DNA from: Sphaerolaimus hirsutus
Lineage: Eukaryota > Nematoda > Chromadorea > Monhysterida > Sphaerolaimidae
Length of the DNA stretch: 64,000 bases
NCBI GenBank assembly: GCA_964036195.1
Contig: OZ038456.1
Coordinates: forward strand, 2,542,001-2,606,000
Direction: 5' to 3'
A program made the position numbers and the translations under genes. Shown piece by piece: positions 1 to 64,000 of this stretch. Numbering within the stretch: position 1 is the first letter of the stretch; each line of letters opens with the position of its first letter. The notes below the pieces were generated by a model. That model was not told where the DNA came from. It saw only the letters and a program-made list of their open reading frames with translations, and did not search any database.

Positions 1-1057
1 ATCTAAACCCATGCTAGACAACACAATTTAGGCCAGACATTCGTATTTCGACACCTTTGTATTTGCATGCGCTGCTATATACAGTAAATACATTACTGCG
101 CACATGCAGTCATTTATTTTTGGTACACCTCATTCTCTTCTCATTCACTTTTTGTTGTGGTTTTACGCTTTTTTTAAGTGTAAAACTGGACCGTGTGAAA
201 AGTCTTTTTACGCTTTTAATACCCGGGTATTTAGGCCAGGAAAGCGTAATAAAGCGTACAGGTATTTTACGAAAGCGTAAGCGTAAGCGTAAATATAAAT
301 ACCCATTTACCCGGGTATTTCGGGTAAGCGCAAATACGCTTTCGCAACTCTGTAATCTATTCAATCTATCAAAGAGTGTTGATGCAAATTGGAAAATAAT
401 TTGATAGTAATGGGAACTGAAAATAGCGCTGTAAATATCCCTACGTTATTTAGTAGAGCAGGGTATAGTGGTACTTACTAAATATGATCACTTCCTGAAA
501 ACACGAGTTGACAAATAATGACAACAAAAGTTTATCATATCAGCCATTTTGTGTCATGTATAACCTTGGTGCTGTTTGTGCTAGATAATTTCCATCTCCA
601 CCACCCGAGCCCTTTGTTCCATGCGGATTTTGCCATGCATCTTTGCATTTCTGTTTTCAAATGTCATCACTGCTGAAATTAATGAATTTGAAATCGAAAA
701 ATCTGATAATTCAAAATATGCCACCAGCAAATTACAGTTAGCATTTGAAAAATAACCCGTGATTTATATTTTCGAAAATCACAATAAATATAAATAACCC
801 GTGATTTATATATATTTATATTTTTTTCAAATTCTGAGTGATATATTTATATATATTTTTCAAATTCAAAAAAAAATCACTGAGAAAATCACTCATACTA
901 GATACATTGTGGTGCAAATATTGCGCTTCATGACTAAAACATGTAATTTGTGCAAGAGAAATTTGAATTTTGCAAGAGAATTTTCTCCTGAAAATCTCTC
1001 ATCTGCTCATGTAGAGCATTATTGAGTTAAAATAGTGTTTGAAGCAGGTAAATATTG
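1..1057. other. No gene seen; AT-rich repeat debris
   Basis: I see no coding exon here. Positions about 155-350 are a short inverted-repeat relic with alternating AAGCGTAA and TTACGCTT blocks; the ORFs there follow that simple sequence. The rest is AT-rich, with short TATATTTATA-type runs near 790-860. Confidence 0.5.
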
Positions 1058-1640
1058 TGCCTACACACACTAGTTTTCACCATGACTTTTTTGAAAACTG
1101 AAATGGCCAAAAATGGTGACATGTCACCATCCAGTTTTCCACAATAGAATGCTGTAGATGTTCAGTTTTCACAAATAGCGTGAATTTCAGTGGGGTTGTT
1201 TTGGCAAGTCACTAGTTTGCCACTGTGTTTACCTAATGTGAAAACTCAAATGATGACAAATGGTGATATCACCATCACTTAGTCTTCATTATGTGTGTGA
1301 CAAAGATGTAAACTGTTTTAGTAACTTTTTATGTCATCCTGCTATGAAATGTATTGTCACGTTTTAGTGTAAAAACCATCTCTCTATCTTATAACATACT
1401 TTTCTGAAATAAAACATAACATTGAATCAAAAATACCTGCTTGATGTCATCAAAAATGATCTACAGTAATTGAAAACTCACTTCACCACTTTTGAAAGCT
1501 GGCAACACTTGGTGACATCCACCAATGTTGCCAGTTATCAAATATGGGGGACAACTGTGGAAAACTGTCACCATGGTGTCACCAAAATGTCACCAAAATT
1601 TTGCCAAACATGTAGCCATCTGCCCTGAGTTTTCACAGCT
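1058..1640. repeat. Relic of the CTACACACACTAGTTTTCAC inverted-repeat family
   Basis: The left end, GCCTACACACACTAGTTTTC near 1061, matches the termini of elements at 21.5, 23.1, 36.7, 40.9, 49.1 and 53.4 kb. The interior carries several GTGACATGTCACCAT-like short palindromes. I could not find an opposite terminus of full strength, so this copy is probably decayed. Confidence 0.5.
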
Positions 1641-1689
1641 CACCACTGTTGAAAAAGTAGCTTTTTAAAACACTAGATGATCGTTTGAA

Positions 1690-1818
1690 CTACTGCATTT
1701 CCTGTAAATACCCCCTCAAAATTGACACTATGTATTTATAACTCCCCTGGTTTAACCGCCTCAAAATTCGCACTCTGCAAAAATAAACCCCCTGGGGGTA
1801 TTTCAAGAAAATATGGTA
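1690..1818. repeat. Decayed CCGTATT/AATACGG-family MITE
   Basis: C-rich blocks (TACCCCCTCAAAATTG, CCCCTGGGGGTATTTCA) followed by AATATGGTA are the worn right half of the family seen intact at 36968-37405. Confidence 0.5.
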
Positions 1819-2884
1819 AGTGAATTCGCACTAAACTTCCTCGGCATACCTGGCACTGCTGCAAGTACTAAGCACCTATTTAGTCAAACATCACTGCCAC
1901 AACCAGGCACTATAGGTTAAGTGCAACATGTTTGCAGTGCAAAATGTTTTTGAAGTTGTCATTGAGGTTATAGGTTGAATTATTCTGTTGTGATATTTGC
2001 ATTATATTTTCACTTGACAATATTGTATGAAATGAATACTACTTGTGAAACAATAATAAATAGATTGTGGGATGTTAGAGTACATTTTTGTGCTTGCAAT
2101 TGGTAAATTAAGCCCGCAATAGCCCACAATTTTGCTTGTAATTGAAATAAACCGCAAGTGATTTTTTGTGATTTTTTTTTAGCTTAGAGTTATTTTTTCA
2201 GTGATTTAATTATATTTTCTTAACGCCTTGAGTGATTTATATATATTTATATTTTTTCCAAGTTTGGGGTAATATATTTATATATATTTTCCAAACAATT
2301 GGTGATTTTTTGAATGCTAATTACAGTGCATACCGAACATGATTACCTAGTATGCTGATTTAATTTATGAACACGACAAATATCAACCCATCAGTATAGG
2401 TCAATGGAAAGCTGCCACTGCGTTCCATTACAAAAAAGGTCAATAAAACATGTTGATTCAAAATTAAAACCATGTTGCAGTGAGAATCCAAAAAGGTGTG
2501 ATCTTGAGAAAATGTTATCACAGAAATATTCCACACAAAAATATTATTGCCGTATTTTCACTATTCGAGAACTAGGGGGGGAACTATTCAAGAGGGGGGA
2601 ACTATTCGGGAAAATACAGTTAAATTCTATTGGGAAAACCTGGAAAACAATTTCAATATGACATTTTCTTATTTTTTCTCCTCAAAAAATAAAATATAAT
2701 AAAAAAACTTTGACAAAACCCGAAGAAAATACCTTTTTTATAGATTTTTATATATTTTCTGACATTGAAAAAAACATCGATCTTTGGAAGGCTGGCTGGC
2801 TACAATAACAGAACTCGTCTTAGTCTTACTCTCTACAGCCTTACTGAATCTACCAGTTTCATCCCGATGTCGATAGGAGGTATA
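1819..2884. other. No gene seen; AT-rich spacer
   Basis: AT-rich DNA with a fragment of the CCGTATT family at about 2550-2615 (CCGTATTTTCACTATTCGAG and G-rich runs). No exon-like stretch was recognised. Confidence 0.4.
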
Positions 2885-3131
2885 AGTGAGTATACTCCGG
2901 TTACTTTACACCCTGCACGCGTGGTTCCCGCTGGAAGTGTGCCAACGATGGTTAACGCGTCCGAGTTTCATAAAAAGATGACAAAATTGATTGTTGTTAT
3001 AATGTTATCCATTAACACATTCACATCGATGAATTTTTTTCATATTTTTACGGAAATCGCATGATTTAATAATCATTGGCAACACGAGACATAAATCAGT
3101 GCGAGGGCAGAGTATCACGTACGCCGAGCAT
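2885..3131. repeat. Dispersed repeat, about 245 bp (copy 1 of 3)
   Basis: This block, from TATACTCCGGTTACTTTACA to the AGTATCACGTACGC region, recurs in opposite orientation near 22550-22802 and in the same orientation near 53036-53286. The copies share a GCGTGGTTCCCGCT-like segment and the start of an AT-rich tail (CATAAAAAGATGACAAAAT). An open frame through it is not conserved between copies, so I treat it as non-coding repeat. Confidence 0.6.
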
Positions 3132-3280
3132 AAGTATGTCATGCAGGCTGGTCGAATCAGTCGGCTTGCAGGTCACTTTGAACGCGGCATCGTGTGCGGT
3201 CATTATGCAGCGATCGTGTTGCAACACTATCACATTCGTGTAGCTCATGTCATCCTGTAGACGGGGGGTTACTGTTGCTA

Positions 3281-3673
3281 CCGTATTTCCTCGAAATACC
3301 CCCCTTAAAATGTCGACTATGAAATAATTACACACCCCCTCAAAATACCCCCCCCCCCAAATTAAGTGTACAGAGAATGTACATGGCAAAACTGCGGTTT
3401 GTGATCTGGCAATGCAGAATATATGTGAAAAAAACCATGACTGTGTTACCTTAGAACAGGGTTTACACCATCTACATACTCAAATAAGTATATAGAGTCT
3501 TATACATGGTGCTTATTGTTGCAAATTAAGACGTCTACATACGTTACAAACAACAAATTAGTAGTGAGAGATCAAAAATTTCTGACGAAATAAGAACCAC
3601 CCTTGAAATACCCCTGCCCCACGTTTAACCCCCCACCCCTCGTTTAACCCCCAAAATTCTCGGGGAAATACGG
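3281..3673. mobile_element. CCGTATT/AATACGG-family MITE
   Basis: Begins CCGTATTTCCTCGAAATACC and ends GGGGAAATACGG, with long C runs inside and TA on both sides. The TA target duplication for this family is deduced from the copy at 36968. Confidence 0.65.
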
Positions 3674-3919
3674 TATACTCATGGGGCGTGTGGGATTGTA
3701 ACTTTTTTGACAAAAACTTTACCTGCAATACGACTTTGAAGAAGTGTTTTTATGGATAGCACATGTACGATTAGCCCACAGGATGGAAGCACGTCCATCT
3801 AGAGCCATACACTGGCTCTATATCTATCATTTTGTAGTAAATATTCTAGTGGATTGAATTTACCTAAACTACTTTGAAATGCGGAATCGGTTGAGCGAAC
3901 AGAATCGTGCTGCAGATAT

Positions 3920-4364
3920 TGTTATGGCCGCTAATTTGCGGTCATAAATATTTTAAATTTAGTTTGATTTTTTATAGGATGCCAAGGCCAACGTGGATCT
4001 AACCGGCGCTTTATTTAGCGATTTCGGTTGACAGATTATAAGTTGGGGGCGAAATTTAAATAGGTAGAATTTAGGAAAATATTATCGAGTCAAAACATAA
4101 AAACATTGACTGCCAGCCGATGGAAAAGTCGGCTGGTGAACGATGGAAAAAGGGGAGGCACAAAAAAGCCTAAAAAAGCGCACACAACAATAAGAGATGC
4201 CCTTGTGCGCGGGCACTTATTTAGGTAACACGCAATGTCGCAATACTACAGCGGCACGTGTAAACGATAGGCGAGGGGGCATGGAAAACAGGAATTTCAA
4301 ACTTACAGTAGTAAACGAATGTAAATACACCTAAAATAAATGGCGCCGTTACCGCGGCATAACA
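3920..4364 (-). repeat. 3' LTR of the retrotransposon
   Basis: Same length and ends as the 5' LTR. It lies directly after the polypurine tract in transcript orientation and should supply the polyadenylation site. Confidence 0.93.
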
Positions 4365-4373
4365 GCCCCTCCC
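4365..4373 (-). other. Polypurine tract
   Basis: On the transcript strand the bases just before the 3' LTR are GGGAGGGGC, a normal purine-rich start site for plus-strand DNA synthesis. Confidence 0.7.
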
Positions 4374-4639
4374 ATGACAACAGTTACACTACCTACAACT
4401 GAAAAAACTAGTGGAACTGGAAGTCAGATAAAAGCTTACATAAAAGCTACAAAAATTTCAACCACATAAAATTCAGTGGAATTTTGAAGTTACCCAACTG
4501 TAACAGCAAGCATTCAAATTAAAAGCATAATCCAGAATCACAAATTTACCAGATTGCAGTGTGATTATAAAAAAAACAATTTGAAAAGGTATATTTTTAA
4601 TGCACACAAATAGATGCCCTAAAATCATGCTAGCTCTGC

Positions 4640-7243
4640 TTAGCCTGGATTCCACTGGGTGCTGGAGCTAAGCCTCGCCTTGTGCTTGCGGCGCATGCAG
4701 GGCTTGCCCCGAGGGTTGGTCACCAGTTGACCATCGGATTTTCCAGGGTTCACCAACATGAACTCGGCATGTGGTGAAACGCGTTTGGCAGAATTGCAAA
4801 AACGTTTAGTGGCAGACTTTTTGCGTGGGGGCCTGCCGTAGACCTTGCTGCCCTTGGCGCGTGGCAGTGTAGCGGGTTTCGATGAGTGCGATTTCCGAAT
4901 GCCAGTAATTGGCGCCAATTCACAATGTGACAGTTTAGTGACCACCGATTGTGTTAGCATTTCCCCCTTAGTCGGAGACCGGCAGGCGCGAATCGATTCA
5001 CCCATGGCCCTGGGCGTGAAATTGGCTTCAAGTCGCTGGAGCTCAGAAATAGCTGTGCGATTCATTTTTAGAGTGCCATAGAGTGCCTCGTGGCCAAACA
5101 ATAGCGGGCTCGATGTGCGTGGGAAGTGCGGTTTGCATTTAACCACAGCCCAGATGTCTGCCGATTGCTGTTGTCCACCAGGTGTGGTATGCAGCAAATG
5201 CATTTTGTAGAGCGCCAGGTGATGCCCCGGAATTGGCTTGCCGGCAGTCCCCAAAGCTGAATCAGGGTATGACCGGTACTTTGCCTTCTCCATGCTGGCA
5301 TTGCACTGTGCGCGTTTCCAAACATCCTCGAGCAGGTGCTCCTCGATGATGATCCCCTCCTCACAGCCACTATCGAGTGTGCCTGTGAGCGTGCAGCCCA
5401 TGAAATCCACCTTGGCCAGTGGGCGATCACAGTGGGCGTGTCGCACACTTGACGGGTTCATGGTGCGACCCATCTGCTTGTGAGCTGCGTAGCCGCTAGG
5501 GAACCATGTTTCAAAATCATCGGGCTCGGGCTCGGAATCGGATGGCGGATTAGAAACATTTTTAGTCAATTTAGTAGACGGATTACCACTAGGTTTGGTG
5601 TCAGATTCAGGGGCACTACAGAGGTGCTCATCCACTTTCAGATTGAGTTTGCCACACTCAATGCGCATATTTTTCTGAGCATCATGCTCAGTCTTGCCGG
5701 CCTTACGCAGGAAGTCTCGGGCTCGTTCCGCCCAATCCAGTCGATAGGCAGGAGAATCAGGATTCAAATAGCATTTTGCCGGCTCATGCGGCATGGGTGC
5801 ACGATGCATGAAATAGGTGCACCATGGACCATGATGCGTCGTCGGGTCAAATTTTGACTGCCTTTCCCAGCCATCATTTTGACTGCCAGATCGACCAGAG
5901 GCATTTCTGGATGCAGCCACAGCTGGTGGGTCATTGGACCATGCAGCATTTCCACCGTTCGACGGATTTGGTGCACGATTAGCATCACGCTGCTCATTTT
6001 GTTCAGCCCGATAATGCAGATTTTCCTCGCGTGTGATGTCGAGGCGTCCAACGACATCCGCCAGTTCGATCTGACCATCTTGCCATTTCTCGCGCCATGG
6101 ATACCAAAGAGACATTGGCAGCATTCGTCCAATCTCGAGGAACAATTTATCGCCAATCATTTTCTCGCGCTGTGAGTCGTCAATCTGCTCACTAATATAG
6201 TGGAATGTGCTGCACAATCTGCTGTACAGGGTGGCCACAGAATCAGTAGGTTTAGCCGAAATTCTATACCACTCAGCGACGGAATGCGCCTTGCGGTCCA
6301 CTCGGAAAACATGAGCCAATTTGTCGAGAACATAAAGCACGGTATTGCGCTTATCCAGGCGAATAGAAATGTAGTGCGCCTGTGCGCTTCCCTTCAAGCA
6401 TTGCTGGAAAACATTGGTCCAGAATAAATGCTGATATGGTGGTGGGACATTCAGAGCCTGTAGCGCCACATTGTGAAGCCAAAATTTAAAGGGCCCCAAT
6501 GGCGCGCTTGAATCCCCATTGAATGGTGTCTGCTTGCTAGCGACGGTGGCTACATGGCCACCACTCATGCGATCACTGGAGGAAATTTGTGCCAGTGCAT
6601 CCACAAGCGACGGAAAGCCATCGGCCGGGACCATAACATATTGGTCGACGTAGGCGGCAATTTGACCGATCAAACCGCCAGGTGATGATGACACAGCCTG
6701 CAACCTAGCTTCGGTTGAATCAAGTGGCTGGTTAGTAGATGTAGTAGAGGGGGTCCTTAATGGACAATGATTGTTTGCGCCAGGTGCCGGTATCAATTGC
6801 AAACCCGTGGGCACATTTTGGACCGGTGCCGGATGTGCCGGCACCGCTTGTGAAGCCAATTGTTGGGCGATTGCAGCCGGGAGTTGTTGGATAGCCGACA
6901 AAAGATCGACCATTGTCAGTGCTGCAGCCGGCTGGGCAGCGGCAACACCTTGAGGCATTGTGGGGTCGTCCCCAATGCCTCTGGGCGGTACTTGATCTTC
7001 GAGGTCAAGCACCAATTCCAATGTGGTATTTGGGTCAGTGAAATACAGGTCCATGCACCGCCATATGTGCCGAACAAGTGGCACAGTTCCGAGGCAGGGC
7101 GGATCACTAATTGTAGGCCAATCATCACCATCAATTTGAAACTGCAAGAGCACATTTAGCAAATGCAGCAATTTCTGCCATTCGGTGCGCTCAACCCATA
7201 ATTCGACAACCGGCTCCAGTTCCGCTCGCGTATATTGCGACAT
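4640..7243 (-). CDS. Gag-like polyprotein with retropepsin motif
   Basis: The single intact ORF of the LTR element, 867 codons. Residues about 95-190 are rich in Ala, Pro and Gln and probably unstructured. Residues about 236-416 look like a capsid domain: an F-N-G-D start, conserved Trp and Leu residues, and helical stretches ending near HYRAEQN, as in Gag proteins of Gypsy-like elements. Near residue 472 a Cys/His cluster (C-X4-H-X5-H-X4-C, with the typical H-X4-C second half) resembles a degenerate zinc knuckle and would bind the RNA. Near residue 620, TLDSG followed by hydrophobic residues matches the active-site loop of retropepsins (D-S/T-G). The C-terminal 150 residues are basic. No polymerase or integrase follows in any frame. 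The start ATG at 7243 follows the 1-kb leader. The family is known to assemble particles and process itself; activity of this copy is inferred from its open frame. Confidence 0.85.
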   Translation of the reverse strand: MSQYTRAELEPVVELWVERTEWQKLLHLLNVLLQFQIDGDDWPTISDPPCLGTVPLVRHIWRCMDLYFTDPNTTLELVLDLEDQVPPRGIGDDPTMPQGVAAAQPAAALTMVDLLSAIQQLPAAIAQQLASQAVPAHPAPVQNVPTGLQLIPAPGANNHCPLRTPSTTSTNQPLDSTEARLQAVSSSPGGLIGQIAAYVDQYVMVPADGFPSLVDALAQISSSDRMSGGHVATVASKQTPFNGDSSAPLGPFKFWLHNVALQALNVPPPYQHLFWTNVFQQCLKGSAQAHYISIRLDKRNTVLYVLDKLAHVFRVDRKAHSVAEWYRISAKPTDSVATLYSRLCSTFHYISEQIDDSQREKMIGDKLFLEIGRMLPMSLWYPWREKWQDGQIELADVVGRLDITREENLHYRAEQNEQRDANRAPNPSNGGNAAWSNDPPAVAASRNASGRSGSQNDGWERQSKFDPTTHHGPWCTYFMHRAPMPHEPAKCYLNPDSPAYRLDWAERARDFLRKAGKTEHDAQKNMRIECGKLNLKVDEHLCSAPESDTKPSGNPSTKLTKNVSNPPSDSEPEPDDFETWFPSGYAAHKQMGRTMNPSSVRHAHCDRPLAKVDFMGCTLTGTLDSGCEEGIIIEEHLLEDVWKRAQCNASMEKAKYRSYPDSALGTAGKPIPGHHLALYKMHLLHTTPGGQQQSADIWAVVKCKPHFPRTSSPLLFGHEALYGTLKMNRTAISELQRLEANFTPRAMGESIRACRSPTKGEMLTQSVVTKLSHCELAPITGIRKSHSSKPATLPRAKGSKVYGRPPRKKSATKRFCNSAKRVSPHAEFMLVNPGKSDGQLVTNPRGKPCMRRKHKARLSSSTQWNPG

Positions 7244-7547
7244 GGCGGAAAATGTGTGAGGTCACTAAGGCTGCACAAGCACAATTCAGTGCAAGGATGG
7301 TGCAGGAGTGGCCAAGCACAACTGGAATTGGCATAGGACAATACTGCTCCAAAAATCAACAAAAATCTGATATTAATAAGTAGGTGCAGAAATTGGCACA
7401 ATAGTGGCCAACTGCAATTGCAACCAGAAATGTGCAGAACAGGTGCACAATTGGTCTAACGCAACAGGGCACCCTGAGAAAAATGCAGCAGCAGTCAGCT
7501 GCAACCGCGCCGAAATTTCCGCGAAATCCAAAAAACCGGCGCGAAGC

Positions 7548-8143
7548 GTCGCCGCTATGTTGCTAGCCCCAATGGCAAAGCGACGCGAAAAACGATGTCG
7601 ATCAGCCCCAGTGGCTGATCGAAGTGAAAATTTGGCCGCGCAGCCCCAGCGGCTGATAAGCGGCGGCCAAGAGCAACGCGTGCCGCCAAAATATAGCAGC
7701 ACGAAAACGCAGCGCGTCAGGTGCGTCGGTGTGTCGATAAAATGTCGCTGGCCCCAGTGGCTCAGCGACAACGAAAACGCGGCGTGTTCAAATGCGTCGC
7801 GGCGCCTCAAAAAAATGTCGCTGGCCCCAGTGGCTCAGCGACAGCGAAAACGCGGCGCGTCCAGATGCGTCGCGGCGCCTTGAAAAAATGTCGCTGGCCC
7901 CAGTGGCAAAAGCGACGTGAAAAACGGATTCGATCAGCCCCAGTGGCTGATCAAAGCAAATATTTGGCCGCGCAGCCCCAGTGGCTGATAAGCGGTCCGC
8001 GGCCCAGCGTCGAGTGCCGCTGTAAAGTCGGTGTTGCCGAAATTTGGCAGCACCAAAACGCAGCGGCGCGGCGGCTCGTCGCTTGCCCCAGTGGCAGAGC
8101 GGCGAGAATAGATAATTCCGATCAGCCCCAGTGGCTGATCGGA
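7548..8143 (-). promoter_or_regulatory. Array of about ten stem-loops in the retrotransposon leader
   Basis: Ten hairpins share the apex GCC-CCAGT-GGC (plus-strand reading; loop ACUGG in the transcript), with CCAAT or CCAGC loops in two of them. Lower stems fall into at least four base-paired types: TCCGATCA/TGATCGGA (7598-7622, 7932-7952, 8117-8143), GTCGCT/AGCGAC (7744-7769, 7817-7842, 7890-7916), GGCCGC/GCGGCC-like (7634-7668, 7966-8004) and CTCGTCGC/GCGGCGAG (8075-8106), plus a weaker one near 7548-7583. Pairing is kept while stem sequence changes. Position between the primer-binding site and the gag start suggests RNA packaging, dimerisation or translation control; the role is inferred. 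Confidence 0.8.
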
Positions 8144-8235
8144 CCGAAAAAGTTGCCGCCGAAATTTGGCGGTTTACCATACGGCCGGGCGCGAACAGGA
8201 GGCCCGGGTTCGAAAATTGGGAGCGAAATGAATCG

Positions 8236-8253
8236 CTCCCAGTACAGTCACCA
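8236..8253 (-). other. Primer-binding site
   Basis: Directly inside the 5' LTR the transcript strand reads TGGTGACTGTACTGGGAG. The initial TGG is the expected complement of a tRNA CCA end. Which tRNA primes was not determined. Confidence 0.75.
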
Positions 8254-8698
8254 TGTTATGGCTGCTAATTTGCGGTCATAAATATTTTAAATTTAGTTTG
8301 ATTTTTTATAGGATGCCAAGGCCAACGTGGATCTAACCGGCGCTTTATTTAGCGATTTCGGTTGACAGATTATAAGTTGGGGGCGAAATTTAAATAGGTA
8401 GAATTTAGGAAAATATTATCGAGTCAAAACATAAAAACATTGACTGCCAGCCGATGGAAAAGTCGGCTGGTGAACAATGGAAAAAGGGGAGGCACAAAAA
8501 AGCCTAAAAAAGCGCACACAACAATAAGAGATGCCCTTGTGCGCGGGCACTTATTTAGGTAACACGCAATGTCGCAATACTACAGCGGCACGTGTAAACG
8601 ATAGGCGAGGGGGCATGGAAAACAGGAATTTCAAACTTACAGTAGTAAACGAATGTAAATACACCTAAAATAAATGGCGCCGTTACCGCGGCATAACA
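8254..8698 (-). repeat. 5' LTR of the retrotransposon
   Basis: 445 bp, TG...CA ends. It differs from the other LTR at two positions I could find: GCTGC versus GCCGC near the terminus, and GAACAATGG versus GAACGATGG. As the 5' LTR it should carry the promoter and the transcript start. Confidence 0.93.
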
Positions 8699-8703
8699 AT
8701 ATA

Positions 8704-9232
8704 CAGGGTGCGGCAATTTAGACGGACCCCATAAAGTTTTGAATAACTTGTCACTGGGGCGGCGATTTACGTCAAATTTTAGGTCAACATTAACAACTAA
8801 ATAGGAAAGGAGCCCTGAAAATATGGCTGCGATAGCTCCACTCGTTCACAAGTTATTCATGCGAACGTGTAATTGTCACTTTTCTACCACCTTGTGATAT
8901 CGTTCAAACGGGATTGACTTCTCGGGACCGGGATCGGGATCGGATTGTTTTTTTCAGGGTTTTTTCTGATTTTCGTTTTGCAGCTGCATGCTTAAATGCA
9001 TGCACGCCCGCCACAAATTCGCTAGCTTCGCTTCGTAAAGCTAGGTGGTGGAAAAGTTACAATTACGCGTGACCATGAATAACTTGAGAACGAGTGGAGC
9101 TATCGCAGCCATATTTTCAGGGATCCTTTTCTATTTAGTTGTTAATGTTGACCTAATATTTGACATTAATCCGACTACCCAGTGACAAGTTATTCAAAAC
9201 TTTATGGGGTCCGTCTAAATTGCTGCACCCTG
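8704..9232. mobile_element. Mariner-like MITE, 529 bp
   Basis: Inverted ends of about 55 bp begin CAGGGTGCGGCAATTTAGAC and finish with the complement ending CACCCTG. TA stands on both sides, the target duplication of Tc1/mariner elements. The interior has no ORF of interest. It directly abuts the retrotransposon. Confidence 0.75.
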
Positions 9233-9305
9233 TAGGTATTGCATTGCGTTGTGATGGTGGAGGTATTGGAACAAACTGTTCCCGGTCGCGGCACCAGCGA
9301 ATATA

Positions 9306-9401
9306 CCGTATTTTCTCTAAAAACCCTCGATCCCCCCCCCCTCCCTCAAAATTGGCACTCTAAATAAATTAACCCACTGGGGTTATTTCAGGTAAATACG
9401 G
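9306..9401. mobile_element. Short CCGTATT/AATACGG-family MITE
   Basis: A 96-bp copy with both ends present (CCGTATTTTCTCTAAAAA and AGGTAAATACGG) around a C-rich centre. Confidence 0.6.
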
Positions 9402-9760
9402 TAGGTGTTGATGTGACAGGCGCCAAAAAATTTTGCGCCGATTTTGCACTGCGGGCAAGACCGTTCACATGGGTCCGTGCAGAAAACAGCACTCATGAAG
9501 ATAAAACATGGACTCTTTCGCTGACAGCACTTGACAAACGGACGATAAACAACGTAAACAACAACAACGACATCGTGACGTCGAGCGAAACCCAGAGCAT
9601 CGGGTTCAACTCTGGGTTTTCTTCGGCTAGCTTTCGCTTTTTGGGCTAATTTGGCTTAGTGTCGAAACAAATGTGTCAACCGTAACCTGATAAATATTTA
9701 TCCGTTTCTGTCCAATTTTATTTCTTAGCTTTAATCTACCCTATTACTTTGAATCGAATC
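9402..9760. other. No gene seen upstream of the Hcp gene
   Basis: GC-richer than its surroundings near 9410-9640, with a short inverted repeat AACCCAGAG...CTCTGGGTT at about 9590-9618. An open frame is present but shows no recognised family. It could be promoter-proximal sequence of the downstream gene. Confidence 0.3.
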
Positions 9761-10022
9761 CCGACATTATGTGAACTTGGCACCTGTCCAAAGACCCGTA
9801 TGGATATACCGTTTGTATACTGCCGTTTACGGTGGGGGACCGGCGCTGCAGCCAGTGCGTCGGCGGCCATCAGCGACCATATCAGGTGGCTTCATCACAT
9901 TCCACCGACATTATCACTGACTCGAACGGTAATCTTGTGTCTCTTGCTCTCGTTCGTACAATATATAATCGTATCCAAATACAACATTAAACTGGAAAAA
10001 TGCCAAGTTCACATAATGTCGG
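9761..10022. mobile_element. 262-bp inverted-repeat element near the Hcp start
   Basis: Perfect 22-bp inverted ends, CCGACATTATGTGAACTTGG plus CA at 9761-9782 and its complement at 10001-10022. It ends 74 bp before the proposed start codon of the Hcp gene, so it sits where a core promoter or 5' UTR would be. No clear target duplication was found. Confidence 0.6.
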
Positions 10023-10096
10023 TGATCCATTATATTGTAACTCTAACGGGCAGTTCATTTTCACAGACATATTCATTGAGCCGAGAGTAGCGCGCC

Positions 10097-13000
10097 ATGC
10101 ATCGGTCCCGCTGCGTTTCTGTGGGACGTTTGGCGTGCCGCATTGTCCCAGCCAACGTGCAACAGTCCCACCTTGTCCCTGCAGTTGCCGCACTGCACAC
10201 GAGAGCCGATACGCCGCTCTACCGCGCTCAAAGTGAGCTTTTTGAAATTTTTGGCACTCGTCCAAAATAGACAATATTTATTTCCACCATATTTCTGACT
10301 CTCATTTGTTATTCGCAGGAAACTTCAAACCGGCGCGCAGTTATTCTGTGGCGGCGGCGAAAACGAAAGATGAGGATATGTTCTGCTTCCAGTGCGAGCA
10401 AACGAAACTGCAGAAAGGTTGCGTGGCTATTGGCGTTTGCGGAAAAACACCGCAAGTGGCCAAATTGCAGGTAAGTTAAAGTGCAGTTTTGAGTAAAGAG
10501 CAAACTTATGTGCATACGGTTGCCGCACGGGATCAGTTAGCTTTCTAAATCACTAATTTTTCCCCATTTTGGCGAATTTTCTGAGTAATTCGCTATAAAT
10601 ATATTTGATTGCCTAATTCGTCACGTACCTTTGGCAATTTTTCTCCCTTGTTGCTCTACACTTTAAAAAAGTCTGGATTGAACCCCGCGAATCCCTCCAT
10701 TCAAAAAAATGTTTTTCAGCGATTTATTTAACCAATTTACAATCCATATGAACCCTTTAGGGGGTCCTTTTTTGGAAAATTGTGCCTGTAAGACAGGCTG
10801 TTGCATAAACCGTCACTACCAACTAGGGTTCAAACGATATATCGTATCGAATATCGGATATCGACCATTTTTTAATATCGAATATCGATATCGAAAATTG
10901 TGAAAAAATATCGAATATCGATATCGAAAATTTTGAAAACATATCGAATATCGATATCGAATATCGACCATATTTTCGATATATCGAACCTGTATAATGT
11001 CCTTAATCAAGTTATTATTTTTGTTTTCAGATATTTGTGATTAAGTTGATTTGCTTATAGTATCTAAGTTGATGAGTAAAAGTGAAGTATTTAATGTCAT
11101 CTTTGTTGGAGTGCTTACTCAACATTTCTTGTATTTGGCTTGGCCACATACCTACTGAACTACCTACCTCAAATTTGAAGCCAGAAAATGCTGATATGCT
11201 GCTTTTTTGCAACATGCCTATAATCAATTGGGTTATAAGTATGAATTGTAATATCTACCAATTTTTGTTTGTCTGATACAATTTGATTCGTCATGTTTTT
11301 TCTTCGATTTTCTCATTCTGACCATTGTAAACCTTGTTAAAATCAATTGTACTTTTCAGTAAAGAGATAATCAACCATGTTTGCAACCATATGAAAATAC
11401 AATATGCTGCTTGAAATATGCCTTGCTATACCAAAAGCTAAATATCAAATATCAAAATATCGATATCGAATATCGACCATTTTTTAGTATCGAATATCGA
11501 ATATCGATATCGAGGGTCCATATAGGGTTCAAACGGGATCCCGATCCCGGATCCCGTGAAATTCCGGGATTTACCGATCCCGATCCCGATCCCGAAACCC
11601 CAATCCCGATCCCGATCCTGAAATCTCAAAAAAACCAATCCCGATCCCGATCCCGAAAATTTTCAAATCCCGATCCCGAGAAACTCCCAAGTCCGGGATC
11701 CCGATCCCGGAAAAATTAGTGGAAATTATAACAAGTGAAATAATGACGTTTTTGCATGCAAAAAAGTGGATGCAAACCCCCAGCGTCAATTTTATGCCAC
11801 TTTTCTGGCATCCAACAGTGTTTTGAGACCTTTATGAACAACTGTGAATGCCATAAAAATGGCCAAAATCTCTATTCCTAGAACCCAATCCCGATCCCGG
11901 AAAAATGCATATCCCGATCCCGTGACCCCAATCCCGGCCAATCCCGATCCCGAAATCTCAAAAAACCAATCCCGATCCCGACCCCGAAACCCCAATCCCG
12001 ATCCCGATCCCGAAATCTCAAAAAGTGAATCCCGATCCCGATCCCGATCCCGAAAAGTCAATCCCGTTTGAACCCTAGGTCCATATCGTATCGAATATCG
12101 ATATCAAAAATTTTGAAAAAATATCAAATATCGAATATCGATATCGAAAATTTTGAAAAAGTATCAAATATCAAATATCGATATCGAAAAGTGATATCGT
12201 TTGAACCCTACTACCAACAATATTTTTTGCACATTTTTCCATAGGACCTGACCATAGTGTGCGTCAAAGCGGTCTCTGTGTACGCTGCGAAACTTCAAGA
12301 GCTGGGCGTCCCCGTGTCCCAAGAAGTTTACGATTTGGTGTGTAATACCCTCTTCGCGTTAGTTTGTCGCTTTGGGACACACTCTAGTTGACATTAGGGT
12401 TCAAACGGGACCGCGGTCCCGGTACATGGTTCGGCAAAAAGTCGGGACTGGGGCAGTCCCGGTCCCGGTCCCGACACCCCAGTCCCGGTCCCGGTCCCGG
12501 TCCCGACAATTCAAAAAAGCCAGTCCCGGTCCCGGTCCGGACCACCCAGTCCCGGTCCCGGTCCCGGAATTTTGTAGTGGTCCCGACAAGGGATGACGAA
12601 AAACGTATTTTTGATGACCTTTTCAAAAATTTGACAGAAGTTGCACTTTTCTAAAGATTATGTAGGCACATCTAAAAAAAATTTGTGCGCAAGCGCGCAA
12701 ATACCCACCCAATGATTACATGTATTTTTCTGTAATAAAACAGCGTTAGAAAGGTCCCCAACATGATTCTAGTACAAAATATTTATAGGTATATAAAGAT
12801 ACCTAGAGTAGACATTGGCGCCAATGCCAGCGCCAATACTGCCATGGCGTTGGCGCCTACAAATGGCTCTATTTCTTAACAATAGGGCCAAAATTTAGGG
12901 GGGGGGCATTACTTGAATAATGTTCTGAGAAAGGGCTAATACATTGAGCGTGGTCCTTCACACAGGAGGTGTGTGGAACAACATTGGCCGGATATTATGT

Positions 13001-16000
13001 ACCAATAGGTTCAAACGAGACCGTGGTCCCGGTACATGGTCCGGCAAATCCCAGTCCCGGGACCGACCCCCCAGTCCCGGTCCCGGTCCCGGTCCCGACA
13101 ATTGAAAAAAGCCAGTCCCGGTCCCGGACCCGGTCCCGACCCCCCGGTCCCGGTCCCGGTCCCGGTCCCGACATTAGAAAATTTCTGGTCCCGGTCCCGG
13201 TCCCGGTCCGAAAAACTGGTCCCGTTTGAACCCTAGTTGACATCGCAAATAAATGTCAACTAAATTTTGGTTAATTTTGTGATTTCAACTTTCTTATGTG
13301 ATTGAGCGTAGTTGATTTTTAGTCTTGGCTAGGGTTGGAAAAAAACGTTGTTTTAACTCGATGTTTTTTTTAAAATACGTTGTTGTTTTAAAAGCTCCCA
13401 GATATGACCTAGTGTCAACATATATAGGTATATCAGACAGTGGCAATACTCTGTGATGTTAAATATGACCATATAATGGCTGTGGAGCCATGGGATGGCA
13501 TTATAAGTGGTGATTTGTGTCAAAAATATCCATTTTCTGTCAACATGTTCGTATATCGCCTTATAGTCGAATGTTCGTGACTTCAGGTAAAGTTTGGCAC
13601 GGAATAGTGATCAAACAAGGTTATAAAAGGAGGTTGTTACTTTGGGAGTGAAGTTACACACTGTGGAGGTACATGGAAGCACATTACGGTACTCAATATT
13701 ATATAGTACAGCAACATATGTCGGCTTATTCACCTATGGTAGCACATAGAAATGGATGTTTTGATACTAAAAATGCAACAAAACCAATGAAAACAACCAC
13801 CAATGTCAATTTGTGTGTGAAATTGCGCGCTTGCGCTCAAAAATTTTTGCAAAATACCTAGTGCTTAGTACTAACAATTTCGGCCGATGTTTAAAAAAAC
13901 ACATTTCGGACGTCATGTTTGTTTAAAAAAACGTTGTTTTTTTTAAACATCGGCCAACCCTAGTCTTGGCACTTGATTTCATTGTTTCTGTCAAGTGTAA
14001 TGCTTTTTTGTGTTATTTACATAGTTGACATCCAGTTGACACTAATTTTGATGTTGACTAGTGTGCGTGGGCACTTTGTCACGTTTTTACAAGTAACAAT
14101 TAAAAATAACCCGAACCTACGATTCCCTGCCTCCATTTACCAGCACTGTCACCAACGTGAATTTCGACGCGGACCGCTTCTCGGGTGGGCGTGGCTACAT
14201 TTCTCAACTACTCGACGCGCGCGACACACTGCGCGCGCAGTGCGGGCAGCATGCCAAACTTGGATTTAAATCCAGATATGATGAGAGTGCATCGGCTGGG
14301 GTCACGTTGCAGCTGGGAGATTTGGATGAAATTAGCAATGATGAATTGGCAGATATTGGTTGGTTTACTGGTGACGCGGCTGTTGGAGAAGGGAGAATTG
14401 TTAAAAAGAAAAAAGGCGGAGTCGAGTTCAACCAACATACATTTCACGCCTGAAGTAATGTTTGCTTTTTTGAAGAATTTTAATTATTGTCAATGATGAG
14501 ATGACCCATGATGGAGTGCTTCGTTCAGAAAATTCCATAACATAACTGCCAAATTCCATTATGTCAAAGTCGATCGGCAATTAGAAAAAATATCACACTT
14601 TACATAGTGTGACATTTAATGTTTCTTTATAACCGATGAAAAACGATACCAACCTCTCATCACGACCAATTTACCCCCAAAATCCGCCTCTAGGCAGTCG
14701 CTATGGCGTTCTGAGCAGCCAGGCAAAGTACGGGCCGGATCTGCACGGTGTGCGCGAGATGTCTCTGTACGGGGTCAAGGGCCTGGCCGCCTACTACGCC
14801 CACGCGGTCAGGCTCGGCGTCAGGGACTCCGCCGTCGATAAGGGCGTAATTGAGGTGAGCTGTGGGCTGAAGAATATATACACCCTTGTTTACCTCGATC
14901 CGGACGGTTGCGACTTTTTTAAAAACGTTTCGTTTACGCCCCCCTGTAAAGTTTTTGGGACAATTGACCAGACTCAAAATATACCCCAAAGAGTTGTCTA
15001 CATGATGTACGGATCGCCCCCCATATAACGACGCGTGGGCCGTGTAAGTGAGCCACGCATTTTTTTTATACCAAAATGCAGTGTTTACCTCAGTCCGGAC
15101 AGTGGCTCCAAATCTTATATAGTCTGTTTTTCAAGGCCAGAATTTGGCCAAAACATAGAACAGTGTCCTGACTTAGTGCCAAATGCCATTTCAATGGCTT
15201 ATTTACAGGCAGAAATAAAATTATGATATTTTCAATTTGCACTGTTTTGTACTGCGGATCACGATCAGCTGTGATTGCGATCATTTTATTACCTCATCTT
15301 ACATCTATAAACACAGAAAATGCTTCCACCAGAAAGAGAAATCTTTCGCGGTATTTTTAAAAACCTACTCCGCTTAAATACACCCTTCCCAAAAATGAGA
15401 TATTGAGCGGTGAAATTTTAAAAACTTAGTGCATTTCGTCAAGGGAAGGAAATTAGTAGTAAGTAAAATTTAGCAATGTTTTTTAAATTTTGCCCCTCAA
15501 ATTCTCATGTTTGGGTGGGTGAATTTAAGCAGTGTAAGTTTTAAAAATACCGCCAAAGATTTCTCTTTCTGGTGGAAGCATTTTCTGTGTTTATAGATGT
15601 AAGATGATGTAATAAAATGATCGCAATCACAGCTGATTGTGATCCGCAGTACAAAACAGTGCAAATTGAAAATATCCTAATCTTATTTCTGCCTGTAAAT
15701 AAGCCGTCGAAATGGCATTTGGCACTAAGCCAGGACACTGTTCTATGTTTTGGCCAAATTCTGGCCTTGAAAAACAGACTATATAACATTTGGAGCCACT
15801 GTCCGGACTGAGGTAAACACTGCATTTTGGTATAAAAAAATGCGTGGCCTGCTTACACGGCCCACGCGTCGTTATATTGGGGGGCAATCTGTACATCATG
15901 TAGACAACTCTTTGGGGTATTTTTTGAGTCGGGTCAATTTTCCCGAAAACTTTACAGGGGGGCGTGAACAAAACATTTTTAAAAAATTCGCAACCGTCCG

Positions 16001-19000
16001 GATCGAGGTAAACAAGGGTGTACATACTGTATTTTCCCGAAATACCCCCTCGTAATACCCCTCACCTCAAGATCAACACTCTGAGAAAATACCCCCCCCT
16101 CGTAACCCCCCCTCGAAATCAACACCTTGAAAAAATACCCCCCACCTCAAGATCAGCACTCTGAAAAAATGCCCCCCCCCCCTCGTGACCCCCCCTTCAA
16201 AATCAACACTCTGAAAAAAATACCCCCTCGAAACAAGGTAGCGTCAAAGCTGTCATTAAGTCATTAGTTGTTCAAATTAACCCCCTCCAAATTTGTTGGC
16301 GAAATAATAAACCCCCCTGGGGGTATTCCAAGTAAATACGGTACCGTAAATGCTCTAATAATACGACAGTCGTACTATTTTTTTCAGCACATTTTTAGGT
16401 GTCGTACTATTGGAGATGTCGCATTATTAGAGAGTGTCGCATTATTGTTTTCGTCGAATCAACAACTTCTCGGCCAGCGAATAGTGGCGGTTGTGAGGCG
16501 GCTGGCGCCCTTGCGAACTGCCATGCGACTCTGGCGAACTGCCGAACGACTCTTGTGAACTGCCGCCAGCCGGTGTTTTGTCCAAAAGCGCCGAATCCGC
16601 GGCTTCCGCAGATTGCCACATCGTTACGGCGCTTTTTATTTTTATTTTTTAGGTGTCGCACTATTGATGAGTGTCGCATTATTGGAGAGTGTCGGATTAT
16701 TTTCACACAACGTGCCCAAACCTGTCGCACTATTGGAGATGTCGTATTATTGGAGACCTGTCGTATTATTAGAGCATTTACGGTATCTATTTATGTTCGG
16801 CAATTTTCTAACGGTAATATATGGATTTCCCAATTTCAAACTCCCAATACATTGACCCCGGTGGCGCAGACTCTCGCGTGGCTGGAGTGCGGCCCAGAAT
16901 CTGAACGAACTGACGTCAATGCAAACTTGGCCACGGCTCTGAATGTGGGCAAAATTAATCTTCGCGTGATGCAGCTGCTGGACGAGGGGCATCGACTGCA
17001 AATGGGCATCCCCCATCCGAAGAGCGTCAACATGACCCCGAAACCTGGACCGGTGAGTGTTTTCTGCATGCTTTTGCTTAGGGATGAAATGGGATCTCGA
17101 TCCCGAATTCCGATATTTTCCGGGATTCGGCGGTTCCGATCTTGAATCCCGATTATTTCCTGTATTTGGCGGTCCCGATTCCGAAACGCCAATCTGGATA
17201 CCGAAAATTTTCAAATCCCGATCCCGAAAATACAAAATACTAATCCCGATCCCGAAAACTCCCAAATACCAATCCCGATCCCGTTTGAACCCTACTTTTG
17301 CCAAATATTGCCATCGAGTTCGCCAACATTGCGGGACATTATTGTGTGTGACTCCGCCCAGTGCCTCCTGGTATCGGGCCACGACATGCACGACTTGAAG
17401 AGCATACTGGAATGGACGGAGGGCAGCGGCATCAACGTGTACACGCACGGGGAGATGCTGCCCGCGCACGGGTTCGAATATTATGAAAATTTTTAGCGGT
17501 GTTTATACGTTTTTTTTGTGACGACTCATCAACACAAAAAAATGTTCAATAAGTTGAGAAAAAAGGTTTCATATTCAAAAGTGTCAACTATACATTCTGC
17601 CCAGGCGAATATGCGTGCCAAATTGCAGAATCGTTCAGAATCACCTCGAGAGTTATCGACGTTTGAAAAAATTTGCCGTTGTCGGACAGTTACCCGACAG
17701 CCGGCGACAATCGCAAATCGACAATCGCAGTTTTTTCAAACATTTATAAATCTGGAGCTACAAGCACGATTCTGCAATTTGACATTCATTTTTGCCTAGC
17801 TAGAATGTATCTTTCTTTTTCTTGACCACTTTTTCTCATGAATATGCACCTTTTTACTCAACTTATTGAACTTTTTTGTGTTGTCAAGAGTCGTCACAAA
17901 AAAGTGTAAACTGGGGCCTTATTTTTGACCCCAAAACTAGTAACATCGCCCGCTTTCAGATATCCAGAATTGAACAAACATTCCCACCTAGCGGGGCACT
18001 TTGGCGGTGGTTGGCAGCTGCAGCAGTTTGAGTTTTCGCAGTTTCCTGGACCGGTGATCGTGACTACCAACTGTATTATCGAACCGAGAAAGAGCTACAT
18101 GGTGGGTCAAAGCACTATAGTATTATACCTAGATACTATTTATGGCACTGAAAATAATAACACCATTGAGCGTTGAGTTCATTAAGTATTTTAACACAGT
18201 ATAGTGCATTTAGAATAAAAGTTCATTTTGCAGCAGTGGGGGTCAAATATGTTTGAAAGTTTCATTTTTGCTCCATAGAAGAAACTGGATTTACAGCTAT
18301 CAAAGCAGATTAAAAATTCAATATTTCTCAGCTGAATTTCATTAATTGACATTAAAAAGTTATAACATGAGTGTTTGCTATTTTTTGCAAGGTCCAGGAT
18401 CATGCAAACCAGGATTTGCGTCCAGTATCATGCAAACAATCATGCAAACATAACTAGGACATTTCTGGTTCGATTAGGTAATTCAACACATAAAATGTTT
18501 GGGTCCATAGAATGTTTGAACACACCAACGACCCCCTACCCATAAAAAAATCTTGGAGACCCCTGATATCAACAGCTTGAAAACACAATCTCATTTGTTG
18601 CATGCATTTTATGCACTTAAAATATAATGTTTAGGATCGCGTCTACACGTGCAACTCCGTCGGTTGGCCCGGTGCCAAACAGCTCGACATGCTCTCCAAG
18701 GAGGAATTCGAGAATGTGATGAAACAGGCTACTGACATGGGTGGCTTCACAAGAGAGTTGTCACAGAAATATAGTGAGAAGGATATTATGGTTGGCTTTG
18801 GCAGGGAGGCCATACTGGACAATGCGGATAAGGTTCGTCAATACGTTATTTATTCCAGGACCAAGAATGGCGGTCAGCACACTAGTTGACACACGTGTGT
18901 CAACTGGTCTGTGTCAACTCGGATTTTGGCTTCACATGTCGCAGTGCGATCTTCCATGCACTTGCCGTAATACTTATTTTTCAGCATTGCCGCACGCGCA

Positions 19001-21115
19001 TTTGGAGATCGTTGTGCGACACGTGAAGCCGGAATCTGAGTTGACACAAACGAGTTACTCACATGTGTCAACTAATTTCCGGCTTGGGAGCGGGCGGGCG
19101 ATATGTTTGTGAATATCGAGTTTGTCTTATTCGTTTTGCTATATCTCCCAGAAACGCCGATTTAACGTGACTCGCTTTCGTGAACGTGAACGAGCACATC
19201 TCATGCTGCAGGTGCTATCGGCCATTGGCGCGGGCGCGCTCCAGCACGTGTTCGTCGTGGGCGGCTGCGACGGCAGCGAAAACAAACGCTCCTGGTTCAC
19301 CGACCTGGTGCCAGTCCCGGACCCTGTAAAATGCCCTGTTAAATGTTAAATGTCATGCAAAGTGTCAAAAGTCATGGGCAATGCCATGCAAAATGGCAAC
19401 CTGGCAAATTGCCAAAAGTCAGGCGAAATGACAACCCGGTTGCCATTTTGCAGGGCATTTTACATGACTTTTGACACTTTGCGTGACATTTTACATTTCC
19501 CAGGGCATTTTACAGGGTCTGGGACTGCCCCCTGGTGGACAACACGCCCGACGACACGCTCATCTTGACACTGGGCTGCGCGAAGTACAGATTCAATAGA
19601 CTGCGTACTTTGGGCAATCTGGGAGACTCGGGCATACCGCGACTGTTGGACTTGGGACAGTGCAATGATGCCTATGGGGCTATTCAAGTGGGTTTGAGTC
19701 TGTCTGTTTGGGTTTCATTATGGTTCAACCTAGGGGTGGCGCTTGATTTTTTTTCAACTGGTTGTTAAACAATTTTTTTACAGTGGAAACAGATTTTTTT
19801 AATCAAAAAGCAAAACAAATATTTTTGCTTTATACCCCCATTTTTGACGATTCTGAAATCAGTCTGATTTTAATAACAAATTATTTCTTGTAATTGAATT
19901 TTTTAATGTCAATGCCTTTAAAAAATGTATTTTCCAACTTTCTTATGACATTTCCAACCCTCAAATTCCACGGTCCAATTCCAGCAAACCCCTTGGTTCA
20001 ATATTTTCCGGCACTTTGAATTTGTCAAACTTGATGTCGTTAATCGCTCAAACACAGGTCGCGCTCACCCTGGCGGACGCGCTCAAAACCGACGTGAACT
20101 CGTTGCCCATCAGCTACTGCATCAGCTGGTTGCAATCCCAGACCGTGTAAAGTGTAAAGTAAAGTGTCAAATGTCATGCAAAGTGTCAATTGCCATGACA
20201 AATGTAAAGTAAAGTGTAAAATGTCATGCGAAGTGTCAATTGCCATGACAAATGTAAAGTAAAGTGTCAATGGTCATGCAAAGTTCAGTAGTAATTTTTA
20301 ATGACATTTTACATGACACTTGACACTTTAATTGGCACTTTACATGGTCTGGGACTGCCGCCTGGTTCGAACAGAAGGCTGTAGCCGTGCTTCTCAGCAT
20401 GCTGCACTTGGGCATTAAACACATTCGTCTGGGGCCAGTTATGCCTGCGTTCATCACGAAAAATGTCTATGACATCTTGCATGAGAAGTTTAATTTGGTC
20501 GGTGGAATTTGCGGTTTTTGAAAAAATTTGATGAGTTTTTGTTGTTGAGGACGGTAGCGTTTACCAAATTCGTTGATTGGTGTTTTAAGAAGAGAAAATA
20601 GACAATGGACTATTTTCACTCGTTTTACCGGGCGTTACAAATTCAATCAGCGTGCTGCACAGAAGATAATCACATTTAATAGCCTAAGCAGACTTCAGGC
20701 ACCCACTCACTAATAAAAAAAAGAACTGATAAAATACACGTGCACTTGCATTTAGGGTTCAAAGGATATCTCGATCACGATCCCGAATCCCGGAAATATT
20801 CGTAATTTGGCAGTCCCAGATCCCGAAACATCAATTCCGATCCCGAAATCTCAAAAACCGAATCCCGATTCCGAAACCCCAATCCCGATCCCGAAAACTA
20901 AAAAAGACAATCCTGATCCCGGAAAGTCAATCCCGTTTGAACCCTTCCTGCACTACCGTATCCCTCCGAATATAACCCCCTCTAAACAAGCGGGGCACAC
21001 CGCGCAGATGCCTATCGACTTGAAGCGCAAGCGGAACGTGCACGAAGACCTGCAGATTATGATGGACAACCAGGGCAAGGAGCTCAAGCCGTCCGCTAGG
21101 CGCCGCGCTAAGTGA
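10097..21115 (+). CDS. Hybrid cluster protein (hydroxylamine/NO reductase family), mitochondrial, 12 exons
   Basis: Exons: 10097-10232, 10319-10470, 12245-12357, 14144-14370 (end least certain), 14694-14854, 16870-17052, 17362-17471, 17960-18101, 18635-18832, 19212-19687, 20058-20497 and 21008-21115. GT-AG borders and codon phases agree at every junction. The two penultimate exons each contain a MITE; without them the ORF is 660 codons. Exon 1 encodes an Arg-rich, acid-poor N-terminus ([17 protein letters not shown]) ending near ARSYSV, a likely mitochondrial presequence. Exon 2 has MFCFQCEQT and C-X2-C-X8-C-X5-C for the [4Fe-4S] cluster. Hybrid-cluster motifs follow in the family order: [33 protein letters not shown] and FEQK. 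Family members reduce NO or hydroxylamine with a hybrid Fe-S-O cluster. The last exon ends in a basic tail (SARRRAK) not usual in bacterial Hcp. Whether the allele is functional depends on removal of the two MITEs. Confidence 0.9.
10824..12210. mobile_element. hAT-like element with ATATCG arrays, carrying a nested insertion
   Basis: Ends TAGGGTTCAAACGATAT and ATATCGTTTGAACCCTA, flanked by the perfect 8-bp duplication CTACCAAC. The interior is degenerate ATATCGAATATCG repeats. It lies in Hcp intron 2 and contains the element at 11523-12077. Confidence 0.88.
11523..12077. mobile_element. hAT-like element with CCCGAT arrays (nested)
   Basis: Starts TAGGGTTCAAACGGGATC, ends CCCGTTTGAACCCTA, flanked by perfect GGTCCATA duplications. 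It shares terminal TAGGGTTCAAACG with its host element, so the two are sister families whose interiors were built from different short repeats. Confidence 0.88.
12395..13235. mobile_element. Composite hAT-like element with GGTCCC arrays
   Basis: Outer ends TAGGGTTCAAACGGGACC and CCCGTTTGAACCCTA with perfect 8-bp GTTGACAT duplications, in Hcp intron 3. A second start (AGGTTCAAACGAGACC) at about 13007 and unrelated sequence at 12590-13000 show that two copies or a captured segment are involved. Confidence 0.8.
13330..13962. mobile_element. hAT-like element, TAGGGTTGG ends
   Basis: Ends TAGGGTTGG and CCAACCCTA, flanked by perfect GTCTTGGC duplications; AAAACGTTGTTTT-like palindromes lie near both ends. 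It is the second element in Hcp intron 3. Confidence 0.85.
14878..16023. repeat. Fold-back element, arms of about 480 bp
   Basis: The arm beginning CACCCTTGTTTACCTCGATC (14878) returns inverted, ending at 16023, around a centre near 15360-15540. Arms are similar over hundreds of bases, so mirror-image ORFs appear on both strands; these are not genes. It occupies most of Hcp intron 5. Confidence 0.75.
16027..16341. mobile_element. CCGTATT/AATACGG-family MITE
   Basis: Ends CTGTATTTTCCCGAAATACC and TCCAAGTAAATACGG around C-rich imperfect direct repeats containing ATCAACACTCTGA. Confidence 0.6.
16344..16793. mobile_element. MITE with CCGTAAATGCTCTAATAATA ends
   Basis: Inverted ends CCGTAAATGCTCTAATAATA and TATTAGAGCATTTACGG. 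GTCGCACTATTGGAG-like units repeat inside on both strands. It directly follows another MITE in Hcp intron 5, 76 bp before exon 6. Confidence 0.65.
17079..17294. mobile_element. Short hAT-like element with CCCGAT arrays
   Basis: Starts TAGGGATGAAATGGGATC, ends CCCGTTTGAACCCTA, with 7 of 8 matching flanks (CTTTTGCT/CTTTTGCC). Located in Hcp intron 6, with 67 bp between it and exon 7. Confidence 0.75.
18102..18634 (+). other. Hcp intron 8, no insertion recognised
   Basis: A 533-bp intron with GTGGGT donor and TTTAG acceptor. I see only AT-rich sequence, no terminal-repeat element. Confidence 0.5.
19311..19529. mobile_element. MITE inside Hcp exon 10 (CAGTCCC family, copy 1)
   Basis: A 219-bp hairpin element with ends CCAGTCCCGGACCCTGTAAA and, inverted, GGCAGTCCCAGACCCTGTAA. 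Flanks ACCTGGTG (19303-19310) and CCCTGGTG (19530-19537) match in 7 of 8 positions. The host exon encodes the conserved GGCDG and GCAKY cluster-ligand motifs on its two sides. Deleting the element and one flank joins ...TDLV to DNTP in frame. The element itself contains in-frame stops. Confidence 0.85.
20132..20359. mobile_element. MITE inside Hcp exon 11 (CAGTCCC family, copy 2)
   Basis: A 228-bp hairpin element, GCAATCCCAGACCGTGTAAA to CATGGTCTGGGACTGCC. Flanks AGCTGGTT and GCCTGGTT share CTGGTT. Exact removal restores ISW-FEQK, the conserved motif just before the last cluster-binding residues. Internal stops prevent read-through. Confidence 0.83.
20753..20946. mobile_element. Short hAT-like element with CCCGAT arrays
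   Basis: TAGGGTTCAAAGGATATC to CCCGTTTGAACCCTT, with flanks CTTGCATT and CCTGCACT (6 of 8). It lies in the last Hcp intron, 61 bp before the final exon. Confidence 0.65.
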
Positions 21116-21144
21116 AACGGCACCGCTGTCGGATGACACCAAGT

Positions 21145-21317
21145 GGCAGTCCCAAACCCTGTAAAAATGACTGTCAAATGTCAAATGTCATGCGAAGTGT
21201 CAAAAGTCATGGAAAGTGCCCTGCAAAATGGCCTCCTGGTTGCCATTTGCCATGACATTCTCCATGACTTCTGACACGTTGCATGACATTTGACATTTTA
21301 CAGGGCTTGGGACTGCC
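21145..21317. mobile_element. MITE of the CAGTCCC family (copy 3)
   Basis: GGCAGTCCCAAACCCTGTAA to CAGGGCTTGGGACTGCC, 30 bp after the Hcp stop codon, so probably in the 3' UTR. Flanks CCAAGTG and CCAGGTT resemble the targets of the exonic copies. Confidence 0.7.
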
Positions 21318-21470
21318 CCCAGGTTCTTACTACAGGGGGAATGTATCTGCTTGGGCATTGGTATGTTTCTGATTCCTAGTGGCTAAGGTGTAATTTGTTG
21401 CGTATTATTTAGCGATAATTGAATTACATTACCATCGATCGTATACAGAAATATGCATGCGTTTGTATAT

Positions 21471-22336
21471 TGGCCCTACACACACTAATTTTCACCGTGA
21501 CTGATGTGAAAACTGAAATGGCCACATGGCGGCATCCAGCCTAGGGATGGAAAAAAAGCGCTTTTTTTAAAAAAACGCGCTTTTTTCGCTTTTTTTCAAA
21601 AAATGTTGAGACGTTCCCTAAAAACCTCCCAAATATGGTTATGTATCAATATATACAGGTATATCAGACAAGTGGCAGTACTTGTGATGATATGTAGCCA
21701 TACAATGGCTGTGTAGTCATTGGATAACATGATCAGTGGTGATTTCTGCCAAAAAAAATACTTTTTATGTTGACTCATTTTGTATATCGCAGTTTGTGAA
21801 TGGTTTCATGACTTCGAGTGAAGTTAGGCATGAAATAGTGCTTATAAATAAGGCTATAAGAGAAGGCTAATACATTGAGACTCATGTTCCCCACTGTTGA
21901 AGTATTTGGGAGCACATTGGCTGAATATTCTATACTACACTAACATATCACAACTTATAATTACATGATAGCATGCAGGGATAGAAGCAATGACACTAAA
22001 AATGCCACAAAACCAATGAAAACAGCCACCAGTGGTAATTTGCATGTGAAATTTTGCGCTTGCGCACAAAAAAATAGCAAAATACCTAGTGCATAAGTAC
22101 AAAAAAGCGACGTTTTTTTTAAAAAAAGCGCTTAAAAAAAAGCGCTTGCCATCCCTAATCCAGCCTACTCTGATTGTATGCTATACGTGTTTTAGTTCTC
22201 AAATTTTCAAAGTTTAACTTTCATTAATTTAAATTCAAATTTAAATTTGATGAAATTATTCAAACGTGTTCATTAATTTGCACTTAAAAAATTTCAGTTT
22301 TCACACGAAGTCACGGTGAAAACTAGTGTGTGTATG
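21471..22336. mobile_element. CTACACACACTA-family element hosting a nested insertion
   Basis: Ends CCCTACACACACTAATTTTC and GAAAACTAGTGTGTGTA. The interior is split by the hAT-like element at 21542-22157. Confidence 0.65.
21542..22157. mobile_element. hAT-like element, TAGGGATGG ends (nested)
   Basis: TAGGGATGGAAAAAAAGCGC to GCGCTTGCCATCCCTA, with perfect 8-bp ATCCAGCC duplications. AAGCGC/GCGCTT palindromes flank an AT-rich centre. Confidence 0.85.
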
Positions 22337-22549
22337 CACATTTGTGTAATTTAGTCTCTTCCTGCAGCATTATTGTATTTTTGCCTATGTGTATGCAGCG
22401 CAAGGAAAGCGCAGCATAAAATTGTGTCCGTATTTTCTCTGCTACCGTAGCGAAACAATTTTTGTTTTCTGTAAGAAGCCGTTGTGCCGGCACTGCAAAA
22501 AAAAGTACAGCTACACCGGCCGCTAAAACACGCTAAGATCTGACTGGCA

Positions 22550-22802
22550 GTCTGTGTTGTACTCGGCGTACGTGATACTCTGCCCTCGCACTGATTTATG
22601 TCTCGTGTTGGAAGCGTGCCAATGATTATTAAATCATGCGATTTCCGTAAAATTATGAAAAAAATTCATCGATGTGAGTATGTTAATGAATAACATTAAA
22701 ACAACAATCAATTTTGTCATCTTTTTATGAAACTCGGACGCGTTAACCATCGTTGGCACACTTCCAGCGGGAAGGGGTAAAGTAACCGGAGTATACTCCC
22801 TT
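22550..22802. repeat. Dispersed repeat, about 245 bp (copy 2 of 3, inverted)
   Basis: Reverse complement of the block at 2885-3131, including TTACTTTACCCCTTCCCGCT on the opposite strand. Confidence 0.6.
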
Positions 22803-23121
22803 CGTCCCGCTATTTAGTCTGGTTTCTGTACACACTGCATCATTACTTAATGGGTGTTCCAGATTTTTTTTTCATGATTACACTGAAATTCCAAATATTC
22901 CGATATTAGCGATTCTTGCCGTGGGATTTTTATTATCCACCTTGATATTCACTGTGACGAAATAATTTGGAGGAGCTTGGCTACCTTGAGTAGATTTAAT
23001 TTTTATTTCTATTTATTTTTTTATTTTGCACGATTACGTTCCTAAGGTTTCATTTTAAACTTCGTCCTCGAGCGCTTTGACTTTTAGAAATGTTGCTTTT
23101 GTCCAGGATAAAATCTGTCTC

Positions 23122-23374
23122 ATTGGCCCTACACACACTAGTTCTCACCGTGACCGATGTGAAAACTGAAATGGCCACATGGCGACATTCAGCCTACTCT
23201 TTTTGTATGCTATAAGTGTTTTAATTTTGTAATTTTCAAATTTTAACTTTCATTAATTTAAATTCTAATTTAAATAAAATGAAATTATTCAAACGTGTTC
23301 ACTAATTTGCATTTGAAATTTTTTTCAGTTTTCCCACGAAGTCACGGTGAAAACTAGTGTGTGTAGACACATTG
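23122..23374. mobile_element. CTACACACACTA-family MITE
   Basis: CCCTACACACACTAGTTCTC to GTGAAAACTAGTGTGTGTAG, about 250 bp, similar to the host element at 21471 without its insertion. Confidence 0.65.
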
Positions 23375-23469
23375 ATAACATAACATGACAAAAATCACAA
23401 AATCAATTTGAACTGAATTTATCGTTGTGAACAGAAAGTGAATTTGAAACCTCGGCACCAGTGCACCGG

Positions 23470-23648
23470 AGGCGTCACGAGCCCTGTAAAGTCAAGTGTC
23501 AAACGTCAATCAAAACAAAAACGACAAAAAAATTTTTACTGAACGTTGCATGACAACTGACACGTTGCCTGTCACTTTACATGACAATTGACACATTTGT
23601 ATGACACTTGACACTGACTTTACACTTTACAGGGCTCGGGACTGTCAC
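23470..23648. mobile_element. MITE of the CAGTCCC family (copy 4)
   Basis: GGCGTCACGAGCCCTGTAAA to CAGGGCTCGGGACTGTC around short AAGTGTCAA/TTGACACTT hairpin units. Flanked by CACCGGA and ACCTGCA. Confidence 0.6.
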
Positions 23649-23823
23649 CTGCACCACAATCTGTGTCCTTTTAACGAACTTGTGTTTTAGCTTTTACTTT
23701 CTGAAAGTGATTTTTTGTGCTCCTATCCCGGTTTTGATGCTGCTATAAATGAATACCATTTACATTTTTATTTTATTTTTACGCTCAGATATATTTTGTT
23801 GAGGTGGTAGTTTTTGTATATTA

Positions 23824-24204
23824 CCGTATTACCTCGAATTAACCCCCCCCCCTTGAATTACCCCCCTCGAAATACCCCCCCCCCCTAAAATTGAGTGTAA
23901 AGAGAACGTACATGACAAATACCGCAGTTTGTCATCTGTACAATGCAGAATTCACGTTAAAACTGATGATTGAGTGACGTGAGGGGCAGGGTTTATGTGT
24001 ATATATACAGTTATGTATGCCTATAAACACACATACATCTATGTAATTGTTTGATTTTTCTACGTCTGAGTATGGGTAATCTCCGAAAATTTCTGGCGAA
24101 ATAATAGACCCCCTCCCCTTGAATAAACCCCCCTCGAATTATCCCCCCCTCAAATTTTGCTGGCGAAATAATAAAGCCCCTGGGGGTATTTCGAGGTAAT
24201 ACGG
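23824..24204. mobile_element. CCGTATT/AATACGG-family MITE
   Basis: CCGTATTACCTCGAATTAAC to TTTCGAGGTAATACGG with TA on both sides. Its interior (GAGTGTAAAGAGAACGTACA) is shared with copies at 42.1 and 51.5 kb, so these three form one subfamily. Confidence 0.7.
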
Positions 24205-24459
24205 TATTTACAATATTTTGATGCGGATTACAATCGTTTCGGCTCCTAAGTGAAATCCCGGTGAAAAATATATTCTGTCAACAGCGTCAATTGTTTTGTA
24301 TTTACGGAGATTACGGTCTTTTAATTGATTGTTAGGAGTAAAAGTTCGTGTGATTGTAGAAAATATGGTGGATGGGCGGGCGTTTGGTTCAGTTAATTCG
24401 ATGAATAGATCATAAAACGATGCATTGATACGATGACTCAATAAATACACTGATGCAAT

Positions 24460-24745
24460 GCAACTACCCCCCCCCCCCCCCCCTCGAAATACCCCCCTCA
24501 AAATGGGCACTGAATAAATACCCCCCCCCAATTGAGTGTAAGGAGAACGTCGATGACAAAAGCTGCGGTTTATGACCACATCTACATACTTATATAAAGC
24601 TGTAGACTGTTATACATAGTGGTTTTTGTTGCATTTTTCTACGTCTGCGTACTGGGAGTTCAAAAAATTTCTGGCGATATAATGCCCCCCTCCCCTCGAA
24701 TTAGACCCCGCTCGCAATACCCTCCTCTGGAAATAAACCCCCGGT
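24460..24745. repeat. Partial CCGTATT-family MITE
   Basis: C-runs and GAGTGTAAGGAGAACGTCGA match the interior of the family; neither terminus is intact. Confidence 0.5.
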
Positions 24746-24924
24746 AAAATAAAAGACCAATTTGTTATCATTTGTGGAATTGGCATAAAAACTAAACACA
24801 GCTGCAAACATACAGAAACCAATTAGGTGAAATTCTGTGAGCAATACCCAGTCGGCATTTTTTTCTTTGTCCGCTGCTGCTTTTCGTAGCACATGACTTT
24901 TAAGCTTTGTTATTCAGTCTGGAG

Positions 24925-25140
24925 TAGGGTGTCAAAAATATTTTCACGGAAAACGGTAATGGAAATAGCGCTTGCCAGAAAACGGATAAATGAAATACCA
25001 GGTAATGGCAAACAGAAGGCAAAAGTTGCGTCGAAATGGTAAAAATTTGCAGAAATTTTGCTGAAAAGAGAAAAATTTGCATAATTTTGCAGAAAAACCT
25101 ACTCACGGGTTTACCATTTTGATTGAAACAAGGTTGGTGG
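24925..25140. repeat. Truncated TAGGGTGTCAA element
   Basis: Starts TAGGGTGTCAAAAATATT followed by CGGAAAACGG-type sequence, as in the complete copies at 31.3-32.5 kb. No right end was found. Confidence 0.5.
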
Positions 25141-25179
25141 TGTTTTTTATGCATAAAACATCCTTCAATTTAGTACTTT

Positions 25180-25385
25180 TCCATCACTATCGCCCCCAGT
25201 TGACTCAATACAGAGTTAGTGTCTGTTCCGCACACGAAAAAACAAGTTGACAGCTGTTAGTGTCTAAATACATTGAATATAGTCTTTCAATGAGCAACAT
25301 TGCTCACTCCTTTATTCTTCATTTTTACCAACTTCATTACTAGTCGAGCATCAGTTAACAAAAAAATTTAATACGGTATCTAAAA
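25180..25385 (+). promoter_or_regulatory. Conserved 5' flank of cysteine-rich gene A
   Basis: About 200 bp before the start codon match the same region of gene C (56627-56832), including GTGTCTGTTCCGCA, GACAAGTTGACAG, AGTCTTTCAA and CACCAACTTCATT. Gene B has a different flank. Conservation beside a start codon in a repeat-rich region points to promoter or 5' UTR function. Confidence 0.55.
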
Positions 25386-28300
25386 ATGCAGCCCCAACTT
25401 GGAATTGCATTGCTATGCTTTCTGGCCATTTGTGTAAGTTGACTGATTCAAAACACCGTGGCCATTCTCCATTGGGGTTTTAACTAGTGATGGGAAAAAA
25501 TGCAGCAAGGTGCTGGCAAAAGCGCCTTGGCGCTTTTCCGTCCTCCAGTGCCAAGCGCCACTGGCGCCAACCTCTGAAAGCGCCATGTCGCTTTTCTGGA
25601 CCTCAGCGCGTAGCGCCAATGGCGCGAGACAGCAATGGCGCCAAGCGCCAATAGCTAGGGATGGCCGAGGTTTTTTTTAAATAAAAAACGTTTTATTAAA
25701 AAAAAACCGACCATCGAAACCGTTTTTTTTTAAACCTTGGCCAAAATTTTTAGTACTAAGCACTGGGTATTTTGCAATTTTTTCGCGCAAGCAAAAGCAC
25801 TCTACTATTTGTGGTGGTTTTCATTGGTTTTGAGGCATTTTTAGTGGAAAAGCGTCCATTTGTTCCTGCTATTGTGTCATCATAAGCCATTGGCGCTTTC
25901 AGAGGTTGGCGCCAGTGGCGCTTGGCACTGGAGGACGGAAAAGCGACATGGCGCACAAGGACTATAATTCCAATATTTATGTGCCAATGTGCCTATAGTT
26001 GTACAGCGTGAAAAATCACTGCGAATGAATTAGCCTTCTATTGTTACCTAATTTAAACACTATTACATGGCCAACTTCACTTAGTCATGAACAGGGTTGG
26101 TTTTATAAAAATCATTTGTATACAAATTGTATAAAAATTGTATAAAAATGTATTTTATTTTAATTTTATTCTTGTTTCATTTTATTTTATTCCAAAATAA
26201 TAATAAAATAATAAAATGGACCATTTTACAAAAATTTTACAAAAATTTTACAGAAATTTTACAAAAAATCTGAATCTTGCATGCAAGGTCAGAAAAATGT
26301 GATAATTAGACCTAAACATGAAAAACGTGTGACAAATTTTTCCATTACTTTGCAAAAGTTGCATGCAGTAGGTATTGTGTGCTAGTTTATGTGTTATGTT
26401 TTTGTATCCAAATGTTCACATAAGATTTGGTTACAAAAACAACAAGATTTGGATACAAAAAATAAGATTTGGATACAATTTGCTTTACAGTTTCCACTTT
26501 AATTTATATTTGTCATGACAATTGACACTTTACTTAACATTTTCATGAAAATTGACACTTTCCATTCCATTTCATATGACATTTTGACACTTTACATGGC
26601 TTGGGACTGCCCCAGCTCCAGGAATGAACATGTTGAACTATAAACAACAGAAAAAAAATTTACAAAAAATATGAATTTTTATACAATTTTTACAAAAATA
26701 TGAATTTGTATACAATTTTACAAAAATTTTTCAAAAAATCAAATTTTAATACAATTTTTATTTTTATTTTGAAATTTTCCATTTTATTTTATTTTATTTT
26801 ATTCTTCAATTTTCCATTTTATTTTTATTTTATTTTTATTCTTTTCTGAGATTTTGCCAACCCTGGTCATGAACATTCGACAAAAGCCGATATTGGTACA
26901 TAATCTGATATACGTAAGTCGACATAAAACAGATATTTTTGACAGAAATCACGACTTATAATGCTATCCCATGACTCTACAGCCATTCTATGGCTATATA
27001 TAACATCACAAAGTAGTGTCACCTGTCTGATTTACCTGTATTGTTTGACTCATGACCATATCTAGGAGCTTTTGAAAAAAAAACGGTTTTATTTATAAAA
27101 ATTCCCTTTTTTTGAAAAAAAGGCTATTTACACAGGTCCCGGCCGGGGACCGGGACCCGGCAAAAAATAATTTTTAGTCAAAAGTGAATAATTGGCGTGT
27201 ATGGGTTATGTGCATGTAAATAAGGTGAACTATCACCAAATTAGCATGCACAAAATTTTAGCAAGACGGTTACACCCGCCGATGCATATTCTTTGGGCGG
27301 GTGTGTAAAATTATTCCGATTAGTCTCAAATTTGGCATGCGTGTACTCCGTCGTTTAGTGTGTATGCATGCCAAATTTTAGCTCCGGGCGGTTACTGGTT
27401 TTCATTTTATTCATACTTTAATTTTTTTCGATCACTGTATTTTTGTATAGTGATCGAAATCCTGCCGGGGCCTGGTCCCCGGCAATGTCGAAATGGCCCC
27501 GACTGGGGTCAAATGTCCCCGGTGAGAAAAATTTGTTTTCAGTAAACGACGAATTTCGGTCCCTGACCGGGGATGTTCACAAATTTTTAGTCCCCTGCCG
27601 GGGACGAACGTCCCCGATCGGGGACAAAAATTCTTTGTTTACTGAAAAAAAAATTTTCTCACCGGGGACATTTGACCCCGGTCGCGGCCATTTCGACATT
27701 AGTGTGCAATTTGCACTTTTATTTTTCAAAAAGTGACAGCATATGTGAATATTGGTTTCGGCAAGTCACATTTGCCGTTCAAAGTTCACATTTGCAGAAC
27801 ATTTTTGAAAACTGTAGGGCGACGCGTAGGCGACGCGTAGGCGACGCGTCGCCAACAAAATACTCTGAAGACAATTTTGAAAACTTAAAATTGAATAATG
27901 TAGTTTTCAAAAATGTACATTCTAGTTTTCAAATTTGCAGAACATTTGTGAAAAGTGCGACGTACAGCGACGTCGCTGTACGTCGCTGTACGTGCCAGTT
28001 TTCAATATCTGTGCAACATATGTGAAAATGCGTCGCTGTACACACAAAAAGTAGCAAAATCGTCGCCAGGCGTCGCTAGTTTATGGATTTTCGCCAACTT
28101 ACTCCAAAATCCTTTAAAAAACACTGGATGGATGGGTTAATGTTAAATTAAGAGTGTACATGCAGTATTTTATGCTGCATGTACTGATGGGGTTGTAGAA
28201 AACTTGGGATGCATATAAAATAAAATAATTTTTTTTAAAAAAAACGTCACTGTGGCGACGTTTCAGGTGACAACTGTATATGTCACCTGTTTCCATAAGT

Positions 28301-31300
28301 TATTACCAATCTTGAAAAGTACTTATAACATGACAGAATTCATAAATTTATCAACAACACCGAATCTGGGACTTGGTACTACTGTTAATTAAATCAATCT
28401 TTCTGAAATTTGTGTGTACCATGCAATTGTTAGTCATGATCTTGCATTAAAATATAAATATATATATAATTTTTCATTTCATTAATTGATAAATATTTGT
28501 GAAAGTGATTTATACATGCAGTTAGGTTGGCACTCTGTACAAGGGGTTAATGAAATTTCAGATGCAAATCACAGGGATGAAATTCAAGATGCCATCACAG
28601 AGAAAATGAAAGACTGGTTTTGATGTACTCATGGCAGACTTAGATACTGCTCAATTGCCAGTCATTGGTGAATTAATCCAGTATGACCAACTGCTTGCAC
28701 AATCTTTGGGTCAATACCAGCATCAACACTCCAAGGTGACCAAACAACTAAACAGTATCTGGCTAGCTGCCAAACATGATTTTATGCATATAACATATGT
28801 CTTATTTTGTGCACTTTCACCTTGCATCACATTTACTAAGCTGAGTTTTCCTGAGCACTGCTTGGCTCAGCTGGACTGGAGTTTTTGGAGTTTTTGCTGC
28901 AGGCTGGAGTGTTGTAATGGCCTCCACTGGGTGCTTGGCAGTTAATTTATACCCTTTGCACTGACACTTGGAAGTTGTGCACATACAGTAAATAATTTTG
29001 AAAAAATCTCTGGAAACATAAAAAGACTATGTGATTTTTCCAAGCCTTTTTTTGCATCTTTACATTTCTTTTTCAAGACTTTCACTCAATTCCTCAATTC
29101 CATGGATAGATCCAGATAACTTTTGAGTTTTCAAAAAGGTTCATGTTTATGTTAAATTTTGTGACAGATCGTAATATTAAATAAAAACATTTCTGAAAAC
29201 AGTACAATAAAATTGTTTTTATTTTTTTTGTGCTAGTGTATTCAATGTGACATTGTCTCAGTCAGTGTTCACTTGTTGTTCATTTTTTTGGCTTTCATTT
29301 ACATACAAAATCAGCTGTTTCAATTGCACTTGTGATTTTTAAAAAAATTATAAAGTGGATTGTATAAAAATATCATTACTTGTTTTGCAGAAATGTTATT
29401 GAATTCAGTTTTTTTTTTTTGATGTGAAAAAATAAGGGCTTTTTACTGTGATAATGCAATAATTACAGATACACAGATGTAATTTTAAAAAATTATTAAA
29501 TGTTTTAAGCATAACCACAATTTCTTCATCATCTTTGAACTTCTATTGTGAAACACGGTATCAAATGAAAGAGAAAAAAAAACTGGATATATATCTGAGA
29601 CGGATATCATATACAATGTAAAACTGAATTTTTAAAAATATATATAGTTAGAAAACGAATTAATTTTTAAAAATATGTATAACAGTGCTAAAAATATACA
29701 ATACAGTCCCAAAAATCAAGCATAATTTTCTGCATCACATGCCGCTTACAGCTTGTCCTACAAATTCGTACTTATTCAACAAAAAAATATTTTGTCTGCA
29801 GCATTTTACCAGAGTTTTCAAATATGTGTTCTTCCGGAGGAAAAATAGAAAAAAAACAAAGATGGCGGCCATTTGGCTCATTACACAGACTGTTTAAATG
29901 AATTTGAAAACAAAATAATGGGTTTTCACAGAGGGAACCTTGAAAACCAGCTTGTGTGGGGCCATTGCCGGGGACCGGGCCCCGGCAGGATTTCGATCAC
30001 TATACAAAAATACAGTGATCGAAAAAAATTGAAATATGAATAAAATAAAAACCGGTAACCACCCAGAGCTAAAATTTGGCATGCGTACTCACTAAACGAA
30101 GGAGTACACGCATGCCAAATTTGAGACTAATCGGAATAATTTTACACACCTGCCCAAAGAATATGCATCGGCGGGTATAACCGTCTTGCAAAAATGTTGT
30201 GCATGCTAATTTGGTGATAATTCACCTTATTAACATGCAAATAACCCATACACGCCAATTATTCACTTTTGAAAAAAATTATTTTTTGCCGGGTCCCGGT
30301 CCCCGGCCGGGACCTGTGTAAATAGCCTTAAAAAATGGTTTTTTTAAAAACCTTGATGTTGAAAAAAAACCTTTTTCGGCCATCCCCAGCGCCAGCGCCA
30401 AAAAGTTTGTTGTATTTATAATTTGTTTGCAGAATAACGAGTACCGTATTTCCTCGAAATACCCCCTGGGGGGTGATTGTTTCATAGTGGTCCCGAGAGG
30501 GGGGGGTTAAACGAGGGTGGGGGGTATTATTTCGCCAGAAATTTTTTCAAATCCTAGTACAAAATCGTCGTTTGTGATGTACACTGGGGTAGAAAAATGC
30601 ATCAATAACTGACATGCATAGACTCCTGTAGACTAATAGTAGTATGTAGATGGTATAAACACTGTTCTAACGTGATTACGACATCGTTTTAACGTGTGTT
30701 CTGCACTACGCAGAACACAAACTGCAGTATTTGTCATGTACGTTCTCTTTACACTCAATATGGGGGGGGTATTTCGAGGGGGGGGGGGGGTGATTGTTTC
30801 ATAGTGGTCTCGAGAGGGGGGGGGGTCAAACGAGGGGGGGTATTTCGAGGAAATACGGTTAACTTTTTTGGCGCCATTTAAAATGCTGGCGCCAGGCACC
30901 AATAGTGCCACATTAAAATGGCACAAAGCGACAAAAGTGCCATTGTTCTTTTTCAGATAATGGCGCCAAGCGCCAATGGCGCCAGAGCATTTTAGCGCCA
31001 AGTGCCATGGCGCTTTTCCATCACTAGTTTTAACATTACATCTGCAATGCTGAACAACAATTCTCATTGATGCAGGCGTGCCGGGCAGAGTTGTCTGACA
31101 ACTGCAGGGCGGAGCTAAACGACGCGCGCAGCTGCGTGCTGGCTCTCAAGGACCAGTTCAGTGTCATCAATGACTGCATCCAGCAGCAGTACGTTCAATA
31201 TTTTTTTCCAAAATCTGTTTTGTATTTTACAATCAAATTATATTCGAATTAATTGAAGTTAATCAAATTGTAGTCCTAATTCCTAAGCCACTTAGGACTA

Positions 31301-34300
31301 GGGTGTCAACAAAAACTTTTTGGCGGAAAACGGAAACGGAAATTTTTTGGCACTTGCCGGGAAACAGAAAAATTTTGGCACTTGCCGGAAAACGGAAAAA
31401 TAAAAGGCCAGAAAACGGAAACGGAAAAATTTGCTGAAAGTATGCCGGAAACAGAAAAAATTTGCTGAAATTATGCCGGAAACGGAAAAAAATTTCCTGA
31501 AATTTTGCTGGAAACGGAAAAAATTTCCTGAAATTTATCTGGAAATTTGCAGAAATCTCACTAGAAATAGAAGAAATTCACATAATTGAGAACCTGCATG
31601 CATGTTTGCCAGTTTGGCTACAACAGAAAACATAAAATTGAGCTAGAAAGTGGAAAAAAGTTGGAAAAACAGACAATTGAACCGGAAAATTGAAAAAATC
31701 CGGAAAAACTGAAAATTTAGCCGGAAAACGGAAAATGAGCCGGCAAAACGGAAACAGAAAAAAATTTAGCAGCCGGAAAACGGAAACGGAAATGGAAAAA
31801 AATTTGCCTGAGGAAAGCGGAAACGGAAAACGGAAAACGGAAGGTTGACACCATACTTAGGACTAGGGTGTCAAAAAAAATTTTTGACGGAAAACGGAAA
31901 CGGAAACGGAAAAAAAATTTCAGCGGCCGGAAAACGGAACGGAAAACGGAAAAAAATTTACACTTGGCGGAAAACGGAAACAGAAACGGAAAAAAATTTT
32001 CAGTGGCCGGAAAACGGAAAAAGGGGCCGGAAAAACGGAAACGGAAAAATGGAATTTGCATGGAAATGGAAAAATTTGCTGAAATTTTGCCAAAAAACAC
32101 GATAAAATTTGCTGAAATTTTGCTGGAAACAGTATTTTTTTACATAATTGACAATCTGCATGACTGTTTACCAGTTTGGCTGGACCAGAAAACAGAAAGT
32201 TGAGCCAGAAAAGGGTAAAATAAGGCGGAAAGCAGAAAATTGAGGCGGAAAACGGAAAAAAGGCGGAAAAACTGGAAATTGAGCCGGACAACGGAAAAAA
32301 GGCGGAAAAACTGAAAATTTAACCGGAAAACGGAAAATGAGCCGGAAAAACGGAAACGGAAAAAAAGGTGGCCGGAAAACGGAACGGAAAACGGAAAAAA
32401 AATTTCAGCGGCCGGAAAACGGAACGGAAAACGGAAAAAATTTGCCTGCGGAAAACGGAAACGGAAAACGGAAAACGGAAATTTGACACCCTACTTAGGA
32501 CCGTATCGCTTCGCATATTTGCGTAATGAAAATATCTGTATATAAATTGCAATTGCGGTCCACTGTGTATTTTCGCACACCTCAAGAAACGGTGCTGAAC
32601 CCACAAACTTTACGTTTCAAAAACCATCGAGTGCCCATCCCAAAATGCCTCCACGTATCGCTTCTTGTCCTTTTGGCTAGTATAAGTAAAAGTGTAGTAT
32701 CTATTCTTATCAGCTTAATCTCTGATATGCAACCTATTGGTTGCACTGAGATTAGTCGATTTTTGGGGCCGAGTGCAGCTCGCTGTGCCCGTGCCGCGCG
32801 TCGGCACAGCGCTGCACTGCTGCTGGGAACGGCTGGGAATTTTGGCACTTGGCGGAAAAACGGAAATGGAAAAAAAATGCTGGGAACGGCCCACACCCCC
32901 CGGGGTGGGGGGGGGTATCTCAGAACCTGTTTTGCTGTACTGTTTATGTGCCAAAAAAATGAATAAATGGAAAATTGAAGAATACCGTAATATAAAATGG
33001 AAAATAAATGACATTTTACTAAAATTAGAATTTTTGTAAATATTTAGTATACACACAAAAATTGTACATACCGTATTACCTCGAATTATCCCCCCCTTGA
33101 ATTACCCCCCCCCCCCCCCTCGAATTAACCCTCCCTCAAAATGGGCTGGGGAAATAATAGACCCCCCCCTCGAAATTGTTGAAATTTTGATGGAAAATGG
33201 CACAAAATCACATAATTTAAAACCTGCATGCATGCTTACCAGTTTGGCTGAAACAAAAAACAGATAATTGAGCCAGTAGAAGGGAAACTGTGGTGGAAAA
33301 ACTGAAAATTGAGCTGGAAAACAGAAAAAAGGCGGAAAAAACTGGAAATTCAGCCAGAAAACAGAAACGTAGGGGTTACACGCCCCCTAACTCACCCCTG
33401 CAGCTATAATGTGTCTATAACGGGTCTAGATGTCTAATGGGTTTAGATACATAATATACCTGACCCGGTATAAACCATGTTCTAACGTAACTCAATCACA
33501 TTGTTTTTAACGTGTGTTATGCATTGCCCGGGTCATAAACCGCAGCTTCTGTCATTGACGTTCTCTTTACACTCAATTGGGGGGGGGGTATTTCGAGGGG
33601 GGGTTCTTAATTTATACTGCACATTTTGAGGGGGGTATTTCGAGGAAATACGGTACATTCCTTCAGAGTTGTTAAACATACTGAAATTTTTTGAAAGTAA
33701 ATGTAAACGTAAAGTATTTATTTTTACTCACAAGTGAGTACAGAAAACGTCAAGTATTTTGAAGATACTTTTACACTGCGTAAAACATGCATAAAATACT
33801 TTTTTCAGAGAAAATGTAAAAACGAGTATTTTTTGCAGGGAAAACGTAAAAATAGGTATTTTTTCACAGAAAATGTAAACGGTATTTTTTTCACAAACAA
33901 CCGCACCCTCCCAGCTGCACAGACGGCAAGGTGGAACGGTTTACAGCGTATAAAGGAATAGAATGGCCCACAGATCCTTCAACCAGGCAATGCGTCTTGG
34001 GCGCCATGCAGGACGCAGTCGCAGAATGCGACATCCCTCAGAAACCGTAACTTTTGTGACTTTAAATTGTGACTGCAATTAGGCGACCACATTTTTCTGA
34101 TTCCGTATTCATGCAGCAAACCGTGCCACGGCGTGAAGCACTGCGTGAAGCAAAGTGAGCAGATTGACCAGGTGAAGGCCGCCGTGAAGGAATGCAACAA
34201 CAGGTTAAATGCTCCACAATTTTTTTCCAACAAATTCCGCTGGTTCTAACGCAGCCACCACATAAAATATACCGCTTAATCCTCGAATAAGTCCCCGGGG

Positions 34301-35171
34301 AAGTTATTTTTTGTCAGGATGTATTGAGGGGGAGTTAATCGAGGGTAGTTATTTTTTCCTCACGCTCATAAGAGGGGGGAGTTATTCGAGGATTTACGGT
34401 AAATAACTAAGTACGATAGAACACACATTACAACATCTTGGGAATACATGGTCCCGACTGCAGCCTTTTTTAACAGTCAAAACAGTACCAAACAATCAAT
34501 CATCCACCAATAATCATAGTTGTTAAAACGTATACACGTCTACTCGATAAATACGTATACTCGAGTACTATGTAAATACGTTTACGTTTCTACCTAAAAA
34601 ATACCCGTAATCACTTACTCGCGTACTTTTTGAAAGTAGATGAGTACAGAAAACGTATTTCAGATAGGCTTTTATAAAGACTTCTTCAAGGCATAAAGGG
34701 AAAAAAGGGAGAAAAAAGCTAAAAATAGGGAAAAATTTCCGAAATAGGTTAACAAATAGGCAAAAAACATTGACCAGGGTAATTCGAGGGTAAAAACGTT
34801 TGGAAATTAGTGATATTAATGAAAATTTATGCAAAATTTCTCAAAAATACCCACTTTTACGTTTTCCCGGGACAAAAGTAATCTATCTACTCACGTTTAC
34901 TCATGAGTAAAAGTAAAAAAATTTGACTTTACGTTTTCTGTACTCAGCGATCAGTAAAAAATAAATACTTTACGTTTACGTTTACTTTCAAAAAGGTTGA
35001 GTACTTTTAACAACTCTGCCAAAAATACCTGATCACAGGGCGTCGACCGATTGCCGCAGTGAAGCGAGCGACGCGAAGTGCGAGTGCATCCAAGCCGCCA
35101 AAGACGACATCAAAGCCGCTTGCGACCATGAAATCAAAGACCGCGACTGCTCCGCTCCTAGGTATGGCTGA
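25386..35171 (+). CDS. Secreted cysteine-rich helical protein, copy A (5 exons)
   Basis: Exons 25386-25433, 31076-31188, 33915-34046, 34117-34203 and 35039-35171. All borders are GT-AG, phases match at each junction, and the sum (513 nt) gives 170 residues plus stop. Exon 1 is a signal peptide (MQPQLGIALLCFLAIC). The mature part is hydrophilic and Cys-rich, with helical pairs such as CVLALKDQFSVINDC, CVLGAMQDAVAEC and CIQAAKDDIKAAC; paired Cys spaced 11-16 residues suggest disulphide-linked helical hairpins. I do not recognise the family; an extracellular role is inferred from the signal peptide. The last exon ends SAPRYG-stop, but AG/GTATGG at 35160 could also be a donor to a further exon. 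Intron 1 holds a 5.5-kb transposon nest; intron 2 holds a U2-like sequence. Confidence 0.8.
26092..26865. mobile_element. hAT-like element, CAGGGTTGG ends (nested)
   Basis: CAGGGTTGGTTTTATAAAAA to GATTTTGCCAACCCTG with perfect GTCATGAA duplications. Interior of ATTTTATTTT and ACAAAAATTTT runs, split by a right-hand fragment of the CAGTCCC MITE at about 26512-26610. Confidence 0.83.
27122..30330. mobile_element. 3.2-kb element with inverted ends of about 370 bp
   Basis: The left arm from about 27122 (GGCTATTTACACAGGTCCCG) to 27488 returns inverted from about 29958 to 30330, including the CCGGGGACCGGG block and the GATCACTGTATTTTTGTATA block. Such long inverted ends differ from the short-ended MITEs nearby. 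Between the arms is AT-rich DNA with a short coding-like stretch at 28600-28790 (QLPVIGELIQYDQLLAQSL) that may be a transposase relic; no full ORF remains. Confidence 0.6.
30444..30858. mobile_element. CCGTATT/AATACGG-family MITE
   Basis: CCGTATTTCCTCGAAATACC to TTTCGAGGAAATACGG; interior AACGTGTGTTCTGCACTACG recurs at 42.9 and 59.4 kb. Confidence 0.7.
31298..31855. mobile_element. hAT-like element, TAGGGTGTCAA ends (tandem pair, left)
   Basis: TAGGGTGTCAACAAAAAC to GGTTGACACCATA. CTTAGGAC stands before it, between it and its neighbour, and after the neighbour: three copies of one 8-bp target. Interior CGGAAAACGGAAACGG repeats. Confidence 0.83.
31864..32493. mobile_element. hAT-like element, TAGGGTGTCAA ends (tandem pair, right)
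   Basis: TAGGGTGTCAAAAAAAAT to AAATTTGACACCCTA. The matching site in gene B (about 45173-45200) has no insertion, so both elements entered copy A after the duplication or were lost from B. Confidence 0.83.
32580..32656 (+). promoter_or_regulatory. Shared upstream flank of U2-like copy A
   Basis: CTTTACGTTTCAAAAACCAT lies 51-36 bases before the RNA start and is identical in copy B, as is much of the next 30 bases. Spacing fits a proximal sequence element of an snRNA promoter; this is inferred from position only. Confidence 0.45.
32657..32896 (+). pseudogene. U2 snRNA-like sequence, copy A (probably broken)
   Basis: Matches U2 along its length: ATCGCTTCT start, AAAGTGTAGTATCT (branch-point pairing GTAGTA), TTCTTATCAGCTTAATCTCT, Sm-like GATTTTTGGGG, and the 3' CTGCACTGCTGCTGG hairpin. 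Damage: the CTCGGCCTTTTGGCTAAGAT segment is altered (TTGTCCTTTTGGCTAGTATA), and about 53 nt of CGGAAAAACGG-type transposon sequence split the 3' end, flanked by repeated TGCTGGGAACGGC. Without that insert the length is about 187, normal for U2. It sits in intron 2 of gene A on the same strand. Confidence 0.75.
33071..33653. mobile_element. CCGTATT/AATACGG-family MITE with inner insertion
   Basis: CCGTATTACCTCGAATTATC to TTTCGAGGAAATACGG. The middle (about 33180-33370) is CGGAAA-type sequence of the TAGGGTGTCAA family, suggesting capture or insertion. Confidence 0.6.
34272..34399. mobile_element. Short CCG...CGG MITE in intron 4 of gene A
   Basis: CCGCTTAATCCTCGAATAAG to TTCGAGGATTTACGG. The same insertion is present in gene B at 47904-48032, so it predates the gene duplication. 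Confidence 0.65.
34515..35018. mobile_element. hAT-like element, AGTTGTTAAAA ends, next to exon 5 of gene A
   Basis: CATAGTTGTTAAAACGTA to GTACTTTTAACAACTCTG; flanks CCAATAAT and CCAAAAAT (7 of 8). It ends 20 bp before exon 5, so its end supplies the region where the branch point should lie (TTTTAAC about 30 bases upstream). The orthologous insertion in gene B has identical 8-bp flanks. Confidence 0.8.
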
Positions 35172-35245
35172 GCGGGCCAAATGGACACGGACACTATCCA
35201 TTGTGACACGTTGAGAATTTGTCCTGACTGATTTTACCTACCTAC

Positions 35246-35891
35246 ATACTTGGGACTGCCAAATGTTTTTTAACGACCTTGTTTTAAAAAACAACGTTTT
35301 TTTATAAATAAAACGGTTTTTTCAAAAGCTCCCAGATATGGTTATGGGTCAACATATACAGGAAAATCAGTACTTTGTGATGTTAAATATAGCCATATAA
35401 TAACTGTGGAGACATGGGATAGCATTTTAAGTGGTAATTTCTGTCAAAAATACCCATTTTTGTCAACTTGTTACGTATATCGCCTTTTGTCGAATGTTTG
35501 TGACTTCAAGTCAAGTTTTGCACGGAATAGTGCTCAAATAAGGTTATAAGAAAAGGCTTATACATTGACAGTGATTTTTCACACGGTAGAAGTATGTGGG
35601 AGCACATTGGTTAGATATTATATACTACACTAACATAGCACGGCTTATTATTACACAATAGCATGAACAAATGAAACCTTTCACACTAAAAATGCCTCAA
35701 AACCAAGGAAAACAACCACAAATGGTAACGTGTATGTGAAATTGCGCGCAAAAAATAGCAAAATAATTTGTGCATAAGTATAACAATTTTTGGCTGCTGC
35801 GTTTAAAAACCCGGTTTCGATGCCTCTGTTTTTTATATAAAAACGTTGTTTTTTTTAAAAGACAGTTAAAAAAACACATGTGCCATCCCTA
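35246..35891. mobile_element. hAT-like element (tandem pair, left)
   Basis: Right end TGCCATCCCTA; the left end is worn (ATACTTGGGACTGCC). Flanked by CTACCTAC on both sides. AACGTTTTTTTA-type palindromes lie near the ends. Confidence 0.7.
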
Positions 35892-35899
35892 CTACCTAC

Positions 35900-36688
35900 T
35901 AACGATGGCAAACCCCCCAGAAAAAAGTATTTAAATTTTTAAGCGTTTTTTCTAAAATGAATTTTCGAATTTTCAAATTTTTTCCCAAATTAATTTTCGA
36001 ATTTCGAATTTTCGAATCTTTTTTGGCAATTTTCGAATTTTTTGAAGAAAAATGTTGAATAGGAAGCTTAAAACACAATATTTGGACTGTTTTCATGTTT
36101 GGCGCCCCTTTTAACTTTAATTTCACTGTAAGTGAAGCATGACATGACAATTTCACGTCACTTAAACATGACAAATGGTAGAAACACTTACCTACCTATG
36201 TGGATCAGTCTGCGCCATTTTCCCTGGCTGAATGCCTTCCAAAAACGCTTGTGTGACTGCCGCTCGGACGACTCGCCAGCGATTTTTTGACCGACGGAAG
36301 TATCCGCGGAAGTACAGAGCCGCGGTTATAATTGTTTGGGCGGCTCTGTGCATTCCTCAACGGATGTCTCGGGGTCCGCTGCTGCCGCCGCGGACGCCAT
36401 TTCAATGTTTTTTAAATGTTGTTTTTCATTACATCAGACTTTTTCAGACCCACCGCATATCAATTGCCACTTTATTTAGCACGCTGAACTTAAGAGTACG
36501 TTTTGTCACCTTGAATTCCCTGAAAAATTCGAAAACTATTTTCGAATTTTTGAATTTTCGAATTTTCGAATTTTTTAAAAAATAAATCGATTTTTAAGTG
36601 TTTTTTCCAGGGGTGAAATAAAAATTCGAAAATTATGAAAAAATTCAAAAATTCGAAAATATTTTCGAATTTTCGAATCTTTATTTGC
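35900..36688. mobile_element. hAT-like element, TAACGATGG ends (tandem pair, right)
   Basis: TAACGATGGCAAACCCCC to TTATTTGCCATCGTTA. CTACCTAC precedes and follows it, so with its left neighbour the target occurs three times. Interior TTCGAATTTTCGAA repeats. Confidence 0.82.
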
Positions 36689-36699
36689 CATCGTTACTA

Positions 36700-36915
36700 C
36701 CTACACACACACTAGTTTGCACCGTGACTTCGGTGAAAACTAAAAAAAAATTAATGAAAATGAATCAAGTCAGTTGAATGATTTAATTAAATTTTGAAGT
36801 TTTGATTTGAAAATTTGAAAACTAAAACACATAGCATACAAAAAGTCTACACTTGATGTTTCCATGTTGCCATTTCAGTTTTCAGCAAGTGACGGTGCAA
36901 ACTGGTGTGTGTGTT
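36700..36915. mobile_element. CTACACACACTA-family MITE
   Basis: CTACACACACACTAGTTTGC to GCAAACTGGTGTGTGTG. Its duplicate in the B unit (49.07-50.28 kb) carries two extra insertions, at 48877-49064 and 49250-50262. Confidence 0.65.
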
Positions 36916-36967
36916 GGTGCAATATGTTAGAGTTAGCGATCAACGCAGATATAGTGGTCTGAAATTA

Positions 36968-37405
36968 CCGTATTACCTCGAAATACCCCCATGGGGGTTT
37001 ATTATTTCGCCAGCAAAATTTGAGGGGGGGTTAATTCGAGGGGGGGGTTTATTCGAGGGGGGGTCTTATTATTTCGTCAGAAATTTTCGTAAGGATCGTA
37101 GTAAATAGTAGGCATTTGCATGCCCAAAACAGGTAGTAAATGTGTCCAAACAAGATATATTTGGACATAAAAACGTAGATTAGCTACACAAACATGTCCA
37201 TGTGTAGCTGCAATACAGATAAACTGTAATATACATCATGTACATTGCATACATGACGTATTTATTATGTACACGACGTACATCGTTCGGAAGGGGGGGG
37301 GGGTATTTCGAGGGGGGGGTTTATTATTTCCCCAGCCGATTTTGAGGGGGGGTTAATTCGAGGGGGGGGTTAATTCAAGGGGGGGGATAATTCGAGGTAA
37401 TACGG
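36968..37405. mobile_element. CCGTATT/AATACGG-family MITE with proven empty site
   Basis: CCGTATTACCTCGAAATACC to TTCGAGGTAATACGG, flanked by TA. The duplicate at about 50315-50325 reads GAAATTAAGTGG without the element; the A unit reads GAAATTA-element-TAAGTGG. The target duplication is therefore TA, as for Tc1/mariner-type elements. Confidence 0.85.
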
Positions 37406-37444
37406 TAAGTGGAATTCTGGCAGTAATTGCTACTCTTTAACGTA

Positions 37445-37545
37445 CCATATTAATGCGAATAGTTCCCGGGGGATTATTTTTTGGCCAGACATTTTTGAGG
37501 GGGGGGGGGTACTATTCAAGAGGGGAATTCTTCAAGTAAATACGG
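37445..37545. mobile_element. Short CCATATT/AATACGG MITE
   Basis: A 101-bp copy shared with the B unit (50361-50457), so older than the duplication. Confidence 0.65.
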
Positions 37546-38000
37546 TAAATACATATGTACGCAAACTTTTATCTGTTTTTAGTTTAGTTTAATTCATTAT
37601 TTTTAGTTATTTCTAAATGTATTCTAATTAGAGATTCACCTTCCTCTATATATTTGCATGATAAGCAGTTTGATTTTTACAGATGTGGATGTTTTCATGC
37701 TTATGATGAACAAAGCTGTCTCATCTGTAGAAAATGTTTATTATGGATGGGCGTTTGGTTCAGCTAATTCAATGAATAGATGATACAATGACTCAATGAA
37801 TACACCGATTCAATGAAACTATTTTACCAATTTGTCATTATTCGCGGAATTGGTATAAAAACAAAACACAGCTGCAAACATGCCAAATTGGGTGAAATTC
37901 TGTGAGCAATACCCAGTCAGCATTTTTTCTTTGTTGGCAGCCGCTTTTCGGAGCACATGACTCAGGCTTTGTTATTCAATCTGGAGGTGTCAGTGTTTAG

Positions 38001-38542
38001 TAGTGATGGAATGGCGCCATGGCGCTGATGTCCTTGAATGGCGCCAATGGGCGCCAGCGCCATTGTCACTTGTCGCCCTTTTCTGTGGCGCCATTATTTC
38101 GAATGGCGCCATGGAGCCCTTGGCGCTTGGCGCTTTTTTCGCCGGCGCCAATTTGGCACCCGGCGCCATTATTTTAGATGGCACCGGAAATGGCGCCAAG
38201 ATCCCTAGATGAACGGCTACATTTTTCCATATTCAACTGCTGAATGATAACATTTTGGTGGAGTTGACCACATTCACCTTTGTATTTTTTTGCTAGCATA
38301 GCAGATTTGGGTTCAGGTTGATGGTTTTATACCACATAAACTGCAAATCTGCAAATATTACCCACAATTAAAAAAATGTCAATAATTTTTTCCCATCCCT
38401 TACATCATTGATGGCCTATTTACAATGCACTGTATTTCTTTGAAATACTCTCAGGGTTGATAATTTCAACACGGTAGTTGCCTTAGGAGGTCTTTGAAGT
38501 GTTTGAATGGCGCCATTTCTCCCTAACGCTTTTCCATCACTA
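38001..38542. mobile_element. hAT-like element, TAGTGATGG ends
   Basis: TAGTGATGGAATGGCGCCAT to CGCTTTTCCATCACTA with perfect GTGTTTAG duplications. The B-unit site (about 50878-50895, CAGCGTTTAGACGTCAG) is empty. GGCGCCA palindromes sit next to the left end. Confidence 0.88.
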
Positions 38543-38550
38543 GTGTTTAG

Positions 38551-38832
38551 ACGTCAGAAATACCTCACATTGAGTTATTTTTTGGTTCAGCTTTCTCCGT
38601 GCATCAATGTATAGCTCACTGACTGCACACTTTACAATTAAATGAAACATATCCAATCAGAAAAAAAACAATTGTTCCTTTTCCTCGCATCACATTACAT
38701 TGCTTTCATTACGGATTTATCAACTGCACAATTATTCACGTGAACTTGAATACAGTAATACAGAATACGAGCACCAACGTCATCACAAGTCGGGCAGCAG
38801 TAACCAAAATAAAAAATAATATCTACCTAAAA
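38551..38832 (+). promoter_or_regulatory. 5' flank of cysteine-rich gene B
   Basis: Differs from the flanks of genes A and C but is partly repeated at 50895-51480 (CACTGACTGCACACTTTA, ACAATTGTTC, ACTGCACAAT). It begins with the direct repeat of the preceding transposon target. Promoter function is inferred from position. Confidence 0.4.
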
Positions 38833-41800
38833 ATGCAGCACCAATTTGGAATTGCATTGATATGTCTTCTGGCCATTGGTGTAAGTTTACAGTGATTCAT
38901 CACGGCCAGAACTCGGTGCGCATGTAAACCCGGTGAACATGTAGACCCGGTGCACATGTAGACCCGGTGCACATGTAGACCCGGTCATCGGGTTGCAAGG
39001 GACATACCGTGAATACTCTATTACGCAATTACTACCGTGATTACGACCTCCCTCCAATAAAGCGACCCCTCCAATAGTGCGACCCCTTTTGGCATGTTGT
39101 GAGAGTATAATGCGACCCCCTCCAATAATGTGACCCCCGAGCAGGCTGACCGTGAAATTATAACACGTGGTATAATAGCGTGTTATAAGAGGCGCGTACC
39201 GATTTTTGCCTAACGCGCACTAGTATTTAGATGCGCGCTATTGTTTACCTTAATTTACACAAAGCCGACTGTTGCGCGTTAGCGGGCACACGGGAAACAG
39301 AGGTCAATCCATTTACCGTGTTAGCTGTTTTCACTAACACGCATCGTTGGGAAGAAATCGTGTTAGTAAAATGTGGCATACCCGAATGACAATAGTTTTT
39401 CGGGTTAAGCGTGTTATAACTTGACAAACACAGAGTGAAGTCTTGGGTCTGGGCTTCATAGTTGTTAAAACGTATTTACTTTTACTCGATGAATACGTAT
39501 ACTCGAATACAGAGTAAATACATTCACGTTTCCTCCGAAAAAAAAGTTCTGGTACTCGCTTTTACGTATACTTTTTGAAAGTAATCGAGTATGAAAATAG
39601 CTAATTTTGAGCAACATTTCTCAAAAATTTTGGCGACATTTCTCAAAAGTACTCACGTTTACATTTTCTGCAGGGAAAAGTACGTTTACTCACATTTATT
39701 CATGAGTAAAAGTAAAACAAATTTACTTTATGTTTTCTGTACTCGAGGGGTGAGTAAAAAATAAATACTTTACGTTTACATATACTTTGAAAAAAGTTCG
39801 GTACTTTTAACAACTCTGCTGGGTGGTGTAAGCAAAGTGGGACAAATATAACCAGATATACTTCGTGGACAACACACTTAGTATGGAAACCTACCATAAC
39901 CCATCTGAATAATGAACCAAAAATTACAGTTTTTTCATCACAATATTTCGTTTTTACTATGGAATGATTAATTTCAAAATTTCTCACATGATTTTATTCA
40001 TAAAATTGTGGTAAGATAGACCCAATTGAGAACCAACAATATTATTTGTCTGCCATCCAATAAAAATTCATTTTTTCCAGATACTCCATAATATACCCAT
40101 TCAAGAATCAATGCATATTTAGTGAGTGATAAGTCAGCTGATAGGTCACTCTCCTTCTGAATACAGGTTGCCCCATAAAGAATTCTCCAAATATTAAGAT
40201 GCTTGAATTTCAGACTACACACATCACAAAGAATGTTTCTGGATTTTGAATGATTAAGTAACTTGAGAAATTGTGCACAAAATTCACTGATATTTTGTGA
40301 GAACAATGTATTTTATTTGATGAGGAAAAATACATATTTATAACTATCAATGCATTATGCGAGTGGGATATGATAAGTTCCATTGTAAAGTGTGCAGTCA
40401 GTGCACAGTACTAGCAGTCACACCTTTTCAAAGCACACTATTGAAAAACGCAAAATATCTTAAACAGGGCCCACTTTAATTCCTTATATCACTTGGCCAC
40501 CCTGTAACAATTGGATGTGTTTGTGTACAGGGGGCCCTTGAAAACAGAGTTGTTAAAAGTACCAAACTTTTTCCAAAGTATGTGTATGCATAAAGTATTT
40601 TTTTTTACTCTCCCCTGAGTACAGAAAATGTAAAGTAAAACTTTTTTACTTTTATTCATGACTAAATGTGAGTAAAATACTTTCTCCCCAAAAAATGTAA
40701 AAGTGCATATTTTTAGGAATGTTGCCCACAATTTTCAAGAATCACCATTATTCATACCTTTTTGACCATTTTAACCTTAAAATTCACTAGTTGATGCTAA
40801 TGATGGCAAACCCACTTGAAAAAAGTATTTTGATTTTTAAGTGTTTGTTTCTAGAATGACTTGTTGAATTTTTCTGAAAATAGTTTGTACTAATGGCCCT
40901 GTGCACACTAGTTTTCACATGAAATTTAGAAAATTCATTGAAAAAACTTTGAATGTGATTGAGTTTTCCACAATTAATCATTTCTAGTCGCCATCAACTG
41001 TAGTTGGTGGCCAACTCATTGTAGAAAACTCAAATGCATTCTAAACTGATTTGTGAGTTTTCAAAATTTTGTGTGAAAACTAGTGTGCGCAGGCACAATA
41101 GATTTTTAAGTGTTTTTCCAGTAAAATAAATACAGTATTCTATGCAAGGGCAGGGTTGGCAAAATGTCAGAAAAAAATAAAATGGAAAATTCAAGAATAT
41201 CATAAAATAATATGGATTCCGATTTTTTCTAAAAAAAATTGTAAAATGGTTTTATTTATATTATTACTGACATTTCAGAATAAAATAAAATAAAACCCTT
41301 ATAAAATAAAAATAAAATACAATTTAAATATAAAAAAATACAATTTTAGTCAAAATAATTTTACTAAAACCAACCCTGCTCGAGAGCGAGTAAAAGTAAA
41401 TAAATTTTACTTATACATATACTTTGAAAAACGCCCAGTAATTTTAACAACTCTGATAGTTTGTAGAAGAAACATAACGTGTTATGAACTGGGTTCTACC
41501 CGCCATTCGGTGCGCGTATCTTTTTTGGTTTGACCCGCATCAATTATACGGCCTACACCTAATGACACGCAATCCTACTATAACACGGCCTGTTGCGGGT
41601 TATTGAATAATAGCGTTTTTACGTGCGCGCTCATTTGCGCGTCAGACCGTCAGACGGGTCATTTACTTATTCCAGGTGACCATTTTCAACGTAAACAAAC
41701 AACAGACGTGCTATGAGCGGGTTACAACCGGAATTTTGAGCGTGTTACACGTTACAATGAAATAGTGCGTATCTCGCGGCCAGCCTGCCCCCGAGTAGTA

Positions 41801-44800
41801 CATGAACTAGTGATTTTGAAGGTCGGGGGCCCGAACCGACCCGAACCGAACCGCGGTTCCAAGCATATTTTGGAACCGAGAACTAGAACCGAAGAAAATA
41901 CCCGAACCGGAACCGAGAACCGACACATTTACCCGGAACCGAAGTTTATACCCGAAAGAACCAAATTTTTTGTATAATTACCTGACCAAAATGCAGCGGT
42001 TTGCACCGTTATGTTTTTGATCAGTTTCCTACCGCAAATGTAAACGCAGCAGTGATGTCAGTGGTTGATTAAATACCGTATTACCTCGAATTAACCCCCC
42101 CCCTTGAATTAACCCCCCCCTCGAAATACCCCCCCTAAAATTCGGCTGAGGAAAAAATAAACCCCCCCCCTCGAAATACCCCCCCTAAAATTGAGTGTAA
42201 AGAGAACGTACGTGACAAATACGCAGTTAGTGATCTGTACAATGCAGAACACACGTGAAAAATGATGATTAAGTCACGTTAGGGAAGGTTTTATGTGTAT
42301 ATACAGTTATATATGCGTATAAACACATAAACATCTGTGTAATTGTTCGATTTTTCTACGTCTGCGTATGGGGAATTTCCGAAAATTTCCGGCGAAATAA
42401 TAGACCCCCCCCTCGAATAAACCCCCCCCTCGAATTATCCCCCCCTCAAATTTTGCTGGCGAAATAATAAACCCCCTGGGGGTATTTCGAGGTAATACGG
42501 TATTCAAATATTTATGGTATTCTTTGGGTTTTTTCCAGACATATCACTAATCACATATTTTTTGTACAACAACAATAGGGATACCGTATTTACTCGAATA
42601 ATTCCCCCGGGGAAGTATTTTTTCGTCATACATTTTTTAGGGGGAACTTTTCGAGGGGGGGAATTATTCAAGTGGGGGGATTATTATTTCGTCAATATTT
42701 TCAAGCATGTTTCTATCACACTACATACACATGTATGTCCTGTTTCTATTGGTATATACCGTATTTCCTCGAAATACCCCCCCCCCCTTGAAATACCCCC
42801 CCCCCCCCTCGTTTGACCCCCCCCCTCTCGAGACCACTATGAAACAATCACCCCCCCTCGAAATACCCCCCCCAAATTGAGTGTAAAGGGAACGTACATG
42901 ACAATAACTGTAGTTTGTGTTCTGTGTACTGCAGAACACACGTTAAAACAATGTCGGTGTCACGTTAGAACAGTGTACATACCATCTACATACTAATATT
43001 AGTCTACAGAACCTTATAAATGGCGGTTTTTGTTGCATTTTTCGACGTCTGCGTACGTTTCAGACGACAATTTCGTACTTGGTTTTCAAAAATTTTCTTG
43101 TGAAATAATAACCCCCCCCCTCGAAATACCCCCCCCCTCGTTTAACCCCCCCCTCTCGGGACCACTATGAAACAATCACCCCCCGGGGGGTATTTCGAGG
43201 AAATACGGTAGTGCACATTACATTGCATCTTTGCACTCTTGGCGTGCTACACTGCATTCGATGAATCAAACCACAGGTTTTTTGCTTGGTTTGACTTCAT
43301 CAATCTTTTTTTTCTCAAATAAATGTGCATTATCTACCCTCCGTCATTGGGGGGGAGGATAATTCAAGTGGGGGGATTATTTTTTCCTCACTCATCTAAC
43401 AGGGGGGAATTATTCGAGGGGGGGAATTATTCAAGTGGGGGAATTATTCGAGTAAATACGGTAAAATGTTTTTTTTGATGACACCTTTTAAAAGCTCCCA
43501 ATTAAGGTTGTTTAGTTATGTAAAAGCACCATGGCGCTTCTCGTGCTTGACACGACTTTTCTGCTATGCCATTAGCACTTGGCACTGGGAGCAAGGGTCT
43601 CCAATCCAGGGGGTATGGGGGGGGGCAGCCCCCAAATCTGCAGCTAGGCAGCATCTATCCTGGAGGCCACTCAGCTATTGAGTTATCCAGAGGCAAACTT
43701 TGACTATCCTCAACCCTATGTTTTGTGAGTTGAGTGAATTCTATTTTTGAATCATCACTTGAATAAACACTTACTTTATCTGTGATGTAACACTTTGACC
43801 TTGCTAGAACTTGAAAAAAATGGCAAAAAATGGAAGGGCAGCTTACAATAGAAGGGCATATCCAATAGAGGGGTGGGTGAAAAAGTTGATGATATGGTCT
43901 CTCTCTGTTAGACGAAATATGGTACCTGTTTTCAGCTATTTTTAACCTATTTTAGTCATTTTCATCATTTCTAAGTGATTTTCTCATTTCTCTGCCTTCT
44001 TTGCTAGTTAGGTAATGTGTTTTTGCCTATTTTGATGCAATTTTTGGATCTTTTATCTCTATTTTTAGCTTTTCTCTCCTTCTTTTCCTTTATCCCTCGA
44101 TAAAACTTATAAAAAAGCCCATTTTAAATATGTTTTCTGTACTCGAGTACTTTCAAAAAGTACGCGAGTAAGCGAGTACCGGTACTTCTTACGGGAGGAA
44201 ACGTAAACGTATTTACGCACTACTCGAGTATCCGTATTTATCGAGTAAACGTAAATACGATTTAACAAGTATGCATTACAGGTGCAGTGCCAATTCAACC
44301 CTCAAAATGATGCAGGCTTGCCCGGCCGAGTTGTCTGATAACTGCAGGGCGGAGTTGAACGACATGCGCAGCTGCGTGCTGGGGCTCAAGGACCGGTTCA
44401 GCTAGGATGTCAAATTTCCGTTTGCTGTTTTCCGTTTCCGTTTTCCGCTGGCAATTTTTTTCCATTTTCCGTTCCATTTTCTGGCTGCTGAAATTTTTTT
44501 TCTGTTTTCTCTTCCATTTTCCGGCCACTAAATTTTCCATTTCCGTTTTTCCGGCTGATTTTCCGTTTTCCAACCAAATTTGTAGTTTTTCCGTCTTTTT
44601 TCCATTTTCCAGCTCAATTTCCAGTTTTTCCACCTTTTTTCCCATTTTCCACCTCAATTTTCCGTTTTTCCGCCTCATTTTACCTTTTTCTGGCTCAACT
44701 TTCTGTTTTCTGTTACAGCCAAACTGGTAAACATTCATGCAGATTGTCAATTATGTGAATTTTTTCTGTTTCCAGCAAAATTTATGCAAATTTTTTATAC

Positions 44801-47800
44801 TTGCGGCAAAATTTCAGCAAATTTTTTCCATTTTCCAGCAAAATTTCAGCAATTTTTTTCATTTAAGTGCAAATTACATTTTTCCGGGCCCTTTTTGCGT
44901 TTTCTGGCTGCTGAAAATTTTTTTCTGTTTCCGTTTCCGTTTTCCGCCAAGTGCAAATTTTTTTCCGTTTTCCGTTCCGTTTTCCGGCCGCTGAGTTTTT
45001 TTCCGTTTCCGTTTCGTTTTCTGTAAAAAATTTTTTTTGACACCCTAGGTTCAGCGCCCTCAACGACTGCATCCAGCAGCAGTACGTCCAATGTGTTTTT
45101 TACAAAATCTGTTTTGTATTTTACAATCAAATATTAATCGAGTTAATCAAAGGTAGTCAAATTTTAGTCCTAGTCCCTTCTCCACAGGACTGTATCGTTT
45201 CGCATATTTGCGTATGAAAATCGTAATCTGTAGTTAAATCGCAACTGTGGTCAACCGTGTAAAAATTTTCGCACACACCAGGAAAGGGTACTGAACCCGC
45301 AGACTTTACGTTTCAAAAACCATCCAGTGCCCATCCATAAACGCCTCCCAGTATCGCTTCTCGGCCTTTTGGCTAAGATCAAAGTGTAGTATCATATCTT
45401 AGTATAGTTCTTATCAGCTTAATCTCTAATATGCGACCTATTGGTTGCACTGAGATGAGTGGATTTTTGGGACGGAGGCGTGGAGCCACAGCTCGCTGTC
45501 CCTGCCGCGGGTCGGCCCAGCGCTGCACTGCTGCTGGCAATGGCCCACACCCCGGGGGGTTAGGGTTCAAACAGGATCCCGATCCTGGATCCCGTGAAAT
45601 TCCGGGATTTGGCAGTCCTGATCCCGAAACCCTAATCCTGATCCTGAAATCCAAAAATACCAATCCCGATCCCTATCCTGAAAACTTTCAAATCCCGATC
45701 CCGAGTATCTCCCAAGTCCGGGATCCCGATCCCGGAAAAAACAGTGGAAATTATAAAAAGTGAAAAAAATGACATTTTTGCATGCAAAAATGTGAACGCA
45801 AACCCCCAGCGTCCATTTTATGTTACTTTTCTGGCTTCCAACAGTGTACCTTTATGAACATTTACTTTTGAGACCTTTTATGAACAACAGTGAATGCCAG
45901 AACAGTGACGAAAATCTCTATCCCTAGACCCAAATCCCGATCCTGAAAAAATGCCAATCCCGATCCCAATCCCGTGACCGCAATCCCAGCCAATCCCGAT
46001 CCCGATCCTGATCCCGAAATCCCAAAATACCAATCCCGATCCCGATCCCGAAACCCCAATCCCGATCCCGAAATCTCAAAAAGTGAATCCCGATCCCGAT
46101 CCCGAAAAGTCAATCCCGTTTGAACCCTACCGGGGGTGCCTATGAACCTGTTTTGCTGTACTATTGAAGTGCCGACGCTTCTGCCGTAAACAGTTCTGGG
46201 GCCAGTTCCGCAAGTTAAAAGTAGAGAGTAAAAATTGGAGAGTAGAGTAAAACGGCAAATGGCAAGTAAAGAGTAGAGTAGAAATTGAAGAGTGGAGTAA
46301 AAATTGACAAGTAGAGAAACAAATAAAGAGTTAAAAAGTAGAGGAAAAAAATAGAGTAAAGTGATAAATTGGAAATAACGATAAAATAAAAATAAAAAAA
46401 TAAAAAAGCGCGGTTTGGGTTTGGACGTTGCGATTTGGACATATTTATGCCGTCCGCGCACGGCCATTATTCGAAACTATACGTCGTTTTTTTTTACTTT
46501 TTGAGTAATTTTTTTGTATACATCCGTGTAAAAAACATGATCGGTTCCAAAGTTGCGATGCATTTTACACGGATGTATCCAAAAAATTGCTCAAAAAGTA
46601 ACAAAAAATCGACGTATACTTTTGAAAAATAGACGTGCGCGGACGGCATTTGTCCTAACCGCAACGTGTCGCGCTTTTTTATTTTTTTTCAATTTTATCG
46701 TTATTTCCAATTTATCTCTTTACTTGATGTTTTACTCTACGTTTTACTTTACTCATTATTTTTTACTCTCCTTTTCAATTTTTACTTTACTTTTTACTCT
46801 ACTTTTCAATTTTTACTTTACTTTCAATTTTACTCTACTCTCCTATTTTTACTCTCTTCTTTTAACTTGCGGAACTGGCCCCTGATTACCCGCCATGCGT
46901 GAAGCGTATTTTAGCGAAATGCTCCCAGGGGGTCCATTAGGTATTTCGCCATAATTTTTCGAGATGGGATTTTTTATTTCTCCAGGAGTTTATCATAAAA
47001 ACCCAGCACACACTAGTTGACAATGGTGCTAAATGTCAACTGGTTCAGATCCTAATTCAAAGCTTACTGACGAAAAACACTACACTGATTGTCTAAATAC
47101 ACAGATCACTATTTACTTCGTGCCGACGTTGTACATTAAAAAAGACACTGCAATGTTTGTTTTTTCAACACCACAGTTTCATTTGTAACATGATTCAGCA
47201 CTTTTGCGTTAGAACGTCGATGTAGAAGTGGAAGCAATGTGATAAAAATGATGAGAAAAAGTTTGTTCTTTTATTCAGATGGGATACGGTAGATTCCATT
47301 GTAAGGTGCATTTACTGTCGCTGGAGTGTGATAACAAAGAAACCGCCCCCTCCCAGCTGCGCAGACGGCCCGGCGGAACGGTTTACCGTCAAGGCGATAA
47401 GACTACCCCACGACGCTTCAATCAGGTGCCACTCCCAGACCCTGTAAAATGCCCTGTAAAATGTCAAATGTCATGCAAAGTGTCAAAAGTCATGTAAAAT
47501 TCCTGGTAAAATGGCAAACCTACGTTTACCATTACGCAGGGCATTTTACATGACGTTTGACACTTTGCATAACTTTTGACATTTTACAGGGCATTTTACA
47601 CGGTCTGGGAGTGCCCCAGGCGATGCGTTTTGGGCGCCATGCAGGACGCAGTGACAGAATGCGACATCCCTCAGAAACCGTAACTTTTGTGACTTTAAAT
47701 TTTGACTGCCACCGAGGCTACCAACTTTGTGTTTTCATATTCATGCAGCAGACCGTGCCACGGCGTGAAGCACTGCGTGAAGCAAAGTGAGCAGATTGAC

Positions 47801-48789
47801 CAGGTGAAGGCCGCCGTGAAGGAATGCAACAACAGGTTTAATACTCAGCGATTTTTTTTCAACAAATTCCCCTGGTTCTAACGGAGCCACCACATAAAGT
47901 ATACCGATTAATCCTCGAATAAGTCCCCGGGGGAGTTATTTTTTGTCAGGATGTATTGAGGGGGGAGTTAATCGAGGGGAGTTATTTTTTCCTCACGCTC
48001 ATAAGAGGGGGGAGTTATTCGAGGATTTACGGTAAATACAAAAGTACGATAGAACACACATTACGACATCTTCGGAATACATGGTCCCGACTACAGCCTG
48101 TTTTAACAGTCAAAACAGTACCAAATGATCAATCATCCACCAAAAATCATAGTTGTTAAAACGTATACGCGTATACTCGAGTACTGTGTAAATACGTTTA
48201 CGTTTCTACCTAAAAAATACCGGTAATCACTTACTCGCGTACTTTTTGAAAGTAGATGAGTACAGAAAACGTATTTCAGATAGGCTTTTATAAAGACTTC
48301 TTCAAGGCATAAAGGGAAAAAAGGGAGAAAAAAGCTAAAAATAAGGAAAAATTTCCGAAATAGGTTAACAAATAGGCAAAAAACATTGACCAGGTAATTC
48401 GAGGGTAAAAACGTTTGGAAATTAGTGATATAAATCAAAATTATGCAAAATTTTTCAAAAATACCCACTTTTACGTTTTCCTGGGACAAAAGTAATCTAC
48501 CTATCTACTCACGTTTACTCATGAGTAAAAGTAAAAAATTTTGACTTTACGTTTTCTGTACTCAGCGATCAGTAAAAAATAAATACTTTACGTTTACGTT
48601 TACTTTCAAAAAGGTTGAGTACTTTTAACAACTCTGCCAAAAATACCTGATCACAGGGCGTCGACCGATTGCCGCAGTGAAGCGAGCGACGCGAAGTGCG
48701 AGTGCATCCAGGCGGCCAAAGACGACATCAAAGCCGCTTGCGACCATGAAATCAAAGACCGCGACTGCTCCGCTCCTAGGTATGGCTGA
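38833..48789 (+). CDS. Secreted cysteine-rich helical protein, copy B (5 exons plus two transposon-made introns)
   Basis: Exons 38833-38880, 44316-44395 + 45049-45081, 47357-47425 + 47620-47679, 47749-47835 and 48657-48789. Exons 2 and 3 of copy A are each split here by a transposon. With those removed at their GT-AG borders the coding sum is 510 nt, 169 residues plus stop, collinear with A and with the same Cys spacing. Signal peptide MQHQFGIALICLLAIG; mature start ACPAELSDNC. The copies differ mainly in exon 3 (FTVKAIRLPHDAS versus FTAYKGIEWPTDPS). Without splicing of both insertions the frame is lost, so either they are real introns or copy B is broken. Confidence 0.75.
39000..39456. other. 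Repeat-rich part of gene B intron 1
   Basis: Three tandem GTGCACATGTAGACCCG units at about 38928-38985, then TACCGTGAATACTCTATTAC with CCTCCAATAATGCGACC-like repeats. No exon or clear element border was seen. Confidence 0.45.
39457..39818. mobile_element. hAT-like element, AGTTGTTAAAA ends
   Basis: CATAGTTGTTAAAACGTA to TACTTTTAACAACTCTG; flanks CTGGGCTT and CTGGGTGG (6 of 8). Confidence 0.7.
39819..40545. other. No gene seen (gene B intron 1)
   Basis: Unique-looking AT-rich DNA with minus-strand ORFs of about 100 codons that I could not link to any family. A coding-like feel near 40000-40300 is not supported by a motif. Confidence 0.3.
41151..41378. mobile_element. CAGGGTTGG-family MITE
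   Basis: CAGGGTTGGCAAAATGTCAG to CTAAAACCAACCCTG around AAATAAAATAAAA runs. No matching 8-bp flank. Set in a region (40548-41454) that contains AGTTGTTAAAA-family fragments. Confidence 0.6.
42076..42500. mobile_element. CCGTATT/AATACGG-family MITE
   Basis: CCGTATTACCTCGAATTAAC to TTTCGAGGTAATACGG; same subfamily as 23824 and 51548. Confidence 0.7.
42584..43461. mobile_element. CCGTATT MITE with another copy nested inside
   Basis: The outer copy runs CCGTATTTACTCGAATAATT to ATTCGAGTAAATACGG; the inner copy is at 42759-43208. The two belong to different subfamilies (CGAATAATT versus CGAAATACC). Confidence 0.65.
42759..43208. mobile_element. Nested CCGTATT/AATACGG MITE
   Basis: CCGTATTTCCTCGAAATACC to TTTCGAGGAAATACGG; its interior matches the copies at 30444 and after the gap at 59360. 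Confidence 0.65.
43470..44310. other. End of gene B intron 1, no exon seen
   Basis: AT-rich, ending in a partial AGTTGTTAAAA-family piece (about 44070-44276) just before exon 2 of gene B. A GGGGGTATGGGGGGGGGCAG run lies near 43610. Confidence 0.4.
44403..45047. mobile_element. hAT-like element inside exon 2 of gene B
   Basis: TAGGATGTCAAATTTCC to TTTTTTTGACACCCTA, 645 bp, flanked by perfect GGTTCAGC duplications (44395-44402, 45048-45055). The borders read CCG/GTTCAG and CCCTAG/GTTCAG, so a GT-AG intron 44396-45048 removes it exactly. A T8 run lies just before the acceptor. Interior TTTTCCGTTTCCG repeats place it in the same family as 31298-32493. Confidence 0.9.
45295..45352 (+). promoter_or_regulatory. 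Shared upstream flank of U2-like copy B
   Basis: CTTTACGTTTCAAAAACCAT at nearly the same distance before the RNA as in copy A, followed by AGTGCCCATCC in both. Candidate snRNA proximal element. Confidence 0.45.
45353..45550 (+). ncRNA. U2 snRNA-like gene, copy B
   Basis: ATCGCTTCTCGGCCTTTTGG start, then CTAAGATCAAAGTGTAGTAT, matches the conserved 5' half of U2 base for base as I recall it, including the branch-point-binding GTAGTA. The Sm-like site GATTTTTGGG and a 3' hairpin with CTGCACTGCTGCTGG follow. One oddity is a 12-nt insertion after GTGTAGTATC (TAGTAT repeated), absent from copy A, which lengthens it to 198. It may be a variant or a pseudogene. It lies in intron 2 of gene B; a transposon (45561) follows 10 bp after it. 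Confidence 0.75.
45561..46129. mobile_element. hAT-like element with CCCGAT arrays after U2 copy B
   Basis: TAGGGTTCAAACAGGATCCC to CCCGTTTGAACCCTA; flanks CGGGGGGT and CCGGGGGT (7 of 8). Confidence 0.78.
46196..46884. mobile_element. Inverted-repeat element, CAGTTCCGCAAGT ends
   Basis: CTGGGGCCAGTTCCGCAAGT to ACTTGCGGAACTGGCCCCTG. Arms are made of AGAGTAAAAATTG units on the left and the complement on the right, so it can fold on itself. A family member lies at 49250-50262. Confidence 0.7.
47429..47614. mobile_element. MITE inside exon 3 of gene B (CAGTCCC family, copy 5)
   Basis: CCACTCCCAGACCCTGTAAA to CACGGTCTGGGAGTGC, flanked by ATCAGGTG and CCCAGGCG-type repeats. The exon reads ATCAG/GTGCCA...CCCCAG/GCGATG, so a GT-AG intron 47426-47619 (194 nt) restores the uninterrupted frame of copy A (AACCAGGCAATGC). 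Confidence 0.88.
47904..48032. mobile_element. Short CCG...CGG MITE in intron 4 of gene B
   Basis: Counterpart of 34272-34399, at the same place in the intron. Confidence 0.65.
48148..48636. mobile_element. hAT-like element, AGTTGTTAAAA ends, next to exon 5 of gene B
   Basis: CATAGTTGTTAAAACGTA to TTTTAACAACTCTG with perfect CCAAAAAT flanks; counterpart of 34515-35018. Both copies end 20 bp before exon 5. Confidence 0.83.
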
Positions 48790-48876
48790 GCGGGCCAAAT
48801 GGACACGACACTATCCATTGTGACACGTTGAGAAGTTTGTCCTGACTGATTGTGCCTACACACACACACACCTGGT

Positions 48877-49064
48877 GGCGATCCCAAGCCCTGTAAAGTG
48901 TAAAGTAAAGTGTCAAATGTAAAGTCAAATGCAAAGTAAAGAGTCAATTGTCATGCAAAATTCAGTAATAAAATATTTTCTCTTTTGTTTTGCTTGACAC
49001 TTTACTTTGCATTTGACTTTACATTTGACACTTTACTTTACACTTTACAGGGCTTGGGATTGCC
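48877..49064. mobile_element. MITE of the CAGTCCC family (copy 6)
   Basis: GCGATCCCAAGCCCTGTAAA to CAGGGCTTGGGATTGC, next to CCTGGTG. It sits inside the B-unit copy of the CTACACACACTA MITE and is missing from the A unit (36700-36915), so it is a later insertion. Confidence 0.7.
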
Positions 49065-49249
49065 CCCAGTTTGCACCGTTACTTCGGCGAAAACTGAAAT
49101 AAATTTCAAATGCAAATGATTGCAAAACTCGCTGAATGATTGAATTTTATTTTTAAGTTTTAATTTGAAAACTAAAACACATAGCATACAAAAAGTCTAC
49201 ACTTGATGTCGCCATGTTGCCATTTCAGTTTTCAGCAAGTGACGGTGCA

Positions 49250-50262
49250 AACTGGTGCCGGTTCCGCAAGTGGACAAGTTAAGAGTTAAAAGTTAAGAGT
49301 TGAGTAAAATGACAAATGGCGAGTTAAGAGTAAAGTTAAAGTTTAAGAGACAAGTTAAAGTTTAAGAGAAAAGTTAAAATTTAAGAGTTGAGTTAAAGGT
49401 TGAGTTAAATGTTAAGAGTTGAGTTAAAGGTTAAAAGTTGAGTTGAGAGTTAAGAGTTGAGTTAAGAGTTGAGTTAAGAGTTGAGTTAAGAGTTGAGTTA
49501 AGAGTTGAGTTAAGAGTTGAGTTAAGAGTTGAGTTAAGAGTTGAGTTAAGAGTTGAGTTAAGAGTTGAGTTAAGAGTTGAGTTAAGAGTTGAGTTAAGAG
49601 TTGAGTTAAGAGTTGAGTTAAGAGTTGAGTTAAGAGTTGAGTTAAGAGTTGAGTTAAGAGTTGAGTTGAGAGTTGAGTTAAGAGTTGAGTTAAGAGTTGA
49701 GTTAAGAGTTGAGTTAAGAGTTGAGTTAAGAGTTGAGAGTTAAGAGACAAGTGGAAAATGATGGTAAAAAGATATAAAAAAATAAAAATGTGAAATTGGT
49801 ATAGATACGGCTGTTTGCTGGCATGGTGCCAATGTTGTATGCACGTCATTTGAAAATAATGTATCCAAAAAAATTATCGCTAAAAAAAGAAAAAATCGCG
49901 GAACATTGTTTCAAATCTAACGCTCTCAAGATCCAAATTCATTTTTTAAATTTTTTTATTATTTTTTATTACATTTTTTTCCCATTTGTCTTTTAAATCA
50001 ACTTTATATCACCTTTTAACGTTTAACTCAACTCTTAACTCAACTTTTAACCTTTAACTCAACTCTTAACATTTAACTCAACCTTTAACTCAACTCTTAA
50101 CATTTGCCTCAACTTTTAACTCAACTCTTAAATTTTGACTTTTCTCTTAAACTTTAACTTTTCTCTTAAACTTTAACTTTACTCTTAACTCGCCATTTGT
50201 CATTTTACTCAACTCTTAACTTTTAACTCTTAACTTGTCCACTTGCGGAACTGGCCCCTGGT
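49250..50262. mobile_element. 1-kb inverted-repeat element built from GAGTTAAGAGTT units
   Basis: Ends CCGGTTCCGCAAGTGG and CCACTTGCGGAACTGG with CTGGTG on both sides; the A unit (ACTGGTGTGTGTG near 36903) is the empty site. The left arm holds a long 12-bp tandem array, the right arm the complementary units (AACTCAACTCTTAA), so the RNA could form a very long hairpin. Confidence 0.75.
49388..49740. repeat. Minisatellite, 12-bp unit GAGTTAAGAGTT
   Basis: About 25-30 near-perfect units. The reverse strand is open and reads LLTQ repeatedly, which is an artefact of the repeat. Confidence 0.85.
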
Positions 50263-50360
50263 GTGTGTGTTGGTGCAATATGTTAGAGTTAGTGATCAAC
50301 GCAGATATAGTGGTCTGAAATTAAGTGGAATTCTGGCAGTAATTGTTCATCGTTAACGTA

Positions 50361-50457
50361 CCATATTTACTCGAATAGTTCCCCGGGGGATTATTTTTTT
50401 GTCAGACATTTTTGAGGGGGGTACTATTCAAGAGGGGAATTCTTCAAGTAAATACGG
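50361..50457. mobile_element. Short CCATATT/AATACGG MITE (B unit)
   Basis: Counterpart of 37445-37545. Confidence 0.65.
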
Positions 50458-51500
50458 TATATACATATGTACACAAACTTTTATCTGTTTTTATTTCTAA
50501 ATGTAATTAGAGATGCACCTTCCTCTATATATTTGCACAATAGACAGTTTGATTTTTGTAGATGTGAATGTTTTCATGCTTATGATGAACAAAGCTGTCT
50601 CATCTGTAGAAAATGTTTATTATGGATGGGCGTTTGGTTCTGTTAATTCAATGAATAGATGATACAATGACTCAATGAATACACCGATTCAATGAAACTA
50701 TTTTAGCAATTTGTCATTATTCGCGGAATTGGTATAAAAACAAAACACAGCTGCGCAAACGTGCAAACATGCCAATTGGGTGAAATTCTGTGAGCAATAC
50801 CCAGTGAGCATTTTTTCTTTGTACGTCGCTGCTTTTCGAAGCACATGACTTTAGCTATGTTATTCAATCTGGAGGCGGCAGCGTTTAGACGTCAGAAATG
50901 CCTCCTCATATGGTGTTATTTTTTGTTTCAGCTTTCTCTGTGCGTCATTATAGCCCACTGACTGCACACTTTAAGCCTTGATTACAGCTCAACCCTAAAA
51001 CGGAATATAAAAACAGAAAATGTTTAATGGAAAATAACTTCCGAATCAAAATTAAATTAAAATTAGAGTTTTCCGTTCAAGAAATTTTACTTGACGGAAA
51101 ATTCATCGGACAGAGAGTTCGAATAGAAAAGTCTAACTGAAAATTCGAAAAATCGAAATGGAAATTAATTACAACAGAATTAATAAAGATAATTAAACTA
51201 TATTTACACACATAAAATATATTGATACGGACTACTTATTTCTAATGTTTCAAGGCTGTACCTTTAACCATCTTCCATAAATAATTTTGCATTGAATCTT
51301 TCCGTTGAGTTGAATTCCCGCTTAACAATGAAATCTAACATATCCCAACATAATAAAAAACAATTGTTCATTTTCCATGTATCACATTATACTGCCTTCA
51401 CTACGGATTAATTTACTGCACAATTTTTCGTGTGAACTTAGTTCATGAAATTACGGTAATACGCTTTGCATAGTGTTCAGTCCCATCAGTATACTGCAGT
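50458..51500. other. B-unit spacer, duplicate of 37.5-38.75 kb
   Basis: 50.46-50.94 kb repeats 37.55-38.6 kb without the 38001-38542 element; 51.35-51.48 kb repeats the region upstream of gene B. Between them (about 51000-51340) is sequence unique within the window. No exon was seen. Confidence 0.6.
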
Positions 51501-51547
51501 AGTGCATAGTTGTTAAAACGTATTTATGTTTACTCGATAAATACATA

Positions 51548-51970
51548 CCGTATTACCTCGAATTAACCCCCCCCCCCTTGAATTAACCCCCCCTCGAAAT
51601 ACCCCCCCTAAATTTCGGCTGAGGAAATAATAAACCCCCCCCTCGAAATACCCCCCTAAAATTGAGTGTAACGTGAACGTACATGACAAATACCGCAGTT
51701 TGTGATCTGTACAATGCAGAACACACGTTAAAACTGATGGTTAAGTGACGTTAGGGAAGGGTTTTTGTGTATATACAGTAATATATGCCTATAAACACAT
51801 ATACATCTATGTAATTGTTCGATTTTTCTACGTCTGCGTATGAGGAATTTCCGAAAATTTCTGGCGAAATAATAGACCCCCCCTCGAATAAACCCCCTCA
51901 CGAATTATCCCCCCCTCAAATTTTGCTGGCGAAATAATAAACCCCCTGGGGGTATTTCGAGGTAATACGG
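51548..51970. mobile_element. Nested CCGTATT/AATACGG MITE
   Basis: CCGTATTACCTCGAATTAAC to TTTCGAGGTAATACGG; same subfamily as 23824 and 42076. Confidence 0.7.
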
Positions 51971-52074
51971 TATACTCGAGTACTGCGTTAATATGGTTAC
52001 ATTTCCGCCTGGAGAAAATACCGATACTCACTTACTCGCGTACTTTTTGAGAGTAGGTGAGTACAGAAAACATA

Positions 52075-52333
52075 CCGTATTTCCTCGAAATACCCCCCCC
52101 CCTTGAAATACCCCCCCTCAAAATCGGCACTATGAATTTGTGGTCCGGGAAATGCATAACAGATGTTCAAAACACTTACTGTGTTACGTTAGAACATCGT
52201 TTATACCATCTACATCCTTATATAAGGCTGTAAAAACTTATAAATGGTGGTTATTGTTGCATTTTTCACGTTTTTCTCTCAAAATTCTCACTCTGAAACA
52301 ATCACCCCCGGGGTTTTTTTTGTGGAAATACGG
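52075..52333. mobile_element. Nested CCGTATT/AATACGG MITE
   Basis: CCGTATTTCCTCGAAATACC to TTTTTTGTGGAAATACGG, shorter and partly decayed. Confidence 0.6.
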
Positions 52334-53035
52334 TAAATGGCCGTTTTTTTGCATGTTTTGACGTCTGTGTACGTTTCAAACAACGATTTAGTACTGGGAT
52401 TTCAAAAAATTTCTGGCGAAATAATAACCCTCCTCCTCGAAATAGCCCCCCTCGAAATACCCCCCCCCCTCGTTTAACCCCCCCTCAAAATTTCCACTCT
52501 GAAAAAATATACCCCGTGGGGGTATTTCGAGGAAATACCATATTTCAAATAGGCTTTTATATGAGTCAGTCCATGAGTCAAAAACAGATCAAGTATGTGA
52601 GTACAGAAAACGTAATTGAGAAACACTTTTGGTGTGTATAAGAAGCAAAAGCCAGTGAAACAAAGTAAAACGGCTGCAAAAGCGGCAGCGGAAATGATAG
52701 AAGTTGCTATGGGTAGGGAAAGCAACAACTCTCGCCTTCACTTTTACACATATTTAAATCTTCCTAGGTAAAAAATCGAATGAAATTTTTACTTTTACGT
52801 TTTCCCAGAGTAAGAATACTGGTATTTATGTTTACTCACCTTTTTTACAGCGTAAAAGTGACAAAAAATTTCTTTACGTTTTCTGTAGTCAGGGCCAGGG
52901 GTGCATAAAAATTAATTACTTTACGTTTACATTTACTTTGAAAAGGTTCCGTACTTTCAACAACTCTGCAGTAGTGACGGGATAGCCATTGGTACTTGGG
53001 CTTGCTTTCACTGTGCACCGCGGCTTTATCAGCAT

Positions 53036-53286
53036 GTATACTCCAGTTACTTTACACCCTGCACGCGTGGTTCCCGCTGTAAGCGTGCCAACGATTTTGT
53101 TCTGCATGCGATTTTCATAAAAAGTTGCATAAGTAATCGTTGTTACAATGCTCAACGTTAACTTAATTACAAAAATGATTTTTTTCACTTTTTTTACAAA
53201 AATCGCATGCTTTATCACCATTGACACGCTTCCAACGTGAGACATAAATGAGTGCGAGGGCAAAGTATCATGTCCACCGAGTATAA
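53036..53286. repeat. Dispersed repeat, about 245 bp (copy 3 of 3)
   Basis: GTATACTCCAGTTACTTTAC onward, same orientation as 2885-3131, including the GCGTGGTTCCCGCT core. Confidence 0.6.
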
Positions 53287-53430
53287 TATGGCATATTTTA
53301 TCATGAGATTTCTTCTTTCGTTTCACGCAGACGTTATCCCTGACGCGTGTCATCACTGGTAAATAACTGCAATAACTCCCGTTGAAACATTTTTCATGGT
53401 GGTATTTTTATTCAAATCAAACACGTTTCA

Positions 53431-56400
53431 TTGTGCCTACACACACTAGTTTACCATGTGACTGATGGGAAAACTCAAATGGCGACATGTCGCCATTCAG
53501 TATTCCCATATTGCATGTACAATGATTTAGTAGTGGAAAAAAGTGTGTGTTGGTTTCGGCAAGTCACAATTTTTCCCAACATGAATGCAATAGTGGAAAA
53601 CTGATTGGAAAATGTCACCATGTGGCAACACTTCTTGAATGTTGCCATACCACATGGCGACATGTCGCCATTGTTGCCATTGTCACATGGACAACTATAA
53701 TTCAATTTTTGACATGTGAATGCAATAAGTGAAAACTGAAAAACTTTGCTGTGTAAGCAAAACTGTTGAACTAGCAATTAACCACAGCCATTTTTGACAT
53801 GCAGACAGAGGAGGAGGAGGAGGGGGAGGAGGGCAACGTGAACAAATGTGATGTTGTATCAACACAGTTTAATCTGTGAAAGTACTGAAATCATGCTTTA
53901 TCAGATACATATTTAGTATTTTTGTGTTTTACATGTGATACATTTGTTTTTGATTTTGTTAATTTTTCACTCTTGATATTTGTTACTGTTTTTCATTGTA
54001 TATTTTTAACAAAAATATCATGTACACAACTGTTGTTTTCCATTTTACTTTTTACATATGCGAGAAATATTACAGACAATACAATTGTAAAAAGACAGCA
54101 ATGAATGTTTTTGAGAAAGATGTATGTGAATAATGCCTTAGTAAATGGAATCATGCATTAGGATCAGAATTTTGAAAAATGTAATGGGAACACAAACATT
54201 ACAAACAAAAACATGATTATTGTATTTTGACCATATTTCTTGAGCTGTTCATAGCTGTAATTGTATTGCACAAAATTCAAAAAAGTGAATGAGATTGTAT
54301 AAGTGACTGTATTGGAAATTTCTTGCTAAACCTATTTCCAAATGAATTAAACAAAGTCAAATAAAAGACTTCAAAAGTAAACACTGCTATTCTTATTCAC
54401 CAGTAATTACAAATAACACTGTTTGCACTGTTTAAAAATGCATGTTGAGTTTTCACAATGTGCCAGCATGTTGACAATATTCCTTGGCTTAATAGCAGTT
54501 TTTGCAATGCATGAAGCAGTTTTCCATATTGTCTGTCATTATCAGAACAGTATGCATACACATTGTGAAAACTGGCGACACATGGCGACATGTGGCGACA
54601 GGTGGCGACAAGAAATGTGGCCACACTTGTCGGCAGTTTTCACAATATGCAAGCCACTGTGGAAAACTGTCGCCATGGTGACAAAAACGGTGTCGAAATG
54701 TCGCCATTTTTGTCACCATATCGGTGAGTTTCAAAATGTCGGTCAAAATGTCGCGTGGCCACTTTGAAAAAGTATCTTTAAACGAGACATGAATGGACCA
54801 GATATGTGAAATTTAAAGGTCTTATGCAGAATTTTTTCCTCTATTTTTGGTAGAGAGATGGGCACTTGGCGATATGTATTAAATGAATAATAATTTTTTC
54901 AATTTTTTGAGTTTTCACATGGTTTTCATGGCGACAACCATGGCGACAGTAAAGAAAATAGTAGTTTGACACAAATAATGTCATGTTAGGAAAACTCAAC
55001 TGAACTTTGACATGATATTTTTGGCATTTTTTTTGTAAAAATTGTACATTTCAGACAGCGGCACACATGACTACAGCTTCAAAGGATTTTATTCAGTGAT
55101 ACTCAGGGTGTCAACAAAAAGTTTTTGGCAGAAAACGGAAACAAAAATCGAAAAATTATGCTGTAATTATGCTGGAAATACAAAAATTTACAAAATTGAG
55201 AACTTGCATGCATGTTTACCAGTTTTGCTGAAACAGAAAAACTGAAAATTGAGCTGGAAAATGAATTTTTTTGAAAAGCAAACAAGTGAGCTAGAAAATG
55301 GAAGCGGAAACGGAAAAAAATTTGCCTGTGCAAAGCATAAACGGAAAATGGAAAATTGACACCCTAGTTTTGACACTTCACATGAGACTTGCCATTTTGA
55401 TTTTACACAGTTTGTGACTGCCACCAGATGGGGAATGAGATGGGGATGACTTCGTAAACAGCACAGTTTGTTTTTTTGTGGAAATTTATCACTGTTTTGA
55501 CATTTTTCTGTTCGATTTATGTATGCTAAATACTGCAGTTGGACTGGAGGGATGCGTATGAGGGGCTGGATGACGTGCAATGTGCTGATCAATGCCGTGA
55601 GAGTGAATTGAGTGACCACAGAGTGTTGAGAGAGAAAATTTAGGAGTGGATGAAGATTGCAGAGGTTGTTGTGCCCTGTATATATTGGCGAAATTGTTGA
55701 ATTTTCATAAATTTTGATGATTTTTGATGAGAGGTTTTGGATGATTGATTTGCTTGAATTTGGTTCTTCATGTGTGTGTCGCATGATTTGGTAACAATTG
55801 AAAAGCTGAATGAAAATTTCAGTACAAGTCAAAATCAGTTTTCAGCTTCTGCATGCAATGTGGGAAAACTTCATTTTTTAGCTTTTCAACTATAAAATTA
55901 GTTTAGTTTGTGATGAATGCTTCATTTGAATTTCATCTGTTGCCACATCTTTTTGTCTTTCTATAAAAGTATAATGAGCAGACAGGGTGAAAAATTCGAT
56001 TTTGAGGACATGTTTTATTTTTAGGATATGAAAAAAAAATTTAATTATCTTTTTATTGTGTAGATATATTCCATATTTTTTCAACAATATACTGAATACC
56101 TGCTGTCTCCTGTGACAAAATTGCAGCTACTTGTCAAGTGATTAAAATTTTATTGATTTTTATATGTCATACACATGAAATTCATTCATTCTTCAAACTG
56201 TGGTAATGGCAGTGTGCAATTAGTAGCAAATGAAAGAGAAAAAAAACTGTACATGGCTGTAAATTTACAAGTATTACAAACTAACCAATGTTTTTATAAA
56301 AATTATTATGTTGTTGATATTCAAAAATTATTTAAAAAAGAACAAAAGTAACTGGAAGCACAAAAATGTACATACAGATACAGTTTCACATAGTGTATCA

Positions 56401-56618
56401 CATGCAAGATAAGTAATGCTCTGGAAATCAATTTTTTAATGGTGCAAAACTCATAAAACTTTCACCACCTTTTCCAGTTTTCTCAAATGGGTGTCACAAA
56501 GGGATCATCATAAAAAAATTGCAAATGGCAGCCTTTTGCATCTGTCGCCTGCACAATGGGAAAACTAAATTTAGTTTTCACACAAAAGTCACGTGGTAAA
56601 CTAGTGTGTGTAGGGCCA
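53431..56618. mobile_element. 3.2-kb CTACACACACTA-family element
   Basis: Inverted ends CCTACACACACTAGTTTACC and GGTAAACTAGTGTGTGTAGG, the longest copy of the family here. Inside are CATGGCGACATGTCGCCA-type palindromes near both ends, a GGAGGAGGAGG run (about 53808), and at 55104-55366 a TAGGGTGTCAA-type piece. No ORF above about 214 codons and no transposase motif seen. Gene C's 5' flank starts directly after it. Confidence 0.6.
55104..55366. mobile_element. Small TAGGGTGTCAA-family element
   Basis: CAGGGTGTCAACAAAAAG to GGAAAATTGACACCCTA; no matching 8-bp flank found. Confidence 0.6.
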
Positions 56619-56626
56619 ATGTGGCA

Positions 56627-56832
56627 CTTTTCCATCAACATCAGCCCCAGTTCACTTAATACAGATTGAGTGTCTGTTCCGCAACGGGATGACAAGTTGA
56701 CAGTTGTTCAGAGTCTAAATAGGTACATTGAAATTAGTCTTTCAAGGAGCGACCTTTGCTCAGTTGTGAATTTTTTGTTTTCACCAACTTCATTTTAGTC
56801 GAGGATCAGTTAAAACATTTAAACATCTAAAA
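56627..56832 (+). promoter_or_regulatory. Conserved 5' flank of cysteine-rich gene C
   Basis: Same blocks and order as upstream of gene A (GTGTCTGTTCCGCA, GACAAGTTGACAG, AGTCTTTCAA, CACCAACTTCATT). Confidence 0.55.
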
Positions 56833-56880
56833 ATGCAGCCCCAACTCGGAATTGCATTTCTATGTCTTCTGGCCATTGGT
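56833..56880 (+). CDS. Secreted cysteine-rich protein, copy C, signal-peptide exon only
   Basis: MQPQLGIAFLCLLAIG followed by the donor GTAAGT, one or a few residues different from exon 1 of A and B and the same length of 16 codons. No exon 2 is found in the remaining 7 kb. Intron 1 spans about 5.6 kb in A and 5.4 kb in B, so exon 2 could lie in the gap, beyond the window, or be lost. The minus-strand exons from 60.4 kb favour truncation or a very long intron. Confidence 0.7.
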
Positions 56881-57396
56881 GTAAGTTGTCTGATTCACAG
56901 CTCATCTGCGCTATGCACATAAGTTGACCACAGGTTCGCTGAGTGGTCAACTAAAAATTAGGCGTCCACTTCTAAAAGTCAATAAATCTAAAATTTCGAA
57001 AATTGAGTTAAGCACGGAAATGATATCTATGTAGAATCGGTTCAGCACCCACACGTTGCTCACCCTTCAACAACATTTTGTTGGACGCCATTTAACCGTT
57101 TTTAGCATGTCAGATTTTGACAGTTTTGGGATGGATGATTAGGAAATTTTTGAACAATTTTTGAAAAAATCTCCAATAAAAACTAAAGTCAGGCTGTATT
57201 TGAAGGTTGTGCTTCTAAAAGTACCGATCTAAAACTACCGATCTAAAAGTACCGATCTACGATTTTGTGATAATGGCAATTGAAAGTTTGGAGTATGCAA
57301 TTCCCATACATGGGTATTGGGTATCGGAATTTTGGGTATGGGTATTTCAGCCATATTGTTGGGTATCCACATGCATGGGTATAATCATTGCTTTAA

Positions 57397-59112
57397 AGCG
57401 GGAATTAGAGCTCAGCGTCGATTCGACGTGAAATGATGACGTGAAATGTTGTCGTGAAATTAATTACACGAGTGTGGATCATGCTACGGGTCTACAATTT
57501 TCTAAGGATAATATATGAATCAATACCTTAATCGTGTCCAATACTGAATGTTATCAGCCACAACTAGAGCGAATTGAAAAATTCAATTTTTATCATTTCA
57601 CGTCATCATCATTTCACGTCACAGTGTCAGGGAACAACTTGACATTTCACGTCAGACATTTGCAAGCAGCAGTAGGGTTAGCACTTGATTTTTTTAACTG
57701 ATTTTTTTATCTCATTTTTTTTAAAATCACAGGGTGGAAACTGATTTTAATTGAAAAAATCAAAAGGCAAAATTTCTGGTAGACGTCACTAGGTATTTTG
57801 CAATTTTTATGCACGCAAGCATGCAATTTCTTATGCATATTACCATTGGTATTATAGCTCAGCGTCGATTCGACGTGAAATGATGACGTGAAATGTTGTC
57901 GTGAAATTAATTACACGAGTGTGGATCATGCTACGGGTCTACAATTTTCTAAGGATAATATATGAATCAATACCTTAATCGTGTCCAATACTGAATGTTA
58001 TCAGCCACAACTAGAGCGAATTGAAAAATTCAATTTTTATCATTTCACGTCATCATCATTTCACGTCACAGTGTCAGGGAACAACTTGACATTTCACGCA
58101 AGCAACAGTCTGACGTGAAATGTCAAGTTGTTCCCTGACACTGTGATGTGAAATGATGATGACGTGAAATGATAAAAATTGAATTTTTCAATTCGCTCTA
58201 GTTGTGGCTGATAACACTCAGTATTGGACACGATTAAGGTATTGATTCATATATTATCCTTAGAAAATTGTAGACCCGTAGCATGATCAACGATGGAAAA
58301 AACACAGAAATTGAACTCAGAAACTCATTGAGTTTCTGTGTTTTTGTTTTACACAGAAACACGGAAACTCATAAATTTTGAAAAACTCAAAACTCAAATG
58401 AGTTTTTTTTTGGAGAACACAGAAACACAGAAACACGGAAACACAGAAAAGTTTTTTTGAGTTTTTGTGTGTTTTTTCAGCGAAGCGGTTGAATGCACAG
58501 AACTTTCTGATGAAATAATAAACCCCCATGGGGGTATTTCGAGGTAAACGGTAGTTGTAGTTCAAATCCATTCCGTAGTCTTCCATACAGTGCACATCCA
58601 TTGAAGAATTTTGGAGTACTGCATAAATTGTTGTTTCTGGGCATTTTGTTGCTGGTGTTGTGATGTTGATGTTCTCATTGTGGACATTTTTATGGACTTT
58701 TTTTGACACTTGAATGAATACACAAATGTTATGTGGGGTTAAAACATGTGTAAAACCAATATTTTATAAGAAAAACACTGTTTCCAGATCGAAATGCTGT
58801 AAATCGAAATTTTTTTGGGGAAAACTCGAATTTTTTGGAGAAAAAAACTTGAGTTTTTTAGAAAAAAACTAAAAAAACTCGAGTTTTTACAAAAAAAACA
58901 CAGAAATAAAAACAGAGTTATTCAAGTTTTTTTCAAGAAAAAAACTCAAAACACAGGTATTTATTTTTGAAAAACTCAAAACACAGAAAGTGTTTTTTTT
59001 TGGAGAACTTACCCATCGTTGAGCATGATCAACACTCATGTAATTAATTTCACGACGACATTTCACGTCATCATTTCACGTCGAATCGACGCTGAGCTCT
59101 AATTCCCACTTT
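57397..59112. repeat. Inverted and tandem array of a 250-bp ACGTGAAAT-rich unit
   Basis: Unit from AATTAGAGCTCAGCGTCGAT to ATTTCACG occurs at about 57403-57655, again at 57850-58098, and inverted from 58107 to 59107. The inverted copy is split by the element at 58288-59021. Short (GTCATCATTTCAC) palindromes occur in each unit. Confidence 0.7.
58288..59021. mobile_element. hAT-like element, CAACGATGG ends
   Basis: CAACGATGGAAAAAACACAG to CCCATCGTTG with perfect AGCATGAT duplications. Interior of AAACACAGAAA and AAAAACTC repeats plus a CCGTATT-family scrap at 58520-58553. Related by its ends to 35900-36688. Confidence 0.83.
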
Positions 59113-59159
59113 AGAAGCACAAAAAATAAAGTGCAGATCGGCACCTTTAGAAGTACAAT

Positions 59160-59359
59160 NNNNNNNNNNNNNNNNNNNNNNNNNNNNNNNNNNNNNNNNN
59201 NNNNNNNNNNNNNNNNNNNNNNNNNNNNNNNNNNNNNNNNNNNNNNNNNNNNNNNNNNNNNNNNNNNNNNNNNNNNNNNNNNNNNNNNNNNNNNNNNNNN
59301 NNNNNNNNNNNNNNNNNNNNNNNNNNNNNNNNNNNNNNNNNNNNNNNNNNNNNNNNNNN
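59160..59359. other. Assembly gap, 200 N
   Basis: Exactly 200 unknown bases, probably a fixed-size scaffold gap, so true distance across it is unknown. Confidence 0.98.
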
Positions 59360-59639
59360 AAAAATGCAACAAAAACCGCCATTTATAAGGTTCTGTAGAC
59401 TAATATTAGTATGTAGATGGTATGTACACTGTTCTAACGTGATTCCGACATTGTTTTAACGTGTGTTCTGCACTACGCAGAACACAAACTGCCATATTTG
59501 TGATGTACATTCTCTTTACACTCAATTTGGGGGGGGGTTTTTTCGAGGGGGGTGATTGTTTCATAGTGGTCTTGAGAGGGGGGGGTGGTCAAACGAGGGG
59601 GGGGGTATTTCGAGGTGGGGGTATTTCGAGGAAATACGG
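59360..59639. mobile_element. Right part of a CCGTATT/AATACGG MITE
   Basis: Ends TTTCGAGGAAATACGG; interior AACGTGTGTTCTGCACTACG as in 30444-30858. Its left end is lost in the gap. Confidence 0.65.
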
Positions 59640-59999
59640 TATTTTGAAATGTTAATTTTTGGAAATCAGTGGGAGTTGATGGAGGGGGGAAGTTATTTGT
59701 TTCTCTGTCATCTAACAGGGGGAAATTATTCGATTATTTACGCTAGTATAAAGAAACCGTTAAAATTAAGGATTACATTGCATTTAAATGCAAACAATAT
59801 GCCGTAAATCATAAATTGTAAATTGTAAATACTTATTCGAGGATATAGCGTATATATTTTTATGTAGCACACATACCGCAACTGGCTCTACAAGTGAGTG
59901 GTACAATATAAGAGCGAAAGAATAAAAAAGAAATCTAGTTGGATAGTAATAATTGAATAGATGATACAGTCAGTATATAAGGCATGGGAATGATTAATG

Positions 60000-60035
<36 letters not shown>

Positions 60036-60053
60036 TTTATTTATTTACGGACC
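60000..60053. repeat. Microsatellite (TTAC)n then (TTAT)n
   Basis: About ten TTAC units followed by three TTAT units. Confidence 0.9.
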
Positions 60054-60422
60054 TGAACATTTCTATCAGACACGCATAATTTTCAAACAGCTAAGCGAAA
60101 TATGCATATGCGAGGTAAAAGAAAAATTCGTAAATGTTGTACAAAGAGATACCTAATACCGTAGTAAAGAAATGTACAGAAATTACAATACACTACAACA
60201 AGCGGAGATATTATACATGAGTGACATAGATTTTTAAAGCACCAAAATGCGGAGATTTCAATTTGAGGGATTATGATGGCGAATGTTAAAAAATTTATAA
60301 CTACTTTTAAACGAATAAACCATATTCAAAAACAAAGCATACATAGAAAAACATAAAAATCATTTGCAAAAACGAAACAAAGTATCAAACACATTTTTCC
60401 ACTCCACTCTGTGATTCAGTGA

Positions 60423-63400
60423 CTATTTCTTTTTTCTCTTTTGCGGCAGCGTCTTCTTTTTCTGTAAGATAAATTCAAATTTAATCTTTTGGTAAATACT
60501 CAAATACATTTTATTACTTCCAATCTAAATAACATATTAGAAATAATTCAACCTTCACATTTTTCGTTCGAATTATATGATATGCCACAATATATTAGAG
60601 GAAACACCACAAATGTATAATGTTTAAAACCAGTACAAAGTAAGGTGTAACATATTTGGGAATGTTACATCAATATTTATATTTAATTCATAACATAACA
60701 GAATGTATACTAACGAGTTTTTTTTCCATAAATTTCAAAGCAACGTCTGCTTTGCTCACTGCACCGCGTTTCTTCGTTATCACTGTCTTGTCACTTCGTT
60801 TGACGAGTGGACCAAACACGTCTTCGATCCTGAGTGGCGGAATTTTCTTACGCGGCGGCGTCGCAGGAACAACCATAGGAGGTCTCGTTTGTATTCCATC
60901 CTGAAAACATTGTATTATTAAAAACTTTTATGATCTCAATTATTATATTGTCACTTCAAGGAATGGTACTACTAACTAATAATTAAATAAAAACGTACGT
61001 CTAAACATTAAAAATTTCACGACAAACATTCAACGTCAAACATTCCCCGTCAAACATTCCACGTCAACGGTTTAAAAAATTCAAACATGTAATTTTTGCA
61101 TTTGACGCAGAATGTCGACGTGAAATGTTTCGACGTGAAAAGATTTTAAAATCTTTTCACGTCGAAACATTTCACGTTCGACTATTGCATGCAATAGTCG
61201 AACGTGAAATGTTTCGACGTAGATTCTTGATATATACTATTTTTATGTATTTTTATGATGTAAACATAAGTGTATTATTAGATTATACAATTTTAATGCA
61301 CATTTCTTTATTTTTTTAAGAGAAAATGTACATTTCATTATTAAAATTTAAAAGTGTAACCTTTTGATAGATGACTATTTTCGTCCTTGATTCCACACAT
61401 GAATCTTTGACCGCGCCGGACCTTGGCAGCAGTTTTCGCGGCGCCCACATTTGTAGAAGTTTTTAAGTCTGTTTTGTTGACGCCGAGTTGATCGCTCACC
61501 TCGCCAACGTCGACACTGACACATGAATCTGTGATTGTAGGTAAAATAAATGAAACGTTAAATATAAAAAGACTAAGTAAGTACTTGTACATATTTAAAT
61601 AAATAATTATGAAATGTTACTGTACACTTTATAAATATTTTTTAAGCAATTTAAGACTACAATAACGTTTATTGGTGTACACTAATATATGAAATTACCT
61701 TTATTGTTGGAATCCGCAGCGCCTGAAATCTCTAAACGAGACGCAATGTCATCTGGATTTTGGATTTGTGCTGATGTCGGACGCTCAGAAACAATATGTG
61801 ACGCCGGCTCTTTTCCATGTGACATTGGGCGTTTGTCGGCAGCAGACAGATTCGGTCTTGAGCCATTTGCGGAACAGTGGCACTCGTGGTAGTTACCTAA
61901 AAATGTGATTAGCTAGTCATTCAGGGACATATCCTGGATTTTTGAGCGGGGGGGGGGGGCCGCTTGTTTACGGATCCCCCGTGTGGAGGTGGGTGTCTGG
62001 TCTGAGCCCCCTCCCTAAAATTTTACAGTAAATGAATGGCGTCATAGGGCTAGGGTTAAAACGGGATCCCGATCCCGATACCGGATCCTGTGAAATTCCG
62101 GGATTTAGCAGTCCCGATCCGAATCCGAGAAAGTCCAAAGTCCGGGATCCCGATCTCGGAAAAATTAGTGGAAATTATTAAAAGTAAAAAACGACGTTTT
62201 TGCATGCAGAAAATGTGAACGCAAACCCCCAGCGTTCATTTATCCACGTTTCTGACGTCCAACAGTTTTTGAGATCTTTATGAACAAGTGTGTATGCCAG
62301 AACATTGGCCAAAATCTCTATCCAAAGACCCCAATCCGATCCCGAAAAAAATGTCAATCCCGATCACAGTCCCGTGACCCCAATCCCGGCCAATCCCGAT
62401 CCCGATCCCGAAATATCAAAAAACCAATTGCAATCCCGATCCCGTGACACCAATCCCAGCCAATCCCGATCCCGATCCCGAAAAATCACGAACCGTCAAT
62501 TCCGATCCCGAAAATTGAATCCCGTTTGAACCGTACATAGGGCATCCATTCGATGACGCCATTATATGTTTGAGGGGGTGATTGCACAATTTTGCACAAT
62601 AATTCAAAAATATAGTTGAAAAGTTGCATTTCCAGGGATTTTTCAGGTCTCACCCAGGAATAAATACCGTGCGCCCGTCGTGCGCCACCCGGTATAAAGT
62701 GTCACATAATATTTACACATATTAACCCACCTCATTGCAATTTTCTGCAGGACAACTTTTAGCTGTGCACACTGGTCCTGGCGAATGTCGCTGGTGCTGG
62801 ATATCTCGTCACCATCGTCATCAGATAATTCAACAGTCGTGTCGTAAATCTATAAATACATGAAAATATAACATTTCATTCATATATATATATAATATAA
62901 ATGCAATTGAATGTGATTTAAATTAGAATGAAATGTTCTTTACAGTTCAATGAAATACATCAGACAGGTATATTTTTACCGGTTGTGGTTTTGTCCATAA
63001 AACTGGTCGGGGGTTGGATACAAAAGATACATCATTTTCGTTGTGGGGATGGGGCACACACGGGGGTGTATACAATATATTTGATCATGTGTGTTGTTTG
63101 TTTATTAAGCCTGGCGAAAATGGTATCAGGCACAAAACAACTCGAAACTGTGTCTACAGTTACGGAATGGCACCTAGGGTTTCAAACGGGATCCCGATCC
63201 CCCCGATCCCGGATCCCGTCAAATTCCGGATTTAGCAGTTCCCGATCCCGATCCCGAAAATTTTCAAATCCCGATCCCTATCCCGAGAAACTCCAAAGTC
63301 CGGCATCCCGATCGAAATTACAAAACATGAAAAAAAGACATTTTTGTATGCAAAAATGTGAACGCAAACCACCAGCGTCCATTTTATGCCACTTTTCTGC

Positions 63401-63956
63401 CATCCAACAGTGTTTTGAGACCTTTATAAACAACTGTGAATGCCAGAACATTGGCCAAAATCTCTATCCCAAGACCCCAATCCCGATTCCGAAAAATGCC
63501 AATCCCGATCCCGATCCCGTGACCCAATTACGGCAAATCCCGATCCCGATCACGAAATCTCAAAAAAACAATCCCGATCCAGAAAAGTCAATCCCGTTTG
63601 AAACCCTAATGGCACCATGGTACATGGCGCCTGCGAAATTCATATTCGCCACGCCACGGCGCCATGTCTGGCGCCAGCAACCGCTGTCGATGTATGTATT
63701 TTTGCCAATATATACATGAATAACTACTATTATAATGTATACAAACATACTTTTTTGTCAGTCATAAAATTGAAATAAAATATAAAATAGAAATTATTAC
63801 CTGCTACTTTTTCACGCGTGAATTTCTCGTCGGATACTGTTCTCTGTCACAATTTGCGGCGATCTCTGAGCTAGGATGATATCTCGAATTACTATCACCC
63901 TCCCTGCCAGGTGATGATCGTGGACCACGGTCGTTGTGAACGGTCGAATCGGAATT
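60423..63956 (-). CDS. Unrecognised protein gene, C-terminal exons
   Basis: Minus-strand exon candidates, 5' to 3': about 63808-63956 (DSTVHNDRGPRSSPG), 62731-62849 (ELSDDDGDEISSTSDIRQ), 61699-61896 (HECHCSANGSRPNLS), about 61338-61528 (SCVSVDVGEVSDQLGVNK) and 60715-60900 (PPRKKIPPLRIEDVFGPLVK), then 60423-60461 (KKKTLPQKRKKK, stop). Phases agree for 61699-to-61528 and for 60715-to-60461; the other joins do not close in frame, so exons or borders are missing. The protein is Ser/Asp-rich upstream and basic at the C-terminus, with lysine runs typical of nuclear signals. I do not recognise a domain. Two hAT-like elements (62051, 63175) sit in its introns and paired palindromes at 61118-61220. 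Confidence 0.5.
61118..61220. repeat. Two overlapping perfect palindromes (60 and 62 bp)
   Basis: 61118-61177 is a perfect 60-bp palindrome centred on TTTT/AAAA, and 61159-61220 a perfect 62-bp palindrome centred on GCA/TGC. They share the 19-bp unit ACGTGAAATGTTTCGACGT, which occurs three times in alternating orientation. The flank 61019-61080 has decayed AACATTCNACGTCAA units. Confidence 0.9.
62051..62535. mobile_element. hAT-like element with CCCGAT arrays
   Basis: TAGGGTTAAAACGGGATCCC to CCCGTTTGAACCGTA with perfect CATAGGGC duplications. Confidence 0.85.
63175..63608. mobile_element. hAT-like element with CCCGAT arrays
   Basis: TAGGGTTTCAAACGGGATCC to CCCGTTTGAAACCCTA with perfect ATGGCACC duplications. 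Its middle (CCTTTATAAACAACTGTGAATG) is shared with 11523-12077, 45561-46129 and 62051-62535. Confidence 0.85.
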
Positions 63957-64000
63957 CTGAAAAGCAATGTCACATTGTTCTCGTTCTCAATAGATATACA

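Follow-up and report, generated by a model that had tools for sequence, protein, structure and literature searches.

Two tandem genes and an interrupted exon

The window analyzed here is a stretch of 64,000 nucleotides (C9:2542001–2606000) from a 348-Mb genome assembly of 762 contigs, and positions are counted from its first base unless the contig is named. Its forward strand carries two tandem duplicates, designated gene A and gene B, each with five exons, consistent phases, and GT-AG borders; both gene models are predictions from conserved blocks, reading frames, phase, and GT-AG borders. The exons of gene A are located at positions 25386–25433, 31076–31188, 33987–34046, 34117–34203, and 35039–35171, the last of which contains the stop codon. 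In gene B, exon 1 (positions 38833–38880) has the signal-peptide-like start MQHQFGIALICLLAIG, and exon 2 is split into a left part of 80 nt (44316–44395) and a right part of 33 nt (45049–45081, followed by the donor GTACGT), with exons 3 (47620–47679), 4 (47749–47835), and 5 (48657–48789, with the stop codon) farther downstream. Exon 2 of gene A is uninterrupted (113 nt) and represents the empty-site paralogue. Apart from the insertion, all five exons of gene B and their native splice borders are intact.

The predicted product of gene A, with 146 residues, is cysteine-rich and has a signal-peptide-like start, and the gene product is probably a small, cysteine-rich, secreted protein. It is an orphan in the protein, Pfam, and PDB libraries searched: the protein search, in a collection whose animal coverage is uncertain, gave 11 candidates, none with an E-value ≤1, no Pfam family scored above the cut-off, and no match was found in the PDB. 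Between genes A and B there are 13 synonymous and 15 non-synonymous changes, corresponding to a dN/dS of 0.27 (Fisher p = 0.001), with 0.31 in exons 1–2 (p = 0.018) and 0.18 in exons 3–5 (p = 0.029). These ratios point to constraint on at least one of the two genes, and probably on both for most of their history. Because the block containing exons 3–5 is 93% identical between A and B, introns included, as against 80–88% around exon 2, the comparison suggests later gene conversion in that block. A third signal-peptide exon occurs at position 56833, and a relative of exon 5 (57% identical) lies downstream at C9:2620323. Gene C was considered as an outgroup to A and B and dropped, with exons 1 and 5 matching and exons 2–4 having no clear match.

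The inserted element and its family

Exon 2 of gene B is divided by a non-autonomous hAT-like element of 645 bp (positions 44403–45047, forward strand). It lies between two perfect copies of the 8-bp target-site duplication GGTTCAGC, at 44395–44402 and 45048–45055, which are 653 nt apart. Its 12-bp terminal inverted repeats, TAGGATGTCAAA on the left (44403–44414) and TTTGACACCCTA on the right (45036–45047), pair at 11 of 12 positions, and the fifth base of TAGGATGTCAAA is peculiar to the window copy among 30 copies compared. The open frames inside the element look like low-complexity repeats. That a hAT-like element inserted into this exon at the GGTTCAGC site is virtually certain, and its placement within an 8-bp duplication, as given in a preliminary description of the region, was confirmed to the base. 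Two features agree with membership in the hAT superfamily, namely the 8-bp duplications, which also occur in some other superfamilies, and the short inverted ends TAGGGTGTCAAA, which fit the YARNG motif. The element also resembles non-autonomous hAT MITEs in its 8-bp duplications, its short inverted repeats starting with TAGGG, and its thousands of short copies.

When the DNA of the window copy was compared with the genome, at least 41 matches including itself were found, with 40 of 5,464 first-look candidates scored. The 30 copies fetched, window copy included, were the best matches rather than a random sample; 25 of them have perfect 8-bp duplications, two have duplications with one mismatch, and the two orientations are equally represented (15 each). 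Genome-wide, 8,431 instances of the perfect end TTTGACACCCTA were counted (4,201 + 4,230), compared with 31 of the reversed control, so the family comprises roughly 4,200 copies if each copy has two perfect ends. One same-family copy, 85% identical, is located in intron 2 of gene A (31864–32493, reverse strand) between CTTAGGAC duplications, and directly before it stands a second, diverged copy (31299–31855, reverse strand) that shares the common CTTAGGAC duplication.

A candidate intron at the insertion site

The insertion coincides with a candidate GT-AG intron of 653 nt at positions 44396–45048 on the forward strand. G44395 is the final exon base, the proposed donor GT occupies 44396–44397, and G45048, the first base of the right duplication, completes the TAG acceptor. 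Removal of 44396–45048 leaves 80 + 33 = 113 nt of exon 2, the same length and phase as exon 2 of gene A, with no stop codon and no indel between the two. The geometry claimed earlier, a GT-AG removal that neither gains nor loses a base and restores an exon equal to that of gene A in length and frame, is thus borne out, as is the T8 run ahead of the proposed acceptor (45031–45038). An mRNA left unchanged after insertion and splicing is a common trait of introners, and it is here a property of the geometry.

These observations can be accommodated by a short sequence of events. A MITE would have entered exon 2 of gene B at GGTTCAGC; the duplication would have supplied the donor G/GT, and the terminal TA of the element together with the G of the duplication would have formed the acceptor TA/G; and the spliceosome could then take out the insertion, leaving the mRNA unaltered. 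The insertion would most likely have persisted through such splicing of at least part of the gene B transcripts. We favor clean removal of 44396–45048 tentatively, at somewhat less than an even chance; transcription and splicing are here predictions.

Target preference and the rarity of the clean fit

The target profile of the family was derived from 24 perfect duplications (that of the window copy was left out) read on both strands, giving 48 strand reads. The preferred site is GTNNNNAC, with G at 67%, T at 73%, four unspecified positions, A at 73%, and C at 67%. Because targets usually begin with G and the element ends in CCCTA, a TAG acceptor is usual for the family, and the rule proposed earlier, that a CCCTA end next to a target G makes an acceptor, holds. 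Among the 48 sampled targets, 52% begin with GT and none with GGT, and AGGT occurs within the duplication in one; when the target starts with GT, splicing from GT to TAG drops one coding base, and a GGT start gives an exact result. Genome-wide, GGT directly follows 225 of the 8,431 perfect ends (2.7%), where approximately 1.2% is expected from base composition alone.

A clean fit like that in gene B is therefore uncommon for the family, and its rarity favors an exonic copy that survived by being spliceable, because a random hit in an exon would seldom show a fit shared by 2.7% of ends. On the other hand, the geometry was noticed post hoc, and other clean arrangements, such as AGGT within the duplication, would also have been noticed. 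By the same geometry, the family is not adapted to making introns, its own target preference being mostly one base off. If a target that usually gives both splice sites is taken as a mark of introners, GTNNNNAC lacks it, since splicing there would cost one base, and the preliminary view of such elements as a simple route to new introns finds no support for the family as a whole.

Strength of the splice sites

Splice sites were scored with generic animal site frequencies, not derived from this genome, and the scores cut both ways. The proposed acceptor scores 6.7, compared with 1.5–6.5 for eight native acceptors of genes A and B. The T-rich strand of the element runs in the sense direction of gene B, which yields the T8 run, this high acceptor score, and a last stretch of 52 nt free of AG, the final AG within the element ending 52 nt short of its end; together these features argue for clean splicing. 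The orientation is favorable because the opposite one would give a purine-rich end. The proposed donor, CCG/GTTCAG, at −0.8, ranks lower than every one of the nine native donors (−0.4 to 5.7), several of which are A-B pairs and hence not independent. Inside the element, acceptors at 44612, 44718, 44775, and 44838 score 9.5–11.1 and a donor at 44727 scores 5.5.

The fact that these internal sites outscore the terminal ones counts against clean splicing, and it leaves room for imprecise splicing, in which internal sites (for example, an acceptor near 44775 or the donor 44727) would produce element-bearing mRNAs encoding mostly truncated proteins. We consider this outcome improbable; the case for it consists of scores from a generic animal matrix.

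Age of the insertion and integrity of gene B

Divergence from the family consensus among the 30 copies is 1.4–3.0% in 19 of them, 9.0% in the window copy, and 7.7–10.6% in eight others. An age based on the raw 9.0% was rejected, because 32 of the 42 non-CpG differences between the window copy and the young consensus are common to at least two other copies and mark an older subfamily. At 10 of 561 non-CpG sites, the window copy has a change that no more than one other among the 30 copies shares; in addition, 18 of 82 CpG bases are changed, and two deletions are common to at most one other copy. The insertion is recent, dated very roughly at 2% divergence, so most of the constraint seen between A and B is older than the insertion.

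This age bears on the main competing explanation, in which the element simply broke gene B, the loss was tolerated thanks to the duplicate gene A, and the GGT fit is a coincidence. Translation continued from TTC AGC into the element stops immediately, the element's first codon in that frame being TAG; the donor is weak, the internal acceptors are strong, and gene A could cover for the loss of gene B. The insertion is also too young for decay to be visible, and because of this recency the intactness of gene B is no proof of splicing; as a rough estimate, about 20–30% of unused genes would by chance still appear intact. Against this, disruption requires both the 2.7% coincidence and a favorable orientation, in a gene whose exons and native splice borders are all intact. 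Clean splicing is favored by this intactness, together with the A-B dN/dS of 0.27 and the exact restoration of the 113-nt exon. We regard plain disruption as a serious possibility that nevertheless falls short of being probable; the weights given to clean splicing, disruption, and imprecise splicing are judgements rather than computed values.

Other copies near reading frames

Thirty of the 225 GGT places were fetched. The left end of the element was found at 18 of these, 15 with perfect duplications; at the other 12, no left end was present in the stretch examined. The imperfect duplications belong to copies L056 and L057 (two mismatches each, with identical flanks) and L061 (one mismatch). 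After the flanks were joined, frames of at least 100 codons crossed the junction in the sense direction at two of the 18 places (L044 and L049) and on the other strand at one (L061). Pfam gave no match for the translations from L044 and L061. The L049 frame looks like repetitive sequence. Measured over 100 bases at the junction, the window copy has a G+C content of 0.61, an exon-like value reached by one of 46 other copies (L061). None of the 18 further places is a convincing host exon. Introners are recognized by the occurrence of many similar copies as introns across genes; here there is one exonic candidate in a small sample (30 of 225 GGT places). It seems quite doubtful that the family acts as an occasional introner, in which G-first targets and the TA end would generate acceptors and the GGT-first minority (225 ends) would seed lasting clean introns.

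Frames of more than 400 codons surround four of the 28 other copies whose duplications agree within two mismatches (L018, L020, L025, and L028). According to Pfam, L020 and L025 are inserted in retrotransposon genes. The piece adjoining the insertion in L018 has no Pfam match, and a frame farther along shares sequence with L025; L028 has no Pfam match. Three of the four long-frame copies sit in retrotransposon genes. None of the four has GGT in the coding direction, and therefore the family enters reading frames without clean geometry, which agrees with disruption of gene B. Both the GGT and the long-frame samples are too small for a test of exon enrichment. One reverse-transcriptase piece is presumably BEL/Pao-like, and the view that the host is an animal depends on it; Pfam assigns it to RVT_1 alone, below the cut-off.

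Comparison with known intron-forming elements

The maize Ds element belongs to the non-autonomous hAT elements and is flanked by 8-bp duplications. Judging by their titles, Dennis 1988, Wessler 1991, and Giroux 1994, which appear among the references of PMC3260210 and PMC3443670, concern Ds elements acting as introns, and the cases of Ds splicing from exons are said to rest on transcripts. Those cases differ from that of gene B in the element, the host, and their reportedly transcript-based evidence.

For introners, Gozashti et al. 2022 (PMC9860276) report families whose 3′ site lies in the element and whose 5′ site is supplied by the duplication, and state that most families keep mRNA length unchanged; 4-bp duplications are illustrated for Symbiodinium (Fig. 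2B) and 8-bp duplications for Aureococcus (Fig. 2F), where the transcript gains 12 bp. The gene B insertion differs from these introners in that its duplication supplies the last G of the acceptor as well. Furthermore, it is one candidate, defined by geometry, rather than a family established in many genes, and most of the sampled copies of its family have targets at which splicing would not be clean. A model of transposon insertion at AGGT targets was set out in a 2012 review (PMC3443670), which also cites a paper on a maize Ds intron. The gene B insertion resembles that model in drawing on the duplicated target for the splice sites at either side and in leaving the coding sequence as it was; it departs from the model in having GGT as its target and in taking the A of the acceptor AG from the element's terminus. 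No description of the gene B insertion was found in the literature searched, a negative that says little.

The insertion is a well-formed candidate case of intron gain by a route already known. If it is spliced, it would represent a young intron gain with its empty-site paralogue next door, probably in an animal. The family-wide numbers (the target preference, the one-base miss, and the 2.7% clean fit) lead to a prediction open to test: any clean introns derived from this family are expected at GGT-first sites, mostly with the T-rich strand in the sense direction.

Family copies at other loci

At one genomic locus (L028:1300-2700), a copy of the hAT-like family splits a 637-codon open frame for which no Pfam family match was found. 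This copy is older, differing from the family consensus by 7.9%; its target-site duplication begins with GT, and its T-rich strand is the sense strand. The insertion is thus a natural test case for the prediction that GT-to-TAG splicing at a GT-first duplication removes one coding base.

At seven loci where a perfect family right end precedes GGT (L048, L053, L062, L065, L070, L071, and L072), a common reverse-transcriptase-like piece lies upstream of that end, and no left end of the element was found within the stretch examined. The piece, which we take to be BEL/Pao-like from its appearance, matched RVT_1 at 27.5 bits, slightly under the cut-off, in L071, the sole locus of the seven that was tested. 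These loci may represent a longer subfamily with a captured retrotransposon fragment.

Relationship between genes A and B

The blocks at 33983-35249 in gene A and 47616-48867 in gene B shared 93% identity, introns included, whereas the exon 2 regions shared only 80-88%, a pattern that would be expected under gene conversion. Intron 2 of each gene holds a U2 spliceosomal RNA sequence, either a gene or a pseudogene (gene A, 32657-32842, 85.8 bits; gene B, 45353-45553, 107.8 bits). Because the two matches occupy the corresponding intron and lie on the same strand, the U2 copy was probably duplicated along with its host gene. Intron 2 of gene A also contains two diverged family copies in tandem (31299-32493), with the duplication CTTAGGAC present three times. 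Downstream of gene B, a long tandem repeat (49424-49873) has open frames that read (LLTQ)n or (LNST)n.
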